From assembly GCA_019359355.1 (NCBI GenBank), contig JAHHHM010000009.1, forward strand, positions 124,001 through 188,000: a stretch of DNA of 64,000 bases, in the 5' to 3' direction. The stretch's first letter is position 1; the number at the start of each line of letters is the position of its first letter. Below the pieces are notes generated by a model. The model did no database searches and was not told the origin of the DNA. It worked only from the letters and a program-made list of their open reading frames with translations. The translations under genes were made by a program, and so were the position numbers. The DNA comes from Microcoleus vaginatus WJT46-NPBG5 (lineage in GTDB: Bacteria > Cyanobacteriota > Cyanobacteriia > Cyanobacteriales > Oscillatoriaceae). Shown here piece by piece: positions 1 through 64,000 of the stretch.

Positions 1-163
1 TTGCGCCTGACACCAATAACGCTATTAGGGCAAATGCCGTGACAGGTCGCTTCAGAAACGGTTTCAACCATTCAAACAAGAAGAAAAATATCCCCAGGAT
101 GATGGTGACAAAGTATCGGGGGTAACGAGTGACGTTTGTCCAAAAATCATCAAATGCGACCAT
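1..163 (-). CDS. DUF751 / Ycf33-like small membrane protein (partial, C-terminus off the window)
   Basis: Reading the minus strand from an ATG at 163 gives an open frame to the window edge. It has an N-terminal VTRYPRYFV stretch, a hydrophobic segment (about residues 19-30, IILGIFFFLFEWL), a short basic linker with PFLKRPVTA, and the start of a second hydrophobic segment. This pattern matches the DUF751/Ycf33 family, small thylakoid-type membrane proteins conserved in cyanobacteria and plastids with no settled function. Only about 54 residues are visible and the stop codon lies beyond base 1. The family call rests on recognised sequence similarity, not on a search. Confidence 0.7.
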   Translation of the reverse strand, partial: MVAFDDFWTNVTRYPRYFVTIILGIFFFLFEWLKPFLKRPVTAFALIALLVSGA

Positions 164-489
164 ATTTAAGAGCGGCTAAGAGTCAGTGTTCTTTAACTGG
201 TAACATTTGTTGGCGAGTTCGACAAGTTCATCGGAGTGCTGAGTCCTTAGTCCTTAGCCCTGAGTGGGAAAGAGAGGGAGAAGTGGATCAGGGGAGTGGT
301 GAGTGCTGAAGCTTGGCGGTGCAGAGGATGTATCGGTTGTCTGGCGGGATCTTTAATCTCATTCTGGCAAGCTTCGGGCGGATAGCTTTCGACTCGGCAG
401 CCGGTGAACTGTTCTGGGCGCGGTAAGCTCAGGTTCTTTATGTTAACTTTAAATGTCTTAGCTGCTGCCTCTCTCTATTTTTATCGCTC
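164..489. other. Gene-free spacer between divergent DUF751 and dam
   Basis: No convincing gene is seen in this 326-base stretch. Around 231-310 it carries degenerate short repeats (GTGCTGAG, CCTTAGT twice, then GAGTGCTGA) like the CAGCACT-type short repeats often seen in cyanobacterial spacers. It must hold the promoters of both flanking genes because they diverge, but I could not pick out boxes with confidence. Confidence 0.4.
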
Positions 490-1317
490 ATGTTCACGCA
501 CGATTTCAAGACAATCACTCCCCGTCCGTTTTTAAAATGGGCTGGGGGGAAAGGTAAGCTGATTCAGCAGTATATCCCTTATTTCCCTACAGATTTTAAA
601 AATTACTATGAACCTTTTCTGGGCGGCGGGGCTGTTTTTTTTCACCTGTTGCCGGCTCACTCTATTTTAACAGATATTAATCCAGAATTAATTAATGCCT
701 ATCGCTGTGTGCGAGATCAGGTGGAGCAAGTTATCTTAATTTTAGAAAAACATCAATCAAAACATCACAAAGAATATTATTATGAAGTGCGTTCTGGTGC
801 CGGCACTTCTGACGTTGAAAGGGCGGCTCGTTTCATTTATCTCAATAAAACTTGTTTTAACGGACTTTATCGAGAAAATTCTAAGGGCGCGTTTAATGTT
901 CCGATTGGACAATATAAAAATCCAACAATTTGTAATGCGGATTTGCTGTGTTCTGTTTCAGCAGCCCTCAAAAATACTCAAATCGAAGTTAGACCTTTTG
1001 ATGCTGTTGTCAATTATGCCAAAATCGGCACAGATTTTGTTTATTTTGATCCGCCCTATTATCCTTTAAGCCCAACCAGTAATTTTACCGCCTACAGTCG
1101 CAATGCTTTTACTGAAACTGACCAAATTAAATTGAAAGATATCTTTGCGAAATTGGCAACTTTGGGTGTAAAAGTAATGTTGTCTAATTCAGATTGTTTA
1201 TTTATTCGAGAACTGTATAAAGATTTCAATATTCACACGATATCAGCAGCAAGGGCGATTAATTCAAAGGGGAGTAAGCGCGGAAAGATTGCTGAAGTTC
1301 TTGTAACTTCTTATTAA
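490..1317 (+). CDS. dam: Dam-family DNA adenine N6-methyltransferase
   Basis: A 275-residue protein of the D12-class/Dam family, which transfers methyl groups from S-adenosylmethionine to adenine, usually in GATC. The family order is visible: FLKWAGGK (residues 14-21, motif X, AdoMet pocket), EPFLGGGAVF (41-50, motif I), NKTCFNGLYR (119-128) and the catalytic DPPY (187-190, motif IV). The length is normal for the family. No restriction endonuclease is adjacent, so it is probably a solitary methylase used in replication, repair or expression control; this is inference. The ATG at 490 has no obvious Shine-Dalgarno, but the ORF begins just before motif X, as is usual. The gene is noticeably AT-richer than most of its neighbours. 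Confidence 0.88.
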   Translation: MFTHDFKTITPRPFLKWAGGKGKLIQQYIPYFPTDFKNYYEPFLGGGAVFFHLLPAHSILTDINPELINAYRCVRDQVEQVILILEKHQSKHHKEYYYEVRSGAGTSDVERAARFIYLNKTCFNGLYRENSKGAFNVPIGQYKNPTICNADLLCSVSAALKNTQIEVRPFDAVVNYAKIGTDFVYFDPPYYPLSPTSNFTAYSRNAFTETDQIKLKDIFAKLATLGVKVMLSNSDCLFIRELYKDFNIHTISAARAINSKGSKRGKIAEVLVTSY

Positions 1318-1488
1318 AATAAGTATTTGACTGGCGAAAAGCCGGGGAAAGCGAACGCAACAGTGAGAGTTTATTGAGCAACTTGCTAAAAAGTTTATTT
1401 TTTTCAGTTAGTAACAATTAGGCCGGCTGAAATTTTTAATAGCAACTTCTAAATTAATAAGTTTTGTAGTTAAGTCTGCTTATCTCCG

Positions 1489-1508
1489 TCTGTACGGTAC
1501 CGTACAGA
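1489..1508. promoter_or_regulatory. 20-bp perfect palindrome upstream of the Crp/Fnr gene
   Basis: The sequence TCTGTACGGTACCGTACAGA is a perfect 20-base palindrome, and its flanks (CTGCTTATC on the left, GATAAAGCAG on the right) extend the symmetry imperfectly. It sits about 170 bases before the start of the regulator at 1682. It could be an operator for a dimeric regulator or a cruciform/hairpin element; nothing in the sequence decides between these. Confidence 0.5.
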
Positions 1509-1607
1509 TAAAGCAGCAGCTAAATTATATAGACGAAATGCAAACTTAATCTGTTACCATTGAATTGAATAAAGGGAAATTTAGTCTTTTTTCTGCAAAA
1601 TCGTTTT

Positions 1608-1658
1608 TGACATCAGCAACGGCTTCTGCATTGCGTTGCTGATGTCATCACTTTTTTT
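1608..1658 (+). terminator. 14-bp perfect hairpin followed by a T-tract in the leader of the Crp/Fnr gene
   Basis: The arms TGACATCAGCAACG (1608-1621) and CGTTGCTGATGTCA (1634-1647) are perfectly complementary across a 12-base loop. Four bases later comes a run of seven T (1652-1658). This has the form of an intrinsic terminator, yet it ends only about 23 bases before the start codon of the next gene on the same strand. It could be the dam terminator, an attenuator in the regulator's own leader, or an operator dyad. Confidence 0.6.
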
Positions 1659-1681
1659 AGAAAGACTTGGTCAAGAGAGCT

Positions 1682-2404
1682 ATGCCTGTATCTAAAGATT
1701 CCGGAAGATCGGAAAATCAACTGCTTGCGGCGCTGCCGGCTCAAGAGTACCAACGCCTGGTTCCTCACTTGGAAAAAGTTTCTATTGAAATCGGGCAAGT
1801 TCTATACGACCATTTCCAACCAATTGAATATGTCTATTTTCCCATTCAAGGACTGGTTTCTTTGCTTTATGTAATGGAAGACGGCTCAACCGTCGAAGTT
1901 GGACTGGTTGGGCATGAAGGAATGGTTGGTATTCCTGTAATTTTGGGAGGCATGAAAACGACGAACCAAGCCCTTGTGCAAGTTGCCGTCAGTGCGATGC
2001 GTATGGAGGCAAGCCGGCTTAAAAGTGAGTTTGATCGCGGTGGTGAACTGCAAAGGATTCTGCTACGCTACACGCAAGTGCTGTTGAGTTTGGTATCCCA
2101 GACTGCTGCCTGTAACCGCCTCCATACTTTAGAGGAACGACTCTCCCGGTGGCTGCTGTTAGTCCAGAATCGGCTACAATCGGACGAGTTGCCGCTCACG
2201 CAAGAATATATCTCGCAAATGTTAGGCACGCGTCGATCTGGTGTGACGGTGGCAGCCGGCACCCTTCAAGAGGCGGGAATTATCTCCTACAAACGCGGTA
2301 AGATTACTATTCTTAACCAGGAAAACTTGGAAGCCACGGCCTGCGAATGTTATCAAGTAATTAAAACGGAGTTTGCGCGGCTATTGAATGCTAAGCCTGG
2401 TTAA
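1682..2404 (+). CDS. Crp/Fnr-family transcriptional regulator
   Basis: A protein of about 240 residues with an N-terminal cyclic-nucleotide-binding-type beta-roll (PIEYVYFPIQGLVSLL, then GSTVEVGLVGHEGMVG) and a C-terminal helix-turn-helix of Crp type (LTQEYISQMLGTRRSGVTVA). The classic phosphate-binding arginine cassette of true cAMP receptors is not evident, so the effector is unknown. The frame is open from a TTG at 1667, but the ATG at 1682 is preceded by an AGAG stretch at normal spacing and I prefer it. The hairpin and T-tract immediately upstream suggest control by attenuation or autoregulation. It stands alone, followed by an orphan receiver gene on the same strand. Confidence 0.8.
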   Translation: MPVSKDSGRSENQLLAALPAQEYQRLVPHLEKVSIEIGQVLYDHFQPIEYVYFPIQGLVSLLYVMEDGSTVEVGLVGHEGMVGIPVILGGMKTTNQALVQVAVSAMRMEASRLKSEFDRGGELQRILLRYTQVLLSLVSQTAACNRLHTLEERLSRWLLLVQNRLQSDELPLTQEYISQMLGTRRSGVTVAAGTLQEAGIISYKRGKITILNQENLEATACECYQVIKTEFARLLNAKPG

Positions 2405-2428
2405 ATTATTAAGGAATTCCGGTTAAAT

Positions 2429-2446
2429 TCCCGCTTATGTGCGGGA
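2429..2446 (+). terminator. Short GC-rich hairpin after the Crp/Fnr gene
   Basis: TCCCGC and GCGGGA form a perfect 6-bp stem around a 6-base loop, 25 bases past the regulator's stop codon. There is no T-run after it, so it is only a weak terminator candidate. Confidence 0.35.
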
Positions 2447-2578
2447 TCGTACTGACAGCTTCAGGCAGGGGACTTTATTGTTTAAGGATGTAGAAATAGG
2501 CGTTAACGGCTCTTGTAGTAGCAATGGTTGTTTATTCCTTTCCTAAGACAAGCTCTTGCGTACATGGGAGATCCATCC

Positions 2579-3028
2579 ATGCTGAATAATTATCTATCGC
2601 TAGATGGTCTGCGGTTGCTCGTTGTTGATGACGACCCTGATACAATATGTTTGCTCACGCTTCTCTTTGAAGCAGACGGAGCGGAACTGATCGCAGCAAA
2701 TTCAGCCAGTGAAGCGCTACAAGCATTGAAGTATTTTAAGGCAGATGTCTTAATCAGCGATATTAAGTTGCCCGAAGAAGACGGCTACGCTCTGATCGCC
2801 AAAGTCAGGAATCTTGATGCTGAGCGAGGCGGAAACATTCCAGCCATTGCAATGAGTGGATATGTGAGGGATGAGGATAGCGCACAGGCACTCTCAGCCG
2901 GTTATGATGCCCACATAGCTAAGCCGGTCAATTTAGATGAGTTAGTCGAAACTGTGACGACCCTTGCTGCCCGAAATGGAATATTAGTCGGAATGGATGC
3001 CGGTGCTGAATTCCCTTTAGCTGCTTAA
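2579..3028 (+). CDS. Single-domain response regulator (CheY-like receiver)
   Basis: A stand-alone receiver domain: acidic DDD pocket near the N-terminus (LLVVDDDPDT), phospho-acceptor Asp in LISDIKLP (about residue 61 from this start), conserved Ser in AIAMSGY and Lys in IAKPVN. There is no output domain, so it probably passes phosphoryl groups or controls a partner protein. The frame is open from a TTG at 2528. The ATG at 2579 is chosen because GGGAG (2566-2570) lies 8 bases ahead of it, and the shorter protein matches a normal receiver plus a short tail. Its 3' end overlaps the convergent phosphoesterase gene by 12 bases. No cognate kinase is adjacent. Confidence 0.82.
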   Translation: MLNNYLSLDGLRLLVVDDDPDTICLLTLLFEADGAELIAANSASEALQALKYFKADVLISDIKLPEEDGYALIAKVRNLDAERGGNIPAIAMSGYVRDEDSAQALSAGYDAHIAKPVNLDELVETVTTLAARNGILVGMDAGAEFPLAA

Positions 3029-3946
3029 TAAAATAATTCCTTGATCGAAAATTTGATTATTTTTATCTATCCCACTGAGCAAAATGTGAGTGGGATAGAT
3101 ATCAATTGCGGCAAAACTTAGTTTACTGACAGAATGGGCGGTTACTTCAGAATGACCAACCGGCCTGGTTCCTGCGCCGGCACCGCAAGTTAAATAAGTT
3201 GTGCCTTTAACAACTTGGGTGCGTTCATAATTGTGATCATGGCCGTTAATATAAAGACGGACGTTATATTTCTCAAAAAGAGGCGGTAAGATTTGCCTTA
3301 ATTTCTTGCTGCTTCCATGTAGGCCGGCAGAATAAACGGGATGATGACCAAAGACAATTTTCCAAGGAGCATCGCTGCTGCTAAGTTCTTTTTCTAGCCA
3401 GGGAAGTTGCGTTTTCCAGTCTGCATTGTAATTCGTATCTAAGGCAAAAAATTGGATAGAATCGCGGCGAAATGTATAGTAGCGCCCTAACATATTAAAT
3501 CCAGCATATTTGACTTGGGGATTGCCGTTATCGGTGGCAATATCATGATTGCCAAGACAGGCTTGAAATTTCACGCCGGCATCAAGTAGAGGCTTATAGG
3601 GCTTCTCAAAAACTTCACCAATTTTTTGAATTTCACCTGTGTTGTAAATATTGTCGCCGGCAAGAATTGCTAAATCAAACGGGTGTTGCTGATGGTAGCG
3701 AGTCATCGCTTCAGCAACAACATATTGTCCGCGTGTGCCGGTGCCGGTGTCTGCCAGGGAAACAAAGCGAAAAATTGGCCGGCTGAGGCGTAGAGAGGCG
3801 ATTGTCGCTGCTTCTTCGGCAGTGGCAGCAATTGTATAGCCAGCCGAACTTTGGGCAGTGTGTCCCCCAAGGGTTTTGCCCAGCGCAGTTAACCCAAAGC
3901 CGGTGAGACTGCTTAATATTAAAAACTGACGGCGTGTAATGCTCAT
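3017..3946 (-). CDS. Tat-exported metallophosphoesterase (purple acid phosphatase-like)
   Basis: A 309-residue protein beginning with a twin-arginine signal (TRRQFLIL at residues 4-11, then a hydrophobic stretch), so export in folded form by the Tat system is expected. The calcineurin-type metallophosphoesterase motifs appear in order: D66 in SLADTG, GD at 97-98, GNHD 132-135, GHHP 200-203 and GHDH 235-238, which together bind the two-metal centre. It most likely releases phosphate from extracellular or periplasmic phosphomonoesters. The gene ends inside the 3' end of the convergent receiver gene, an unusually tight arrangement. No Pho box was recognised upstream. Confidence 0.85.
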   Translation of the reverse strand: MSITRRQFLILSSLTGFGLTALGKTLGGHTAQSSAGYTIAATAEEAATIASLRLSRPIFRFVSLADTGTGTRGQYVVAEAMTRYHQQHPFDLAILAGDNIYNTGEIQKIGEVFEKPYKPLLDAGVKFQACLGNHDIATDNGNPQVKYAGFNMLGRYYTFRRDSIQFFALDTNYNADWKTQLPWLEKELSSSDAPWKIVFGHHPVYSAGLHGSSKKLRQILPPLFEKYNVRLYINGHDHNYERTQVVKGTTYLTCGAGAGTRPVGHSEVTAHSVSKLSFAAIDIYPTHILLSGIDKNNQIFDQGIILLSS

Positions 3947-4051
3947 GGTTGGCTAGACTTCACAGGAAGACAAATGGCTAAGATATTCGATTTTACTTTC
4001 TGTGGGCTTAGCGTGCCGGGAAAGTGAGCCGGCGATAGCGCCTAAAATCCA

Positions 4052-4077
4052 CTTGAATCCCTATCAGGGATTGAAAG
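4052..4077. repeat. CRISPR-repeat-like dyad, copy 1
   Basis: CTTGAATCCCT-ATCA-GGGATTGAAAG: a hairpin-forming dyad (AATCCCT/AGGGATT) whose reverse complement begins CTTTCAATCCCTGATAGGG, like the core of common cyanobacterial CRISPR repeats. It matches copy 2 at 4234 in 22 of 26 bases. No array is present. Confidence 0.6.
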
Positions 4078-4233
4078 CTTAATTTTTGAACGATTTACCC
4101 GGTGATAGAAACCGGCACAAAAAGATTTTCTTTGTCTGCCACTCCACTCCATAACTTCAATTGCCCAGTGCGCCCAGGTGATTTTTATCCGAGAATGCCC
4201 ATAAAATGGGGGTGAACACAGGGAAAGCGGTTC

Positions 4234-4259
4234 CTTGAATCCCTCACCGGGATTGAAAA
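4234..4259. repeat. CRISPR-repeat-like dyad, copy 2
   Basis: CTTGAATCCCT-CACC-GGGATTGAAAA, the second copy of the dyad at 4052, lying 182 bases downstream and ending 12 bases before the ATG of the next gene. The 156 bases between copies are not a normal spacer length. These look like relic or orphan repeats, or an unrelated hairpin family, rather than a working array. Confidence 0.6.
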
Positions 4260-4271
4260 AAGGGAGATCAC

Positions 4272-5114
4272 ATGAGCGAAAATCAGCCAAACCCCCCAGA
4301 ATCAGGAAAACCTCAACCTCAAACGCCAGCGCCCCAACCTTCAGACGCACCGGCAGCTACGGGGTTGCCCCCCCAAAAGCCCTCATTACTCAAAACCCTG
4401 AGTATTAAAACCCTGCGAGGCACCATCGGGTTGCTAGAAACAGCGGTGGAAAAACTAGAGGCACCCCCCCCAGCACAGCCTCAGCCTTCTCTGTTCGACA
4501 AAATACGCCCCCTACTCCTCAGCCTCTGGAATGGCTGGGTGGTTGTGCTGGATACAATTCGCTCTTTCTTACCGGCATCCCTGAGTCAAAAATTGCCCAA
4601 CTGGGGTTTAACCGGCACAATCGCTGGACTTCTGGCGCTAGTCATTTGGACGGGATCTGCCCTATTCTCGGAAAAACCCCCAGAAGTTGCCAAACTTCCC
4701 ACCGGAGGAGTTCCCACACCGCCGGAATTGAGCGCACCCTCCGCGCCGGTGCCGGTGGAACCTGCCCCAGAACCCGTACCGGAATTAACGCCGGAACAGC
4801 GCTTAATCGCATCGATTCAGGAGCAAGTTACGGACGTTTCCACTGAATATGCAGAGGGGTTAATTGAGTCGATAGAAGCGAATTTTCAGGGCAGTCTTTT
4901 GGTCGTGAAAGTTAGTGAGGATTGGTATAACTTGAAGAATGGGCGTCAAGATAAGTTGGCAAAGGAAATGCTACAACGGGCGAAGGATTTAGATTTTAGC
5001 CGGCTGAAAATTACCGATTCTCAAAGTATTGTGGTTGCCCGTAGTCCGGTGATTGGCACAGATATGGTAATTTTGAAGCGACGCCTTACTGAGCCTGAAT
5101 CTTTAGCGAGTTAA
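4272..5114 (+). CDS. Proline-rich single-pass membrane protein of unknown function
   Basis: A 280-residue protein. Residues 1-40 are rich in Pro, Gln and Ala; 75-100 form an amphipathic stretch; 112-132 form one clear transmembrane segment (GLTGTIAGLLALVIW). A second proline-rich linker (about 134-175) leads to a compact C-terminal domain of about 100 residues that begins at TPEQRLIASIQEQV and contains LLVVKVSEDWYNL. The ATG at 4272 is supported by AGGGAG 6 bases upstream. Proteins of this build are found in cyanobacteria as uncharacterised conserved proteins; I cannot name a function. The second CRISPR-like dyad overlaps its leader and could form a hairpin next to the ribosome binding site. 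Confidence 0.6.
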   Translation: MSENQPNPPESGKPQPQTPAPQPSDAPAATGLPPQKPSLLKTLSIKTLRGTIGLLETAVEKLEAPPPAQPQPSLFDKIRPLLLSLWNGWVVVLDTIRSFLPASLSQKLPNWGLTGTIAGLLALVIWTGSALFSEKPPEVAKLPTGGVPTPPELSAPSAPVPVEPAPEPVPELTPEQRLIASIQEQVTDVSTEYAEGLIESIEANFQGSLLVVKVSEDWYNLKNGRQDKLAKEMLQRAKDLDFSRLKITDSQSIVVARSPVIGTDMVILKRRLTEPESLAS

Positions 5115-5167
5115 TTGTTTAACCACAGATGAGAGTAAAGCGTGCCGGCAGGTATAGGCAGATCAGA

Positions 5168-5875
5168 TTACTTTAGATTAAATAAAGCTGATTTATAGGC
5201 TTTAACTTGGAGATCAATGCCGGTGATTGCAGTGCCCACAACAACGGCATAAGCCCCTAAATCAAGGGCTTGTTTCGCCATAGCCGGCGATGCAATTCCC
5301 CCTTCACAAATTGCCGGCACTCTCACCTTTTCTACAATTTCAGCGAGAAGGTTAAATCCTGGGGGTGTTTGATTTTGAGTGATAGCGGTGTAGCCATAAA
5401 GGGTAGTTCCCACAATTTCTGCGCCGGCATCTGCTGCGGCGATTGCGGCTTCAATTGCATCGACATCTGCCATCACCGGCACGTTTAATTCTTTCTGAAT
5501 CCGGTAAATTAATTCAACCACCGCTTCCGGGCGATTTCTCAACGTGGCATCAATCGCAATGATATCTGCGCCGGCATCTGCAATGGCTGCCGCGTGTTCA
5601 AATAGGGGGGTAATATAAACGTCATATCCCGGCACTTGTTGCTTCCACAATCCAATGATGGGAATGCCGGCACCTAAACGTTCTCGCACTGCTTTAACGT
5701 GTGCGGGAGTGTCAATTCTGACGCCGGCAGCGCCTTGATTGATTGCTGCTTGCGCCATTGCTGCAATCACTGGAGGATCATGTAAGGGCGAGTCTGCCGG
5801 TGCTTGGCAGGACACAATTAGTCCTCGATTGAGCAATTCTATGGGATTTATAAAATTAGCAGACATGGCAGCCAT
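5168..5875 (-). CDS. nanE: Putative N-acetylmannosamine-6-phosphate 2-epimerase
   Basis: A 235-residue TIM-barrel protein with the NanE signature regions: GLIVSCQAPADSPLHDP at the N-terminus, GVRIDTPAHV, PIIGLWKQ, IDATLRNRPE and VMADVDAIEAA, then VPAICEGGIASP and AVVVGTAITG, the phosphate-gripping end of the barrel. The family interconverts ManNAc-6-P and GlcNAc-6-P in sialic acid breakdown or amino-sugar recycling. No other nan gene (nanA, nanK, transporter) is nearby, so here it more likely serves amino-sugar turnover; this is inference. A second in-frame ATG three codons in may be the true start. The gene is dense in GCCGG motifs (ten by hand count in 708 bases). Confidence 0.85.
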   Translation of the reverse strand: MAAMSANFINPIELLNRGLIVSCQAPADSPLHDPPVIAAMAQAAINQGAAGVRIDTPAHVKAVRERLGAGIPIIGLWKQQVPGYDVYITPLFEHAAAIADAGADIIAIDATLRNRPEAVVELIYRIQKELNVPVMADVDAIEAAIAAADAGAEIVGTTLYGYTAITQNQTPPGFNLLAEIVEKVRVPAICEGGIASPAMAKQALDLGAYAVVVGTAITGIDLQVKAYKSALFNLK

Positions 5876-5924
5876 TAGCGGAATTTTTTTTATAGTTTAC
5901 CGCATTTTATGTATTTTTTTTATA

Positions 5925-5956
5925 AACCACAGATGCACACAGATAAACACAGATGG
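5925..5956. repeat. ACCACAGATG/ACACAGATAAAC dispersed repeat fragment
   Basis: The run AACCACAGATG followed by CACACAGATAAACACAGATG is a tandemly patterned element with CACAGAT three times. A short piece of it (AACCACAGATG) recurs at 5121-5131 on the other side of nanE. Such elements occur in many copies in bacterial genomes; this looks like one relic copy plus a fragment. Confidence 0.5.
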
Positions 5957-6083
5957 TTCTGAAAGATTTTTAGTTTGGCAATCGATTCAGTTTTCTAAAA
6001 AGTGATTGTTAGGATATTGAGGATTTCTCTTAATTCCTCTTAAAAAGCTTCCTAGGGTGCGTGAGTCACGCACCCAAATGATC

Positions 6084-6506
6084 TTACGGCTGAGGTGCAA
6101 CTCCTTTTTCCTCGAGGCAGCGCTTAAACTCGACTTCTGCTACCGTTGTTTGATCACTGTTTCCTTTTAGTGCGCCGGCAAGCCGGTCATTTCCCATTTT
6201 ATCGAGCGGCTTATCTGGCTTGGCAACCGTATTTTTGTTAGTTTTATTCAGATACTTTTTGCAATCTTCAACTGCATCAATCCGTTGAATCCTTGCTTGA
6301 GAAACCGCAGAGTCTACTTGTGTTAAATCTTCGGTTAGTTGTTCGTTGTGTGCCCCATCTGCGTAGTAAATATTGCTGTCAAAATTAAGATTCGGCATTG
6401 CCCAAGCTGAGAAAGCCGGCAAGCTGAATAGCCAGAAGAAGCCAGCTAGAACTCCAGTCACAATCGTGCGACTAAATATTTGAAAACCTCGGTTAGCGTT
6501 AATCAT
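6084..6506 (-). CDS. Small secreted protein of unknown function
   Basis: A protein of about 140 residues with an N-terminal hydrophobic segment ending in small residues (TGVLAGFFWLF...PAFSAWA), read as a signal peptide with cleavage near AWA. The mature part is polar and helix-rich (AVSQARIQRIDAVEDCKKYLN) and contains two cysteines (VEDCKK and KRCLEE) that could form a disulphide. The frame is open to 6557, but the ATG at 6506 has AGGA about 9 bases ahead and puts the signal peptide at the N-terminus, so I use it. The gene lies alone, downstream of the ftsH terminator. No family is recognised beyond a cyanobacterial look. Confidence 0.5.
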   Translation of the reverse strand: MINANRGFQIFSRTIVTGVLAGFFWLFSLPAFSAWAMPNLNFDSNIYYADGAHNEQLTEDLTQVDSAVSQARIQRIDAVEDCKKYLNKTNKNTVAKPDKPLDKMGNDRLAGALKGNSDQTTVAEVEFKRCLEEKGVAPQP

Positions 6507-6641
6507 TTTCTCATTCCTTTGTTCAAAAACTTGTGTATCCTCTGATATGTTATTCAAGCTTTAGCTAAAGCCAATGTGCCTTGAGAAAGATTTTTAATTT
6601 TATAAAAATAGAATGAAGACTTGCAGACAAAAATCATCTCC

Positions 6642-6670
6642 AAAAAAACAGAGCCGGCAATGCCGGCCCT
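6642..6670 (-). terminator. Intrinsic terminator of ftsH
   Basis: On the minus strand AGGGCCGGC and GCCGGCTCT pair as a 9-bp stem (one G-U) closed by the loop ATT, followed by G and seven T. It begins 24 bases past the ftsH stop codon. Textbook rho-independent form; the stem is built from the GCCGGC palindrome that is over-represented in this genome. Confidence 0.85.
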
Positions 6671-6693
6671 GCTATCTTTAGAAATCCAATAAT

Positions 6694-8577
6694 TTAAACG
6701 CTAACCGGCACCTTGCCATCAGCAGTCTCAGGAGAACGGACTTGATTCAACAAATCTTGCAGAATCTCACCCTCAATCACCTCTGTCTCTAAGATTTGAG
6801 AGGCAATTGTTTCCAGTAACTCCCGGTTGTTCTTCAAGATATTCAAAGCGTGTTCGTGGGCACTTTCCACAATTTCCTTGACCTCACGATCAATCGCTTT
6901 TGCGGTTTCATCGCTAACCATGCGGCGGGGGTTCATTGCACCCTCCCCTAGGAAGCTCGTCTGCTGCCCCTTATCATAAGCCAGAGGGCCAAGAACCTTG
7001 CTCATCCCGTAAGCAGTTACCATCCGTTCTGCTAAGTCAGTGGCGCGTTGCAAGTCATTAGAAGCACCTGTGGTGATGCTACCAAAGACAACTTCTTCTG
7101 CAGAACGTCCACCCAAAAGTGTGGCAATTTGACCGCGCAGTTCTGCTTCATCCATCAAGAAGCGATCTTCAGTTGGCAGTTGCAGGGTATAGCCTAAAGC
7201 TGCCATCCCACGCGGCACAATGGAGATTTTTGCGACTTTATTGCCACCCGGCATTAAGGCACCGACTAAGGCGTGACCAACCTCATGATAGGCAACAATC
7301 TTTTTCTCTTTATCGTTGAGGACGCGGCTTTTCTTCTCTAAACCGGCAACAACACGTTCAACGGCTTCAGCAAAGTCTTCTTGTGCAACGGTTTCGCGGC
7401 GATTGCGTGCAGCCAGCAAAGCGGCTTCATTGACCAAATTTGCCAAGTCTGCGCCGGCAAACCCAGGGGTGCGAGTGGCGATTGCCTTGAGATCGATATC
7501 TGGCCCTAGTTTCACCTTCTGGCCATAGATATTTAAGATGGCCAAACGACCCGATAAATCGGGACGATCTACCAACACTTGCCGGTCAAACCGGCCTGGA
7601 CGTAACAACGCGGGATCAAGGGTTTCCGGACGGTTGGTTGCAGCCAGAACGATTACCGTTGCATCGCCGGCAGAAAAACCATCCATTTCTGTTAGCAACT
7701 GGTTTAACGTTTGTTCACGCTCATCGTTGCCGCCGTACATACCAGAACTGCTACGAGATTTACCAATCGCATCCAGTTCATCGATAAAGACAATGCAGGG
7801 TGCTTTCTTTTTCGCCTGCTCAAACAAATCGCGCACACGCGCCGCGCCGGCACCGACAAACAGTTCTACAAATTCAGATCCAGAGATGCTGAAGAAAGGC
7901 ACGCCGGCTTCCCCTGCCACGGCTTTCGCGAGCAACGTTTTACCCGTCCCCGGAGGGCCAACCAACAACACGCCCTTGGGAATTCGTGCCCCAATTTGGG
8001 TAAAGCGTTGCGGAGTTTTCAGGAATTCTACGATTTCAACTAATTCAGTTTTGGCTTCTTCGACGCCGGCAACATCAGCAAAGGTAATTTTTGCGGCTTC
8101 ACCTTCGACATAAACTTTCGCCTTGCTTTTATTAATTGAAAGTGCGCCTTGCGGGCCACCATTGCGACCGATGAAAAACTGCCAAATCGCAACAAAAATC
8201 AGCGGCGGAACCACCCAACCTATAATATTGCTGAACCAGCCATTTTTTGGCGGCGGCGTTGCGGCAAATTCCACGCCTTTTTCTTCAAGCCGTTTGGGTA
8301 ATTCTAAATCCAGTACCGGGGTTGTCGCCAACACGGCTGGCGGTTGATCGCCCTCAGCTTTAAGCTGATAACGGATTTGGTTTTGGCCCACAGAAACTCG
8401 TGCAACTTCTCCATCTTCTACCTGATCGATAAATAAGCTGTAGGGCACCTGTGGAATTTTGGGGCCAAAAAATTGCGGCACAAATATGTTTGCCAGCAAG
8501 AACAACCCCGATACCAGTAATAGAATATTGCCGATCTGGCGAGAGCGAGGGGGTTGTGGCTTGTCTTTAATACTCAT
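6694..8577 (-). CDS. ftsH: ATP-dependent zinc metalloprotease FtsH
   Basis: A 627-residue membrane AAA protease. There are two transmembrane segments (about 15-35 and 118-136) flanking the exposed FtsH extracellular domain, then the AAA module with Walker A GPPGTGKT (207-214), Walker [11 protein letters not shown] (261-270) and SRH region RPGRFDRQ (326-333). The protease domain carries the zinc site HEVGH (431-435). It degrades unassembled or damaged thylakoid and plasma membrane proteins as a hexamer. The N-terminus ([14 protein letters not shown], then [16 protein letters not shown]) resembles the FtsH1/FtsH4-like group rather than the photosystem II repair FtsH2; that sub-assignment is from memory and tentative. 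A weak AAAGGAA lies 12 bases before the ATG. A strong terminator follows. Confidence 0.95.
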
Positions 8578-8738
8578 GGATGTCAGTGTTCCTTTGATTG
8601 AAGATTGAGAAATCGTTGGGGTGGGGTGGTTGCCAAAATTTTAAGGGATAGGCAACCTATTTTTGGCTAACTGGCTCATAAAAATGAGCGGCTTTACCCG
8701 CTCTTATCGCAGTTAGCAGAACAACCTCTCAAAGTTGA

Positions 8739-8789
8739 ATTAAAAATTAAAAAAATGTAACTTACCCTTTCTATTGTTTAATTTTTAAT
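8739..8789. terminator. AT-rich inverted repeat between DUF2949 and ftsH genes
   Basis: ATTAAAAATTAAA (8739-8751) and TTTAATTTTTAAT (8777-8789) are perfect 13-base complements. On the minus strand the stem runs into TTTTTTAATTTTTAATTC, so it may end transcription of the DUF2949 gene, but pairing is only A-T. It also resembles AT-rich filler repeats common in cyanobacterial spacers. Confidence 0.4.
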
Positions 8790-8819
8790 TCTTAATTTTA
8801 ATCCCTCTTCAGTAAGAGA

Positions 8820-9017
8820 TTAAGCAGTTTCTAACCAGTCAAAGATTCGCTCTAATTGTTCTAGTGTCACCAGTCCATACTGCCAAAGTACGATTGGCAG
8901 GACGTTTGAACTTTGCTCGCACTCCCGGACAGCCAGCTTGATTGCATTGGCCGGCAGGGTCAATTCTTCTTGCAAGAAGCGGATCAATCGATTTAGCCGT
9001 GCAGACACCATTTCCAT
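8820..9017 (-). CDS. DUF2949 family small protein
   Basis: A protein of about 65 residues that matches the cyanobacterial DUF2949 pattern: an N-terminal helix (LIRFLQEELTLPANAI), a middle section with NVLPIVLWQYGL and a C-terminal VTLEQLERIFDWLE. The function is unknown. The frame is open from a GTG at 9029; the ATG at 9017 follows GAAGGG at short spacing and another ATG occurs at 9011, so the exact start is uncertain. It lies between the hybrid kinase and ftsH, all on the minus strand, but with separate spacers. Confidence 0.75.
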   Translation of the reverse strand: MEMVSARLNRLIRFLQEELTLPANAIKLAVRECEQSSNVLPIVLWQYGLVTLEQLERIFDWLETA

Positions 9018-9102
9018 ATTGCCCTTCACCTTAAGGCTAATGTAACAAAAATTTATTAACTTCTACAACATTCTCTCATAATTCAGCAGAAAGTAGCAGG
9101 GA

Positions 9103-11463
9103 TCAAGCCTGAGAAGCGGTTAAAGCGGCAATTTTTTGTAATAAATGAGCCGGCTGTATGGGTTTGACCAAATAATCATCCGCACCGGCAGCGAGGCAAT
9201 ATTCTTGGTTATCGGTTCTCGCCTTCTCCTTGAGCACCAAAACCTTCAAGTGTTGCATTGCCGGCGATTGGCGCAAATGATAGATAATTTCATACCCGTC
9301 CATACCGGGCAATTCCATGTCAATAATCACGGTAGTGGGCTGCAAGACCTCTATTTGCTCGATAGCGGTGGAACCTTCGATCATCCACACCACCTGATAT
9401 CCCGCCGCTGTTAAGGTGTCGCAGATGCTCGTTGCCGTATCCTCATCGTCTTCAACCAAAACGATGCGCCCATGCGAGGTTTCAGGATTGACAGACAACC
9501 CATCCTGATTAACGGTTGATTGAGCCGCCCTCAAAGGCTGAGCCGGCAGCCATACTGTAAACGTCGAGCCAACATTAACGGTAGATTCTACTTCAACCCA
9601 GCCGCCATGAAGTTCGACCAACTGTTTAGTCAGCGCCAAACCCAAGCCGGTGCCGCCATATTTACGCTGGTAGGAGGTATCTAATTGCTGAAATTTCTGA
9701 AAAAGTAGAGGGCGCTGATTCTCAGAAATCCCAATGCCGGTGTCCTCAACCTGAAACAAGGCGGCATTGCTGTCAAGCCAAATTCGCAGCGTCACCCCTC
9801 CCCCTTCGGGAGTAAACTTAACCGCATTGCTCAAAAGATTGTTAAGAATTTGTTTTAAGCGCCGCTCATCTGCAATAAACAGATCCTGACTGGGAGCGAG
9901 TCTTAACTCACTTTTGAGTTCAACTCCATTTTTGGCAGCTTGTTCTTTTAGGGCTTCCAAGCTTTGCTCAGCGAGTTGAGAAAGGGATAACTCACTGATA
10001 TTTAAAACCGTCTTGCCGGCTTCCACTTGAGACAGGTCGAGAATATCATTAATCAGATTCAGCAAATGCTCCCCACTGTCGTGAATCGTTTGCAGATAAC
10101 TCCGCTGCTTCTGATTTAATTGCCCAAACGACCAGCGCAACAGCGTTCCCGACATCCCAATCACACAAGTTAGAGGCGTCCGCAACTCATGGCTCATCGT
10201 TGCCAAAAATTCACTTTTGGCGCGGCTGGCGGCTTGAGCAGCAATTAGCGCATCATACAGGGCTTGAGTGCGCTCGCTCACCCGATCTTCTAAGGTTTGT
10301 TTTTGCTGTTGCAACTCAGCATAAAGTTGAGCTTGGTAAATCGCAATTGCTAAATGTTCGGCAATTTGTTTAAGAAAATCTTGTTCATTTTCTTGCCACC
10401 GGCGCGGTTCAAAGCACTGCTGGGCAATGAGTAAGCCCCACAATTCGCCGCCAACGACAATGGCTGTCACCAATTTCGCTTTTACCTGGGCTTCTCGTAG
10501 GAAATTTAATAAGCAAGGAGAAAATGCATAAGCTGTTTCAATATCTTCAATTGCCTGAGTGAAGCCTTTGCGATATTTATCTCGCAAATGGCGTACCCCC
10601 ACAAAACACTGCTCTCTTTCACGCCAGTTTAAGACAGAAAATATACGCTCAGATGCTCTAGCTTCATAGGTGACAGAACCGCTGCCGTCTGGGATGTTCT
10701 GTTCTCTTCGGTGCGAGTCTTTGCTTTGGCTTTTCAGGGGATGTGCTTCGCCTTCTGTGCTTCTCTGCTTTTGCGGGACAGTGTGATAACTATCAAATTG
10801 ATAGATCACTAACCGATCAACTTGCAAACAACTTCGCACCTTCTCAACAGCCGTTGCCAAAATGACAGGTAACTCCAAGCTTTGGCGAATTTGAGCGGTG
10901 ACTTGATTTAAAAGCCGTTCCTGTTCAATTTGCTGACTCAGCGCCTCTTCTACTACCGGCTGACAGACGGAATAAGCATATTCCATCTGCGGGGCAGGAA
11001 AGCTGCTGCTGTCTGGGGCGAGAATGTTCAGCAATTGCAGCGTAAACTCACTTTGAATTTTCCCATCATTGGGGCAGAGGATGCCCTCAGCTTGTTCTAT
11101 CTGGTTCAGCACCTGGGGATGGTTTTGCAGAATACTCCGCAGATGAGATAAAAAAGCGGCGATCCCCGATTCGTCAAAACTCACCTCGACTTGATAAAGC
11201 GTCATTTGAGGGTTTTCCCACCCCAGCGCCGAGGTAGTGGCGCTGGGTATTCCCGTCAGCAAGGCGCTAAACCTTTGGGACACCACGAGGGCAAACCGTC
11301 TCGCCCGCTGGCTTTGAGGAATTTCTACAGCGGCAAGAATATCTTCTGCAATCGTGACAGCGCTTTCCCCTGGATTTTGAGCGACTTGCTGTAAGAGCGT
11401 AAAACGCAGTTGCTCAAAGATTGCTAGCGGCAAGGTTCGACGGATGAATTGAGAATTAGGCAT
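9103..11463 (-). CDS. Hybrid sensor histidine kinase (GAF-HisKA-HATPase-REC)
   Basis: A 786-residue soluble kinase. Residues 1-190 have no domain I can name. A GAF domain of cyanobacterial/phytochrome-like type follows (about 195-385, with VDRLVIYQF and LWGLLIAQQC), then a coiled coil. The dimerisation box is FLATMSHELRTPL with phospho-acceptor His425. The ATPase region has N, G1 and G2 boxes (NLLSNAVKFT, VEDTGIGI, GTGLGLAL), and the C-terminal receiver has phospho-acceptor Asp715 (VIIDMELPG) and the conserved Lys in YLVKPIQ. No chromophore-binding Cys can be assigned with confidence. The input signal and downstream partner are unknown; a hybrid of this type normally passes phosphate on to a separate Hpt or receiver protein. 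Confidence 0.9.
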   Translation of the reverse strand: MPNSQFIRRTLPLAIFEQLRFTLLQQVAQNPGESAVTIAEDILAAVEIPQSQRARRFALVVSQRFSALLTGIPSATTSALGWENPQMTLYQVEVSFDESGIAAFLSHLRSILQNHPQVLNQIEQAEGILCPNDGKIQSEFTLQLLNILAPDSSSFPAPQMEYAYSVCQPVVEEALSQQIEQERLLNQVTAQIRQSLELPVILATAVEKVRSCLQVDRLVIYQFDSYHTVPQKQRSTEGEAHPLKSQSKDSHRREQNIPDGSGSVTYEARASERIFSVLNWREREQCFVGVRHLRDKYRKGFTQAIEDIETAYAFSPCLLNFLREAQVKAKLVTAIVVGGELWGLLIAQQCFEPRRWQENEQDFLKQIAEHLAIAIYQAQLYAELQQQKQTLEDRVSERTQALYDALIAAQAASRAKSEFLATMSHELRTPLTCVIGMSGTLLRWSFGQLNQKQRSYLQTIHDSGEHLLNLINDILDLSQVEAGKTVLNISELSLSQLAEQSLEALKEQAAKNGVELKSELRLAPSQDLFIADERRLKQILNNLLSNAVKFTPEGGGVTLRIWLDSNAALFQVEDTGIGISENQRPLLFQKFQQLDTSYQRKYGGTGLGLALTKQLVELHGGWVEVESTVNVGSTFTVWLPAQPLRAAQSTVNQDGLSVNPETSHGRIVLVEDDEDTATSICDTLTAAGYQVVWMIEGSTAIEQIEVLQPTTVIIDMELPGMDGYEIIYHLRQSPAMQHLKVLVLKEKARTDNQEYCLAAGADDYLVKPIQPAHLLQKIAALTASQA

Positions 11464-11958
11464 TATCTCGGTTGGTTTGCAGAAAGCGTGATAGTTGATT
11501 CAAAGCTTTTCACCTGAGACTCAATTAGCATCTCGTAATCGACACTCGGAGTTTCCAGTCGTAACTGCCTTATGATGATTAGCAGCAACATAGCCTAGAA
11601 CTGGCCACGCCGTTTCGGGTATCCTTGGCGCGGTCTCTGACCGTCTAGTGGATCGCTTACTTTGTTATAGTAGTCTGCGATCCCAGTCTTTCTAGCTAAA
11701 TTGACTGAAAGTTGTTATTTTGTTTCTTCAACTCAATCGCAAGCCGGTAGATATTGTTGATGACGATTGCGGCTGTTCAGCACGTTGGAAGAAAAAGCAG
11801 TATCCCAGTTTTGCTGCAAGGGGCGAGGTATTCGGGTGATCTATCTTGAGTTTGAGCCATTACCGAGTGCCCTGAATCCATCGCCCCTCAGTTCTCTCCA
11901 CCACTAAACTCAAGCGTCTTTTGCCTTTTTCTTCGCGTTGCCACAGGAGCTTAGCATC
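11464..11958. other. 495-base spacer between the divergent hybrid kinase and cobN
   Basis: No gene is supported here. It is the shared upstream region of two divergent genes. AGGAG at 11945-11949 is the cobN ribosome binding site. I looked for the highly structured cobalamin riboswitch expected near some cobalt genes and did not find its B12-box core by eye. Confidence 0.4.
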
Positions 11959-14900
11959 ATGCACCGTCTTGCCACATCTGCCGGAGGATGGAACTCTCAA
12001 TCCGAAGGGATTTCTTTTGTTTCTCAAACACCGGCACCGATTGTTTTTCTCACTGCGGCTGATACGGATATTCAAACGCTTGCGGTTGCTGTTTCTAAAC
12101 TTCCCAAGGGGTTCCCTGCCCTGCGGGTGGCAAATCTCCTACAACTGCAACAACAAATAAGTATAGATGTTTATGCTGAAGAAATTTTAGAGCCGGCACA
12201 AATTATTATTGTGCGATTGCTAGGCGGACGTGCCTATTGGTCTTATGGAATGGAAGTCGTTATTGACACAATTGCACGGAATAAAGCTCATTTAATTGTA
12301 CTTCCTGGCGATGACCGGCCCGATCCAGATTTAATCAGTCACTCCACAATTTCTCTTAAGGCGGTTAATCAGTTGTGGCGCTATTTCTGTGAGGGAGGCG
12401 TTGATAATTTCGTCAATGCCCTTCAGTTTGTCGCAGATGTTTGTCTGGGAAGCAGTTACAATCCATCGGCACCTGTGGAAGTGCCCCGCGTTGGGCTTTA
12501 TGCGTGGCAGCAGAGGGAAGGGGCAGAGGTGGGATCGCTGCCCTTATCTTCAGGAATGAAGAAAGTCGGGCTACTTTTTTACCGCGCTCATTATTTGGCG
12601 GGAAATACTGCGCCGGTGGATGCGCTTTGTCAAGCTTTAAGTGAGCGAGGATTAGAGCCGGTAGCAGTGTTTGTGTCTTCCCCGCGTGATCCAGATGTGC
12701 AAATCGAGGTTTTAGAGTATTTCCAAGCAAAAGACGCTGAGGAAATTCAACTTTTACTCAACACCACAAGTTTTGCAATTAGTCAAATTCCAGACTTTGG
12801 TCAATCTGCCGGCACACTTTCCCCTTCTTCCTCTCCCCTCCTCTCCCTAAACGTGCCGGTGTTGCAGGTAATTTTTAGTAGTGGCGGCGTGGAAGCCTGG
12901 GAAGCGGGATTTCAAGGACTTTCGCCGCGAGATATGGCGATGAATGTGGCGCTGCCGGAGGTAGATGGAAGAATTATTAGCCGCGTGGTTTCCTTTAAAG
13001 CCTTGCAACACCGGCATCCCCAACTAGAAACCGACGTCGTCGTTTATCAGCCGGTGAGAGATCGCATTGAATTTGTTGCAGATTTAGCCGCCGGCTGGGT
13101 GCGGTTGCGGCAAACAGTGCCGGCGCAGCGACGCATTGCACTGATTTTGGCAAACTACCCGACGCGAGATGGACGGCTTGCCAATGGCGTTGGGTTGGAT
13201 ACTCCAGCAAGCTGTATAGAAATTCTCAAAGCATTGCAACAAGCTGGGTATCAGGTAGAAAATATACCGGCAACTGGAGATGAGTTAATTCAACGCCTAA
13301 CTGCTGGGGTCACAAATGACCCGGAAGCGCAAGAATTACGCTCTATAAACCAACAATTAGCGACAGTAGAATATCAAGAATATTTTGCAACTTTACCTGA
13401 GCCGGTGCAACAGGAAATTACCGAACGCTGGGGAGAAATTAAAGAAAAAATTACCTCCTCCTTTCCCATTGCCGGCATCCAATTTGGAAATATCTTTGTA
13501 GGCATTCAACCGGCACGCGGATATGATCTCGATCCAAGCTTAAATTATCACGCCCCTGATTTAGAGCCACCTCACGATTATTTAGCGTTTTATTATTGGC
13601 TGCGGAAATCTTTTAAGACTGATGCAATCGTTCATGTGGGGAAACATGGAAATTTAGAATGGTTGCCGGGGAAAAGTATCGCCCTATCTGAGTGCTGTTA
13701 CCCAGAAATTGCTCTCGGTGCTATTCCACATTTGTATCCCTTTATTGTCAATGATCCCGGAGAAGGTTCCCAAGCAAAACGACGAGCGCAAGCAGTCATT
13801 ATCGATCATTTAACCCCACCAATGACGCGAGCGGAGCTTTACGGGCCTTTGCAACAGCTCGAAAATTTAATTGATGAGTATTACGAGGCAGAAAGTTTAG
13901 ATCCCTCCCGATTGCCAATTCTGCGCGAACGCATTACTCAGCTAATTGTACGAGAAAATCTTCAAGCCGATTTAGGGCTAGAAAAAGATGAGGTTAAAAA
14001 TTTAAGCACTCACATTCAAACTCGCATAGATGGTTATTTATGCGAACTTAAGGAAGCGCAAATTCGAGATGGATTGCATATTTTTGGGCAGCCTCCACAA
14101 GGCCGGCAGTTACGAGATTTAATTGTCGCAATTGCCCGTCATCCGGGTGGCGGTCGCTTGGGATTAACTCGTGCGTTAGCTCAAGATTTAGGCTGGGATT
14201 TTGATCCTTTCACCGCAGATCCAACTCAAACGATTGATTCCAACCGACCTTTAAAGGAGAGTCAGCAAGATGCCGGCTACACGAAATTACTCAATGCCGG
14301 TGATGTTATAGAAAAACTAGAACATCAAGCAGCGGAATTAGTTGAACAAATTATTAACCAGAAAAGCCCAATAATTTTAGAATTTCCGAACTTTGGCATA
14401 AAAGATTTCCAATCCGGCACTCAAAAAGAACTCGATTGGATACGTGATTATTTGCTGCCGGCACTTCAACAAACTACCCAAGAAATCGCCCAATTACTAG
14501 CAGGATTAAATGGGCATTATGTTCCTAGTGGTCCATCCGGCGCACCCACACGCGGGCGTCCGGAAGTGTTGCCCACAGGACGCAATTTTTACTCCGTAGA
14601 TATCCGCGCCATTCCCACAGAAACAGCCTGGGATGTAGGGCGCAAAGCCGCTGAGGCGCTGATTGAACGCTACACTCAAGAAAATGGCGAATATCCCAAA
14701 ACACTGGGGTTGTCGGTGTGGGGAACGTCTACAATGCGAACCGGCGGTGATGATATTGCAGAGGCGTTGGCTTTGTTGGGCGTGCGTCCGGTTTGGGATG
14801 GCCCATCGCGGCGAGTGGTGGATTTTGAAATTCTGCCGGTGTCAATATTAGGCCGGCCTCGTGTGGATGTCACGTTGCGAATTTCTGGTTTTTTCCGTGA

Positions 14901-15831
14901 TGCGTTTCCGAATTTAATTGATTTATTTGATTGTGCAGTCAATGCGGTTGCCGCTTTAAACGAGCCGGCACAGGAAAATCCTTTAGCCGCGCAAGTGAAA
15001 CAGGAAACTCAATTGTGGGAAAGTGCCGGTTTAACATTACAGCAAGCACAAAGCCGGTCACGCTATCGCATTTTTGGTTCTAAACCAGGTGCCTATGGTG
15101 CCGGCTTACAAGGTTTAATTGAGGCACAAAATTGGACGGATGATGCAGATTTAGCCCGCGCTTATATTAACTGGAGTAGTTACGCTTACACCGGCATCTC
15201 AGATTTGCCGCAAGGGGAAAATATATCCTCTCTAAAAAAGGGAGGGATCTCTGCACCAGAAGCATTTGAGCAGCGTTTGAAGGGAATGCAAATTGTGCTG
15301 CACAATCAAGATAACCGTGAACACGATTTACTAGATTCTGATGATTACTATCAATTTCAAGGCGGTTTAACGGCGGCTGTACGGGCTGCAAGTGGCAAGA
15401 ATCCTGATACTTATTTTGGGGATAATTCCAGGCCGGAAGCCCCCAAGGTTCGCCGCTTACAGGAGGAAATTTCACGGGTGTATCGTTCGCGAGTTGTGAA
15501 TCCTAAATGGATTGCCGGTGTGATGCGTCATGGTTATAAAGGGGCGTTTGAAATGGCAGCAACGGTGGATTATTTATTTGCCTATGATGCCACAGCGCGT
15601 TGTGTGGAAGATTTTATGTATGAAGGGGTAGCAAAGGCGTATTTGTTGGAGCCGGCAGTGCGACAGTTTATTGAGCAGAAAAATCCTTGGGCATTGCGCG
15701 ATATGGCAGAACGCTTGCTGGAGGCGAATCAGCGTTCTTTATGGCAATCGGCAAGCCAAGAAATGCTAGAAGATTTGAGGGCGCTGGTTCACGAAGCTGA
15801 AGGAGTGATTGAATCGAAAGCCGGCGCTTAG
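11959..15831 (+). CDS. cobN: Cobaltochelatase large subunit CobN
   Basis: A protein of 1290 residues in the CobN/magnesium-chelatase H family, which carries the tetrapyrrole and inserts the metal with an AAA partner. It fits CobN rather than ChlH because the N-terminus (APIVFLTAADTDIQTLA, RLLGGRAYWSYGMEV) and the signatures HVGKHGNLEWLPGKS, PGGGRLGLTRAL and HYVPSGPSGAPTRGRPEVLPTG are of CobN type. No cobS or cobT is nearby; cyanobacterial CobN is thought to work with ChlI/ChlD, which is family knowledge. The frame is open from a TTG at 11938, but AGGAG 9 bases before the ATG at 11959 fixes the start. Two low-complexity inserts (about 12830 and 15220) look like in-frame relics of small repeats. 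Role: cobalt insertion for cobalamin synthesis. Confidence 0.9.
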   Translation: MHRLATSAGGWNSQSEGISFVSQTPAPIVFLTAADTDIQTLAVAVSKLPKGFPALRVANLLQLQQQISIDVYAEEILEPAQIIIVRLLGGRAYWSYGMEVVIDTIARNKAHLIVLPGDDRPDPDLISHSTISLKAVNQLWRYFCEGGVDNFVNALQFVADVCLGSSYNPSAPVEVPRVGLYAWQQREGAEVGSLPLSSGMKKVGLLFYRAHYLAGNTAPVDALCQALSERGLEPVAVFVSSPRDPDVQIEVLEYFQAKDAEEIQLLLNTTSFAISQIPDFGQSAGTLSPSSSPLLSLNVPVLQVIFSSGGVEAWEAGFQGLSPRDMAMNVALPEVDGRIISRVVSFKALQHRHPQLETDVVVYQPVRDRIEFVADLAAGWVRLRQTVPAQRRIALILANYPTRDGRLANGVGLDTPASCIEILKALQQAGYQVENIPATGDELIQRLTAGVTNDPEAQELRSINQQLATVEYQEYFATLPEPVQQEITERWGEIKEKITSSFPIAGIQFGNIFVGIQPARGYDLDPSLNYHAPDLEPPHDYLAFYYWLRKSFKTDAIVHVGKHGNLEWLPGKSIALSECCYPEIALGAIPHLYPFIVNDPGEGSQAKRRAQAVIIDHLTPPMTRAELYGPLQQLENLIDEYYEAESLDPSRLPILRERITQLIVRENLQADLGLEKDEVKNLSTHIQTRIDGYLCELKEAQIRDGLHIFGQPPQGRQLRDLIVAIARHPGGGRLGLTRALAQDLGWDFDPFTADPTQTIDSNRPLKESQQDAGYTKLLNAGDVIEKLEHQAAELVEQIINQKSPIILEFPNFGIKDFQSGTQKELDWIRDYLLPALQQTTQEIAQLLAGLNGHYVPSGPSGAPTRGRPEVLPTGRNFYSVDIRAIPTETAWDVGRKAAEALIERYTQENGEYPKTLGLSVWGTSTMRTGGDDIAEALALLGVRPVWDGPSRRVVDFEILPVSILGRPRVDVTLRISGFFRDAFPNLIDLFDCAVNAVAALNEPAQENPLAAQVKQETQLWESAGLTLQQAQSRSRYRIFGSKPGAYGAGLQGLIEAQNWTDDADLARAYINWSSYAYTGISDLPQGENISSLKKGGISAPEAFEQRLKGMQIVLHNQDNREHDLLDSDDYYQFQGGLTAAVRAASGKNPDTYFGDNSRPEAPKVRRLQEEISRVYRSRVVNPKWIAGVMRHGYKGAFEMAATVDYLFAYDATARCVEDFMYEGVAKAYLLEPAVRQFIEQKNPWALRDMAERLLEANQRSLWQSASQEMLEDLRALVHEAEGVIESKAGA

Positions 15832-15868
15832 AATAAGAGATAACCACTAAATTTTACCAGGTGAAATT

Positions 15869-16975
15869 ATGCTACGCGATCTGACGATTCAAAACTATCG
15901 TTGCTTCAAAGATTTTCACGTTGATGATTTAGCCCGTGTCAATTTGATCGTTGGGCCAAACAATGCCGGTAAAACCAGCTTGCTGGAAGCTGTTTATTTA
16001 TTAGTGAATCAAAATAATATCCAAAGTTTGTTTGAGATTCTAAGCCATCGTGGGGAGACGACTCTTGAGCGGCATTCACTGTCGTCACAAGAAGGCACTA
16101 AACTGCGTCGAACCTATCAAATTTTACACATATTTTACGGGCATAATCTTAAAGAAAAACGAGCCATTAATATAAAATCTGTAAAAGATGCTAAAATTTC
16201 ATTTAAAATCCAGATAGAGCAGGCAATTGAACAGTTATCTGTGCCAGATTCTGAAGAATTTGAATCAAATTTATTAGCTTTTGAGCTTGTCTTGACATAC
16301 GGGCATCCTATTAAAATAAAGATTCCTGTCCGCAGTGATGGAACATTTGGACAGCACCCCATCTCTCGCTTGGGTAATCTAACTAAGCTCGATGCCGATA
16401 TTACAACCAGAAAGCAAAGTTTATTTCTCACAACTAGCAATCTAAGTTTTGTGCAACTAGCTGAACTGTGGGATAAAATTACACTGACTCCAAAAGAAGA
16501 AAGTGTGGTAGCAGCGTTGCAAATTCTTGAGCCAGATGTGAAACGCATCAATTTCACTAGCCGGCAGACTTCCAACACCGGCATACTGCTCAAGCTTGGC
16601 AGACAAGATCACCCAATTCCTCTTGGCAGCATGGGTGAGGGAATACGTCGAATTCTCAATCTAGCAATGGCATCTGTAACTGTTGAAAATGGTTTTTTAC
16701 TCGTAGATGAAATAGACACCGGCTTGTACTATGAAACTCAAACCGATATGTGGCGGTTACTTTTTGAAACAGCTAAGCAATTAAATGTTCAAATCTTCGC
16801 AACTACTCACAGTTGGGATTGTATCGCGGCTTTTCAAGAGGCATTGGCTGAGTTAGAAGATCCCTTCGTTGGAAAATTATTTCGCTTAAGTCGGCGTGGT
16901 GAGGATATTCGCGCTGTTGAATACACTCCTGAGGACTTATCGATTGCTGTGCGTCAAAGTATTGAGGTGCGTTAA
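15869..16975 (+). CDS. ABC/SMC-type AAA ATPase, partner of a TOPRIM protein (OLD/PARIS-like)
   Basis: A 368-residue ATPase of the AAA_15/AAA_21 (OLD-like) type. It starts with LTIQNYRCFKDF, then Walker A GPNNAGKT (29-36), a signature-like GSMGEG (253-258), Walker B LLVDEIDTG (277-285) and an H-loop ATTHSWD, with a variable middle insertion (about 70-220) where SMC-type coiled coil would be. A plausible AGGTG site lies before the ATG. Its stop codon overlaps the start of the next gene (TAATG at 16974), a sign of translational coupling and equal dosage. ATPases of this shape paired with a TOPRIM protein act in phage-defence systems such as PARIS; that role is inferred here, not shown. It follows cobN by only 37 bases but has no functional link to it. 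Confidence 0.85.
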   Translation: MLRDLTIQNYRCFKDFHVDDLARVNLIVGPNNAGKTSLLEAVYLLVNQNNIQSLFEILSHRGETTLERHSLSSQEGTKLRRTYQILHIFYGHNLKEKRAINIKSVKDAKISFKIQIEQAIEQLSVPDSEEFESNLLAFELVLTYGHPIKIKIPVRSDGTFGQHPISRLGNLTKLDADITTRKQSLFLTTSNLSFVQLAELWDKITLTPKEESVVAALQILEPDVKRINFTSRQTSNTGILLKLGRQDHPIPLGSMGEGIRRILNLAMASVTVENGFLLVDEIDTGLYYETQTDMWRLLFETAKQLNVQIFATTHSWDCIAAFQEALAELEDPFVGKLFRLSRRGEDIRAVEYTPEDLSIAVRQSIEVR

Positions 16976-17685
16976 TGACAAAACCACAAAAATCTCCTCA
17001 AGAAAAACCTCCTCAAGCAAAACCTCACCAGTTATTAGTTGAAGGAAAAGATGATCAGCACGTTATTTGGGCTTTGTGCCTTAAACATAAGCTGCCAGAG
17101 ACTTTTTCTGTGGTAGTGCCCAATAAAGATAGTAAAGAAGATAGTGAAGATGGTACGGACGGAATCGAGGCGCTTTTAAGTAGCTTGCCAGACAGGTTAA
17201 AGCAAGAAAAGATTCGAACATTAGGAATTGTCGTTGATGCCGATCAAGATTTAGCGGCGCGATGGCAAGCTGTGGGAGGTCGATTAAAAGCAGCAGGCTA
17301 TCAAAATATTCCTCAAACTCCCCCAGCAGAAGGTTGGGTTTGCCCATCGCCTGATCGCTTTTTGCCTCGCGTGGGAGTCTGGTTAATGCCTGATAATCAA
17401 CTCCCCGGAATGTTAGAAGATTTTATCGCTCATCTCATCCCAGCTAATGATGTTTTGCGTCCAAAAGTAGAAGCTATTTTGCAAGAAATTGAACAAGCCA
17501 GTATTAATCGCTATACACCTGTTCACCATCCTAAAGCATTCATTCACACTTGGTTAGCTTGGCAGGAAAAACCAGGAATGCCGATGGGGCAAGCAATTAC
17601 TGCGCGGGTACTGGGTTACGATCAAGAAATTGCACTCACATTTGTTGAATGGTTAAAGTGTCTGTTTGAAATGTCGCCGGCTTAA
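16975..17685 (+). CDS. DUF3226 / TOPRIM-fold protein, coupled to the upstream ATPase
   Basis: A 236-residue protein with the DUF3226 pattern, a TOPRIM-like fold. After a basic, proline-rich head come LLVEGKDDQHVI with the expected TOPRIM glutamate (E23) and LGIVVDADQD with an acidic DxDxD cluster (D88, D90, D92). These are the residues that would bind metal in a TOPRIM nuclease or primase. The C-terminal half (FIAHLIPANDVLRPKV, HPKAFIHTWLAWQ) is conserved in the family but unassigned. An acidic insert (KDSKEDSEDGTDG) interrupts the usual glycine turn. It shares one base with the ATPase stop. It ends 6 bases before the convergent end of the GGDEF-EAL gene. A nuclease or tRNA-acting toxin role by analogy to PARIS AriB is inference. 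Confidence 0.8.
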   Translation: MTKPQKSPQEKPPQAKPHQLLVEGKDDQHVIWALCLKHKLPETFSVVVPNKDSKEDSEDGTDGIEALLSSLPDRLKQEKIRTLGIVVDADQDLAARWQAVGGRLKAAGYQNIPQTPPAEGWVCPSPDRFLPRVGVWLMPDNQLPGMLEDFIAHLIPANDVLRPKVEAILQEIEQASINRYTPVHHPKAFIHTWLAWQEKPGMPMGQAITARVLGYDQEIALTFVEWLKCLFEMSPA

Positions 17686-17691
17686 ATGTAT

Positions 17692-20661
17692 TTAAGCAAT
17701 TGAACAATCAAATACTTGACTTAAACCGGCTCTCATTAGTAGTTGAGTTGCCTCCGCTGCCGGTAAAGGTTGACTGAATAAATCTCCTTGCATTTCTTCA
17801 CAATCTAGTAAATTTAATAAATCTTTTTGTTCTGAAGCTTCAACGCCTTCTGCAATCACTCGAATATTTAATCCTTTTCCTAACGCAATAATTGCTCTAA
17901 TAATGGCTGCATCTTTTGATTCTGGAGCCAAATTATCGACAAAAGAGCGATCAATTTTGAGCGTATTAAATGGAAAATTTTTTAGATAACTTAGTGAAGA
18001 ATATCCCGAACCAAAACTATCTAGAGAAAGGCGAACTCCCATACTGTGAAACTTGCGTAAGATCCCACTGCTTAAGTCAGCGTTTTGCATCACGGTAGTT
18101 TCAGTAATTTCCAACTCCAAGTAACTTGCCGGTAACCCAGTTTCGTGCAAGATTTGTGCCACTTTTTCGACTGAATTTGGCTGCTGAAACTGTCGGGCAA
18201 ACAGATTTACGGCCACGCCTATCCGTGGCAAACCGGCATCTTGCCAAGCTTTATTTTGGGCGCACGCCGTCCGCAATATCCATTCACCAATCGAGACAAT
18301 CAGCCCATTTTCTTCGGCAAGCGGAATAAATGTTTCAGGTAAAATTAGCCCCGACTGGGGGCGTAGCCAACGCACAAGGGCTTCCATCTGAGTGATTTCC
18401 CCAGTGGTTACATTAACTTGAGGTTGGTAGTAAAGCACCAATTCTTCCCGTTCCACAGCATGGTGCAGACTATTTTCTAATGCTAATAATTCGGAACCTT
18501 TAGGGTTCATCGTAAGTGTATAAAAATGATAGTTATTACGACCTTTTTCTTTAGCCCGATATAACGCGGCATCTGCATTTTTAATCAGGGCTTCCGCATC
18601 TTCGCCCCCAAAGGGATAAAGCGCAATTCCTATACTGCTGCTGATATGAAGGTGATGAGTTTCTAAATCAAACCCAACTTTGAAGGTATCTAAAATTCGT
18701 TGAGCAATCTTAGCCGCATCATTTTTACAAGTAATGTGGGACAACAGCAAAGTAAATTCATCCCCTCCCCAGCGGGCAACAATATCGCCCTCTCGCAAAC
18801 AACTTTTTAGCCGTTTAGCAACACCTTGCAACAACCGATCACCAACAGCATGGCCGAGTGTATCATTAATCGTTTTGAACCGATCTAAATCCAGAAACAT
18901 GACAGCTAGAGAACTTTGAGTCTCGCCGGCATTAGCGAGTGATTCAGCAAGTCGCTCATTAAATAATGTCCGGTTTGGTAAACCTGTCAAAATGTCGTGT
19001 AAAGCCTGATATCGAATGGTTTCTTCTGCTTGTTTTCGCTCAGTAATATCTCGAAAACTGCACACTCTGCCAGTAATTTTTCCACCGATCCACTGAGGCT
19101 GAGAATAGCGCTCAAAAACTCTACCGTCTTTTAATTCGTACATCTCGTAGCATTGTGCGTCTGGCTGAGCGAATAAATTCATGGTTTTGCAGAGAAACTC
19201 TGCCGGCTCTTTAAGTAAATCTAGTACAAAAGTCACCACTTGATTTTGATCTTTTGACTCGATTACAGACTCAGGAATGCCCCACATATCTACAAATTTT
19301 TGATTGAAAACGACGATTTTTCCGCTATCACCGACAAGGATTCCATCAGCAGTCGCTTCTAAGGTTCCGCGTAGGATTGAAAGCGATTGTTCAAGTTGTT
19401 CTTCTGTGCGCTTGCGCTCAGTAATATCTCGCTTGAGAATCACATAGTTGGCGATTGTACCGGCTCCATTGTAGACGGGAGAGATCGTTGCCTCTTGAGG
19501 GTAAATCGTCCCATCCTTCCGCCTTCCGAGCAAACAACCATTCCAAACTTGCCCGCTAGAAATGGTCTTCCAAATACTTTGATTAAATGCTTTTTTATCC
19601 TCAGGAGTGTGCAGCAAGCTATCCGCAGTTTTCCCCAGCACTTCAGCACTGTTATATCCAGTAACTTTCTCAAAGGCTGAATTCACATATTGCAGCCTCG
19701 CTTCAGCATCAGTAATTTCAATAATATCAGCCGCGTGCTTGACGGCAGTCGCTAGCAGAGCGTTCGCTTCCTCAGCTTGCTTGCGGTCACTAATATCGCG
19801 AATAATAACGATAACTTGCTGTTCCCAAAATGGGAAAAATCTTGCTTCAAAAAACTTTTCTTTGTTTTGAATCGGTAATGAATATTCAATCGTTACTAAA
19901 GCGCGTGTCTTAACAACTTGTGTAAGCGCCTCATAACAGAGTTGCGCCACATTTGCTGGTACAACATCTTGCAGTGCTTTGCCAATGAATGCTTCAGGGG
20001 GTGCGTACAATTTTGATGTTTTACCGGCATAATATTCTTGAATCGTGCCGTCGGTTCGCAATCGGAAGTATAAATCTGGAGAAGTTTCAAAAATTGCTTT
20101 TAATTCCGCTGTGGCTAGTCTTGCTTGCTGCAGTGTCTCATGTAGTTTTACTCGCTGCTCAGTCAGCTCTTGAGTTAAGTTTCCGGACTCTAATAAAGCA
20201 TTTTTATGCGCTTGCAACAGCAGCAAAAAATCAGCCATAGGCGCGTGAATGGCAAAGTCATTGAAGGTTAATCCCAGCCGATCAAGAGATTCTAGATCAG
20301 TGAGCCAAGGAAACCCCAGAAAGTAGATAGCGTCTTGCTGCTCAACATAAATCATCGAGCCTTTAAACTGTATGCCATTTTGCTTGGATTCCAAAACAAA
20401 TACGCACCCAGATTGCGCCCGGATCACTTCAAATTCTATAGCGATTACAGGAGAATTAATTTTAAAATGCTGTTCAATGGGGCTATCGGCTGCCAAACCG
20501 GCATACAGGCGTTGTAGGACTTCACCCACTTGCACAATTGCGCCCTGTCGGTTAAAGACTAAGTGAAATGGAAACAGTTGTACAAATAGCTGCGGCGGGA
20601 GTGTCACCCCAGAAAATGCTGCACTTGTCGTTGGCTGAAAAGTTGATAAAAAGCTTGTCAC
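17692..20661 (-). CDS. HNOBA-PAS-GGDEF-EAL cyclic-di-GMP signalling protein
   Basis: A protein of about 989 residues. The N-terminus has an HNOBA-type (haem-NO-binding associated) PAS fold (FPFHLVFNRQGAIVQVGE), then a coiled coil, three PAS units each ending in DI(S/T)ERK-type linkers, a GGDEF domain with an intact RWGGDEF near residue 629, and an EAL domain with MEALVRW near residue 760. Both catalytic signatures are present, so it may make and break c-di-GMP. The frame is open to a TTG at 20787, but a GTG at 20661 is preceded by GGAGG at 9 bases and gives a protein starting just before the HNOBA domain; I use it. HNOBA domains usually accompany an H-NOX sensor, and none is in this window. 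Confidence 0.9.
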   Translation of the reverse strand: MTSFLSTFQPTTSAAFSGVTLPPQLFVQLFPFHLVFNRQGAIVQVGEVLQRLYAGLAADSPIEQHFKINSPVIAIEFEVIRAQSGCVFVLESKQNGIQFKGSMIYVEQQDAIYFLGFPWLTDLESLDRLGLTFNDFAIHAPMADFLLLLQAHKNALLESGNLTQELTEQRVKLHETLQQARLATAELKAIFETSPDLYFRLRTDGTIQEYYAGKTSKLYAPPEAFIGKALQDVVPANVAQLCYEALTQVVKTRALVTIEYSLPIQNKEKFFEARFFPFWEQQVIVIIRDISDRKQAEEANALLATAVKHAADIIEITDAEARLQYVNSAFEKVTGYNSAEVLGKTADSLLHTPEDKKAFNQSIWKTISSGQVWNGCLLGRRKDGTIYPQEATISPVYNGAGTIANYVILKRDITERKRTEEQLEQSLSILRGTLEATADGILVGDSGKIVVFNQKFVDMWGIPESVIESKDQNQVVTFVLDLLKEPAEFLCKTMNLFAQPDAQCYEMYELKDGRVFERYSQPQWIGGKITGRVCSFRDITERKQAEETIRYQALHDILTGLPNRTLFNERLAESLANAGETQSSLAVMFLDLDRFKTINDTLGHAVGDRLLQGVAKRLKSCLREGDIVARWGGDEFTLLLSHITCKNDAAKIAQRILDTFKVGFDLETHHLHISSSIGIALYPFGGEDAEALIKNADAALYRAKEKGRNNYHFYTLTMNPKGSELLALENSLHHAVEREELVLYYQPQVNVTTGEITQMEALVRWLRPQSGLILPETFIPLAEENGLIVSIGEWILRTACAQNKAWQDAGLPRIGVAVNLFARQFQQPNSVEKVAQILHETGLPASYLELEITETTVMQNADLSSGILRKFHSMGVRLSLDSFGSGYSSLSYLKNFPFNTLKIDRSFVDNLAPESKDAAIIRAIIALGKGLNIRVIAEGVEASEQKDLLNLLDCEEMQGDLFSQPLPAAEATQLLMRAGLSQVFDCSIA

Positions 20662-21491
20662 AATCGGCCCCCTCCTCTTACACTTGCTGTGCGTAATCTC
20701 AACAGACTTCCGACATCTCCCGCTAAGTTCCCTCGTCAGTTCCTTTTGCCTCGAAGTAAACCTCGCACTGGAAACACGAACGTGCAAGTATGCTTAATTT
20801 TCTAGGATATCAGTGCCCACAATCAGAGTCACTAAAAGTGCTAGAAGCTCATACCCAGGTGCTTTGAGATCGTTGGGTTTTGGGGGAAACGCCGACTTGT
20901 TGTCTTCTTTATTAAACGCAAAAGACTATAAGCTTTTACTGATATTTAGAACACCCAATATTTCCTGAAGGCTCATATAGTTTTACGGCTGAGCCAGACA
21001 ACCATCTTTATGAGCGTGGCTATCACATTCCCAGCCGGCCTTTTTTCAAGGGGTTCCACTTGTTTTCATCAAAATGATGCTCTACTCCATCTTCAATTAC
21101 TTTGTGTCCTAGGCTCGCTCTAAAAGTTGCGAGCCTTTTGATAGCTTGATTAAGTTAAGCTAACCCACACTTGCGCTTATTATATTCTGGATGAGGTTAG
21201 CGAATGGCTCATCCGAAAGATATATTTCCCAAGTCGCCCATTTATACATCATACATAACTGCTGACTGTTCGCGCAAATAGTTGGCATATTAATTTTAGT
21301 TAAGGTAAAAAATCAATGTGTAAATTAAAGTTTTATCCGGGCACAATGTAAAGTCTTAAAATCTCAAAAAACTGTAAAAATAATTTCAACAACTGGTAGT
21401 AAGCATTTTTAACGCCTTGTTAAAGGCAAGAGCCACGTTTCCATCTTATACAATTCACATTTAATGCAAATAAATGTTGAGCAAGATTGCT
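20662..21491. other. 830-base gene-free region between two signalling genes
   Basis: No coding region is supported on either strand. It includes the GGAGG ribosome binding site for the GTG-started downstream gene, the hairpin at 21111-21136, and a small GCCTT/AAGGC stem at 21414-21427 just past the kinase stop. Such a long leader before a c-di-GMP gene invites a search for a structured RNA; I saw no c-di-GMP riboswitch core by eye. Confidence 0.4.
21111..21139 (+). terminator. Hairpin with short T-run in the intergenic region
   Basis: AGGCTCGC (21111-21118) and GCGAGCCT (21129-21136) form a perfect 8-bp stem with a 10-base loop, followed on the plus strand by TTT. It looks like a plus-strand intrinsic terminator, yet no plus-strand gene is seen upstream, which hints at an unannotated transcript or an antisense RNA. 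Confidence 0.5.
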
Positions 21492-22994
21492 TTAAGATCG
21501 CTCTTTTGCCGCCACCGGCTCTTGATGTGCAACCATTGAATTTAACTCACCTGTCTCCCTTTGCCCCTTTTGGCACATCGGCAGCTCAATGATAAACTCT
21601 GCCCCTTCTCCAGGCAAGGAAACGCACTCAAGCCTTCCCCCATGCTTGTCTACCACAATTTGATAGCTGATCGACAAACCCAAACCAGTGCCCTGCCCCA
21701 CCGGCTTCGTCGTAAAAAACGGCTCAAATAATTGTGCCATTACATCTTTGCTCATTCCAGGGCCATTATCAGCAATCCGCACCCTCACATAATCCGGGTG
21801 CGAGACTTCCGTGCGGATCGTAATGCAGCTAGGATTGCCCTGCACATCTAGTTCACAGCGCTGTGCGTTGTAGCTATTGAGCGCATCTAGTGCATTCGCC
21901 AAAATATTCATAAATACTTGATTAAGCTGGCTGGCATAGCACTCCACCAGTGGCAAATTCCCAAACTCTTTCACCACTTTAATGCCGGCACAATCAGGCT
22001 GGGCTTTCAAGCGATTTTGCAAAATTAATAGTGTATTCTCAATCCCCTCATGAATATCCACAACAGTAATTTCCACTTCATCGAGTCGGGAGAAATTCCG
22101 CAGAGATAACACTATTTGACGAATGCGTTCAGCCCCCATTTGCATTGAAGACATAACCTTTGGCAAGTCTTCTAGCAGAAACTCAAGTTCAATCGCATCA
22201 CTCAAGTTTTCAATTTCAGCAGCCGGCTTGGGGTAACGCTGCCGGTAAAGATTTAGCAACTCAAGCACATCTTGAACGTAGTTATGAGCGTGGCTTAAGT
22301 TGCAATAGATAAACGTCACAGGATTATTAATTTCGTGTGCCACACCTGCCAAAAGCTGGCCAAGGCTAGACATTTTTTCACTGTGTACCAGATGGGCTTG
22401 AGCTTGTTGCAAATAGTGCAGAGTTTGTTGCAACTGCTGAGCTTGAGCTTGGGCGGCAGCCGTCGCCGTACAACTTTGTTTGTAAAGTTCAACCAGCTTC
22501 ATGTCAAGTGCTAGCTGTTCAGCCTCACTTTCTTTCTGATACTGACTCACTACTGCATCCAACGCTGTGAGCAATTCCGAGGACGCGGCGCTCATAATAT
22601 AACTCAGATGAGAATTGTCGGCCCTTAATTCAGCATCAGCAACAGAAATCAGCACCCTCACTTGCTCAATATAGTGACGCACCTGCTTGTCTAAATAGAG
22701 CGGTGCCTCAAAATACATCGCTTCGACAGTCTTTGAGGGGTTTGCCGGTAAATTCATGCTTTCATCGCCGCAGATCAGCCCGTTGTGAGACTTTTCCATC
22801 AGCTCAATCGCATCCACCAGTGCCCTCCGCAGGTTTTCTCGTTCCAGTGGATTTTCAGTGCAAACAAGTTTTAAGCAGAAGAAGGCGATTCGTTGCGATA
22901 GCATTCTCTGTCGCCCGCTAACATTAACGACGGCTGCGTTTATTTCCCTAGCCATACTAATTTCATGATAAAGGCTGTCTACAGCTCGATTCAC
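21492..22994 (-). CDS. Soluble histidine kinase with PilJ-type N-terminal sensor domain
   Basis: A 500-residue kinase. Residues about 18-160 match the PilJ/NarX-like N-terminal domain (NVSGRQRMLSQRIAFFC), which in relatives is a periplasmic four-helix sensor. No transmembrane segment or signal peptide is seen here, so it would be cytoplasmic. Then comes a coiled coil (160-205), the dimerisation box SLGQLLAGVAHEINNPV with His220, and an ATPase domain (NILANALDAL, RIADNGPGM, GQGTGLGLSI). The GTG at 22994 is the start; the ATG at 22955 lacks a ribosome site. The kinase core closely resembles the C-terminus of the 1802-residue protein at 49348, so the two are paralogous in this part. No receiver domain or adjacent regulator is present. 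Confidence 0.85.
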   Translation of the reverse strand: MNRAVDSLYHEISMAREINAAVVNVSGRQRMLSQRIAFFCLKLVCTENPLERENLRRALVDAIELMEKSHNGLICGDESMNLPANPSKTVEAMYFEAPLYLDKQVRHYIEQVRVLISVADAELRADNSHLSYIMSAASSELLTALDAVVSQYQKESEAEQLALDMKLVELYKQSCTATAAAQAQAQQLQQTLHYLQQAQAHLVHSEKMSSLGQLLAGVAHEINNPVTFIYCNLSHAHNYVQDVLELLNLYRQRYPKPAAEIENLSDAIELEFLLEDLPKVMSSMQMGAERIRQIVLSLRNFSRLDEVEITVVDIHEGIENTLLILQNRLKAQPDCAGIKVVKEFGNLPLVECYASQLNQVFMNILANALDALNSYNAQRCELDVQGNPSCITIRTEVSHPDYVRVRIADNGPGMSKDVMAQLFEPFFTTKPVGQGTGLGLSISYQIVVDKHGGRLECVSLPGEGAEFIIELPMCQKGQRETGELNSMVAHQEPVAAKERS

Positions 22995-23499
22995 GGCAAG
23001 TCTCTAGTAAATTTTGATTGTGGAAGCATGACAAAGACTCTCATTTGTCCGAGTGGACGTAGAATTCCTTAAGTCTGCCCAGCCTGCTTATAAGAGTTTC
23101 TAAAATTTTAAACCTCTTTGAGGACAAATTAGATGATTCAACCTATAATCGCACCGCTTTTTTTCGTATCTTTATAAAAACTATTATCTAGAGGGCTTGA
23201 AGGTTTTGTATGCTTTTATACGGAAAGAATTAAATTTTAATAAAATTTTAACACTATAACACTAAGTGTGCTGGACTTTCAGGAGTCGCTAAAAAAACTG
23301 AACGGTTGAAAATTTTAAGTATTTTCTCGGAGTCAAAGACGAATAGGAAAAATTCCTTCACTTTTTAGGTGAGAGTGTGCCTTCTTCTCAAGCCAGTTTA
23401 GTTGATTACTGAGTTAATAAGCGAAAAGGTTAAAAACGCAACACAAACCGGCAATCGGCACATCTGTACAATTCACGGCATCCAAAATTTAGCGCTTGT
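22995..23499. other. 505-base AT-rich spacer
   Basis: No gene, RNA or strong hairpin is seen. It is AT-rich and separates the adenylate cyclase gene from the kinase gene downstream of it on the minus strand, so the two are unlikely to be one operon. Confidence 0.4.
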
Positions 23500-25443
23500 T
23501 TATCCAGTTGAAGGTGACACCGAAGCATTCTGTCCTACGTCCGCTTGACTTGTTTGCAAACATCGGCATCTGTGAGCGGCGGAAAGTTTCAAAGAATAAT
23601 CTGATAATTCATCGGAGTCTCTGCCGGCCAGTAAATAAGTCAGCATTTCTCCTTTGCCCTTAATCGGAATATAGCCCCGCCTCTCAAACTGATAAAGATG
23701 CTGCAATTGCTCATAAGTCGCCGCACTAACTTGAATGCAACCAGGGATGCCGTGAGATTCCATGCGGTTCGCAATATTAACCGTATCGCCCCACAAATCA
23801 TAAATAAACTTGTTTGTGCCAATCACACCGGCAACCACTGGCCCGGTGTGAATTCCAATGCGAATCGTGAACGCTTCACCCTGATCGGCATTAAATTGTA
23901 GGATGGCTTGCTGCATATCCAGAGCCATTTCAGCAATCGCTTGTGCGTGATCAGGCCGGTGCATCGGGAGACCACCGACAACCATGTAAGCGTCCCCAAT
24001 CGTCTTTATTTTCTCCAATCCATGCCACACCGCCAGCTTGTCAAAGGCGGAAAATATTTCGTTGAGCAGTTGCACCAGTTCTGTTGCTGAGATTCGCGAT
24101 GCCAACTGGGTAAAACCAACAATATCGGCAAACAAAACAGTCACTTCCGCAAAGCTATCGGCAATAATTTTTTGCTCTTGTTTCAGGCGCTCTGCGATTG
24201 GTTGGGGCAAGATATTGAGCAGCAGACGCTCTGACTTTTCCTGCTCATTTGACAGTTGCTGGAGCGCTTTTTGCAACTGTTCGGCTTGGCGGGTGCGTTC
24301 TTGCGCGAGCTGTTCAATTTGTCTCTGCCGGCTCAAAGAAGTGAGCAAATAAGTAACCGGAATATGAGTCCAAAGTAACCCAATAATTAGCGCTGCCCAA
24401 GAACGCCAGTGTTTTGTTTGAATTTCTCGATAAGCCGGCGTAGAAAGCAGGTAAAGCGACCATTCGCGGCCACCAACCGTTAAGGTTCGCATTCCCACCG
24501 TCCGCTCAGTTTTGCTGATGCCATCGACTTGCAGCAAATTTTGCACAGCCGGAAATTCCACCACTTTTTTCGTGCTGGAGTCGTAAAAGGCAAGGAAGCG
24601 ATTTTCTTGTCCAGACGCCAAGGGAAAAGCCTCGCTGCTATTGAGCAAACCGCTGGCTGTATCCGTTTTATCGGCAAGATAAAGATCGAGATTGCCCACG
24701 CCTCGTCCCTTTAAAGCCGCTTCAAAAATCTCAGCCACTCGAAATACTCCCACCACAAACCCTTGTAAAGAGTCAGGGTGGTTGCCGGCAAGAGCATTTT
24801 GATTATCGTAAATCGGTTGAATGACCATGAGGCTGAGTTGAGCGTCTTTTGCCGGCTGTAACTCAACTTTGCCCGTGACGACCATTTTGCCGGTATCCCG
24901 CGCCCTTTCTAGTGCTGATCGGTAAGCCGGCTGGCTTGCCAAATCAAACCCCAATGTCTTCTCATTACCTTTGAGCGGTTCCAGATAATATACAGGGTAA
25001 TATTCTGGGCGTTGCTGAGCTGGGACAATTTCACCGTCGGCGTTTCGTTCGGCCATTTGGAAATTAGGAACTGTGCCGGTTTGATTCGCTGCTTCGTAAG
25101 CTTGCCGGTTTGCGTCACTGACTTTTGGCACCCACGCTAAAAATTGAATGCTTGTGTTGCTAGACACAGGGCGCTGAACGAACTGCTTAAAAGCAGACGG
25201 TTCAATTTTGCTAGACGCGGCAAAGAAGTCGCTCAGGTTTGGGATAATTTGCAGATCCTCCTTGAAGTGCTGCTGCAGGGCGGCGGCAACTCCATCTGCA
25301 TAACGGTTAAATTCATATTCCCGACGTTTGTCTTCCCATCTCGCTACGACAACACACGCAAGGATAGACAGTCCCACCCCCACACAAAGCGTCAACCCGG
25401 CAGGGATATATCGAGACCAAGGTATAGGTTGTTTTTTAGGCAT
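23500..25443 (-). CDS. CHASE-domain class III adenylate cyclase
   Basis: A 647-residue membrane protein. One transmembrane segment (about 13-34) leads to an extracytoplasmic CHASE ligand-binding domain (about 60-290), a second transmembrane segment follows near 340-365, then a coiled coil and the cyclase domain (about 430-620). Metal-binding Asp440 (FADIVGF) and Asp484 (TIGDAYM) are present. Base-selecting residues point to ATP: Lys478 in EKIKTIGD and Asp in YDLWGDTVN. The transition-state Asn and Arg sit in VNIANRM. It should therefore make cAMP in response to an external ligand. GGAAAG stands 8 bases before the ATG. Crp-like genes in the window (1682, 37727) are possible but unproven readers of the signal. 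Confidence 0.92.
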   Translation of the reverse strand: MPKKQPIPWSRYIPAGLTLCVGVGLSILACVVVARWEDKRREYEFNRYADGVAAALQQHFKEDLQIIPNLSDFFAASSKIEPSAFKQFVQRPVSSNTSIQFLAWVPKVSDANRQAYEAANQTGTVPNFQMAERNADGEIVPAQQRPEYYPVYYLEPLKGNEKTLGFDLASQPAYRSALERARDTGKMVVTGKVELQPAKDAQLSLMVIQPIYDNQNALAGNHPDSLQGFVVGVFRVAEIFEAALKGRGVGNLDLYLADKTDTASGLLNSSEAFPLASGQENRFLAFYDSSTKKVVEFPAVQNLLQVDGISKTERTVGMRTLTVGGREWSLYLLSTPAYREIQTKHWRSWAALIIGLLWTHIPVTYLLTSLSRQRQIEQLAQERTRQAEQLQKALQQLSNEQEKSERLLLNILPQPIAERLKQEQKIIADSFAEVTVLFADIVGFTQLASRISATELVQLLNEIFSAFDKLAVWHGLEKIKTIGDAYMVVGGLPMHRPDHAQAIAEMALDMQQAILQFNADQGEAFTIRIGIHTGPVVAGVIGTNKFIYDLWGDTVNIANRMESHGIPGCIQVSAATYEQLQHLYQFERRGYIPIKGKGEMLTYLLAGRDSDELSDYSLKLSAAHRCRCLQTSQADVGQNASVSPSTG

Positions 25444-25948
25444 ACTTGCATCTTTCCGACCGAGGTAAAGGAAGGCACCCCACTAAGTTTGAGTGAACGC
25501 AACCGTTTAAGTCATGCTTTTTGCGACTTCACAACTCTTTAAAGAAACGAACAAACCTCTAGCACTCGTGATAATACTGATTTACCACATAATAAGAGAG
25601 AGCCGAGCTGATTCATCGTAACTTTACATAGAAACGCTTTTTATTGCCTTGCTGATAAAGATTTGCATCTCACCTGCTTTAGATTGCCCCAATTCCCTAC
25701 TTACCTATCACGGAAGACAGCGGAATCAGAAAATCTTGGAAAATCGGATATTAATCCGGAGATTGCATTACCTCAGCCTCAGGAATCACATTAAGAACTT
25801 GTTACTTCTTGAGATATTTGTATTCTTTCGATCTATGATATTAAAAAAATCTTTAGTTTTTGTCTTTAACTAGCAGATTGTGGGTTGATATGAGATAAGC
25901 GGCTCTTGTCGAAGTCAAAAATTAAGTTGGTTTAGTATATTTTGGGAA
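25444..25948. other. 505-base spacer between divergent cyclase and TerB-like genes
   Basis: No gene is supported. It contains the divergent promoters of the adenylate cyclase and the TerB-like gene and is AT-rich in its right half. I saw no strong dyad. Confidence 0.4.
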
Positions 25949-26419
25949 ATGGCAGATCAACAGCAGAGTGACGAGAACTTACCTTCTCAGGGCGAACCGA
26001 AGAAGCATTCAATATTTAATTCGCTGAGCCGTGCCGAAGCCTTTGCGGCCATTGCATTAGCGGCTATCGCTTCAGATGGTTACTTTACTAATACAGAAAC
26101 CCGAACAATCTTTCTCGTGCTATCGCGCATGAAACTTTTTGAAGGCTATACAGAAGTACAAATTAAAAGCGTACTTGATAATCTACTCCAATTTCTCAAA
26201 CAGCACGGAACAGAAGCGTTTGTCAACTCGGCCAAAGAATTTCTTTCCCCTGAACTTCAAGCAACAGCCTTTGCTGTCTCTGTTGATTTAGTTTTGTCAG
26301 ATGGCGTTTTACATAAAAAAGAGGAAAAGTTTTTAGCTGATCTTCAGCACGTTTTAGGGGTTTCAGATGAAACAGCCGATCAACTGATTCACGCAATGCT
26401 AATTAAAAACCGGGGCTAG
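25949..26419 (+). CDS. TerB-like (tellurite-resistance-family) protein
   Basis: A 156-residue all-helical protein. Two internal helical repeats, AIALAAIASDGYFTNTE and AVSVDLVLSDGVLHKKEEKFL, carry the ASDG and LSDG turns followed by acidic residues that form the metal-binding site in TerB/TerB-N folds. Proteins of this type are common in cyanobacteria and linked to membrane stress or metal sensing, but no ter operon (terC, terD, terZ) is near. The first 25 residues are polar and probably unstructured. The ATG is preceded by only a weak GGGA. Confidence 0.75.
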   Translation: MADQQQSDENLPSQGEPKKHSIFNSLSRAEAFAAIALAAIASDGYFTNTETRTIFLVLSRMKLFEGYTEVQIKSVLDNLLQFLKQHGTEAFVNSAKEFLSPELQATAFAVSVDLVLSDGVLHKKEEKFLADLQHVLGVSDETADQLIHAMLIKNRG

Positions 26420-26671
26420 AAAAACTGCTGTGTTATAAAGTGCCGGCTATTTGTGACTTAAAACAACTAGCAAACCTCATTTCAGTAAACTTACTGATTA
26501 TGATCGACATCACTAAAAGGAAAAACTTTTATCACATTTGATGTGTGCCGGCATCACTTGATTGGCTGAAAAGTGTCACAGTTTCGCCCGATCATTATCA
26601 CCCTTCTAATAATTATTTAGTGAGATATTAAAACGATAAGCAATAAGTTAATCGAACTGGGGGGAACAAAG

Positions 26672-26920
26672 ATGGCAGTTAATTCTAGTTTTCTGTACGC
26701 CCGCAGTCGCTATTATGGCGAAGTCAAACCTGAAAATTTAGTTTTTAATGCGAACTTGCAAGAATTTTCACAGCGCGTCAGTATCGTCACGTGCTTAGCG
26801 ACTGGTGGAAAACTCTCTCTAGAAGAAGCTTACACAGATATTGAAAAGCTTTGGCAGCAACTAGAAAGCAGTAAAGAGGAATTGGGAATAGGCGAACATC
26901 CTTTTCAAATAGAAGAATAA
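26672..26920 (+). CDS. Small conserved cyanobacterial protein (DUF7219-like)
   Basis: An 82-residue protein with the motif FLYARSRYYGEVKPENLVFNA near the N-terminus and KLSLEEAYTDIEKLWQQL in the C-terminal helix. I recognise this as a small family widespread in cyanobacteria (remembered as DUF7219); its function is unknown. A good ribosome site, GGGGGGA, lies 6 bases before the ATG. Confidence 0.7.
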   Translation: MAVNSSFLYARSRYYGEVKPENLVFNANLQEFSQRVSIVTCLATGGKLSLEEAYTDIEKLWQQLESSKEELGIGEHPFQIEE

Positions 26921-27031
26921 AAATTCTCTCATTTTGGTTTTTAAATTCTTCTCCAAAAGTCATTGATTGCCGGCATCTATCAAAAAGTCAGAGTAAATAA
27001 CATCTACATTACCTTCTATTTTCGTATTAAC

Positions 27032-27070
27032 TTTAACGGTTCAGTTGTTTGTGGTAACTGAAGCGTTAAA
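27032..27070. promoter_or_regulatory. 15-bp inverted repeat upstream of ggt
   Basis: TTTAACGGTTCAGTT (27032-27046) and AACTGAAGCGTTAAA (27056-27070) pair at 14 of 15 positions around a 9-base loop. It ends 106 bases before the ggt start and begins 112 bases after the small upstream gene. No T-run follows, so an operator or mRNA leader hairpin is as likely as a terminator. Confidence 0.55.
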
Positions 27071-27176
27071 ATCATAATCTTCTAATTGCCGCGCTGCCGG
27101 CCTCTTCTAACAACCTTACCCACCCACATCAGAAGTGTTGTAGAGTGCAAACATCTACGAACCGGCAACCGATGCC

Positions 27177-28775
27177 ATGAATCGCGCAAATCTTACAGAA
27201 AACCCCTATTCTTCAACCCGACAAGTCATCATGGGACGGCGGGGTGCAGTCGCGACAAGCCAACCCCTTGCCACCCTCGCCGGCATGGAAATGTTGTGGG
27301 CGGGGGGAAATGCTGTGGATGCCGCCATTGCAATGGCAGTCGCCCTAACCGTTGTTGAACCCACCTCAAACGGCATCGGTTCTGATGCTTTCGCCCTCGT
27401 TTGGGATGGCAAGTTGCATGGTTTAAATGGTTCTGGCAAAAGTTGCCAGAACTTGACAACGGAATACTTTTCTGAAGTCGATAAAATTCCAACTTATGGC
27501 TGGCTGCCGGTGACGGTTCCAGGTGCGGTGTCTGCGTGGCGTGGGGTGTGGGAACGTTGGGGCCGGCTGCCATTTGAACAATTGTTCGCGCCGGCAATTC
27601 GCTATGCCGAGGAAGGCTTTCCCGTTTCGCCGGTGACATCCCTGGCTTGGAAACGTGCAGAGGCAGCTTATTTATCTCAAACCGGCCCAGAATTTCAGGC
27701 ATTTAAAGCAGTCTTTTTTAACAATAACCGCGCACCGGCTGCCGGGGAAATTTGGGCCAGTCCTGCCCATGCTGAAACTTTGCGGGAGATTGCAACCACC
27801 GGTGGTGAAAGTTTTTATAGGGGCCGGCTGGCTGAGAAAATGGCTAATTTTGCCACTGAAACCGGCGGTTTTTTAACCTTAGCTGACCTTGCCGCGCACC
27901 AAGCGGACTGGGTAACACCCATTTCTACAGACTATCGCGGTTTTAGTGTTTGGGAAATGCCACCCAACACGCAAGGGTTAGCCACATTAATTGCACTGAA
28001 TATTCTAGAAGGCTTTGATTTAGGAAAATATCCCCGCGAGTCAGTTGAAAGCTACCACCGGCAGATTGAGGCAATGAAACTTGCCTTTGCCGATGTTCAC
28101 CGCTACACCGCTGATCCCAGATTTATGGAGATGCCGGTGGAACGACTTTTAGATAAAACTTATGCCACACAACGCCGGCAACTGATTGGAGAAACCGCCA
28201 TTCCCTTAGCTGAACCGGGTTTACCCAAAGGGGGAACTGTCTATCTCGCCGCTGCCGATGGAGAATTGATGGTTTCGTTTATTCAATCTAATTTTACGGG
28301 TTTTGGCAGTGGTGTCCTAATTCCCGGCACCGGCATTGCCTTGCATAACCGGGGAATTGGGTTTACTTTAGCAGCCGGTCATCCCAATCAGTTTGCGCCG
28401 GCAAAGCGTCCTTTTCATACCATTATTCCCGGTTTTCTCTCGCAAGATGGCGTGCCGGTAGGCCCATTTGGCGTGATGGGAGGGGCAATGCAACCCCAAG
28501 GACATTTGCAAGTTGTGGTGAATTTGGTTGATTACGGCATGAATCCCCAAGCCGCCCTCGATGCTCCCCGGTGGCATTTTGTCAAGGACAATCACGTATT
28601 TTTAGAACCGGCTGCCGGTGTTCAATTACCGCAGGAACTAAACGAACGCGGTCACAATATTCAAGTGAATCCAGACGCGGGTTTATTTGGTCGCGGCCAA
28701 ATCATTTTACGACAAAATAATGTGTTAATCGCCGCATCCGAACCCCGCGCCGATGGATTAGCACTTGCCTGGTAA
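27177..28775 (+). CDS. ggt: Gamma-glutamyltransferase family protein
   Basis: A 532-residue Ntn-hydrolase. The large-subunit region has GGNAVDAAIAMAVALTVVEPTSNGIGSDAF. Self-cleavage would occur before Thr354 in KGGTVYLAAADGELMVSF, which becomes the catalytic nucleophile of the small subunit. The glycine-rich GVMGGAMQPQGHLQVV and the DAPRW motif complete the substrate pocket. The family removes gamma-glutamyl groups from glutathione and related peptides, usually in the periplasm. No signal peptide is evident from the ATG at 27177, so location is uncertain; cyanobacterial members of this shorter YwrD-like type are often cytoplasmic. The gene stands alone between two structured spacers. Confidence 0.88.
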   Translation: MNRANLTENPYSSTRQVIMGRRGAVATSQPLATLAGMEMLWAGGNAVDAAIAMAVALTVVEPTSNGIGSDAFALVWDGKLHGLNGSGKSCQNLTTEYFSEVDKIPTYGWLPVTVPGAVSAWRGVWERWGRLPFEQLFAPAIRYAEEGFPVSPVTSLAWKRAEAAYLSQTGPEFQAFKAVFFNNNRAPAAGEIWASPAHAETLREIATTGGESFYRGRLAEKMANFATETGGFLTLADLAAHQADWVTPISTDYRGFSVWEMPPNTQGLATLIALNILEGFDLGKYPRESVESYHRQIEAMKLAFADVHRYTADPRFMEMPVERLLDKTYATQRRQLIGETAIPLAEPGLPKGGTVYLAAADGELMVSFIQSNFTGFGSGVLIPGTGIALHNRGIGFTLAAGHPNQFAPAKRPFHTIIPGFLSQDGVPVGPFGVMGGAMQPQGHLQVVVNLVDYGMNPQAALDAPRWHFVKDNHVFLEPAAGVQLPQELNERGHNIQVNPDAGLFGRGQIILRQNNVLIAASEPRADGLALAW

Positions 28776-28812
28776 TAAACATCAAGCAAGGTGCGTGGCT
28801 TTCGCACGCTAC

Positions 28813-28838
28813 TGAGTTAACTCAACCTAATATTAGGT
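28813..28838. promoter_or_regulatory. Two abutting perfect palindromes between convergent genes
   Basis: TGAGTTAACTCA (28813-28824) is immediately followed by ACCTAATATTAGGT (28825-28838). Both are perfect. They lie between the convergent ends of ggt and the TPR protease gene. The sites could bind proteins or form back-to-back hairpins; no T-run is present. Confidence 0.45.
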
Positions 28839-28891
28839 GATAGAAACTGAGTTCAGCTAATAACCTAAGAAAAATGAATTCTCATCAATTT

Positions 28892-30787
28892 TTAGCGCCC
28901 TAACTCTTGTAAAATAGTTTTTCGTAATTCCTGGCCGTATTTTACGTTTGGATTAATTTTCAGCCCCTTCTCCACAGACTCAAGCGCTTCTTGATTTCGT
29001 CCCTGTAAAACTAGCACTATGCCGCGTCCAAACCAAGTATCAGCATTCTTAGGCTTAATTTGAATGGCCTTGTCATAAGAAGCAACCGCATCTTCGTAGC
29101 GTTTCAACTCAGATAGCGCCATGCCTCGGAGAAGCCAAGCATCAGCATCGTTAGGCTTAAATTGAATGGCCTTGTCATAAGAAGCAACCGCATCTTTGTA
29201 ACGTTTCAAGTCAGATAGCGCATTGCCTCGAAAATACCAAGCATTAGCAAAGTCAGACTTAATTTGAATCGCTTTGTCATAAGAAGCAACCGCATCCTTG
29301 TAGCGTTTCAAATCATCTAGCGCCAAGCCTCGGTTATACCAAGCATTAGCAAGGTCAGAATTAATTTGAACTGTCTTGGCAGAATGCATTTGAATGGCCT
29401 TGTCGTAAGAAGCAACCGCCTCTTCGTAGCGTTTCAAGTGATTTAGCGCATTGCCTCGATTAAACCACCAAGCTGTTGCAGGAATGTCTGACTTAATTTG
29501 AATGGCCTTGTCATAGGAAGCAATCGCCTCTTCATAGCGTTTCAAGTCATATAGCGCATTGCCTCGCTTGAACCAAGCATCAACAAAGCGAGAACTAATT
29601 TGAACTGCCTTGTCGTAAGAAGCAAGCGCATCTTTATAGCGTTTCAAGTCATATAGTGCATTGGCTCGAAAATACCAAGCTATAGCTTTGTCAGGCTTAA
29701 TTTTAACTGCCTTGTCATAAGAAGTAACCGCATCGTTGTAGCGTTTCAAGTGATTTAGCGCAAAGCCTCGGCCAAACCAAGCGTCAGCAAAGTCAGACTT
29801 AATTTGAATCGCCTTGTCATAAGAAGCAACCGCATCTTCGTAGCGTTGCGAGTTAAATAGCGCCTGGCCTCGCTCATACCAAGCCTCAGCAAAGCGAGAA
29901 TTAATTTGAATGGCCTTGTCATAAGCAGCAACCGCATCTTCATTCAATTGAAGCCAATGCAAATTCCGGCCAATATTGAACCAGTCCTTAGCACTTTGTA
30001 CACTAGCAATATCACCGACAGAAACCTTATTAACATTTGCTAGAAATGTTTTCATAGGAATTGCCCACTCAATATCGGGAGTTTCTACCACTCCTCCCTC
30101 ATTGTTCCTATTGACTGCCGAATGTGGTTTTTGCAAAAATTTATTATTAAATAACATCATATAAAAAGCTTTTCCCCTGGGAAGTGCGTGAACTGCCACT
30201 ACATTTCCGATTTTATCAAACACCGGACTTCCACTCATTTCATTGGCAGTAGTAGCATTATAAGAAATAGCATAACCTTCAGTTATGTCTTGGTTTGTTA
30301 ATATACGACTGGAAACGAAGTGGTTATTTATTTTGCCACCCTCAGTCTCTTTTGTAAATCCAGCAATGTAAACATTATCGCCAATTTTAAGATTCTCAGA
30401 ATTACCAAGCTTGAGAGCTTTATAGGGGCAATCTTCACTGCCGGCATCAAATGTCACTACTGCTAAATCATGATTGGGAAAAAGTCGAATTTTGTTAGTT
30501 ATCCAAATTTTTAAATCAGAGGTTTGCAGCCGCACTGGACTACTCATCCCAATGACATGACGTGTAGTTAAAACTGTGCAGACATTCTTTTCCCCATCCA
30601 CAAAAAATCCTGTGCCATTCTCCCCCCGTTTCTCATTGGTAATTAACACAACGCTAGGAGTTAATTTGGTAATATGAGCGGGAGCGAGTAACTTGGAAAC
30701 ACCGGCAGATAATTTTCCTCCAACAGAACAGCCGATAAGAGATAAGCTAACAAAGCTGGAAAAAAGGAATCCGTAACGAAATTTCAT
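28892..30787 (-). CDS. Lipoprotein trypsin-like serine protease with ten TPR repeats
   Basis: A protein of about 631 residues. The N-terminus is a lipoprotein signal with lipobox LIGC (acylated Cys20). Next is a chymotrypsin-fold protease domain with His77 (TTRHVIG), Asp107 (NHDLAVV) and Ser187 (EMSGSPVF) as the triad, and then ten tandem TPR units from about residue 260 to the end, each with AW(Y/F)xRGxAL and AVASYDKAIQI. TPRs would hold substrates or partners while the protein is anchored to a membrane facing the periplasm. The frame opens at a TTG (30799), but GAGGTG before the ATG at 30787 fixes the start. Unit six carries a short extra loop (HSAKTVQINS). The repeats are nearly identical in DNA, suggesting recent expansion. 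Confidence 0.88.
   Translation of the reverse strand: MKFRYGFLFSSFVSLSLIGCSVGGKLSAGVSKLLAPAHITKLTPSVVLITNEKRGENGTGFFVDGEKNVCTVLTTRHVIGMSSPVRLQTSDLKIWITNKIRLFPNHDLAVVTFDAGSEDCPYKALKLGNSENLKIGDNVYIAGFTKETEGGKINNHFVSSRILTNQDITEGYAISYNATTANEMSGSPVFDKIGNVVAVHALPRGKAFYMMLFNNKFLQKPHSAVNRNNEGGVVETPDIEWAIPMKTFLANVNKVSVGDIASVQSAKDWFNIGRNLHWLQLNEDAVAAYDKAIQINSRFAEAWYERGQALFNSQRYEDAVASYDKAIQIKSDFADAWFGRGFALNHLKRYNDAVTSYDKAVKIKPDKAIAWYFRANALYDLKRYKDALASYDKAVQISSRFVDAWFKRGNALYDLKRYEEAIASYDKAIQIKSDIPATAWWFNRGNALNHLKRYEEAVASYDKAIQMHSAKTVQINSDLANAWYNRGLALDDLKRYKDAVASYDKAIQIKSDFANAWYFRGNALSDLKRYKDAVASYDKAIQFKPNDADAWLLRGMALSELKRYEDAVASYDKAIQIKPKNADTWFGRGIVLVLQGRNQEALESVEKGLKINPNVKYGQELRKTILQELGR
28940..29995 (-). 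repeat. Tandem ~102-bp DNA repeats encoding the TPR array
   Basis: Ten 34-codon units repeat with high DNA identity; the phrases CTTGTCATAAGAAGCAACCGCATC and TAGCGTTTCAAG recur in nearly every unit on the plus strand. Such an array can gain or lose units by slippage or recombination. Confidence 0.85.
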
Positions 30788-31331
30788 AGTGCACCTCAAG
30801 AATTTCAGGGTTAAGGCAGAGATGAACCTTTGAGATATTTTTCTCTGTTAATCTATACACCAATGATAATTTTTGAGAAATTACAACTCAAAAATTTACA
30901 GGTTTTAGCTTCGCCAATTGGCATCCGCCGGCAAATTGTTTAAACCTATTTAAATCGGCTACCAAATTCATTGATAACTCATCTTGAGACAACTGTCCCT
31001 AAAATGCCGATGTTTCAACATCAGTATGCACAGATCACAACCCAGTGCGGCCACAATCGCGGCCAGATGGCTGCCGGCGTTACGGCTGCCGGCCTCACAA
31101 TTAACGATTTGGCAAGAATAGGTGCAAAAACAAGCAAGCGTTTTATGGTAAAACAACCAAACTTAGCAGCGAAGTAAACTTTGCGTGTACAGCGCAATCA
31201 TCGGGGTTATTAACTGGCTGGATTGTTTGGTCTGTACTCCGTAGAATCATGTTGCCCTTGATTGCGGCAAACCTGAAGAACTTCACACCACAACCGCCCA
31301 CGCGGCTTCACAATGTTTAAAAAATCACGCC
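30788..31331. other. 544-base spacer between divergent protease and symporter genes
   Basis: No gene is strongly supported. A 68-codon frame at 30971-31177 lacks a ribosome site and a recognisable fold. No riboswitch core was recognised before the amino-acid symporter. Confidence 0.35.
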
Positions 31332-32831
31332 ATGAAACGAACCTGGCTTTTATTTTTACTGATTCTGGCCTTACCTAGCGCCGCTCTCGCTGCGGAAACA
31401 GCAGCCCCAGGCGGCTTTTTAGATGCCATTGATGCTGTCTTCGCCCAGATGGTTGAGGCAATGTCTGGGCTGCTGTTCTTGAGCATCGGCGGTATGCCCT
31501 TTATTGTGCTGTGGCTGATTGGCGGTGCCATCTTCTTTACCATCCGGATGGGTTTTGTTAACATTCGGGCTTTCAAACACGCTATCTACGTGGTTCGGGG
31601 ACATTATGACGACCCGGCGGAAGAGGGCGAAGTCACACACTTTCAAGCTTTATCAGCTGCATTGTCGGCAACAGTAGGACTGGGGAATATTGCCGGCGTG
31701 GCCATTGCCATCAAGCTGGGTGGCCCTGGTGCGATGTTTTGGATGACACTTGCCGGCCTATTGGGTATGAGCAGCAAGTTTGTTGAGTGTACCCTTGGCC
31801 TCAAATACCGGCTGATCAGCCCAGATGGCCGTGTTTCTGGTGGCCCGATGTACTTTTTATCTCGCGGACTCGCTGAGGTTGGCTTGCGCCCACTGGGTAA
31901 GGTTCTAGCAATTTTCTTTGCGATCTTCTGCATTGGCGGGTCTTTCGGCGGGGGCAATATGTTCCAAGCCAACCAATCCTTTGCCGCCGTCGCCCAAGTT
32001 TTGCCGGTTTTCGCTGGCCGCAGTTGGCTCTACGGCTTAGTGATAGCCTTTTTAGTGGCCCTAGTCATTATCGGCGGAATTCGTCGCATTGGGGCAGTCG
32101 CAGAACTACTCGTGCCGGCTATGTGCCTCCTCTATGTCTTAGCTTCCCTGTGGATTCTGCTATTGAACATCCCAGAAATCCCTGGTGCTCTTGCCACGGT
32201 TGTCAGGGAAGCGTTTTCTCCGACAGCCGTTCAGGGAGGCTTTATCGGGGTACTTGTGCAGGGGGTGAGACGCGCATCTTTCTCCAACGAGGCGGGGATT
32301 GGATCGGCATCCATTGCCCACTCAGCCGCCCGGACTCATGAGCCGGTTCGTGAAGGAATTGTCGCCCTATTAGAACCGTTTATCGACACGGTGGTGATCT
32401 GCAATATGACGGCAATTGTTGTCATTCTCACCGGCGTCTACAGCGATCCCGCAACTGCTAACTTAGATGGCATTTACATGACCTCAGCGGCCTTTTCAAC
32501 GGTCATTAGTTGGTTTCCCGCAATCTTAGCGATTTCTGTTTTCCTGTTTGCTTTCTCAACAATGATTTCTTGGAGTTACTACGGGGAAAGAGCTTGGGCG
32601 TATCTATTTGGGGAAAATACAACAATTTTTTACAAGGCACTGTTCGTCATCTGCGTCTTCATCGGCTCAGTGGTGAACCTGCGCTCAGTGCTTGACTTCA
32701 GCGACATGATGATCCTAACGATGGCGTTCCCCAATATGTTGGGCGGCTTCCTCTTATCTAACAAAGTGGCAGCGGATCTCAAAAATTATATGGATCGTCT
32801 CAATAGTGGGGAGATGCCGGTTTATAAGTAG
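31332..32831 (+). CDS. Alanine/glycine:cation symporter (AGCS family)
   Basis: A 499-residue polytopic membrane protein of the AGCS/DAACS type, importing alanine or glycine with sodium or protons. Family motifs include GGMPFIVLWLIGGAIFFTIRMGFVNIR, the conserved SAALSATVGLGNIAGVAIAI, GMSSKFVECTLGLKYR, GGPMYFL and SFSNEAGIGSASIAHSAA, all near the substrate and ion sites. About eleven membrane segments are visible. It begins with a cleavable-looking signal sequence (LLFLLILALPSAALAAE), which is a feature of the cyanobacterial members. No ribosome site is obvious before the ATG at 31332. It stands alone, convergent with lipA. Confidence 0.92.
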   Translation: MKRTWLLFLLILALPSAALAAETAAPGGFLDAIDAVFAQMVEAMSGLLFLSIGGMPFIVLWLIGGAIFFTIRMGFVNIRAFKHAIYVVRGHYDDPAEEGEVTHFQALSAALSATVGLGNIAGVAIAIKLGGPGAMFWMTLAGLLGMSSKFVECTLGLKYRLISPDGRVSGGPMYFLSRGLAEVGLRPLGKVLAIFFAIFCIGGSFGGGNMFQANQSFAAVAQVLPVFAGRSWLYGLVIAFLVALVIIGGIRRIGAVAELLVPAMCLLYVLASLWILLLNIPEIPGALATVVREAFSPTAVQGGFIGVLVQGVRRASFSNEAGIGSASIAHSAARTHEPVREGIVALLEPFIDTVVICNMTAIVVILTGVYSDPATANLDGIYMTSAAFSTVISWFPAILAISVFLFAFSTMISWSYYGERAWAYLFGENTTIFYKALFVICVFIGSVVNLRSVLDFSDMMILTMAFPNMLGGFLLSNKVAADLKNYMDRLNSGEMPVYK

Positions 32832-33001
32832 GGGAATGGGCATGGGGCTAGGCTGCGCCAACCTTTAGGTACGGGCATGAACTCAGGAATGAGGAATCAG
32901 CAACATTTTTCCCCTCAGCACTCAGCACTAAAAACTCCCCCAATCCCCCATGCCCCATGCCCAATTCCCCATGCCCCATGCCCCATGCCCCATGCCCCAT
33001 G
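32831..33001. repeat. CCCCATG heptanucleotide array with an inverted partner, between convergent genes
   Basis: Seven perfect copies of CCCCATG occupy 32946-33001 with one 7-base interruption (CCCAATT). At 32831-32847 the run GGGGAATGGGCATGGGG is the inverse complement of the array's interrupted unit (17 of 18 positions), so the spacer can fold into a long hairpin. Between the arms are CAGCACT-type short repeats. It sits exactly between the stop codons of the symporter and lipA and may act as a two-way terminator. Confidence 0.75.
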
Positions 33002-33003
33002 CC

Positions 33004-33945
33004 CTATTCCCTCTCCCCGGCATGATAAGAACTGCGAACCAAGGGGCCAGATCGCACGTGGGAAAAGCCCATTTCTGTGGCTATTTCGCCCAGGCGGCTA
33101 AATTCTTCGGGTGTCCAGTATTTTTGCACCGGCAGGTGTTCTAAGGAAGGACGCATATACTGTCCCAAGGTGATGCGATCACAGCCGGCTTCTCGCAAAT
33201 CTGCCATTGCTTCGATAATTTCAGTTTCTGTTTCCCCATGTCCCAGCATTAACCCTGATTTTGTGGGAATGCTGGGATTAATTTCTTTGACGATTCGCAA
33301 CACATCCAGCGACCGCTCATACTTGGCACCCCGGCGCACCGGCCCTTGCAAGCGTTTGACGGTTTCAATATTGTGGTTATAACAGGCGGGATTTGCCTGA
33401 ACGACAGTGTTGATGCGCTGGCGCTGCTGCTGTGCCGGCGAAACTTCCTCAGAATGACCGCCCCAAAAATCGGCGGTGAGGACTTCAATCTCAGTTTGAG
33501 GGTTAAGCCGGCGCACTGCTTCCATTGTCGCTACAAACCAGCCGGCACCACTATCGGGCAAGTCATCTCTAGCAACCGATGTCAGGACAACATAACGTAA
33601 GCCCAACTGCTGCACAGCGTCGGCGACCTTCTGGGGTTCTTCAGGATCTAAAGGCATCGGCGCATGACCTTTATCCACTTGACAAAAGGCGCAGGAGCGC
33701 GTACAAACAGGACCCATCAGCAGAAATGTTGCGGTTTTCTGGGAATAGCACTCCCCTCGGTTGGGACACCGGCCTTCTTCACAAATCGTGTGTATCTGGC
33801 GCTGCTTAATAATTCTTTGAACAGCCGAAAGTTCGCTGGCTTTGCCGATAGGGCGTCGTAGCCACTCTGGCATTGCTTCGATTTCTGCCCTCAGTTGTTT
33901 GTTTGATGATGAGGTTACGGAAGGTTGCTTATTTTGCTTAGGCAT
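33004..33945 (-). CDS. lipA: Lipoyl synthase
   Basis: A 313-residue radical-SAM enzyme that inserts two sulphurs into protein-bound octanoyl groups to make lipoyl cofactor. Both iron-sulphur clusters are visible: the auxiliary cluster in [12 protein letters not shown] (Cys55, 60, 66) and the radical-SAM cluster in CTRSCAFC (Cys81, 85, 88). RSSYHAGE at the C-terminus carries the conserved serine that ligates the auxiliary cluster. The frame is open upstream to 33987, but the ATG at 33945 gives the usual family length. An insertion ([13 protein letters not shown]) follows ADFWGGH and is not usual. No lipB is adjacent. Confidence 0.95.
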
Positions 33946-34015
33946 AAACGTGAGATTATAATCCTTCAGGCAGGTTACTAACATCAATAACTGTGATATA
34001 TCTTGCCTTTCTCAA

Positions 34016-34038
34016 GAGAGACCTGTGGGGGGTCTCTC
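34016..34038. promoter_or_regulatory. 8-bp hairpin between divergent lipA and response-regulator genes
   Basis: GAGAGACC (34016-34023) and GGTCTCTC (34031-34038) pair perfectly around TGTGGGG. On the minus strand it lies in the lipA leader; on the plus strand it is about 390 bases upstream of the response regulator. An A-tract, not a T-tract, follows on the plus strand. Confidence 0.45.
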
Positions 34039-34428
34039 AAAAAGTGAGGTTGCTTTTTTGCTGTTGGCTCCAATAGGGCATTAAGCTAGGGGATGAAGAA
34101 CTCAGCTCGTTTTTAGCGAGACTTCAGAATACAGAAAAATGGAAATAGCCGGCTCAAAAATTGTATCGCTGCTATTACTGTTGTATAAAACTCTAATCAG
34201 AGTGATTTTGTTGGGCAGCGAGAACGCTACTTCATTTAGTTGTAGTGTGACTCACCGGGTCTGGGCTGGATACACCGCAGCTAGACATTGCTGATTCTTC
34301 TTCCCTCCTTGGCCTGAGCTAGTTTGTCTAATCGGGGTTGCATCCTCAACTAGGATTCAACTGCTTCAAGGTCACAAAACTGTCACCATTAAATTTAATC
34401 CTTCACTCAACCACTAGAGGAGTCAGTC

Positions 34429-34986
34429 GTGGCAAGTCACAAAATCCTGGTTATCGATGACAGTAAGGTCATTCGGGTGCGAGTTCGAGAAATGTTACCG
34501 CCTGGTAACTTTGAAGTCCTAGAAGCGAAAGATGGCGAAGAAGGACTCAAGCTAATCCGTCAGGCACGCCCCAATTTGATTATGTTAGATTTCCTGCTGC
34601 CTAAAGTGAGCGGTTGGGAAGTGTTTCAGCAGATCCAATCGAATGCTGAACTACGAAGCATTCCTCTGGTGTTAATGTCGGGGCGTAAAGAGGAAGTTAC
34701 GGAGAAAATTCAGGAACCATTTAAGCATTTTGCCTTTATCGAAAAGCCTTTTGAAAAGAAAACGCTGATTGAGGCGATCAAATTGGCTATGAAGATTGCG
34801 CCGAAAGCACCGGCACCGGCAGCCGCAGCCGCACCGACAGCCGCAGCCGGTGACGCAGCTTCAGGTGATTCTTCCGCAGATGTTCAGGCACTGAAGCAAC
34901 AAATGGTCAAAATGCAGGCTGAAATTGATGGCTTGAAGAAACAAATTACTCAGATTATGACGTTCATTAAACAAAAAATGAAGTAG
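34429..34986 (+). CDS. Response regulator with Ala/Pro linker and C-terminal coiled coil
   Basis: A 185-residue protein starting at GTG with AGGAG 6 bases upstream. The receiver domain has DD at 10-11, phospho-acceptor Asp54 (LIMLDFLLP), the conserved Ser in LVLMSGRK and Lys in IEKPFEK. It is followed by a low-complexity linker of Ala, Pro and Thr (about 125-147) and a helical tail (VQALKQQMVKMQAEIDGLKKQI) likely to form a coiled coil. There is no DNA-binding domain. The tail suggests oligomerisation or docking, as in PatA/PilG-like regulators, but no partner kinase or pilus gene is adjacent. Confidence 0.85.
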   Translation: MASHKILVIDDSKVIRVRVREMLPPGNFEVLEAKDGEEGLKLIRQARPNLIMLDFLLPKVSGWEVFQQIQSNAELRSIPLVLMSGRKEEVTEKIQEPFKHFAFIEKPFEKKTLIEAIKLAMKIAPKAPAPAAAAAPTAAAGDAASGDSSADVQALKQQMVKMQAEIDGLKKQITQIMTFIKQKMK

Positions 34987-35104
34987 CCGGCACGGTTAAG
35001 CGATGGGCTGTGGGGGAGTGCCGGCAGGTATGGAAGTCAACCAATTTACCCCCACCATTGGCTAGCCGGCAGCTTGAAAATGTGATTCACTGACCAATTG
35101 CAGG

Positions 35105-35123
35105 GGCACGGCATTACCGTGTC
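35105..35123. repeat. GGCACGG-CCGTGTC hairpin, a dispersed-repeat type
   Basis: GGCACGG and CCGTGTC pair (one G-U) around CATTA. The wider string AGGGGCACGGCATTACCG resembles a palindromic element repeated in many cyanobacterial spacers. No T-run follows. Confidence 0.45.
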
Positions 35124-35215
35124 CTTCTCGGTTTAATGGGCCATTTCGGGAATGCTGAGTGCTCAGGGAGGTGGCTGAATTCCCAACTTAAGATTTGTCC
35201 CAATCGCGTTTGAGA

Positions 35216-36094
35216 ATGGAAAAGATGATAGATATCACATCTACAGTTAACCGAGCAAATACTGCCGGCATTAATGCTACAGACATTCAACTTTTAGTGC
35301 TCGATATTGATGGCACCATTGCCGGGGTGTCGAATGAAATAAACGAGCCGGTGAAGCAAGCAATTAAAGCAGCTCAAAGGAAAGGTGTCCAAGTGGCGGT
35401 GGCAACCGGGCGGATGTACTGCTCTGCTTTGCGCTTCTATGAGGAAATTGGCTCGACTCTACCCCTCATAAGCTACCAGGGAGCGCTGATTAAAGATCCC
35501 ACCAATCAACACCTTCACCGGCACTTGCGACTTTCTCAACCACTTGCGTTACAACTGCTGGATCATTTTGAGTTGCCGGAATTGCGATCCCTGCTTTCTG
35601 TCCACTGTTACGTTGATGACCGGCTTTATGTGCGTGAACTCACCCCAGCCAGTATCGCTTATGGCGAACGTACCGGCGTAGAGCCAATTCCAGTTGGTGA
35701 CTTGCGTCAATTTCTGACAATTGAACCAACCAAAATCTTAGCGCTGTGTGATGATCCCGCCGTCATTGACCAGTTATTAGGGACTTTGCGTGGACGCTAC
35801 ACGCCGGCTGAGCTTTACTTAACCAAATCCGTCGCCACTTTTTTTGAAGCCACTCACCCAGCCGTGAACAAAGGTGAAGCGGTTCGTTATCTGGCTGAGG
35901 AGATACTGGGCTTACCGGCCTCTAGCGTGATGACGATTGGCGATAACTTTAATGATGTCGAAATGCTTGCTTATGCCGGCCTTGGTGTAGCGATGGGCAA
36001 TGCGCCGGCAGAAGTAAAGGCTGTGGCTAAATGGGTTGCTCCAAGCGTCGAGCAAGACGGTGCTGCGGCAGCGATTGAGGCGTTTTTGCTATAA
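35216..36094 (+). CDS. Cof-type HAD-IIB family phosphatase
   Basis: A protein of about 292 residues. HAD motif I is LLVLDIDGTIAG with the nucleophile Asp, motif II includes VATGRM, and motif IV is MTIGDNFNDVEML; a C2B-type cap lies between them. The family hydrolyses sugar phosphates and similar metabolites; the substrate is unknown. The frame is open from a TTG at 35195. The ATG at 35216 or the next at 35225 are likelier; neither has a strong ribosome site. The gene is followed by a 10-bp hairpin. Confidence 0.85.
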   Translation: MEKMIDITSTVNRANTAGINATDIQLLVLDIDGTIAGVSNEINEPVKQAIKAAQRKGVQVAVATGRMYCSALRFYEEIGSTLPLISYQGALIKDPTNQHLHRHLRLSQPLALQLLDHFELPELRSLLSVHCYVDDRLYVRELTPASIAYGERTGVEPIPVGDLRQFLTIEPTKILALCDDPAVIDQLLGTLRGRYTPAELYLTKSVATFFEATHPAVNKGEAVRYLAEEILGLPASSVMTIGDNFNDVEMLAYAGLGVAMGNAPAEVKAVAKWVAPSVEQDGAAAAIEAFLL

Positions 36095-36107
36095 GCGCTC
36101 AGCAGAA

Positions 36108-36146
36108 AGGGCACCGACGACTGGCCGTGTTTCGTCTCGGTGCCCT
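36108..36146 (+). terminator. 10-bp hairpin after the HAD gene
   Basis: AGGGCACCGA (36108-36117) and TCGGTGCCCT (36137-36146) are perfect complements starting 13 bases past the stop codon, with a 19-base loop. It lacks a T-run, so termination is probable from position rather than from form. Confidence 0.5.
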
Positions 36147-36415
36147 CGCTGGTTCGCTCCTCACACAAGAGAAACTCTAGCCTATGGATGTTTGGTTTGT
36201 CAATCCCTCTTCTTATATTTTTATTGCAAGTTTTATTGATGTTTTAACCCTTAACCATAGATTTTAGATTATGGATTGAAATTTTTGGATGATATAGGGT
36301 TGGTATACGGAGCTGACTCTGATCCTAAAACCCTTTCCTACTATCCTTTTAAGGATTTTAAAATGAAGGTTTAAGAAAGTAGTATTCAAACAGCTTTCAT
36401 TTCATTATCAAAATC

Positions 36416-37429
36416 TTAAAGTTCCATCGGCGCACAAACACCGAACAAGTCTTGCAGCAGCAACCGCAGCACCGATTGGGTCGCCAGAATCAAGCCCAAT
36501 CTTGCTTGGGCAAGTTGGGGCGTTTCAGTTTTGACCTCCCCCCATAGCCGGCAAGCACTGTAGAAGCTCTCAAACGCCGCGCTCAAAGCAGTCGCCAGTT
36601 TCAGCCACTCAGTCAGCCGCTGATCTGCCGGTGGCAAGGATAAAGCATCTAGGGTGTCAACTAACTGGGAAATTAAACCCCATTCTGCTGGATGCACCAA
36701 CCGTACAGCGGGAGAGGGGAAGGCTTCAGCGTTGAGCCAGGGGATAGGGCTGGGGGCGAGTAGATGCCAAAATGGGGAACAGAGTTCAGGATGGGGATCG
36801 CTGAGGGTGATCATGCCTTCCCGATGTGCCAAGCGCAGAAGTGAGCAGCAGCGAGCGTGAGCATACTGAATGAGAAACAGGCTTTTAAAATTATCTGGGG
36901 ACATATTTGCTTCCTGTTCCCTTTTTTCGCCGGCTATCCCTATCCCTGGCTTGGATAAGATTACCGATGCCGGTTGTTGCACCGGCCCTTCTCCCCCTCG
37001 TTCCAACAGATATTCTTTAAGCGGGAAAGAACCTATCCCCTGAGTAAGGCATTGCAACCAGTTCGCCAAGCCAGCGTTTGTTAGCTGCAAATGAATCCAA
37101 CCGGGAGGGACAGCTTGAGCTGTAAAATCCAGTCTGCCGGCATTGACTGGGGCGATCTGTAATAAATGAGCTGTAATTTTAGTTGCAATATCCATTGCAG
37201 ACATCTGCCAGATTTTAGCTAGTTTTAACCCCATCGGACAAAGGTACAGAATTCGATTTGTATCATTTGCCCGGAGTAAGGTTATAGACTCTGGAAAAAC
37301 TTCTAAGGCAGCAGAGGCTAATGTTTGGGAGGTTGGGCCGTGCAGCCGAATGGCAGCTTGTAGCCGGCCCTCCAACGACCGCTTAAGAGCCGGCAATTTA
37401 GTAGCAGATAAATCAAAATTCACACTCAC
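36416..37429 (-). CDS. DALR anticodon-binding domain protein (ArgRS-like without catalytic core)
   Basis: A 337-residue protein. The C-terminal third (about 185-337: FLIQYAHARCCSLLRLA, then LIASQLVDTLDAL-type helices, AFESFYSACRLWG and LILATQSVLRLLLQDLFGVCAP) matches the DALR anticodon-binding fold of arginyl-tRNA synthetase. The HIGH and KMSKS motifs and the Rossmann catalytic domain are absent, so it cannot charge tRNA. The N-terminal half has no clear match. Similar free-standing proteins occur in cyanobacteria; their role is unknown, and tRNA-Arg binding is inference. It stands alone between two spacers. Confidence 0.72.
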   Translation of the reverse strand: MSVNFDLSATKLPALKRSLEGRLQAAIRLHGPTSQTLASAALEVFPESITLLRANDTNRILYLCPMGLKLAKIWQMSAMDIATKITAHLLQIAPVNAGRLDFTAQAVPPGWIHLQLTNAGLANWLQCLTQGIGSFPLKEYLLERGGEGPVQQPASVILSKPGIGIAGEKREQEANMSPDNFKSLFLIQYAHARCCSLLRLAHREGMITLSDPHPELCSPFWHLLAPSPIPWLNAEAFPSPAVRLVHPAEWGLISQLVDTLDALSLPPADQRLTEWLKLATALSAAFESFYSACRLWGEVKTETPQLAQARLGLILATQSVLRLLLQDLFGVCAPMEL

Positions 37430-37726
37430 TCACCTGCATCCTTAACTAATGGCTGACTCAATACCAGCTTGTCATTGGAACTTTCAGCACAAATAACCAA
37501 TCAAACAAAAACATCCTGAAACATTTATGGAGGTTAGAAGTATTTTTTGCTACTTTCAATTTTTCCTTAAGACCTATAAATAAAACAGAGATAACGTAGC
37601 TAAAACCAAAGGAGTTTGATTCTTTACTCAATTTTGTGAAATTTATGAGTGAAGTGTAACTTCCTCACACGGGTTCAACAAATGCGCTGTCTTTGAAGTC
37701 TTCACCGCTCTGTAAAAGCCTTTTTT
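37430..37726. other. 297-base spacer between divergent DALR and Crp-like genes
   Basis: No gene or strong dyad is seen. It must hold both divergent promoters. Confidence 0.35.
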
Positions 37727-38452
37727 ATGCATTCATTCTTACAGTCACAAGTCTCTCGACCATTTTTAACTTGGCAACTGATTCTCGACTGGGCTGAGGA
37801 ACACTATCGCTATCGTACATTTAGTAAAGATGAGCGAATTCCAGCTCGATCTGAGCTGCTGTATTTGGTGCAACGGGGTGCTGTGCGACTGGTGGGGACT
37901 GCCCAAGTGAGTGCCGCTGCCGGCAAGTCAAAGTCTCACTCAACTTCCATAGATTCATCAGAAGAAGCATTTTTAGGATTTGTGGGTGCCGGCCAACCGT
38001 TTGAAATTGTAGCCCAATCCCCGTTTAAGCTCCAAGCCTATGCCCATATCGATCAAACTTCTGTGGTGTGGATGTACTGGCAAGATTTAGACAACTGGCC
38101 TCATTTCCGCCGAGAAGTCATGGATGCGTTTCGCTATCAGCACCAGCGGAAATTGCTGTGGCTGGCAACCTTAGGACAGCGGCGCACCATCGACCGGCTT
38201 TTAGGGTTTCTCACGCTGTTGGTGGAAGAATATGGGGAACCTTGCGAGTTAGTTCGCAAAACCGGCAACGAACCCGGTTACTGCCTACCTTGGGCATTAA
38301 CGCACGCCCAAATTGGTAGCGCCATCGGTTCTACCCGCGTTACCGTTACCCGCTTGATGGGTAAATTGCGAACCACAGGATTCATTCACACCCACGGCGA
38401 TCATATTATCTGTTTGCCGTCAGCGATTCGAGGCCGGCGCTTAGGTGCTTAG
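37727..38452 (+). CDS. Crp-family transcriptional regulator, degenerate sensor domain
   Basis: A 241-residue protein. The N-terminal half follows the Crp beta-roll loosely (RIPARSELLYLVQRGAVRLVG) and is interrupted by a Ser/Lys-rich insert at about residues 60-80 (AAAGKSKSHSTS) where ligand-contacting strands would be. A long helix (DAFRYQHQRKLLWLATLGQRRTIDRLLGFL) precedes a Crp-type helix-turn-helix (LTHAQIGSAIGSTRVTVTRLMGKL). It is distantly NtcA-like in the DNA-binding half, but the effector pocket is not conserved. The ATG at 37727 has no obvious ribosome site. It ends opposite the convergent large kinase. Confidence 0.8.
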   Translation: MHSFLQSQVSRPFLTWQLILDWAEEHYRYRTFSKDERIPARSELLYLVQRGAVRLVGTAQVSAAAGKSKSHSTSIDSSEEAFLGFVGAGQPFEIVAQSPFKLQAYAHIDQTSVVWMYWQDLDNWPHFRREVMDAFRYQHQRKLLWLATLGQRRTIDRLLGFLTLLVEEYGEPCELVRKTGNEPGYCLPWALTHAQIGSAIGSTRVTVTRLMGKLRTTGFIHTHGDHIICLPSAIRGRRLGA

Positions 38453-38455
38453 CCG

Positions 38456-38527
38456 GTGGGAAAAAAGAAAAGTAAGCAGTTTAGGGGAATTTTTCCCCGT
38501 GTCTTCTCACTGATCCTTTTTCCCCAC
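38456..38527. terminator. Nested inverted repeats between convergent genes
   Basis: Outer arms GTGGGAAAAAAG (38456-38467) and CTTTTTCCCCAC (38516-38527) match at 11 of 12 positions. Inside them GGGGAA-TTT-TTCCCC (38484-38498) is a perfect small hairpin. The structure fills nearly all of the spacer between the two stop codons and is a natural two-way terminator. Confidence 0.65.
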
Positions 38528-41500
38528 TCAACCTTCTTCGGACGGGGAAGCATCGGGCAAATGTTGAACGAGGTGCATAACTGTATCAAAACTTGCCTGG
38601 TCGATATTGCCAAGCATATTTGCTAATGTCTCAGGAGATTGGTAGAGCGGCAGCGAAACTGTGAAACTCGAACCCTGGCCGCTGTTAGATTTTAAGGTAA
38701 TAGAACCGCCGTGGAGTTCCGCTAATTTACGAGTAATCACCAAACCGAGTCCCGTTCCGTGATACTTGCGAGACAAAGAAGAATCGATTTGTGAAAAGGG
38801 AGAAAAAAGCCGAAGTTGGTCAACTTCATCAATACCAATGCCGGTGTCCCAAACTTGAAAGTGAATGGTTTCAGGTGTAGAAACGTTACATTCATCCTCT
38901 TCTTTTGTCTCGTTTCGGGTGCGATAAATTTTTAGACCCACGGTGCCTTGCGGGGTAAACTTGATGGCATTGGTTAGCAAATTCAACAGCATTTGTTTCA
39001 GCCGGCGGGGATCTGTAACCATGTATTCCAAGTCAGGTTCTACATCTACATCCAAGTTTAAACCGTGGTTCATGATTCGCTCTTGAACTAAGCTAATCAC
39101 ACTTTCACAAATATCTTGGATAAACACAATTTGCGGCTCTAATTCCAGACGATCCGCCTCAATGCGTGACAAGTCTAGAATGTCATTAATCAGTTCTAAT
39201 AAGTGTTCGCCACTGCTGTGAATGCGGTCAACATACAGCATTTGTTTGGGATTGAGTTTGCCGAAAGATTCCTCTAGCAGCACGCTGGAGAAGCCAAGAA
39301 TCGCAGTCAGGGGCGTGCGAAGTTCGTGGCTAGTCGTGGCAATGAATTCTTCTTTGAGACGGTTAACTTCTGCAAGCTGATAATTTTGTTCTTGCAGCAA
39401 CCGCCACTGCTGCCTGATTTCCGTGACATCTTGACCAAAGCCAATGACGCGATGAATGGTGCCGGTGGCGTCTGTAATCGGTGAGTAAACCGTTTCAAAT
39501 GTGCGAGTGCCGGTGGGGAGGGAAATTTCGTGATTGAAAACAACTTTTTGGCCGGTGCTAAACACATGATGAATTAATGGTTCAATCGTACCGGCGTCAG
39601 CTCCTAATAGCTGCCGATTGGTTTGGCCAATAATTTCACTCTGTGGTTTGCCGATTAAAGATGCTCCCGCTGGGTTGATGGAAAGGTAGCACAACTGCCG
39701 GTCGTATTCGACAAACACATCCGTTGATTGTTCTAAGAATAAGCGGAAGTATTCTGCACTGAGGCGCTGTTCGTGTTCTTGCCGGTATAGACGCGCTTGA
39801 CGGATAGCGATCGCACACTGAGAAGCCACCTGCTCTACTAAGTTAATTTCCTTGGCTTGAAACCGGCGGTGACTGGTATGAAACACGCACACCACCCCAA
39901 TTAACCCTTGGTTATCCAAAATCGGACTAATTAGCAAAGATACTACCGTCGCAGCCTCCAAGAATTGTGCGCCCGGTGTATCCTCAACCTTAGAACTTTC
40001 GGTTAGCGGCATCGGAACTTCGTGAATGCACGGTTGGCCGGCAAAGAGCCTGGTTTGGAACTGTTCAGGCCAATCTTGCAGAGACGAACGCGATCCAATC
40101 AGCGGCGCGGCTAGTTGAAGTGAGCCGATCAAGTATTGAGAACGCACCTCAAAGACTTGCTGCCCCTCATCAAACAAACTGGCGTAACAACCATCAACAC
40201 CCAAGGTATTCGCCAAACCTTCCACCGCAATTTTTAGCATTTGGTCTTCACCCAGCGATTGCAGCAGTGCTTCAGTCAGCTGGCGGATCAGCTGCTCAAA
40301 TTTCAGCGATTGTTCTAAAGAGCGTGTTCGCTGGTTAACCCGGTTTTCCAATTCATGGGCGTAGGCTTGTAGCTGGTGCACCAGATTGGCTTGCTCAATG
40401 GCAATGGCCAACTGATTGGCAACTGCTTGCAAAAGCTGCTGTTCGTCAGCCGTCCACTGTCGGGGGGCGTGACATTGATGAACCACCAATAAACCCCACA
40501 AAGGAGGAATGGAGGGCCGGCGGAGCGCATTGCCGGCATCGTGCCCGGAGCCATTTTCCTGAAAGTTTCCGCTGCTACGATGCCCCGCGCCTTCGGTACG
40601 TTGAATGGCCACTGCCATCATGCTACGAACTTGCATTTGCCGTAGCATTTTCTGGTGACATTCGGCAAGTTCTTCTGTCCAAACATCGGTTACACTCCAC
40701 AGACGCCCGTTGCGATAGGCTTCCAAATAAGGCGGGGGAATACACTCTGCGGAGAACGACATCCCCTTAAGGGTCGGATAAATGGCATGAACGTCTTCCG
40801 CAACACAGATTCCGCTGCTTGACAAATTTGGGTTAACCTGGGCAAGCCCTGGCACGCTAAGCTCAACTAACGAATCGTCAACTAGCTGATAAGCTAAAAC
40901 TCGGTCTGCACCCAGTGCCTGTCTAAGACGCTGGACTGCTGTTTGCAAAATCGCATCGAGATCAAATGTCGCACGGATTTTAGCGGAAATTTCACTTAAG
41001 AGGGCTTCACGCTCCCGCCGCTGCTGGATCTCGTGTTCAGCTCGTTGGTGTTCGCTCAAGTCTGTGACAAAACTCAGCAAGTAGCTTTCTTCTACCTCTT
41101 CGCCGATCAGCGACATTGCCACTTCTGCTGTAATAAAGGAACCGTCCCGCCGCAGATATCGTTTGCGAAGAGTTTGACGTTTGCTGCCGCCGTTCAGCAT
41201 TTGTTGAATGACTCTCACCTCAACCGCAAAATCTTCTGGATGAGAAATTGACCGGCGATCTAAATGCCGCAACTGGGTTTGGCTGTAACCTGTGAGGCGA
41301 CAAAATGCTGGATTGGCGCTCAGGATACCGCCATCCATGCTTTCGTAGAGAATGCCGATCGGGGCTTCCCAGAATAAGTTGTTAATGCTCTCATCCGGGC
41401 TGAATTTGGCCTGAGGTGTGCCGGCTGCTAAGGGATGAGGATTGCCTGGAATTCTAGTTTGTGAAACAGGTGGCGAATTAGGCAAGGATGAAGCTTGTTG

Positions 41501-42283
41501 TTCTAAGTTGTTAACGTTTGACTTTTCAGCTTCTTGATTGCTCTTAATCGGTTCTTCTTGCGGGTGTTCGGTAACATCAGCGCTATTTTCTCCGACGACT
41601 CCTAACAGTTGTAACCAAACCCGGCGGAGCACGTTGCTGTGATTGTTAAGGTCTGTTGCGTTTAATTCTGAGCAATGAGGTGCCGCTGCTGCTACTGCTG
41701 GGGTGCCCAGCAACTTGACGATAACTTGTGGGTCGAAGTTTAAAGAAACTTGCCAAATCGGGCTTGTTACGGATGCAGATAGAAACTCTGTTTCTGAAGA
41801 TTGCGCTGGGGAAAATGAAGGATGAATTTGCTGAGGATGTTGTGAGTTGAGGCTTGTTGGAGCCGGCTCTAGGTGAATCCAAATATTGAGGCAAGAACTT
41901 AAGATAATTAAACTTGCCTCTACTTCAGCCAAATCAATTAACTGGAAGGTTGTCAACTGAGGCGTCCCGGTCGATTCTGGGTTGCCGGCTGAGCCTTTTG
42001 AGGGTTCGTTGTTGGCTGTTTTAGTAGATACCGGCTGATCGGGATTTTTGCTGCCGGCAAGCCGCATCAGCAGTTTTGGGTCAAGGCTTTCTTGGGCTTT
42101 TTGGGCGGCTTCCCACCAGGTTTGCGCTAAACTCTGACAGAGTTCTCTATTTTTGCCGGCAGCCAATAACGTCCGCAGCCGACCACTGGATGCGACGGCT
42201 GTTTGTAACATTTCTACTAAAGAACACACTCTGGGCCAAGTCAAATGCAGGATAATTTGACTTGGTAAAGTTAAATAGCTCAT
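38528..42283 (-). CDS. Large multi-sensor histidine kinase (PAS-GAF-GAF-PAS-HisKA-HATPase)
   Basis: A 1251-residue soluble kinase. Residues 1-320 are low-similarity with Ser/Gln/Pro-rich stretches. A PAS domain (about 320-440, ESMDGGILSANPAFCRLTGYS), a GAF (about 450-640, GADRVLAYQL), a second GAF (about 690-850), another PAS (about 860-970), then the dimerisation box FIATTSHELRTPL with His986, and an ATPase domain (NLLTNAIKFT, VWDTGIGI, GTGLGLVI) follow. The end is a short tail with no receiver. The first GAF resembles bilin-type GAF domains in phytochrome relatives, but I cannot confirm a chromophore cysteine. The signal and partner are unknown. Confidence 0.9.
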   Translation of the reverse strand: MSYLTLPSQIILHLTWPRVCSLVEMLQTAVASSGRLRTLLAAGKNRELCQSLAQTWWEAAQKAQESLDPKLLMRLAGSKNPDQPVSTKTANNEPSKGSAGNPESTGTPQLTTFQLIDLAEVEASLIILSSCLNIWIHLEPAPTSLNSQHPQQIHPSFSPAQSSETEFLSASVTSPIWQVSLNFDPQVIVKLLGTPAVAAAAPHCSELNATDLNNHSNVLRRVWLQLLGVVGENSADVTEHPQEEPIKSNQEAEKSNVNNLEQQASSLPNSPPVSQTRIPGNPHPLAAGTPQAKFSPDESINNLFWEAPIGILYESMDGGILSANPAFCRLTGYSQTQLRHLDRRSISHPEDFAVEVRVIQQMLNGGSKRQTLRKRYLRRDGSFITAEVAMSLIGEEVEESYLLSFVTDLSEHQRAEHEIQQRREREALLSEISAKIRATFDLDAILQTAVQRLRQALGADRVLAYQLVDDSLVELSVPGLAQVNPNLSSSGICVAEDVHAIYPTLKGMSFSAECIPPPYLEAYRNGRLWSVTDVWTEELAECHQKMLRQMQVRSMMAVAIQRTEGAGHRSSGNFQENGSGHDAGNALRRPSIPPLWGLLVVHQCHAPRQWTADEQQLLQAVANQLAIAIEQANLVHQLQAYAHELENRVNQRTRSLEQSLKFEQLIRQLTEALLQSLGEDQMLKIAVEGLANTLGVDGCYASLFDEGQQVFEVRSQYLIGSLQLAAPLIGSRSSLQDWPEQFQTRLFAGQPCIHEVPMPLTESSKVEDTPGAQFLEAATVVSLLISPILDNQGLIGVVCVFHTSHRRFQAKEINLVEQVASQCAIAIRQARLYRQEHEQRLSAEYFRLFLEQSTDVFVEYDRQLCYLSINPAGASLIGKPQSEIIGQTNRQLLGADAGTIEPLIHHVFSTGQKVVFNHEISLPTGTRTFETVYSPITDATGTIHRVIGFGQDVTEIRQQWRLLQEQNYQLAEVNRLKEEFIATTSHELRTPLTAILGFSSVLLEESFGKLNPKQMLYVDRIHSSGEHLLELINDILDLSRIEADRLELEPQIVFIQDICESVISLVQERIMNHGLNLDVDVEPDLEYMVTDPRRLKQMLLNLLTNAIKFTPQGTVGLKIYRTRNETKEEDECNVSTPETIHFQVWDTGIGIDEVDQLRLFSPFSQIDSSLSRKYHGTGLGLVITRKLAELHGGSITLKSNSGQGSSFTVSLPLYQSPETLANMLGNIDQASFDTVMHLVQHLPDASPSEEG

Positions 42284-42872
42284 TCGGTTACCGCGCTAAT
42301 TCAGCCGTTGTTCACTTAGTTTGATCATGGTCAGATCGCCTCTTAAGAAAAGACTCAACAACAAAATTTTTTGGAAGTTTACGTCTAGCTCTAGCTATTC
42401 AATAACAATTCAGAGTTCTAAAGACTTCATCCGAGGTAGTTGTCCTTTCACAAAGCTAGATAGAATGTGATCTTATGTACCCACAAATCAAGTGCAGCGC
42501 TCAAAGTCTGAGGTCATGCGTTATCCCTATTCAACTTCTCTAATCCTATTGTGCCTTGTGGATCGAGTGAGGAGAGCAAATGTAACAATACCTTGTAGCT
42601 ATTAACACATTTTAAAGGTCTGCGGGAAAGCTGGCTCAGCAACCGACTCGATTGAACTCTAGAGTTTGAAGGCGGTGAAAGATGAGTTTGGCTGGCTGCC
42701 AATAAGTCGGCTTTCACCGCATACAGGCTGATAAGTAGAGCCAACATTCCCTGTAAGCTGAATCTTTGGGAAAGTTTTACGAATCGTTAAATTGACTAAT
42801 TTTCCCCCGCCAGCTGGGGATCGCTCTCGCCGGCGCAGGCGATTGGTACTCAGGCAATGCTATATGTGAGAC
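42284..42872. other. 589-base spacer upstream of the large kinase
   Basis: No gene is supported; short frames on both strands lack ribosome sites. It contains the kinase promoter region and the 3' flank of the nine-residue-repeat gene. I saw no strong hairpin. Confidence 0.35.
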
Positions 42873-43154
42873 TCAGGGGCCGTCACCACCCTGTGAATAA
42901 CGCACAATTCCATCAGCAGACTCTGCATAATAGCTGCCGTCCGCGTCTTGATAATAGAGATTGCCCTTGGCGTCTATCGCTGCGATGTTCCCCTGAGAGT
43001 CTTCAGTATAAAGGGTTCCGTCTGCATCGACTGCTGTATAATTTCCTTCAACATCCACTACTTCGGCATTCCCCCCAGCATCCTCTATATACACATTCCC
43101 CTCGGCATCCTCTCCATAAGAATTGCCTTCCGAGTCGTATTGTGTGTAAACCAT
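42873..43154 (-). CDS. Small acidic protein built of nine-residue tandem repeats
   Basis: From the ATG at 43154 (AAGGA 8 bases upstream) the protein is 93 residues. After MVYTQY it consists of nine consecutive 9-residue units of the form D-x-x-G-N/T/S-x-x-x-x: DSEGNSYGE, DAEGNVYIE, DAGGNAEVV, DVEGNYTAV, DADGTLYTE, DSQGNIAAI, DAKGNLYYQ, DADGSYYAE and a last partial SADGIVRY. Asp and Gly are invariant in eight units, with aromatic or hydrophobic residues near the end, which suggests a small beta-solenoid or calcium-binding repeat. It is strongly acidic, has no signal peptide, and matches no family I can name. It lies divergently next to speA, 168 bases away. Confidence 0.7.
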   Translation of the reverse strand: MVYTQYDSEGNSYGEDAEGNVYIEDAGGNAEVVDVEGNYTAVDADGTLYTEDSQGNIAAIDAKGNLYYQDADGSYYAESADGIVRYSQGGDGP

Positions 43155-43322
43155 CAAAACAGTCCTTCCTTGCAGACCTGATGGGTCGTATTCTAACAAA
43201 GGGTTGAGAAAGCTTTCTGAAAGCCATCTAAAGATTGAATGAAGGCTTTTCTCCCCTCAGCTTGCTGTGGATGAATGCGATAAACTGTCACTCTACAGGT
43301 CAAAAGCGAGGACACTTCTAGT

Positions 43323-45332
43323 ATGGGTTTGGAGCCAACCACCGCTGATGCCGGCACTGAAGAAGTCTCAATCGAGTTGCCGACGAGCATCGAATCCCCC
43401 CCACTGCACAATGGGAAGCCGTCAAATCGAGCCAGCGCTCGTAAATCTTGGACGATCGAGCAGAGTGAAGAACTGTATCGCATTCGCGGCTGGGGAGAAC
43501 CTTATTTTTCAATTAATGCTGCCGGTCATGTAACGGTGTCACCCAAGGGCGATCGTGGCGGTTCTCTTGATCTTTGCGAATTAGTGGAAGCCTTACAACA
43601 GCGGAACTTAGGGCTGCCTTTGCTGATCCGGTTTTCAGATATTTTGGAAGATCGAATTGAGCGGTTGAATGCTTGCTTTGCCAAAGCAATTGCCCGTTAT
43701 AAGTATCCGGGTGTTTATCGCGGTGTTTTCCCGGTGAAATGCAACCAACACCGGCACTTGTTAGAAGACTTGGTGCGTTTTGGCCAACCCCATCAGTTTG
43801 GCTTGGAAGCCGGTTCTAAACCAGAGTTGCTGATTGCTTTGGCAACCTTAAAAACCCCAGGCGCATTGCTGATTTGCAACGGTTATAAAGATCGCGAGTA
43901 CATTGAAACAGCTACCCTAGCCCAGCGACTAGGACAGTTGCCGATTATTGTGATCGAGCAGCTGGAAGAAGTGGAATTAGTCATTGAAGCTAGCCGGAAG
44001 TTGGGGATCGAGCCGGTGCTGGGGGTGCGAGCCAAGCTGAGCAGTAAAGGAATTGGCCGCTGGGGTGGTTCAACCGGCGATCGGGCTAAATTTGGCTTAA
44101 CGATTCCGGAAATTATTCAAGCAGCCGATCAGCTCAATGATGCCGGTTTGCTCAACTCGTTGCAGCTACTGCACTTCCATATTGGCTCTCAAATTTCCTC
44201 GATTAGCGTGATTAAAGACGCGATCCGAGAAGCCAGCCAGATTTATGTCGAATTGGCCAAGTTGGGAGCCAATATGAAATATCTGGATGTCGGCGGCGGC
44301 TTGGCGGTGGATTACGATGGCTCTAAAACCAATTTCCACGCCTCCAAAAACTACAATATGCAAAACTACGCCAATGATATTGTGGCGGAAGTGAAGGAGG
44401 CTTGTGAGGAGCGCCAGCTGCCGGTGCCGACGCTGATTAGTGAAAGCGGGCGTGCGATTGCTTCCCATCAATCGGTTTTAGTGTTTGATGTGCTCGGTAC
44501 AAGTGAAGTCCCGTCTGTGGCACCGGCACCCCTGGGAGAGCGAGAACACCTGATTTTGCGAAATCTCTACGAAACTTACCAGTCGATCGGCGTGGAGAAT
44601 TACCAAGAGGCTTACCACGACGCGATTCAGTTTAAGGAAGAAGCGATTAGCATCTTTAACTTTGGCTATCTCAGCCTGCGGGATCGAGCGAAAGCTGAGC
44701 GTCTCTACTGGGCTTGTTGCGAGAAGATTCTTTCCCTTGTGCGCCAGCAGGACTATGTGCCGGACGATCTGGAAGATTTAGAGAATATCATGGCCTCGAT
44801 TTACTATATCAACCTCTCTGTCTTCCAATCAGCGCCTGATAGTTGGGCGATTAACCAGCTGTTCCCGATTATGCCGATTCACCGGCTGGATGAAGAACCG
44901 ACGCAGCGAGGCACACTGGCGGATCTGACGTGCGATAGCGATGGCAAAATAGACCAGTTTATTGACCTTCAGGCGGTCAAGCCGGTGTTAGAATTGCATC
45001 CCCTGAAAGCCGGCGAACCTTATTACTTGGGTATGTTTCTTGCCGGTGCGTACCAGGAAATTATGGGCAATCTGCACAACTTGTTTGGCGACACTAACGC
45101 GGTTCACATCAAACTGACGCCCAAAGGATACCAAATCGAACACGTTGTTAAGGGGGACACGATGACGGAAGTGCTGGGCTATGTTCAGTACGATCCTGAA
45201 GATTTGGTTGAAAGTATCCGCAAACAAACTGAGCAAGCTTTGCAAGAAGGGCGGATTTCCCTGAAAGAATCCCAGATGCTGCTGCAAAATTACGAGCGCA
45301 GTTTGAGTGGGTATACCTATCTGTCGAGCTAG
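43323..45332 (+). CDS. speA: Biosynthetic arginine decarboxylase
   Basis: A 669-residue PLP enzyme of the alanine-racemase fold (Orn/Lys/Arg decarboxylase class 2) that turns arginine into agmatine for polyamine synthesis. Recognisable are the N-terminal RIRGWGEPYFSIN, the PLP lysine Lys139 in VFPVKCNQ, FGLEAGSKPELL, the glycine-rich phosphate loop YLDVGGGLAVDYDG and LISESGRAIASHQS. The C-terminal extension is typical of the long SpeA type. The first 40 residues are variable and the start could lie somewhat downstream, but the ATG at 43323 is the first in frame. A near-perfect inverted repeat follows. It is not in an operon with speB. Confidence 0.94.
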   Translation: MGLEPTTADAGTEEVSIELPTSIESPPLHNGKPSNRASARKSWTIEQSEELYRIRGWGEPYFSINAAGHVTVSPKGDRGGSLDLCELVEALQQRNLGLPLLIRFSDILEDRIERLNACFAKAIARYKYPGVYRGVFPVKCNQHRHLLEDLVRFGQPHQFGLEAGSKPELLIALATLKTPGALLICNGYKDREYIETATLAQRLGQLPIIVIEQLEEVELVIEASRKLGIEPVLGVRAKLSSKGIGRWGGSTGDRAKFGLTIPEIIQAADQLNDAGLLNSLQLLHFHIGSQISSISVIKDAIREASQIYVELAKLGANMKYLDVGGGLAVDYDGSKTNFHASKNYNMQNYANDIVAEVKEACEERQLPVPTLISESGRAIASHQSVLVFDVLGTSEVPSVAPAPLGEREHLILRNLYETYQSIGVENYQEAYHDAIQFKEEAISIFNFGYLSLRDRAKAERLYWACCEKILSLVRQQDYVPDDLEDLENIMASIYYINLSVFQSAPDSWAINQLFPIMPIHRLDEEPTQRGTLADLTCDSDGKIDQFIDLQAVKPVLELHPLKAGEPYYLGMFLAGAYQEIMGNLHNLFGDTNAVHIKLTPKGYQIEHVVKGDTMTEVLGYVQYDPEDLVESIRKQTEQALQEGRISLKESQMLLQNYERSLSGYTYLSS

Positions 45333-45352
45333 GAAATAGGGAATTGTTAATT

Positions 45353-45398
45353 AAATAGCGCTCAGGTGTCAGTTTAAACTGATATCTGAGCGCTATTT
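45353..45398. terminator. Long bidirectional terminator between speA and the nucleotidyltransferase
   Basis: The arms 45353-45375 (AAATAGCGCTCAG...) and 45376-45398 (...CTGAGCGCTATTT) are inverted repeats of 23 bases; all pair if the central GTG/TAT step is read as two G-U and one U-A. There is no loop beyond the turn at TTTAAA, A-rich on one side and T-rich on the other, so it can stop transcripts from both convergent genes. Confidence 0.8.
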
Positions 45399-45400
45399 AT

Positions 45401-46576
45401 TCAGGATTCCCTAAAGTCTTCTGTGCCCAAAAGTTCGGCAATGACTTGCCGTTCCGCCGGCGGTTGGTCTGGCAGCGATTTCCGGGCGTCGGTAATCAAC
45501 CAGTCTAAAGCGGCTGCTTCCAGGTCAATGTTTTCGCCGTTTTTATCGATGCAGTAACGCCCAAAAACCAATTTATCGATTAACCGTGCCCCTTGCCCCA
45601 AGCGCGAGTATTCAAAAATCACGCTGTTTTCCACGGTTGCCCCACTGCAAATACAGCAATTCGGGCCGATCATCGTTGGCCCGATAATTTTTGCACCATC
45701 TTCAATGCGAGTCATGCCCCCGATGTAAACCGGCCCTTGGATCTCGACTTTGTCCCAGTTAATCGCGACGTTGAGACCTGTGTAGACGCCTGGTTTCACT
45801 TCATGCCCTGGAATGGCCACATTTTTGACTTCTCCGAGCAGCACGCCGCGAATGGCACGCCAGTAGTCAGGAACTTTACCAATGTCCACCCATTGAAAAT
45901 CCATTGTGATGCCATAGAATGGCGCTCCAATTTTTACCAGATGGGGGAACAACTGGCCACCAATGTCAAATTCTTGGCCGGAGGGGATGTAATCTAAGAC
46001 TTCTGGCTCAAAAATGTAAATGCCGGTGTTGATGCTGGTGCTAAGGGCTTCTTCGACTTTGGGTTTTTCTTGGAAGGCTTTGATCCGGCCTTCTTCATCT
46101 GTAACCACGACCCCATAGCTAGGGACTTCGTCTTTGGGGACGGATTTCATAACCACTGTGGCAATTGAACCTTTTTCTCGGTGCCACTTGACAGCAGCGG
46201 TTAAGTCCAGGTCAATTAAGGCATCGCCACACAGAACCACAAAGGTGTCATCAAAAAACGGCGAGAAGTCTTGGATGCGGCGCATCCCGCCGGCTGAACC
46301 TACCGCTTCCCCTAAAAGTTCACCTTCTACAATTCTGCCTTCAAAGGAATAGGCAATCTGAACCCCAAACCGCTGGCCATCTCGGAAATAGTTCTCAATT
46401 TCATTTGCTAGATGGCTGACGTTGACCATGATTTCGTTAAAGCCGTGTTGCCGTAGCAACTCAACCAAGAACTCCATCACTGGTTTTTGCAGGATGGGAA
46501 TCATGGGTTTGGGAATGGTTTGGGTAATGGGGCGGACGCGGGTGCCCTTCCCAGCAGCCAGAATCATGGCTTTCAT
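45401..46576 (-). CDS. NDP-sugar pyrophosphorylase with left-handed beta-helix (mannose-1-P guanylyltransferase-like)
   Basis: A 391-residue nucleotidyltransferase. The N-terminal Rossmann-like domain has MILAAGKGTRVRPIT and the KP loop (PKPMIPIL), with metal-binding VLCGDALID near residue 115 and the sugar-binding VPSYGVVVTDEEG and FQEKPK regions. From about residue 260 there are hexapeptide-type repeats (VYIGGMTRIEDGAKIIGPTMIGPNC) forming a left-handed beta-helix. Cyanobacterial proteins of this build are annotated as mannose-1-phosphate guanylyltransferase or glucose-1-phosphate thymidylyltransferase; the base and sugar cannot be settled from sequence. Likely role: precursors for exopolysaccharide or glycans. 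It ends 2 bases from the shared terminator. Confidence 0.85.
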   Translation of the reverse strand: MKAMILAAGKGTRVRPITQTIPKPMIPILQKPVMEFLVELLRQHGFNEIMVNVSHLANEIENYFRDGQRFGVQIAYSFEGRIVEGELLGEAVGSAGGMRRIQDFSPFFDDTFVVLCGDALIDLDLTAAVKWHREKGSIATVVMKSVPKDEVPSYGVVVTDEEGRIKAFQEKPKVEEALSTSINTGIYIFEPEVLDYIPSGQEFDIGGQLFPHLVKIGAPFYGITMDFQWVDIGKVPDYWRAIRGVLLGEVKNVAIPGHEVKPGVYTGLNVAINWDKVEIQGPVYIGGMTRIEDGAKIIGPTMIGPNCCICSGATVENSVIFEYSRLGQGARLIDKLVFGRYCIDKNGENIDLEAAALDWLITDARKSLPDQPPAERQVIAELLGTEDFRES

Positions 46577-46801
46577 AAAAGTTTTTCTCTCAAGCCGTGG
46601 CCAATCAATTTAGTCAATTGATAGTTTACAGTTCGGTTAATGCCGATGGGAGCGAAGGACGCGCAAGTCATGCGTTGATTTAGAAATTTATAGTTTAGTC
46701 CAGCCGGCTCCAAACAACAGGCTACCAGTTATTTTCCCCATTAATGCACATTTCTTGAGATCCTGTGGATGCCGGCGTGCTGACGCATCCTTTTCAGTGG
46801 C

Positions 46802-47707
46802 TCAACTTGTCGGTTTAATGCTTTCATCGACTTTGGCTGCTGGTTGTTGCAGCGATTCTGGCAATGCCCGAATTTTTAAGTCTTGGTAGAATTCCTCTTG
46901 GCTTAACTCAACCTTAGATTGAGCCGACAGCAACAGCAACGCCCAGAAAACGCCGACTCGGTCGTTTTCCTTCATTTCTTCCCGACCCGCATCTGCCGGC
47001 ACGGGTGACTCATCGGCAGCTTGCTGGGTTGCGGATGACAAGCATTGTAGCAATTGGTCTAGCTCCAGCCACTCGTGTTCTTGAGAAATGTGACTCCAAT
47101 GCTGGGCAAAAAACCGCTCTAAGATGCCGGCAACTTCGGAAAGATTTTCCTGGTGGGCCAAATGCGTGATGGCACGAGCAGTCTGGGCGCTGGATTTGGG
47201 GCTAGATTTTTTGGGACGTGCCCGACGAGGGCGATCTTCCATTGCGGCTGCCATCAGCTGTAGCTGGTCGATCAATTCCTGAAGGGTGACGCGGCGTTTT
47301 TGCGGCGGCTGGGCAACGGCACGCCGGCGCAGTTGGCGCTCTAGCTTCAGTGGCCCTCGCTGTGCGCTATCATCTTCAAGCAGTTCTGTGTCGTCTTCGA
47401 GCAGTTCTGCCTCGTCCTCCGGTTCTGATGTACGAGCCAGACTGTCGGCTTTGAGCAATACCAGCATCGAGGCATACAAAAAAGCCTGCCCCGACTGCGA
47501 TAGGGCGACTTCCCGCTCAAGTTGGCCGGCCTCTCGAACTGGAGCGAGTTCACTTAAAAAGCGATCTATTACCTCAATCACTTGGACATCCCAGGGGTTA
47601 ATTTCTCCCTGTTTGGCCAGGTCAATCAGCAGGGCGATGCCGAGTTCTGGGGCAGACGAGCCGCGACGATTGAGGTTCGCTGCATCTGGGGACAATGAAA
47701 CTGTCAT
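46802..47707 (-). CDS. scpA: Segregation and condensation protein A
   Basis: A 301-residue kleisin, the bridge of the SMC-ScpA-ScpB condensin. The N-terminal SMC-neck-binding part (ELGIALLIDLAKQGEINPWDVQVIEVIDRFL) and the C-terminal winged helix (DRVGVFWALLLLSAQSKVELSQEEFYQDLKI) are clear. The middle is an acidic segment followed by a basic, Arg/Lys/Ser-rich linker (RPRRARPKKSSPKSS), as usual for a kleisin. GAAGG lies 8-9 bases before the ATG. No scpB or smc is nearby. Confidence 0.92.
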   Translation of the reverse strand: MTVSLSPDAANLNRRGSSAPELGIALLIDLAKQGEINPWDVQVIEVIDRFLSELAPVREAGQLEREVALSQSGQAFLYASMLVLLKADSLARTSEPEDEAELLEDDTELLEDDSAQRGPLKLERQLRRRAVAQPPQKRRVTLQELIDQLQLMAAAMEDRPRRARPKKSSPKSSAQTARAITHLAHQENLSEVAGILERFFAQHWSHISQEHEWLELDQLLQCLSSATQQAADESPVPADAGREEMKENDRVGVFWALLLLSAQSKVELSQEEFYQDLKIRALPESLQQPAAKVDESIKPTS

Positions 47708-48042
47708 ATATTAGACCTTCATCTCAAATCCGCGCATACAGACTCGTGTCGAATGCTAAGTTAACACAGCTGCATTCAGCTATCGCGCCCCGCAAAGTAC
47801 ACAGGGGAAGTGGGGGAGCTTTTGGGGGTTTTTAACATTGAAGGCGCAAATCAGGGGAGATGGGGAGATACTGGGAAACGATTAGGTAATTAATTAACCG
47901 TAAATTATCTCATTTTTGAGTGAGAAGGGCAAGCTAGCCACTAGCAGCCGGTAGGCCGTGGCAGCGGTTGGAGCAGGTTGTGGCTTTAATGTTAAGGAGC
48001 CGGTGATGCCAATGCCTCACCCAGGCTCGCATTTGTGTCTCA
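47708..48042. other. 335-base spacer between lapA and scpA
   Basis: No gene, RNA or strong hairpin is seen on either strand. It separates two minus-strand genes. Confidence 0.35.
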
Positions 48043-48426
48043 TCAGGCGTCTATGGTTGACACCTCCTGAGCGAGAGACGCATTCGTGGTAAGGGGTTCG
48101 CTGGCAGGGGGCAGCCGGTGCTGGTCGTGCAATTCTGCTTTATAGCGTTCCACATCTTGCTCTAACTGTTGAATGCGGTCATCTTGTTTGCGAATTTGAC
48201 GAATATCTTGACGGGCTGCCAGTAGCCGCTGCAAGCGAGTCCACACGCCAAAAAGCCAAGCTAAGACGGCTCCAATCCCCATCGCCAAAATCAGTTCAAT
48301 GGAAATTGGGGCTTGAAACTGGATACCTTCGATAATCTGAATGGTTGCCGGCTGTGTATTTTCGATGCTGAATAAAACCAGCGCTAAGCATAATACGAAG
48401 ATAATGACGAAGTTGAGCGGTCGCAT
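48043..48426 (-). CDS. LapA/DUF1049 family membrane protein
   Basis: A 127-residue protein with two membrane segments (about 6-21, FVIIFVLCLALVLF, and 43-61, ELILAMGIGAVLAWLFG) separated by the family's IENTQPATIQII loop, then a cytoplasmic coiled coil (QDIRQIRKQDDRIQQLEQDVERYKAEL). It matches the LapA domain (DUF1049), linked in other bacteria to lipopolysaccharide assembly. A perfect AGGAG stands 7 bases before the ATG. The gene stands alone with a long upstream spacer. Confidence 0.85.
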   Translation of the reverse strand: MRPLNFVIIFVLCLALVLFSIENTQPATIQIIEGIQFQAPISIELILAMGIGAVLAWLFGVWTRLQRLLAARQDIRQIRKQDDRIQQLEQDVERYKAELHDQHRLPPASEPLTTNASLAQEVSTIDA

Positions 48427-49347
48427 CGATGGACTCCTGCATCTTGGGGTTCATTTGCCCATTTTACGGGGGCACCGGCACGATTCAGCACTGTGGAGTT
48501 TGAGATTTTAATGGGAAATCTGCGACAGGGAGATAAATTCTGATTGATGAAACTCTGCCGGTGAATTTTGGGGCTGGGGTTTGCCGTCTTATGTGCTGAA
48601 ATAATTATAAAATTTCCGTTTGATAAGTTTATTATAAAGTAGGGAAGGAAATTAATGAACAAACCGGCTGATGCAGGATGGAGCCGTTGCCGGCTAGCTT
48701 TGAAGCAATTGGTGCCGGTTCAGCAGTCGCCATCGGTTAGGATGATCGCTCTCTGGAAGCATAGATTTTGCAACAAGACAATTAGCAAATTTAGCTAATT
48801 AAGTTACAGACAAATCTTGATAAAGTCCCAAAAGCTGAGGCTGTGGTGGTAGTCGCTTTGCGGAAACCGAAAAATAATTTTGGATTTTTGGCGCGAGTGT
48901 TTGCGATTTTGCCATAATCAAGCTATCAGTTAAAAAGACCGGCAAGAAGCTATCAGTGCAATTTGAAAATGTAACATTTTATATCAAAGACGCAGCGGCG
49001 CTTGTTCTTTCTATCTAGGTTTACCTAGTGAGACTTGGCGGATAAAAATTTCTGATTAGATTTTTCCCTCTCCCCGTCTTTCGTTTTTTCACTAAAAGAT
49101 GCGAGATGCTCTCTGTGAGGGTTGCTACCGGGCGAGTTTCGGCTTTTTCCTAGCAGATTGAGCGCGACTGGCGAGAACGCTGCGAAAATGTGCCGATGTT
49201 TACTGACAGTAAATGTCCAGCTGCTGAGAGCGAGTTGCTCGATCTTGCCGACGATTCCCCAAACCTTGTTGATTCTACGGCTTTCTTAACAAGATGTTGG
49301 CGCTACAATTTTATATTTAAGCCACTACCTTTAAGGATAACCCTACT
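48427..49347. other. 921-base region upstream of the giant kinase gene
   Basis: No convincing gene is found. A 64-codon frame at 49190-49384 overlaps the start of the giant kinase and is treated as chance. The region holds the divergent promoters for lapA and the kinase. I saw no tRNA or riboswitch core in it. Confidence 0.35.
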
Positions 49348-52300
49348 ATGCTTACTGTCCCTGGTTACCAAATTCTCGCTTTAATTTATGAAAGTGCCAA
49401 TTCCCTGGTTTATCGGGGACGCCGTGAGCATGATAATCAACCTGTTATCCTAAAGCTGCTCAAACACGAGTATCCCTCCCCAGCAGAACTTGCCAGATAT
49501 GAGCAGGAATATGAAATTACTCGGTCTTTAAATTTAGAAGGTGTGGTTAAAGCTTATGATTTGCTAAAGTATCAAAATACTTCTGTTATGGTTTTAGAGG
49601 ATTTTGGCGGCGAGTCATTAAGAACTTTGATGGCTTCGCAAAGATTTACACTTTTAGGATTTCTGACGCTGGCGGTGAAAATTGCCAAAAGCCTGGGAAA
49701 TCTTCACGCTGTTAATATTATACACAAAGATATCAATCCCTCCAATATTAGTTTTAATCCTGCGACCGAGCAATTAAAGATCATTGATTTTAGTATTTCC
49801 ACTGTTTTATCTCGCGAAAGTACGGCAATTAAAAATCCGAGCATCTTAGAAGGAACGCTGGCTTATATGTCGCCGGAACAGACCGGCAGAATGAACCGCA
49901 GTTTGGATTATCGAACTGATTTTTATTCTTTGGGTGCTACTTTTTATGAGTTACTAACGCATCAATTGCCGTTTATTGCAACGGATGCAATGGAGTTAGT
50001 ACACTGTCACATTGCGAAGCAGCCGGTGCCTCCCCATGTGCTCAATCCAGAAATTCCTAAAGTTTTGTCTGATATTGTGATGAAGCTGTTAGCAAAAACG
50101 GCTGATAAGCGATATCAAAGTGCTTGGGGATTAATTGCAGATTTAGAGGAATGTCTGACTCAATTACAGGATAAAGGGACAATTTCGGAATTTTCGATTG
50201 GTCGGCAAGATATATCTGATAAGTTTCAAATTCCGCCAAAACTTTATGGTAGAGAGCGAGAAATTGAAACGCTTCTGATGGCTTTTGATCGGGTTTATGC
50301 CGGCACGACAGAATTAATGTTGGTTTCGGGTTATTCAGGGATTGGGAAGTCAGCCTTGGTGCAGGTTCTTTATAAACCCATTACCCGGCGCAAGGGTTAT
50401 TTTATTGCTGGAAAATTTGACCAATTTCAGCGGAATATTCCCTACTCGGCTGTTGTCAGCGCTTTTTCTGAATTGGTACGGCAACTCTTAACAGAAAGCG
50501 AAGTGCAGTTGAATCGCTGGCGCGAAAAACTTTTGACTGCTTTTGGCCCTAATGGACAAATTATTATTGATGTTATTCCCGAAGTCGAATTGATTGTAGG
50601 TTCTCAGCCGGCTATTGCGGAATTAGGGCCGACAGAGTCGCAAAATCGCTTTAACTTAGTTTTTCAAAACTTTATTCGGGTATTTTGTTCGAGGGAACAC
50701 CCACTCGTTATCTTTTTAGACGATTTGCAATGGGCGGACTCTGCAACACTCAAGTTAATTGAGTTAATGCTGATGGATGAGGGGACGCAATATCTGTTTG
50801 TAATTGGGGCATATCGAGATAATGAAGTGAGTCCGACTCATCCATTAATGATGACCCTAGACACGCTACGCCATGAAGAAGCGGTTATCAACCAACTTAG
50901 CTTAGAACCTTTGAACCTTGAGCAAATCGGCTTACTCATTGCTGAGACTTTGCACAGTAACGAACAAGCCGTGAAACCGTTAGCAGAATTGGTTGTGCGG
51001 AAAACCCAAGGCAACCCATTTTTTGTTAGTGAATTTCTCAAAACTCTCTATCACGAAAATCTCCTTACTTTTAAGCATCCATCCCCGGTCAGTAAAGGGG
51101 GATGGGAATGGAGCATGGATAGAATTGAAGCGCTTGCTATTACAGACAATGTAGTGGAGTTGATGATTTGGAAGTTAAAGAAACTGCCAGAATCAACGCA
51201 GCAAGTTTTACGGTTAGTCGCTTGTTTGGGCAATCAATTCGATTTAAACACACTGTCTTTAATTCATAAAAAAGAAGCCTCTGAAACGTTTAAAGACCTT
51301 TGGCCGGCAGTTCAAGAAGGATTAATATTACCGGCTTCAGAATTAGAGAATACAGATCTTGACTTGATTAACTATCCGCTTTTAATTCTTAATTATAAGT
51401 TTTTGCATGACCGCGTGCAACAGGCGGCTTATTCACTGATAGATGAATCAAATAAAAAAGTAGTTCATTTGGAAATTGGGCGGCTATTGCTGGCGAACAC
51501 CCCCGCAGAATACCGAAGCGAAAGAATTTTTGAGCTAGTCGATCATCTGAATGTAGCGAGATCATTAATTGCAGAGGAGGAAGAACAGCTTGAATTGGCA
51601 GTATTGAATTTAGAAGCCGCCCGAAAAGCTAAAGATGCAACTGCTTACGTTTCCGCCCAACAGTATTTGACAGCAGGAATGGAAAGTTTAAGCGAAACGA
51701 TTTGGGAGTCGCATTACGATCTAGCTTTTGCTTTGCATAAAGAACGAGCAGATATTGAATATTTAAATGGAAACTTTGAAGAATCAGAAAAATTTATCAA
51801 TTTAACCTTGGAAAATACGCAATCAACTTTAGAAAAAGCAGAAATATACAATCTTCTGATTGTGCAATATACACTGCGGGCTAAATATGAAGAGGGCGCG
51901 ACAGCAGCGAAAAAGGCTTTAGCTTTGCTAGGCATTGAACTGCCGGCAGATAATTTAAAAACGGCGATTGGTGGGGAAATTGCAGCCGCAAAAGAAAGTG
52001 TAGGAAATAAAAGCATTGCTTCTTTAGTTGACGCACCGGAGATGACTTTACCGGATAAAAGAATCGCTATAAAATTAATCAGTAACGCTTTAACATCTTT
52101 TTATCTGACTAATCTTGAGTTTTGGACTTTGAGTTTGCTAAAAGCGGTAAATATGTCGTTTCAATACGGAAACGCTCCAGAATCATGTCTTTGTTATTCT
52201 AGCTATGGAATGCTTTTGATTGGATTTTTTGGAGATTATAAATCAGCTTATGAGTTTGGAAACTTAGGGCGAAAATTGAGTGAAAAGTGGAGTACCACGG

Positions 52301-54756
52301 ATCTGAGATGTAAAGTTTTAGCAACCTTTGGTAATGCAGTTAATTACTGGTTTAAACCGATAAAAGAGGCAAACCCGATTAATAATGAAGGCTATCAAGC
52401 AGCGTTGAATTCCGGATGTCTGGAGTATGCCGGCTACTTACTCCATAACAAAATCGTCAATTTATTTATGGAAGGCAGCAATATTGCCCAAATCTTAACC
52501 GAAATTCCCAAATATTTGCAGTTTGCCCAAAAAACAAAAAATCAACTGTCAACTGATACGCTAATCGGAATGCAACTCTTGATAATGAAGTTGACGAAAC
52601 TTCAAGAGGAAGTTTCTCCTACCCCAAATGAAATTAGTGAGGGTAGCTATTTAGAAGATTGCCAGCAACGTAGCAACTTTTTATCCCTGGCTATTTATCA
52701 AATTTTTAAGTTACAAGTTCTCTACCTTTACGATCATATCGATGAAGCCGTAAAGCTTGTTGCGGAAGCCGAAAAGCTACTGCCTTTTACAGGAGGGGTG
52801 GCTGTGGCTACAGACTATAACTTTTACTCGTCACTCATTTTAATCGCTGCCGGCCCAAAAGAGTCAGAAGACGAGCAAAAACAATACTGGCAAAAATTAG
52901 AAACCAATCAACAGCAGATGAAAACTTGGGCAGAAAACTGTCCTGAGAATTTTCTGCACAAATATCTTTTAGTGGAAGCAGAAATCGCCCGCATTTCTGG
53001 GAAAGCAGAAGAGGCGATAGATTTGTATGATCAGGCAATTGAATCAGCCTTAGAAAATCATTTTACCCAAAATGAAGGCTTAGCCAATGAACTGGCAGCA
53101 AAATTCTGGTTAGCGAAAGGTAAAGAAAAGATTGCCAAAATTTATATGACTGAAGCGCATTATGGCTATCAGCGTTGGGGGGCAAAACGTAAGGTTGAAG
53201 ATTTAGAAACAAAATATGGTCAGTTGCTAACCAAAACGCCGGCTAAAAATCGGATGCGTGATACCGCCAACACCAAATTAGATGCAACGATTCATACGAC
53301 AACCGGCGGTAATTCGGAATCTCTAGATTTAGTAACCGTCATGAAGGCATCGCAAGCAATTTCTGGAGAAATTGTTCTGGATAAATTGCTTGCAAAGTTG
53401 ATGAAAATTCTCATCGAGAATGCCGGCGCACAAAAAGGCTTGTTGGTTTTGCCAAAAGATGGAAAATTGATCGTTGTAGCTGAAGCCTCTGTCACGCAAG
53501 ATGAGGTGGTGATGCAGAAATCTAACTTGGTTGAGTCGAGTCAAGATTTGCCGGTGTCGGTGATTAATTATGTTGAGCGCACTCGCTCTGATATGGTTTT
53601 AAGTAATGCTGCCGGCGAAGGACGATTTACGAGTGATCCCTATATTGCTAAACGGCAACTGAAATCAGTTTTGTGTAGCCCAATTATCAATCAAGGACAA
53701 CTGATCGGCATTCTTTATTTAGAGAACAATTTAACCACCGGCGCGTTTACTCCAGAAAGATTGGAAGTTTTAAGACTGCTTTCTTCCCAAGCTGCTGTGT
53801 CCTTAGAAAATGCTTTACTGTACGCCTCAGTTGAACAAAAAGTATCAGATAGAACACAAGAGTTAAACGAAAAAAATATCAGACTTGAACAAACTCTCCA
53901 CGAACTAAAACGCACTCAAACCAAACTGATTCAAAGCGAAAAAATGTCGAGTTTGGGTCAAATGGTTGCCGGTGTTGCCCATGAAATTAATAACCCGGTT
54001 AGTTTCATTTATGGCAATCTTACACCCGCAAGTGAATATGTTCAAAGTCTGCTTTCTGTCATTCATCTCTATCAGCAGCACTATCCAACACCGGCAGCGG
54101 AAATTTGTGAGGAGATAGAAAACATTGATTTAGAGTTTGTGGTGGAGGATCTGCAAAAACTTTTAGATTCAATGAAAGTGGGTGCTGAACGTATTCGTAA
54201 AATTGTCCTGAGTTTACGCAATTTCTCGCGGCTGGATGAAGCGGATATGAAGCCGGTGGATATCCATCAAGGAATAGAATCAACCTTGCTTATTTTGCAA
54301 CCTCGACTAAGAAAAGAAGGAGGACGTTCTGGTATTGAGATCATTAAAGAGTATGGTAAGCTGCCGCTGATTACCTGCTATGCCAGCCAAATGAATCAGG
54401 TATTTATGAATGTCTTAAGCAATGCGATTGACGCGTTAGAGTCATTCGTTCCGCGTTCAGAATCCTTGGAAAATGAGCGAGATGAAAAAACCATTTATAT
54501 TCGCACTGAAGCAAGTTCTACCGGCTTGGCGACGGTTCGGATTTCTGATAATGGCCCAGGTATGACAGAAGATGTAATTCGGAAGATATTTGATCCCTTC
54601 TTTACCACGAAGCCGGTGGGTTCCGGCACCGGCTTAGGATTATCCATTAGTTATCAAATTGTCGTAGACTCTCACGGAGGGCAGTTCAACTGTATTAGCA
54701 CCCCTGGTAAAGGTGCAGAGTTTGTGATTTCAATTCCCATCAAACCCCAAAAATAA
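49348..54756 (+). CDS. Giant Ser/Thr kinase-AAA ATPase-GAF-histidine kinase
   Basis: An 1802-residue cytoplasmic signalling protein. Residues 8-270 are a eukaryotic-type kinase (VILKLLK with the ATP-binding Lys, catalytic loop HKDINPSN instead of HRD, and IIDFS in place of DFG, then TLAYMSPEQTGR). A STAND-like AAA module follows (Walker A SGYSGIGKS near 330, Walker B VIFLDDLQWAD), then a long helical TPR-like section (about 700-1300), a GAF domain (about 1325-1485), a coiled coil, a dimerisation box with the histidine near 1544 (GVAHEINNPV), and an ATPase domain (NVLSNAIDAL, ISDNGPGM, GTGLGLSI). The kinase part may be impaired by the DFS change. The C-terminus is paralogous to the kinase at 21492. 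An in-frame CATCCCC/GGGGATG dyad at 51080-51104 looks like a repeat insertion. Confidence 0.92.
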   Translation: MLTVPGYQILALIYESANSLVYRGRREHDNQPVILKLLKHEYPSPAELARYEQEYEITRSLNLEGVVKAYDLLKYQNTSVMVLEDFGGESLRTLMASQRFTLLGFLTLAVKIAKSLGNLHAVNIIHKDINPSNISFNPATEQLKIIDFSISTVLSRESTAIKNPSILEGTLAYMSPEQTGRMNRSLDYRTDFYSLGATFYELLTHQLPFIATDAMELVHCHIAKQPVPPHVLNPEIPKVLSDIVMKLLAKTADKRYQSAWGLIADLEECLTQLQDKGTISEFSIGRQDISDKFQIPPKLYGREREIETLLMAFDRVYAGTTELMLVSGYSGIGKSALVQVLYKPITRRKGYFIAGKFDQFQRNIPYSAVVSAFSELVRQLLTESEVQLNRWREKLLTAFGPNGQIIIDVIPEVELIVGSQPAIAELGPTESQNRFNLVFQNFIRVFCSREHPLVIFLDDLQWADSATLKLIELMLMDEGTQYLFVIGAYRDNEVSPTHPLMMTLDTLRHEEAVINQLSLEPLNLEQIGLLIAETLHSNEQAVKPLAELVVRKTQGNPFFVSEFLKTLYHENLLTFKHPSPVSKGGWEWSMDRIEALAITDNVVELMIWKLKKLPESTQQVLRLVACLGNQFDLNTLSLIHKKEASETFKDLWPAVQEGLILPASELENTDLDLINYPLLILNYKFLHDRVQQAAYSLIDESNKKVVHLEIGRLLLANTPAEYRSERIFELVDHLNVARSLIAEEEEQLELAVLNLEAARKAKDATAYVSAQQYLTAGMESLSETIWESHYDLAFALHKERADIEYLNGNFEESEKFINLTLENTQSTLEKAEIYNLLIVQYTLRAKYEEGATAAKKALALLGIELPADNLKTAIGGEIAAAKESVGNKSIASLVDAPEMTLPDKRIAIKLISNALTSFYLTNLEFWTLSLLKAVNMSFQYGNAPESCLCYSSYGMLLIGFFGDYKSAYEFGNLGRKLSEKWSTTDLRCKVLATFGNAVNYWFKPIKEANPINNEGYQAALNSGCLEYAGYLLHNKIVNLFMEGSNIAQILTEIPKYLQFAQKTKNQLSTDTLIGMQLLIMKLTKLQEEVSPTPNEISEGSYLEDCQQRSNFLSLAIYQIFKLQVLYLYDHIDEAVKLVAEAEKLLPFTGGVAVATDYNFYSSLILIAAGPKESEDEQKQYWQKLETNQQQMKTWAENCPENFLHKYLLVEAEIARISGKAEEAIDLYDQAIESALENHFTQNEGLANELAAKFWLAKGKEKIAKIYMTEAHYGYQRWGAKRKVEDLETKYGQLLTKTPAKNRMRDTANTKLDATIHTTTGGNSESLDLVTVMKASQAISGEIVLDKLLAKLMKILIENAGAQKGLLVLPKDGKLIVVAEASVTQDEVVMQKSNLVESSQDLPVSVINYVERTRSDMVLSNAAGEGRFTSDPYIAKRQLKSVLCSPIINQGQLIGILYLENNLTTGAFTPERLEVLRLLSSQAAVSLENALLYASVEQKVSDRTQELNEKNIRLEQTLHELKRTQTKLIQSEKMSSLGQMVAGVAHEINNPVSFIYGNLTPASEYVQSLLSVIHLYQQHYPTPAAEICEEIENIDLEFVVEDLQKLLDSMKVGAERIRKIVLSLRNFSRLDEADMKPVDIHQGIESTLLILQPRLRKEGGRSGIEIIKEYGKLPLITCYASQMNQVFMNVLSNAIDALESFVPRSESLENERDEKTIYIRTEASSTGLATVRISDNGPGMTEDVIRKIFDPFFTTKPVGSGTGLGLSISYQIVVDSHGGQFNCISTPGKGAEFVISIPIKPQK

Positions 54757-54762
54757 TAAAGC

Positions 54763-54802
54763 GGAAGGATAAAACTTCTTTCTGCAACGGTTTTATCCTT
54801 CC
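54763..54802. terminator. 13-bp inverted repeat between convergent genes
   Basis: GGAAGGATAAAAC (54763-54775) and GTTTTATCCTTCC (54790-54802) pair perfectly around a 14-base loop, between the giant kinase stop and the DUF3153 stop. It is a likely two-way terminator, though no long T-run follows. Confidence 0.65.
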
Positions 54803-54810
54803 CCTGATTG

Positions 54811-55647
54811 TTAAGCTGACGGTTTAGGTGAAACAGTGGGTTTCCGCCGGCTGCCAATACCAAGTGCCGGCAACAATTGGTATTTCAAATATCCCCCCGC
54901 AGCGACTAACAAAATAATCAAAAACGCACCAATCCCAATCGGACTCGGTACCCAAAACACAGTTTCCAAATGATTTAACTGACCCGGTGTGAGTGCCCAA
55001 ACTAACTGATTTCCCTGCTTTTCTAGGCTAGTATCATCCGCAGCCGATTGAATCGTGCGTGCGCCCCAAGGCGTGTTTAAACTAAACTTGACATCGACTA
55101 ATTCACCCGGACTGACGAGGACATTACCCTCAGAAGAAAGCACACCTAAAGAACGCAAATCCAAGTCATAAATTAACCGATTACGAATCGCAAACAACCA
55201 ATTATTTTGATTGACAGTGAGGTGAGATTTAATCTCAGGTAACTCAGGCTCAAGCTTGGCATCTGAGCGAGATTTTTTAGAGTCAACGGGATTGAAAAAT
55301 TGGTTAAACTTTTCTTCTAGCTCAGCCCCATTATTAAAAGGAATGGTTACAACCATTTCTTGATCAGAGATTCGCTGAGTTTTGCCTCCCAGTTGCTGTG
55401 AGCGTCGCTTAACGCTATCTAACCATTGCTGAACGGTTAAGCTGCTAAAGCTCCTTAGCTGTTCTCCTAACTGAATATGCTGCACAATTTCGCCGTGAGT
55501 CTGGCTCTCGAAGTTCACGCCGACATCATACTCCACACATCCAGACAGCAATAGCGAAGCCAAAAATATCACCCATAAAAGCCGCCACCGGCTCCAGATA
55601 GTACGAATAGTTCGCATTAAAGAAAAACGATTGCTTGCTGCTATCAT
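54811..55647 (-). CDS. DUF3153 lipoprotein / membrane protein
   Basis: A protein of about 278 residues. The N-terminus has a long hydrophobic segment (LWVIFLASLLLSGC) ending in a lipobox-like LSGC, and a second hydrophobic segment lies near the C-terminus (IGIGAFLIILLVAAGG) before a basic tail. The central part (YDVGVNFESQTHGEIVQHIQLGEQL) matches DUF3153, a cyanobacterial and plastid-line family of unknown function. A GTG at 55665 opens the frame, but GGAGG about 11 bases before the ATG at 55647 decides for the latter. It is convergent with the giant kinase. Confidence 0.75.
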   Translation of the reverse strand: MIAASNRFSLMRTIRTIWSRWRLLWVIFLASLLLSGCVEYDVGVNFESQTHGEIVQHIQLGEQLRSFSSLTVQQWLDSVKRRSQQLGGKTQRISDQEMVVTIPFNNGAELEEKFNQFFNPVDSKKSRSDAKLEPELPEIKSHLTVNQNNWLFAIRNRLIYDLDLRSLGVLSSEGNVLVSPGELVDVKFSLNTPWGARTIQSAADDTSLEKQGNQLVWALTPGQLNHLETVFWVPSPIGIGAFLIILLVAAGGYLKYQLLPALGIGSRRKPTVSPKPSA

Positions 55648-56182
55648 TGCTGATCTAACCTCCACTATTTTTGCAGTTTTATATAGATTGGGTAGCTTAA
55701 CTTTGGATTTAATTTAATTCGCTAAACCCCGTATTTTAACGATTTGTTTTCTTTTTCCATACCTCGCATAAATATGACTCCTGATCTTCCCTACCAAGAA
55801 ACGCAATCCCTGATCAGACTTTGGTTTCTTGCTATTTTAACGATTATTTTCAACCTCAATCAGGGTGTGCCGGCTCCCTGGCTTACAGACTTCAGGACAA
55901 TCAAATCGAACTGTGGCCAATTTGAAACCCTAAGCCGCTGCTTTTCGCCCATTCCTGATCGATCTTAGGCTGGATGGTACTACGGTTACTAGCCCGATGG
56001 CGACCGACTCGGAGACAAAATCTGCTGATTACAGTGTAGCTGTGAGTTTTTTAATGCTTAAATAAATCGAGCTACAACATAAAAACGTTAGGTAGTTGGC
56101 TGTCCCCAGGGTGAAGCGGGCGTTTCTGCCGGCTGTATGGTTCTAGTGCGCGATCAAGTAAAACAGTTGGTGGCTGAGACTG
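55648..56182. other. 535-base spacer upstream of the debranching enzyme
   Basis: A frame at 55774-55968 encodes 64 residues with one hydrophobic stretch but has no ribosome site, and I do not call it. The phrase TATTTTAACGATT occurs twice (about 55732 and 55833), a short direct repeat of unknown meaning. Confidence 0.35.
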
Positions 56183-58228
56183 ATGGATGAGTTGGATACG
56201 CGGGAATGGCTGCTCACAAATGGTTTAGGGAGTTTTGCCGGCGGGACGGTGTGCGATGCTCATACCCGCACCTATCACGGTTGGCTAATTGCGGCGCTTG
56301 AGCCTCCCAGCCGGCGCACGCTCTTACTGTCTCATTTAGAGGCGACCTTAGAAGTTGCCGATCAGATTTTTGCGCTGGGGACGAATTTTTGGCAAGGCGG
56401 GGCAGTTTCTCCTGTGGGATTCCATCTGCTGCGCTCTTTTGAAATAGAACCCGTTCCCACCTGGATTTGGGGTCAAGACAACTGGCAGCTAACCAGGCAA
56501 TTGGTGATGCCTTATGGAAGAGAGGAATTGGAGAATTCTTTGATTTCGGCTCAAATTTCTAATTCCCAGCCCGAATTGTGTCACCGGCTGTTAATCCAAT
56601 ATCGTTACACCGGCTCTGAGGTGGCCACACTGAGGCTGCGTCCCCTGATTGCAGATCGGGACTTTCACCACCAGCAAGCTGCTGAGCCTGGGTTGCAATT
56701 TTGGCAAGAAGCTGGTTCTCGGCAAGTCCGCTTGCAAGCAAGTCGTAACGGTGAACCGGGGACGCCTTGGCAACTGCGCTGGAGTGCCGGCGATTACCAA
56801 CCACAAGGGTTGTGGTACTGGAATTATCACTATTTAGAGGAAACACGGCGCGGTTTAGGAGATCGGGAAGACCTTTACAGTACCGGGCAACTGAGCGTTT
56901 CTTTGCAACCAGGGGATGCCGTGGTTCTAGAAGCAAGGGTAGGATGGCCAGAAGCCGCCCTATCTGACCTCAGCAGCGTAGACTTTGAAGCGGCGGTGGA
57001 GGTTGAGCAGCAACGGTTAGATGGGCTGTTTAACCGGCTGTCTCCGCCCGATGCCGGTGAGTCGGTTTGGCGGCAACTGCTGAGGGCGAGTGATCAATTT
57101 ATTGTTTACAGAAGTTCGATTGATGGGCCAACGGTGATTGCCGGCTATCCCTGGTTTAATGACTGGGGCCGGGATACGCTGATTGCGTTGCCTGGATTGG
57201 CTTTGGCGACGGGTCGGTTTGACATTGCTCGCGGGTTGCTGGAAACCTTTGCCCGTTATTGCCAGCAAGGGTTGATTCCCAATGCTTTCCCGGATGCCGG
57301 GGGTGAGCCGTTTTATAACAGTTTGGATGCAACGCTGTGGTGGGTTGAGACGCTGGGGCTTTATTTGGAAGCGAGCCAGGATTGGGATTTCTTGAACTTT
57401 GCTTATCCTGTAGTGCGGCAGATTTACAAGGCGTTTACCTCCGGCACCCGTTACAACATTCAGGTGGATGCGTCGGATGGGTTGCTGACGTGGGACGCTG
57501 CCGGTGTGGCCCTGACTTGGATGGACGCGGTGATCGATGGGCTGCCGGTGACGCCGCGCCGAGGCAAGCCGGTGGAAATTAATGCGCTTTGGTATTCGGC
57601 ATTGTGTTGGGCCAGCCAGTGGGCTGAGCGGTTAGCAAGGGATGCCGGTGAGCGATCTGTGAACTATCAAAACCAGGTTCGTAATTACTCACAAAAGGCG
57701 GCAATTGTTAAAGCATCTCTATCAAAATTTTGGAATTCGCAACAAAGTTATTTTTACGACACCCTGGAACCGGATGGACGTGCCGATCCTCGAATTCGCC
57801 CGAATGCGGTGCTGGCGCTTTCTCTGCATCACTGCGCCTTTTCTGAGGGGCAAGGGCGTCGGGTTTTGCAAGTGGCGCGGGATCGGCTGCTGACGCCCTA
57901 TGGGTTGCGGAGTCTTGATCCGGCTGATCCGGGCTATATTGGCGGTTATGCCGGTGATCGGTGGCATCGGGATCGCGCCTATCACCAGGGGACGGTTTGG
58001 AGTTGGTTAATTGGTCCCTATATCCGGGCATGGCAGCGGTTTTATCCGAATGAGCCGGTTGCTTTTGATTGGATGCCGGTGTTGGAACACTTTCAGCATC
58101 AAGCGTGTTTTAATTCAATTTCCGAAATTTTTGATGGTGATGCGCCTCACGCACCCCAAGGCGCAATCGCTCAAGCTTGGTCTGTGGCAGAAATTCTGCG
58201 TCACTTTGCTGCCGGTGGTCAAACTTAA
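56183..58228 (+). CDS. Amylo-alpha-1,6-glucosidase (glycogen debranching enzyme)
   Basis: A 681-residue glycoside hydrolase of the bacterial debranching type. The N-terminal sandwich domain shows REWLLTNGLGSFAGGTV and TRTYHGWLIAALEPP; the C-terminal (alpha/alpha)6 barrel shows TVIAGYPWFNDWGRDTLIALPG, a segment holding the conserved D-W-G-R-D acid, NSLDATLWWVETLGLYLE and YHQGTVWSWLIGPYIRA. It would remove alpha-1,6 branches of glycogen during night-time breakdown. The ATG at 56183 is the only in-frame start after a stop; no strong ribosome site. No other glycogen gene is adjacent. It is the last typical core gene before the accessory region. Confidence 0.9.
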   Translation: MDELDTREWLLTNGLGSFAGGTVCDAHTRTYHGWLIAALEPPSRRTLLLSHLEATLEVADQIFALGTNFWQGGAVSPVGFHLLRSFEIEPVPTWIWGQDNWQLTRQLVMPYGREELENSLISAQISNSQPELCHRLLIQYRYTGSEVATLRLRPLIADRDFHHQQAAEPGLQFWQEAGSRQVRLQASRNGEPGTPWQLRWSAGDYQPQGLWYWNYHYLEETRRGLGDREDLYSTGQLSVSLQPGDAVVLEARVGWPEAALSDLSSVDFEAAVEVEQQRLDGLFNRLSPPDAGESVWRQLLRASDQFIVYRSSIDGPTVIAGYPWFNDWGRDTLIALPGLALATGRFDIARGLLETFARYCQQGLIPNAFPDAGGEPFYNSLDATLWWVETLGLYLEASQDWDFLNFAYPVVRQIYKAFTSGTRYNIQVDASDGLLTWDAAGVALTWMDAVIDGLPVTPRRGKPVEINALWYSALCWASQWAERLARDAGERSVNYQNQVRNYSQKAAIVKASLSKFWNSQQSYFYDTLEPDGRADPRIRPNAVLALSLHHCAFSEGQGRRVLQVARDRLLTPYGLRSLDPADPGYIGGYAGDRWHRDRAYHQGTVWSWLIGPYIRAWQRFYPNEPVAFDWMPVLEHFQHQACFNSISEIFDGDAPHAPQGAIAQAWSVAEILRHFAAGGQT

Positions 58229-58338
58229 TAACAACTCAGGAGGGTAGCCGGTTTTTCTGTTTGGCCCATGCCCTGAAATATTTTTTACCTAATCCTTCTG
58301 TCGGTAAATAGGCTAGTAGCCCTTCTCCTTTCGTCGTA

Positions 58339-58374
58339 ATTGTTTCACTGCTTTTTATTGTTTCACTGCTTTTT
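58339..58374. repeat. Perfect 18-bp tandem duplication
   Basis: ATTGTTTCACTGCTTTTT occurs twice in direct tandem (58339-58356 and 58357-58374), at the end of a decayed minus-strand reading frame. It looks like a slippage duplication in non-coding or pseudogenised DNA. Confidence 0.8.
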
Positions 58375-58640
58375 GCAGTTGCATCACTCCACCAACATGT
58401 TGAGGAAGTTTAGCTACATTGCCATATGTATCAACTCTCACACCAGCCTCAGTCGCTTCTATAGCACCAGCTCGGACAAATCTGATACTTTCTGCTTCAA
58501 AGCCTGCAACGCCTTAGCTACCTACTTAAAAACTCAATCCCACCGATACCAGTCTTCCAGCACTAACAACTTAGCCAACTCAGATTTGTCAGAAATGGTA
58601 CGGAGTTTGAACGAGTATGCCAACTAGGGTGGTAAAAGAT
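58355..58640 (-). pseudogene. Remnant of an unidentified coding sequence
   Basis: On the minus strand two protein-like stretches lie in different frames. Upstream is AYSFKLRTISDKSELAKLLV with EDWYRWD before a stop. Then in another frame EAESIRFVRAGAIEATEAG and VRVDTYGNVAKLPQHVGG run to MQLQKAVKQ and a stop at 58355. No start codon joins them. The residue patterns look like real protein, so this is read as a frameshifted remnant. I do not recognise the family. Confidence 0.45.
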
Positions 58641-58750
58641 GTTAGCCCCATTTCTTTACGCAAAACTCAGTATGGGGAATTGGAAGAGAGCAGTGGAGTC
58701 CTATGCTCTCTTGAGCTAGCTATGAATTAGATTTATCCCAAAGGATAAAT

Positions 58751-58821
58751 CCACATTAATGTACGATAAGAAATAATTTATCAATGCCACATTAACAGAT
58801 TACTTGTCAATGCCACATTAA
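58751..58821. repeat. Iterated TCAATGCCACATTAA repeats (two and a half copies)
   Basis: TCAATGCCACATTAA occurs perfectly at 58781-58795 and 58807-58821, with TT(A/G) before each copy. A partial copy CCACATTAA lies at 58751-58759 and runs into TGTACG (58760-58765). The array ends 25 bases before the 3' end of the tRNA fragment. Iterated sites next to a TGTAC-type terminus are how transposase-binding ends of Tn7-like elements look, but no transposition genes are near. Confidence 0.6.
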
Positions 58822-58845
58822 TTTGACACCTAAAATTTGTGTAAA

Positions 58846-58887
58846 TGGCTCAAGCGGGATTTGAACCTGCGACCTTGGGCTTATGAG
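58846..58887 (-). tRNA. 3' half of a CAU-anticodon (Met-type) tRNA, truncated at the anticodon loop
   Basis: On the minus strand the sequence begins CTCATAAGCCCAAGG, the anticodon loop with CAT and the 3' side of the anticodon stem. It continues through TCGCAGGTTCAAATCCCGC (T-arm, with one A-C mismatch) to TTGAGCCA, the 3' acceptor strand and discriminator. The 5' half is missing: the bases before CTCATAA (AAGTCAC) cannot pair with GCCCA, and no GGCTCAA partner was found nearby. No CCA is encoded, as is usual in cyanobacteria. A 3' tRNA half is the typical footprint of an integrative element's attachment site. Confidence 0.75.
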
Positions 58888-59729
58888 GTGACTTTCCAAG
58901 GCTGAAATCCTTTACGGTAAAGAGTTTGAGAGAGTATAAAATTTTCTTCACTAAATTTGACCTAGTTTTTCTGAGCAGCTTTTTCGTGTTCCTCAATCTT
59001 CTGCTTTCCAAGAAGGAATGGAGCCTGAAACGAAGGCTAGGCGGGAAGCGGAGCTTAGTTTAAGCTGGGAAGCTTCTAGACCCCTCGGCAAAAACTACGA
59101 CTTCCCCCACTTTATAATGCGCTGAACGATTTTCTCGCTCAACGTGAGAACAAGTGGCGGGGTGTGCTTTACCCAAAACCCTTGCTGGATGATTAGCCGG
59201 CTCTAAAGTTAGAACGTCCATCTCAATAGATTGGCCGTGTAGGTCAAAAGTCGTGTTCAAATGGTTCAGTCCCATCAACTAAGGGGTGCCAGTCGTTGTC
59301 TCCAGCAAGCGTGGTCAGCGTCAATGCTCACCGGCATCGCGTTATAAGTGATCTCAAACTCGGTTGGAGTTGGGTTCGCCTTGCCATCACCCAGTAATGG
59401 AAGATCCGGGTTTATCGGTTGCTATCGAGTTTCCCTGGCCCTCAACTGGCCACACTTCTAAATGACAACGCAATGACTCTTGATTCGCGACTTCACCGTT
59501 CTCAGCCGTTTTTCAGCTTTTTAGAGTGGTTAGTCAAGCAGCCTTACTATATCAACATTGTTCAAGGCTTACAGAAGTCTTATCTAGCAAGGCTTTGAAG
59601 GGCTTATGCTGAGGTTTCTCTCAATTTTTATGTTTTTTCCATAGAGTGCCGGCAACACAGGCTCATCCACCGTGATGGGGTGCCGGCAGAACATAATAAA
59701 ATATTACTGACCAAAAAGTTTCTGCTTTC
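58888..59729. other. 842-base region between the tRNA fragment and the nuclease pseudogene
   Basis: Apart from the weak frame at 59060-59275 nothing is identified. It holds a GTGCCGGCA direct repeat (about 59647 and 59681). If a group I intron interrupted the tRNA, the 5' exon should lie here on the minus strand; I did not find it. Confidence 0.35.
59060..59275 (-). CDS. Possible small hypothetical protein
   Basis: An open frame of about 71 residues from an ATG at 59275, with a balanced composition (MGLNHLNTTFDLHG, ANHPARVLGKAHPATCSH, YKVGEVVVFAEG). No ribosome site is seen and no family is recognised. It lies in the decayed accessory region and may be a gene fragment rather than a functional gene. 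Confidence 0.3.
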   Translation of the reverse strand: MGLNHLNTTFDLHGQSIEMDVLTLEPANHPARVLGKAHPATCSHVERENRSAHYKVGEVVVFAEGSRSFPA

Positions 59730-60248
59730 ATGGACTTACAACCTCACAAAAAAATTCAGACAACAATTAAAACCGTTCTAGACGGAGACACCGTAATTCT
59801 TAGGTATAACGGACAAGAATTTTCTAGTCGCGCTCGGTGGATAGATGCTCCTGAAACAAAAAAATGGGGCCAGTCTAGCGAAGATCCTAGAATTCTGAAA
59901 CATTGGGATTGGGCTTAAAAATCTAAGGCATTCTTATTAAATTTAGCGGCTGACTCCCAAATCCTCACGATTATCCCAGTTCAAATAGACCAATACAACC
60001 GATGGGTGTGTGATTGGTATCTAGGGACAGAAGTTAAACTAGCTACGAATCTTCAAGTTCAGTTATGTGCTGCTGGAATGTCTGCCAATTCTTTACCCTT
60101 CCAGCACTATCATTTTTCAGCTTCCAGAGATTTGAGCCTTTACGTTGGAATTTTAAGAAATTGTGCCGGCGCTTGCAAAAAAAGAGTCGGATTCTGGATG
60201 GAACCCGACTTTATCCTGCCTTATGAATTTAAGAAGCTCATTCTGTAG
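59730..60248 (+). pseudogene. Thermonuclease-like (SNase) gene broken by an in-frame stop
   Basis: One reading frame of 172 codons runs from the ATG at 59730 to 60248 and is interrupted only by a TAA at 59916-59918. Before the stop are the SNase hallmarks IKTVLDGDTVILRYNG and ARWIDAPETKKW. After it, in the same frame, come KSKAFLLNLAADSQILTIIP, YNRWVCDWYLG and LQVQLCAAGMSAN, the expected continuation of a staphylococcal-nuclease fold. The codon preceding the loss was probably CAA or GAA. Either the gene is dead, the stop is read through, or the base is a sequencing error. The last 11 bases overlap the convergent gene at 60238. Confidence 0.75.
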
Positions 60249-60459
60249 ATTCTAAAAAGGTCTTTAGCATTTCAGGAGCCACGGCCTTCATTCCAGACAT
60301 TTCGCTATTTGCTACAATCATTGTCATCAGCAAGATGATGATTTTTTCCCAAAATAGCAGTCGCCCTCTTCTCGTCTGATTGTCTCTCAGACTCTTTAAT
60401 TCTTCCTTAAGAGCTAAAATTTCTTTAATGACGTCGTTGTTCGGGTTTAGAGTGTTCAT
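60238..60459 (-). CDS. Small protein with coiled coil and one membrane segment
   Basis: A 73-residue frame from an ATG at 60459. Residues 8-28 (VIKEILALKEELKSLRDNQTR) suggest a coiled coil, and 34-50 (LFWEKIIILLMTMIVA) a membrane segment. It overlaps the 3' end of the nuclease frame by 11 bases. The ribosome site is weak (AGG 12 bases upstream). The composition is credible for a small phage- or element-encoded protein; no family is recognised. Confidence 0.4.
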   Translation of the reverse strand: MNTLNPNNDVIKEILALKEELKSLRDNQTRRGRLLFWEKIIILLMTMIVANSEMSGMKAVAPEMLKTFLESTE

Positions 60460-60792
60460 TTTATAAATAAACCTATTTAAAATAGACAGTGAATTATATT
60501 TTTATTCTAAAAAATATAATATTTTCATCAGTATTTTTGCGGATTTTATTAAAGATTTGAATTTTTTTTGATATATAAAAATAGAGAAAGTCAAGGTTAA
60601 TTAATCAGAATCGGCTCAATCTAGAGATGCTAACTATTTACATTTTTTTCATCGATTCTGATTACTAATATCAAAATATGGCCCTAATAACTTAGCGGTC
60701 TAACTCCGCAAAATCTAGAATTTACAACGCACGATTCCCAAACCCAGTTAGACATCGACAGTAGGGGAATTTTTGGGGGAGAAATACAAATA
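60460..60792. other. 333-base AT-rich spacer left of the insertion sequence
   Basis: No gene is seen. It is strongly AT-rich with runs of A and T and ends in the TA target dinucleotide (60791-60792) of the IS element. Confidence 0.4.
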
Positions 60793-60860
60793 ATACCAAT
60801 TCTTGAAAAGGTAACTACAAATCGTGGAGAATAGTATCTTGAGTAGAGTTTGAGGAAAAA

Positions 60861-61352
60861 ATGGCAGGAGTTTATAAGCTAGAAATCACAGAAAGTGAAA
60901 GCGAGCTAAAAAAACGACTGAGCCAAGAAAAAACAGGCTCAGGAAAAGAACGATTACAACTGTTGTACATCCTCAAAACAAAAAAAGCAAAAACTATCAA
61001 AGAAGCCGCAGAACTTGTAGGGAGAAATCGAGTCACAGTCCAAGATTGGTTAACTAAATACCGTCAAGGAGGACTGATGAAGCTTTTAGAGAAAAAAGTC
61101 GGGACAGGAAGAGCGAGGAAAATACCGGCGTGGGCAGAAAAAGAACTAGAGAAGAAACTTCAGTCCCCAACGGGGTTCAAGAGTTATGGAGAAATTTGCT
61201 CCTGGTTAAGGGAGAGGCTAGGGATAGAAGCGAATTATAAAACAGTGCATCAGTTAGTGTATTATCGACTCAAAGCCGCCCCAAAAATAGCCAGACCAAA
61301 AAGCGCAGAACAGTCAGAATCAAGATTAAAAGATTTTAAAAAAACTTTTTAG
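60861..61352 (+). CDS. IS630-type transposase, N-terminal DNA-binding part (orfA)
   Basis: A 163-residue protein with an N-terminal helix-turn-helix (KTIKEAAELVGRNRVTVQDWL) and a second winged-helix region (SPTGFKSYGEICSWLRERLG, then YKTVHQLVYY), the paired DNA-binding modules of IS630 transposases. It ends KDFKKTF at a TAG just after a run of seven A, where a -1 frameshift would join it to orfB. GAGGAAAAA precedes the ATG. Confidence 0.9.
   Translation: MAGVYKLEITESESELKKRLSQEKTGSGKERLQLLYILKTKKAKTIKEAAELVGRNRVTVQDWLTKYRQGGLMKLLEKKVGTGRARKIPAWAEKELEKKLQSPTGFKSYGEICSWLRERLGIEANYKTVHQLVYYRLKAAPKIARPKSAEQSESRLKDFKKTF
61338..61344 (+). other. Probable -1 programmed frameshift site (A7) between orfA and orfB
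   Basis: The heptamer A-AAA-AAA (61338-61344) ends orfA in codons AAA AAA ACT TTT TAG. A -1 slip at this run enters the orfB frame, which is open from 61340 (a stop at 61337-61339 lies just upstream of it). A fused transposase would read continuously into the DDE domain. IS630 elements commonly use such a slip. Confidence 0.65.
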
Positions 61353-61363
61353 AAAACCTAGCC

Positions 61364-61930
61364 ATGCTAAGCGTAATAGCAGTAACTGTCATGGGGTTAG
61401 GGAAAAAGAGCAGATTTTTTTGTCAAGATGAAACGAGAATTGGACTGAAAACAATAAGTGGCAGAAGAATTACAAGTCGAGGGGTAAAACCCATAGGAAA
61501 AGTGCAATGGAAATTCCAAGCAACATATATATATGGGGTGGTTGAACCTGAAACCGGAGAGCATTTCTTTTATGAGTTTACCCATCTGAATAGTCAATGT
61601 TTTCAGATATTCTTCGAATTGGTGGCCCAAAGATTTCCGGATAGCGTGTTGATTATTCAATTAGATAATGTCAGGTTTCATAAAGCGAAAAAACTGAAAA
61701 TACCGAAAAACATTATTTTAATGTTTCAGCCACCGCACACGCCGGAATCAAACCCCATAGAACAAGTGTGGCAGTATCTTAAGCGAGGATTGAGATGGGA
61801 ATTACCAAAGAATTTAGATGAGTTGAGGAGTTTAATTAGTAAACAACTGGAACAATTGACGAAAGAAGTTATTAAATCAATAGTGGGAAGAGCCTATATT
61901 CTTGAGGCTATATCTGTAGTTAGCATTTAG
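61364..61930 (+). CDS. IS630-type transposase, DDE catalytic part (orfB)
   Basis: A 188-residue catalytic domain from the first ATG, though by frameshift it would be read from 61340. The DDE acids are present: Asp in FCQDETRIGL, Asp in IIQLDNVRFHKAK and Glu in PESNPIEQVW, with the usual spacing of the family. The protein ends near the right inverted repeat. It looks intact. Confidence 0.9.
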   Translation: MLSVIAVTVMGLGKKSRFFCQDETRIGLKTISGRRITSRGVKPIGKVQWKFQATYIYGVVEPETGEHFFYEFTHLNSQCFQIFFELVAQRFPDSVLIIQLDNVRFHKAKKLKIPKNIILMFQPPHTPESNPIEQVWQYLKRGLRWELPKNLDELRSLISKQLEQLTKEVIKSIVGRAYILEAISVVSI

Positions 61931-62101
61931 AGAATTGGTATTACTACCGCGCTCGCTTGCCTACAGCAACAGATGCCAGTGGAAGGTCTACAGTGGAGCA
62001 ATGCGCGAACGTAACCTCAAATGGGCATCAATCACTAAAATCAATGCTATGCCCATGCGTTAGCAAGAAATGCGCTCCCGACAATAGTTTGATGTGAATG
62101 G

Positions 62102-62947
62102 ATGAAAACTGCCATGCGAACTCTTAAACTTCCTTCTGGACAACTGATTCCGGTTCTTGGCATGGGTACCTGGCAAATGGGAGAGAATACCAGGAATCGC
62201 CAGAACGAAATTGATGCCTTACGCCACGGGCTTGATTTGGGTTTTTCTCTAATTGACACTGCTGAAATGTATGGGGAAGGCGGTGCAGAAGAAGTGATTG
62301 CTCAGGCAATAACGAATCGTCGTGCATCTGTCTTTCTAGTCAGCAAGGTTTATCCTCACAACGCCTCGAAGCGAGGAGTGATCGCTGCCTGTGAACGAAG
62401 TTTGAGACGATTGAAGACTGACTATCTTGACCTTTACTTGCTGCACTGGCGCGGTTCAGTGCCGCTGGCAGAGACGCTGGAAGCATTTCAGGCGCTTCAA
62501 CAAGCCGGCAAAATTAGCAGTTATGGCGTGAGCAATTTTAATGTCGGAGATATGGAGGAAGCCAGCCAACTGAAGGGTGGGAACGCCATTGCAACCAATC
62601 AAGTTCTTTATAACCTGATGCGACGAGGGATTGAGTGGGATTTACTGCCCTGGTGCCGGCAACAAGGCATCCCAATCATGGCTTATTCTCCAATTGAACA
62701 AGGGCGCTTGCTCAAGCATGGGACACTTAACACGATTGCTCAAGAACGAGGAGTCAGTGCCGCTCAAGTGGCCATCGCTTGGCTATTGCATCAAGATAAT
62801 GTAATTGTCATTCCTAAATCTAGCCGCATTGACCATGTGGAGCAGAATTATGCTGCTCTGAATTTAAAATTGAGTGATGATGAATTAACTGCGCTGGATG
62901 CTGCGTTTCCACCGCCTAATAAACCTGTTTCTCTAGAAATGTTGTAA
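62102..62947 (+). CDS. Aldo/keto reductase
   Basis: A 281-residue TIM-barrel oxidoreductase using NADPH. The catalytic tetrad is visible as Asp52 (LIDTAEMYG), Tyr57, Lys82 (VSKVYP) and His115 (YLLHW). The C-terminal NADPH site has VIVIPKSSRIDHVEQN. The substrate is unknown; members of this class reduce carbonyl compounds and detoxify aldehydes. A second ATG at 62114 could be the start, and neither has a good ribosome site. It lies beside the IS element in the accessory region, and its base composition is closer to the core genome than to the neighbours. Confidence 0.88.
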   Translation: MKTAMRTLKLPSGQLIPVLGMGTWQMGENTRNRQNEIDALRHGLDLGFSLIDTAEMYGEGGAEEVIAQAITNRRASVFLVSKVYPHNASKRGVIAACERSLRRLKTDYLDLYLLHWRGSVPLAETLEAFQALQQAGKISSYGVSNFNVGDMEEASQLKGGNAIATNQVLYNLMRRGIEWDLLPWCRQQGIPIMAYSPIEQGRLLKHGTLNTIAQERGVSAAQVAIAWLLHQDNVIVIPKSSRIDHVEQNYAALNLKLSDDELTALDAAFPPPNKPVSLEML

Positions 62948-63202
62948 TTGAGAGCAAGCTCCTAAATCCATGAATTGATGGAATATAGTCGTGCCTAGTT
63001 TCTGCTAAACTGTCCGCAGGCAACTTTTAAAAGAACCAGTCGCATTCCAAAAAAAAGTGATAGTGGAAGCTGGGAAGTTGCATTTGAGCAAGTTTCGGTT
63101 GAAACAGAAGTGAAAGTTTCTTGTTCTTAGGATTAAATTTAGCCAAAACCATAGACTATTTTCTACTGAAAATAGCTGACTATAATAATTACTGATTAAC
63201 TA
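62948..63202. other. Spacer with a possible coding remnant
   Basis: On the plus strand, before about 63130, an open stretch without start codon reads ATFKRTSRIPKKSDSGSWEV and continues AFEQVSVETEVKVSCS to a stop. It has protein-like composition and may be the tail of a lost gene. No family is recognised. Confidence 0.3.
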
Positions 63203-63781
63203 TTAAGCTGAATAACTTGCAGCTATAGCTTCAGGAAGAAACAGCCCCACTGTTTTGTGCAATCTCTCATCTTGTTGAGGACAACCAAGCTGAATCAAGC
63301 ATTTAGAACAGCCATAAGAGCAATCGCAAGTTGAAGCTAAAGATTTCGCTTTAGTAGCGAATAATGGTAGATGCTTTCCAATCTCTTCAGATGCGCCATT
63401 TCCTCCATCTGTCGTATCGTAAAAATAAGCGACGATATTTGAATCTTCCCGATCTATTAAACAGTTAACATCGTGAGTAGAAGAAAGGACTACTAAGGGA
63501 ATAGCTAGTTGAATTTGATGAGCCATACTGTGCAGGGCAACTGCAACTGGGGGTTTTTCAAACAACCCTACTAGCTCGTGGGGAATATTATCTCCATATT
63601 GGGAGCTGACACTAACTTTTTGATGATTAACTTCATCTGTAATTGCCTTTATGACGCTAGAATTTACTTCAATCTTTACTATCGGGGCTTGATAGTGTAT
63701 TTGATAAGGTAGATTAAATGCTACTTCTTCAGCTACGTTAGTATTTTCCACAATCAAGTCCGGAAGAATTACAAAAGTCAA
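63203..63781 (-). pseudogene. C-terminal DUF1998 tail of a helicase (truncated)
   Basis: A 192-residue frame with the DUF1998 pattern found at the C-terminus of YprA/MrfA-like DEAD/DEAH helicases and of the DISARM protein DrmB: HSMAHQIQLAIPLVV, AYFYDTTDGGNGASEEI and the cysteine cluster CDCSYGCSKCLIQLGC, which binds zinc or iron-sulphur in the family, followed by DERLHK. The helicase or other N-terminal domains are missing and upstream DNA is not coding, so this is most likely a remnant, though an ATG with an open frame exists. Its presence hints that a defence or DNA-repair gene once occupied this locus. Confidence 0.7.
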
Positions 63782-63782
63782 T

Positions 63783-63840
63783 CAATGTACATCGCTCATT
63801 CAGGTTTAATTAGATGCGATGAATAAAGCAATGTACATTG
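63783..63840. promoter_or_regulatory. Paired CAATGTACATTG palindromes
   Basis: CAATGTACATTG (63829-63840) is a perfect 12-base palindrome; CAATGTACATCG (63783-63794) differs at one base, 46 bases away. Outside them AAAGTCAAT and ATTGACTTT are also inverted. The pair lies just upstream of the DUF1998 frame and between two minus-strand genes. It may be an operator pair or the abutting ends of two mobile elements. Confidence 0.5.
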
Positions 63841-63865
63841 ACTTTTCAATCTATATATCTATTTT

Positions 63866-64000
63866 TTAATTTTTAAAAACCTCCTTGAGGCTATCAACAG
63901 TGCGTTCAACAGCATTCTTTGTATTGTCTACTGCTTCCTTAGTTCGAGCCGCATCTTCATCTGCTCTTTGCTCAATTCGATCCCTATCTCTCTTGGCTTT
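63866..64000 (-). CDS. Charged helical protein, C-terminal part only
   Basis: The minus strand is open from the window edge to a TAA at 63866, giving 44 residues rich in Arg, Glu, Asp and Lys (KAKRDRDRIEQRADEDAART, then AVERTVDSLKEVF). The pattern fits an amphipathic helix or coiled coil. The start lies beyond base 64000, and the family cannot be named. Confidence 0.5.
   Translation of the reverse strand, partial: KAKRDRDRIEQRADEDAARTKEAVDNTKNAVERTVDSLKEVFKN

What the first reader, a model, noticed from the sequence alone, without database searches (positions are those of the whole stretch)
42873..43154. 93-residue protein composed of nine 9-residue DxxGN repeats
Almost the whole protein is a regular nine-residue repeat with invariant Asp and Gly in eight units. 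No family is recognised. Such regular short repeats form beta-solenoids or calcium-binding sheets. It sits divergently beside speA with a good ribosome site.
Basis: seen in the sequence. Interest (0 to 1): 0.6.

Follow-up and report, generated by a model that had tools for sequence, protein, structure and literature searches.

The report
Bacterial protein of one bare beta-sheet
A small cyanobacterial protein is almost nothing but ten short strands zig-zagging into one bare sheet, a predicted shape otherwise best known from an animal centriole protein; its job is unknown but its sequence is conserved in every species of its genus that was held here.

Summary
Window 43154-42873 (-) encodes a 93-aa acidic protein (pI 4.05) made of nine 9-residue units; D..G recurs eight times in exact register, and the longest run in 200,000 shuffles was four. 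It is a real gene: both other species held of the genus carry it with 93% identity, the same unit number, start codon and gene order, and dN/dS of 0.14-0.23. No relative passed E<=1e-4 in 388 other genomes of the order. AlphaFold2 gives ten 4-residue strands at exact 9-residue spacing (best-model pLDDT 88.9), and the best solved match is the free-standing, single-layer antiparallel meander of the CPAP/Sas-4 G-box (VIA Z 10.8, 91 residues, 1.9 A); OspA and MORN sheets follow. No Pfam family fits, Tcp10_C included. A secreted cyanobacterial set with the same repeat and 6-9 units also models as such a sheet, but sequence scores cannot tell kinship from convergence. Function is inferred: a soluble single-sheet binding or assembly scaffold. 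A new variant of a known, rare fold class; moderately interesting.

The parts
42873..43154 (-). 93-aa ORF, nine 9-residue D-x-x-G-N units plus N-terminal strand and short tail
42894..43136 (-). the nine repeat units (residues 7-87), 27 bp each; predicted turn D-x-x-G, strand N-a-b-c-d
   Evidence: units; strands at 9-residue spacing
43155..43322 (.). 168-bp divergent intergenic region to speA, 99.4% and 96.4% identical to the two congeners, more than the ORF and (against G002) more than speA; presumed promoters and leaders of both genes; ribosome site just before 43154
   Evidence: no Rfam family reached its gathering score
43323..45332 (+). speA-type arginine decarboxylase, divergent neighbour
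   Evidence: synteny
38528..42283 (-). PAS/GAF sensor histidine kinase, next gene downstream on the same strand, 589 bp away; synteny kept in the genus

Best explanation
The gene makes a small, soluble, cytosolic, very acidic protein that folds as one free-standing single-layer antiparallel beta-sheet of about ten strands. In each unit D-x-x-G makes a tight turn (type I plus G1 bulge is my reading) and the next five residues make a strand, so turns alternate between the two edges and strands stack in exact register. By alternation of side chains, positions a and c of N-a-b-c-d form one mostly hydrophobic face (S/G V/I A/V Y/A L/T I/A L/Y Y/A V/Y), and position b runs down the middle of the other as a tyrosine-rich ladder (Y Y E T Y A Y Y R) flanked by Asn and Glu. 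The most likely job is a binding or assembly scaffold: it captures a partner along its aromatic edge or face as the CPAP G-box captures STIL, or pairs with itself through the hydrophobic face or open end strands. Shown: gene, repeat, conservation, predicted strands, fold match. Inferred: location, faces, partner binding. Not known: the partner and any link to polyamine synthesis.
For: Real and selected: orthologues in G001 and G002, 93% identical, same unit number, dN/dS 0.23, 0.14, 0.17 by NG86 (0.27-0.45 by YN00), ORF DNA 92-95% identical against 84-86% in the non-coding DNA downstream, gene order kept. Fold: AF2 best model pLDDT 88.9, ten strands at residues 3-6, 12-15, 21-24 ... 84-87. VIA-align puts CPAP/Sas-4 G-box chains at the top (4lzf Z 10.8, 91 residues, 1.9 A; 4ld3 Z 10.2, 1.5 A), then OspA single-layer sheet and MORN proteins. 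The CPAP paper describes a free-standing single-layer meander on type I turns with PDG motifs, no hydrophobic core, stable alone, binding a proline motif through edge aromatics (PMC3776556). A second cyanobacterial protein with the same repeat gives the same model, pLDDT 95-97 over the sheet, again with CPAP on top. No signal peptide is visible in MVYTQYDSEGN.
Against: The alignment had only 3 near-identical sequences, and two of the five AF2 models were weak (pLDDT about 60); AF2 can regularise perfect repeats. A single-layer sheet alone may be unstable. No expression data, no partner, no experiment. Coordinates were not inspected, so antiparallel order rests on the match to CPAP. Face assignment is geometry on paper.
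Confidence: 0.5

Rival explanations
1. Self-assembling, amyloid-like filament subunit: the two open edge strands of each sheet pair end to end, giving a functional protein fibre in the cytosol.
For: Free-standing sheet with exposed end strands and exact register; CPAP authors note the resemblance to amyloid-fibril sheets and engineered OspA self-assembly mimics.
Against: CPAP G-box itself is mainly monomeric in solution. High negative charge (-18) disfavours close packing without counter-ions.
Confidence: 0.2
2. Divalent-cation (Ca2+ or Mg2+) or polyamine-responsive protein: a disordered acidic chain that folds when cations bind the Asp-lined edges, perhaps coupled to the divergent arginine decarboxylase gene.
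For: 20 acidic against 2 basic residues; Asp invariant at the turns; divergent promoter region 96-99% conserved; the neighbour presumably starts polyamine synthesis.
Against: No RTX, EF-hand or TSP3 motif. In D-x-x-G turns the Asp side chain normally caps the turn, which explains its conservation without a metal. The neighbour link is adjacency only; speA lacks the ORF in sister genera.
Confidence: 0.15
3. Young orphan gene with little or no function, kept by chance for a short time in one genus.
For: No match passing E<=1e-4 outside the genus in the order sample; sister genera have a different gene (ndk-like) beside speA.
Against: dN/dS well below 1 by NG86, nearly all changes in turn or small side-chain positions, unit number fixed, ribosome site conserved.
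Confidence: 0.1
4. Beta-solenoid, as first proposed.
For: Short regular repeat.
Against: Model is a sheet whose strands match antiparallel meanders, not coils.
Confidence: 0.03

Closest known systems
CPAP/Sas-4 G-box (TCP10 C-terminal domain, Pfam PF07202)
   Same: Best structural match; free-standing single-layer antiparallel meander, short hairpins on turns with DG, no hydrophobic core, stands alone.
   Different: CPAP has about 20 strands as the tail of a large eukaryotic centriole protein and uses PDG turns; here 10 strands are the whole protein. No sequence match to PF07202 in this genome.
OspA central sheet of Borrelia and engineered OspA variants
   Same: Single-layer bacterial beta-sheet.
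   Different: OspA's sheet is capped at both ends by globular domains, is lipidated and surface-exposed; repeats are not 9-residue DxxGN.
MORN repeat proteins
   Same: Meander of hairpins, matched at Z 8-9.5.
   Different: 23-residue units with YxGEWxxGxxxGxG consensus, absent here.
Secreted cyanobacterial DxxGN repeat proteins (Oculatella LEGE 06141, FACHB-471 and others; L219-L226, L231)
   Same: 9-residue D/E-x-x-G-N/S repeat, about 100 aa, same AF2 sheet.
   Different: Have a signal peptide and 6-9 units, other gene neighbours; similarity is no higher than to an unrelated Staphylococcus repeat protein, so kinship is open.
RTX nonapeptide repeats
   Same: Nine residues, Asp and Gly rich.
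   Different: GGxGxDxUx consensus absent; RTX forms a parallel roll in secreted proteins.

Membership tests
Tcp10_C / CPAP G-box (PF07202) | match to the Pfam model over its cut-off | tested here: not met
   not among hits of the protein at E<=10; no hit in this genome at E<=1
Tcp10_C / CPAP G-box (PF07202) | free-standing single-layer antiparallel meander | tested here: met
   prediction only: Z 10.8 over 91 residues
Tcp10_C / CPAP G-box (PF07202) | binds a PRxxPxP motif | not testable with these tools
   needs a binding assay
RTX nonapeptide repeat | GGxGxDxUx repeats | tested here: not met
   no match, also with loose G.G.D
EF-hand or TSP3 calcium repeats | D-x-D-x-D-G loop | tested here: not met
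   no D.D.D or D.D.DG
MORN repeat | 23-residue YxGEWxxGxxxGxG unit | tested here: not met
   pattern absent; no Pfam hit
Secreted cyanobacterial DxxGN proteins | N-terminal signal peptide | tested here: not met
   window protein starts MVYTQYDSEGN; L093 and L068 start MKNLLVLGGIALYSL or similar; read by eye, no signal-peptide program
Secreted cyanobacterial DxxGN proteins | sequence kinship beyond the shared repeat | tested here: inconclusive
   hhalign 96.5% but a Staphylococcus repeat protein scores higher (175 against 134)
NHL or PQQ beta-propeller | Pfam NHL or PQQ match over cut-off and about 40-residue blades | tested here: not met
   NHL E 0.16, 12.5 bits, under the cut-off of 20; PDB sequence hits to propellers align mainly at the D-x-x-G turns

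The most novel reading that the evidence does not exclude
Bacteria have repeatedly made whole proteins that are a single free-standing beta-sheet from a 9-residue D-x-x-G-N-x-x-x-x unit, in the cytosol and outside the cell. This is an undescribed class of the fold that was called unique to the CPAP G-box among natural proteins, and this gene is its smallest clean cytosolic case.
Probability: 0.4. Interest if true: 0.65.

Novelty: new variant of a known kind. Interest (0 to 1): 0.42.

Why it matters
The authors of the CPAP structure called a stand-alone meander sheet without a core unique among natural proteins (PMC3776556). A 93-residue bacterial protein that is nothing else would be a minimal natural model for how a single-layer sheet stays soluble and avoids aggregation, and a ready scaffold for design. 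It also points to an unannotated class of small repeat proteins in bacteria and archaea.

Tried and rejected
Pfam, NCBIfam and PHROGs scans: only weak chance hits (NDUFA12, SSL_N). PDB sequence hits to beta-propellers and designed Pizza/Cake proteins share mainly the D-x-x-G turn. The second hits in the genus (G000:C38, G001:C5, G002:C20) are an alternative reading frame of a proline-rich TPGQP repeat protein, not paralogues. Peptide-pattern scan of genome contigs found no relative. Plasmids and phages: no match. The exact D..G x5 pattern over 386 genomes of the phylum matched 9 genomes, the other eight in unrelated low-complexity repeats. Rfam: only sub-threshold chance hits. No promoter signal above shuffles. 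Opposite-strand frames: one plus-strand frame is also open (116 aa in the window), read as a by-product of the repeat; the minus frame has the start, ribosome site and AF2 support.

Full report
What is there. The minus strand from 43154 to 42873 encodes 93 residues: MVYTQY, then nine 9-residue units with Asp at position 1 (8 of 9), Gly at 4 (9 of 9) and Asn, Ser or Thr at 5 (8 of 9), then a short tail. The run of eight in-register D..G pairs is far beyond chance: the longest in 200,000 shuffles was four. The 27-bp DNA units are 53% alike on average and not called by Tandem Repeats Finder, so the pattern is kept at protein level rather than freshly duplicated.

It is a gene. Two other species of the genus, the only ones held, have it at 93% identity with the same number of units, in the same order histidine kinase - ORF - speA - nucleotidyltransferase-like gene. 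dN/dS by NG86 is 0.23, 0.14 and 0.17 (YN00 gives 0.27-0.45, so the estimate is rough on 13-22 differences). The AGGA ribosome site and ATG are conserved. A stop in one species five codons upstream rules out the longer TTG start. ORF identity is 92-95%, the non-coding DNA downstream 84-86%, and the 168-bp region shared with speA 96-99%. That region is not found in other genera except for its last 47 bases before speA.

Where it is not. A profile search of 391 genomes of the order returned only these three at E<=1e-4. In sister genera speA has an ndk-like gene (nucleoside diphosphate kinase; named from sequence, not scanned), a transposase-like gene or short ORFs upstream and no such ORF. So the gene is restricted to the genus among the genomes searched.

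What it looks like. AlphaFold2 on the three orthologues gave a best model of pLDDT 88.9 with ten 4-residue strands exactly nine residues apart and no helix; three of five models were above 82, two near 60. Foldseek and VIA-align both put the CPAP/Sas-4/TCP10 G-box first (4lzf Z 10.8, 91 residues, 1.9 A; 4ld3 Z 10.2, 1.5 A), then OspA single-layer sheets and MORN proteins. Unrelated rows start near Z 7-8, so the lead is real but not huge, and a shared fold shows no shared function. The CPAP paper calls its domain a single layer of about 20 antiparallel strands on type I turns, often PDG, without hydrophobic core, both faces wet, stable alone, mainly monomeric, and unique among natural proteins; it binds STIL prolines through edge aromatics (PMC3776556). 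This matches the anatomy here, D-x-x-G turn plus five-residue strand, and not a solenoid. RTX, EF-hand, TSP3 and MORN consensus motifs are absent. There is no match to Tcp10_C by sequence, so I do not file it as a member; it works like one at most.

Wider class. A scan for three DxxGN in 9-residue register found many proteins: Nitrosocosmicus archaea, Staphylococcus pettenkoferi, a Micavibrio protein with a run of 20 units, Eubacteriales, and a secreted cyanobacterial set. The last, about 100 aa with a signal peptide and 6-9 units, was found in eight cyanobacterial genomes, two of them near copies of the first hits, and its sheet models at pLDDT 95-97 with CPAP again on top. But pairwise scores to the window protein are highest for the Staphylococcus protein (175) and lower for the cyanobacterial ones (107-134), so convergence on the same turn-strand unit is as likely as descent.

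How it may work. Reading side-chain alternation on five-residue strands N-a-b-c-d, a and c make a mainly hydrophobic face; N, b and d make the other, with b-b pairs forming a central ladder Y Y E T Y A Y Y R. Differences between the species fall mostly in turn residues and in Gly/Ala/Ser/Thr positions. I infer a scaffold that binds a partner or itself through the hydrophobic face or aromatic ladder; the net charge of -18 should keep it soluble. The position beside speA suggests shared control but nothing shows a polyamine role.

Verdict. Function is unproven.

Noticed in passing
L219-L226, L231; L093:1903-2238 +, L068:7039-7356 -: Secreted cyanobacterial proteins of about 100 aa with the same 9-residue repeat and 6-9 units, no Pfam family over cut-off; AF2 gives a nine-strand sheet at pLDDT 95-97.
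   Followed up: partly
window 43155-43322: 168-bp intergenic region between the ORF and speA is 99.4% and 96.4% identical in the genus, more than the ORF itself; no Rfam match over threshold; only its last 47 bases recur in one sister genus.
   Followed up: partly
L020, L026, L064: Nitrosocosmicus archaea carry a probably secreted protein with TDENGNAYYKDENGNAYYK repeats and a His-rich tail; no Pfam hit (L064).
   Followed up: no
L052, first match at 1135 (-): Micavibrio protein of at least 1419 aa with a run of 20 in-register DENGNPxxY-like units, a giant version of the repeat.
   Followed up: no
G000:C38 near 130589-130798 (L002), L008, L011: Secreted proline-rich TPGQPAATPTPGQP repeat protein whose repeat number differs among the three species of the genus.
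   Followed up: no
window 29032-29941, inside ORF 28892-30799 (-): Near-identical 102-bp (34-aa, TPR-like) tandem repeats, 79-85% alike, suggesting recent expansion.
   Followed up: no
window 32939-33011: Array of the heptamer CCCCATG, about 8 copies, non-coding or at the end of an ORF.
   Followed up: no
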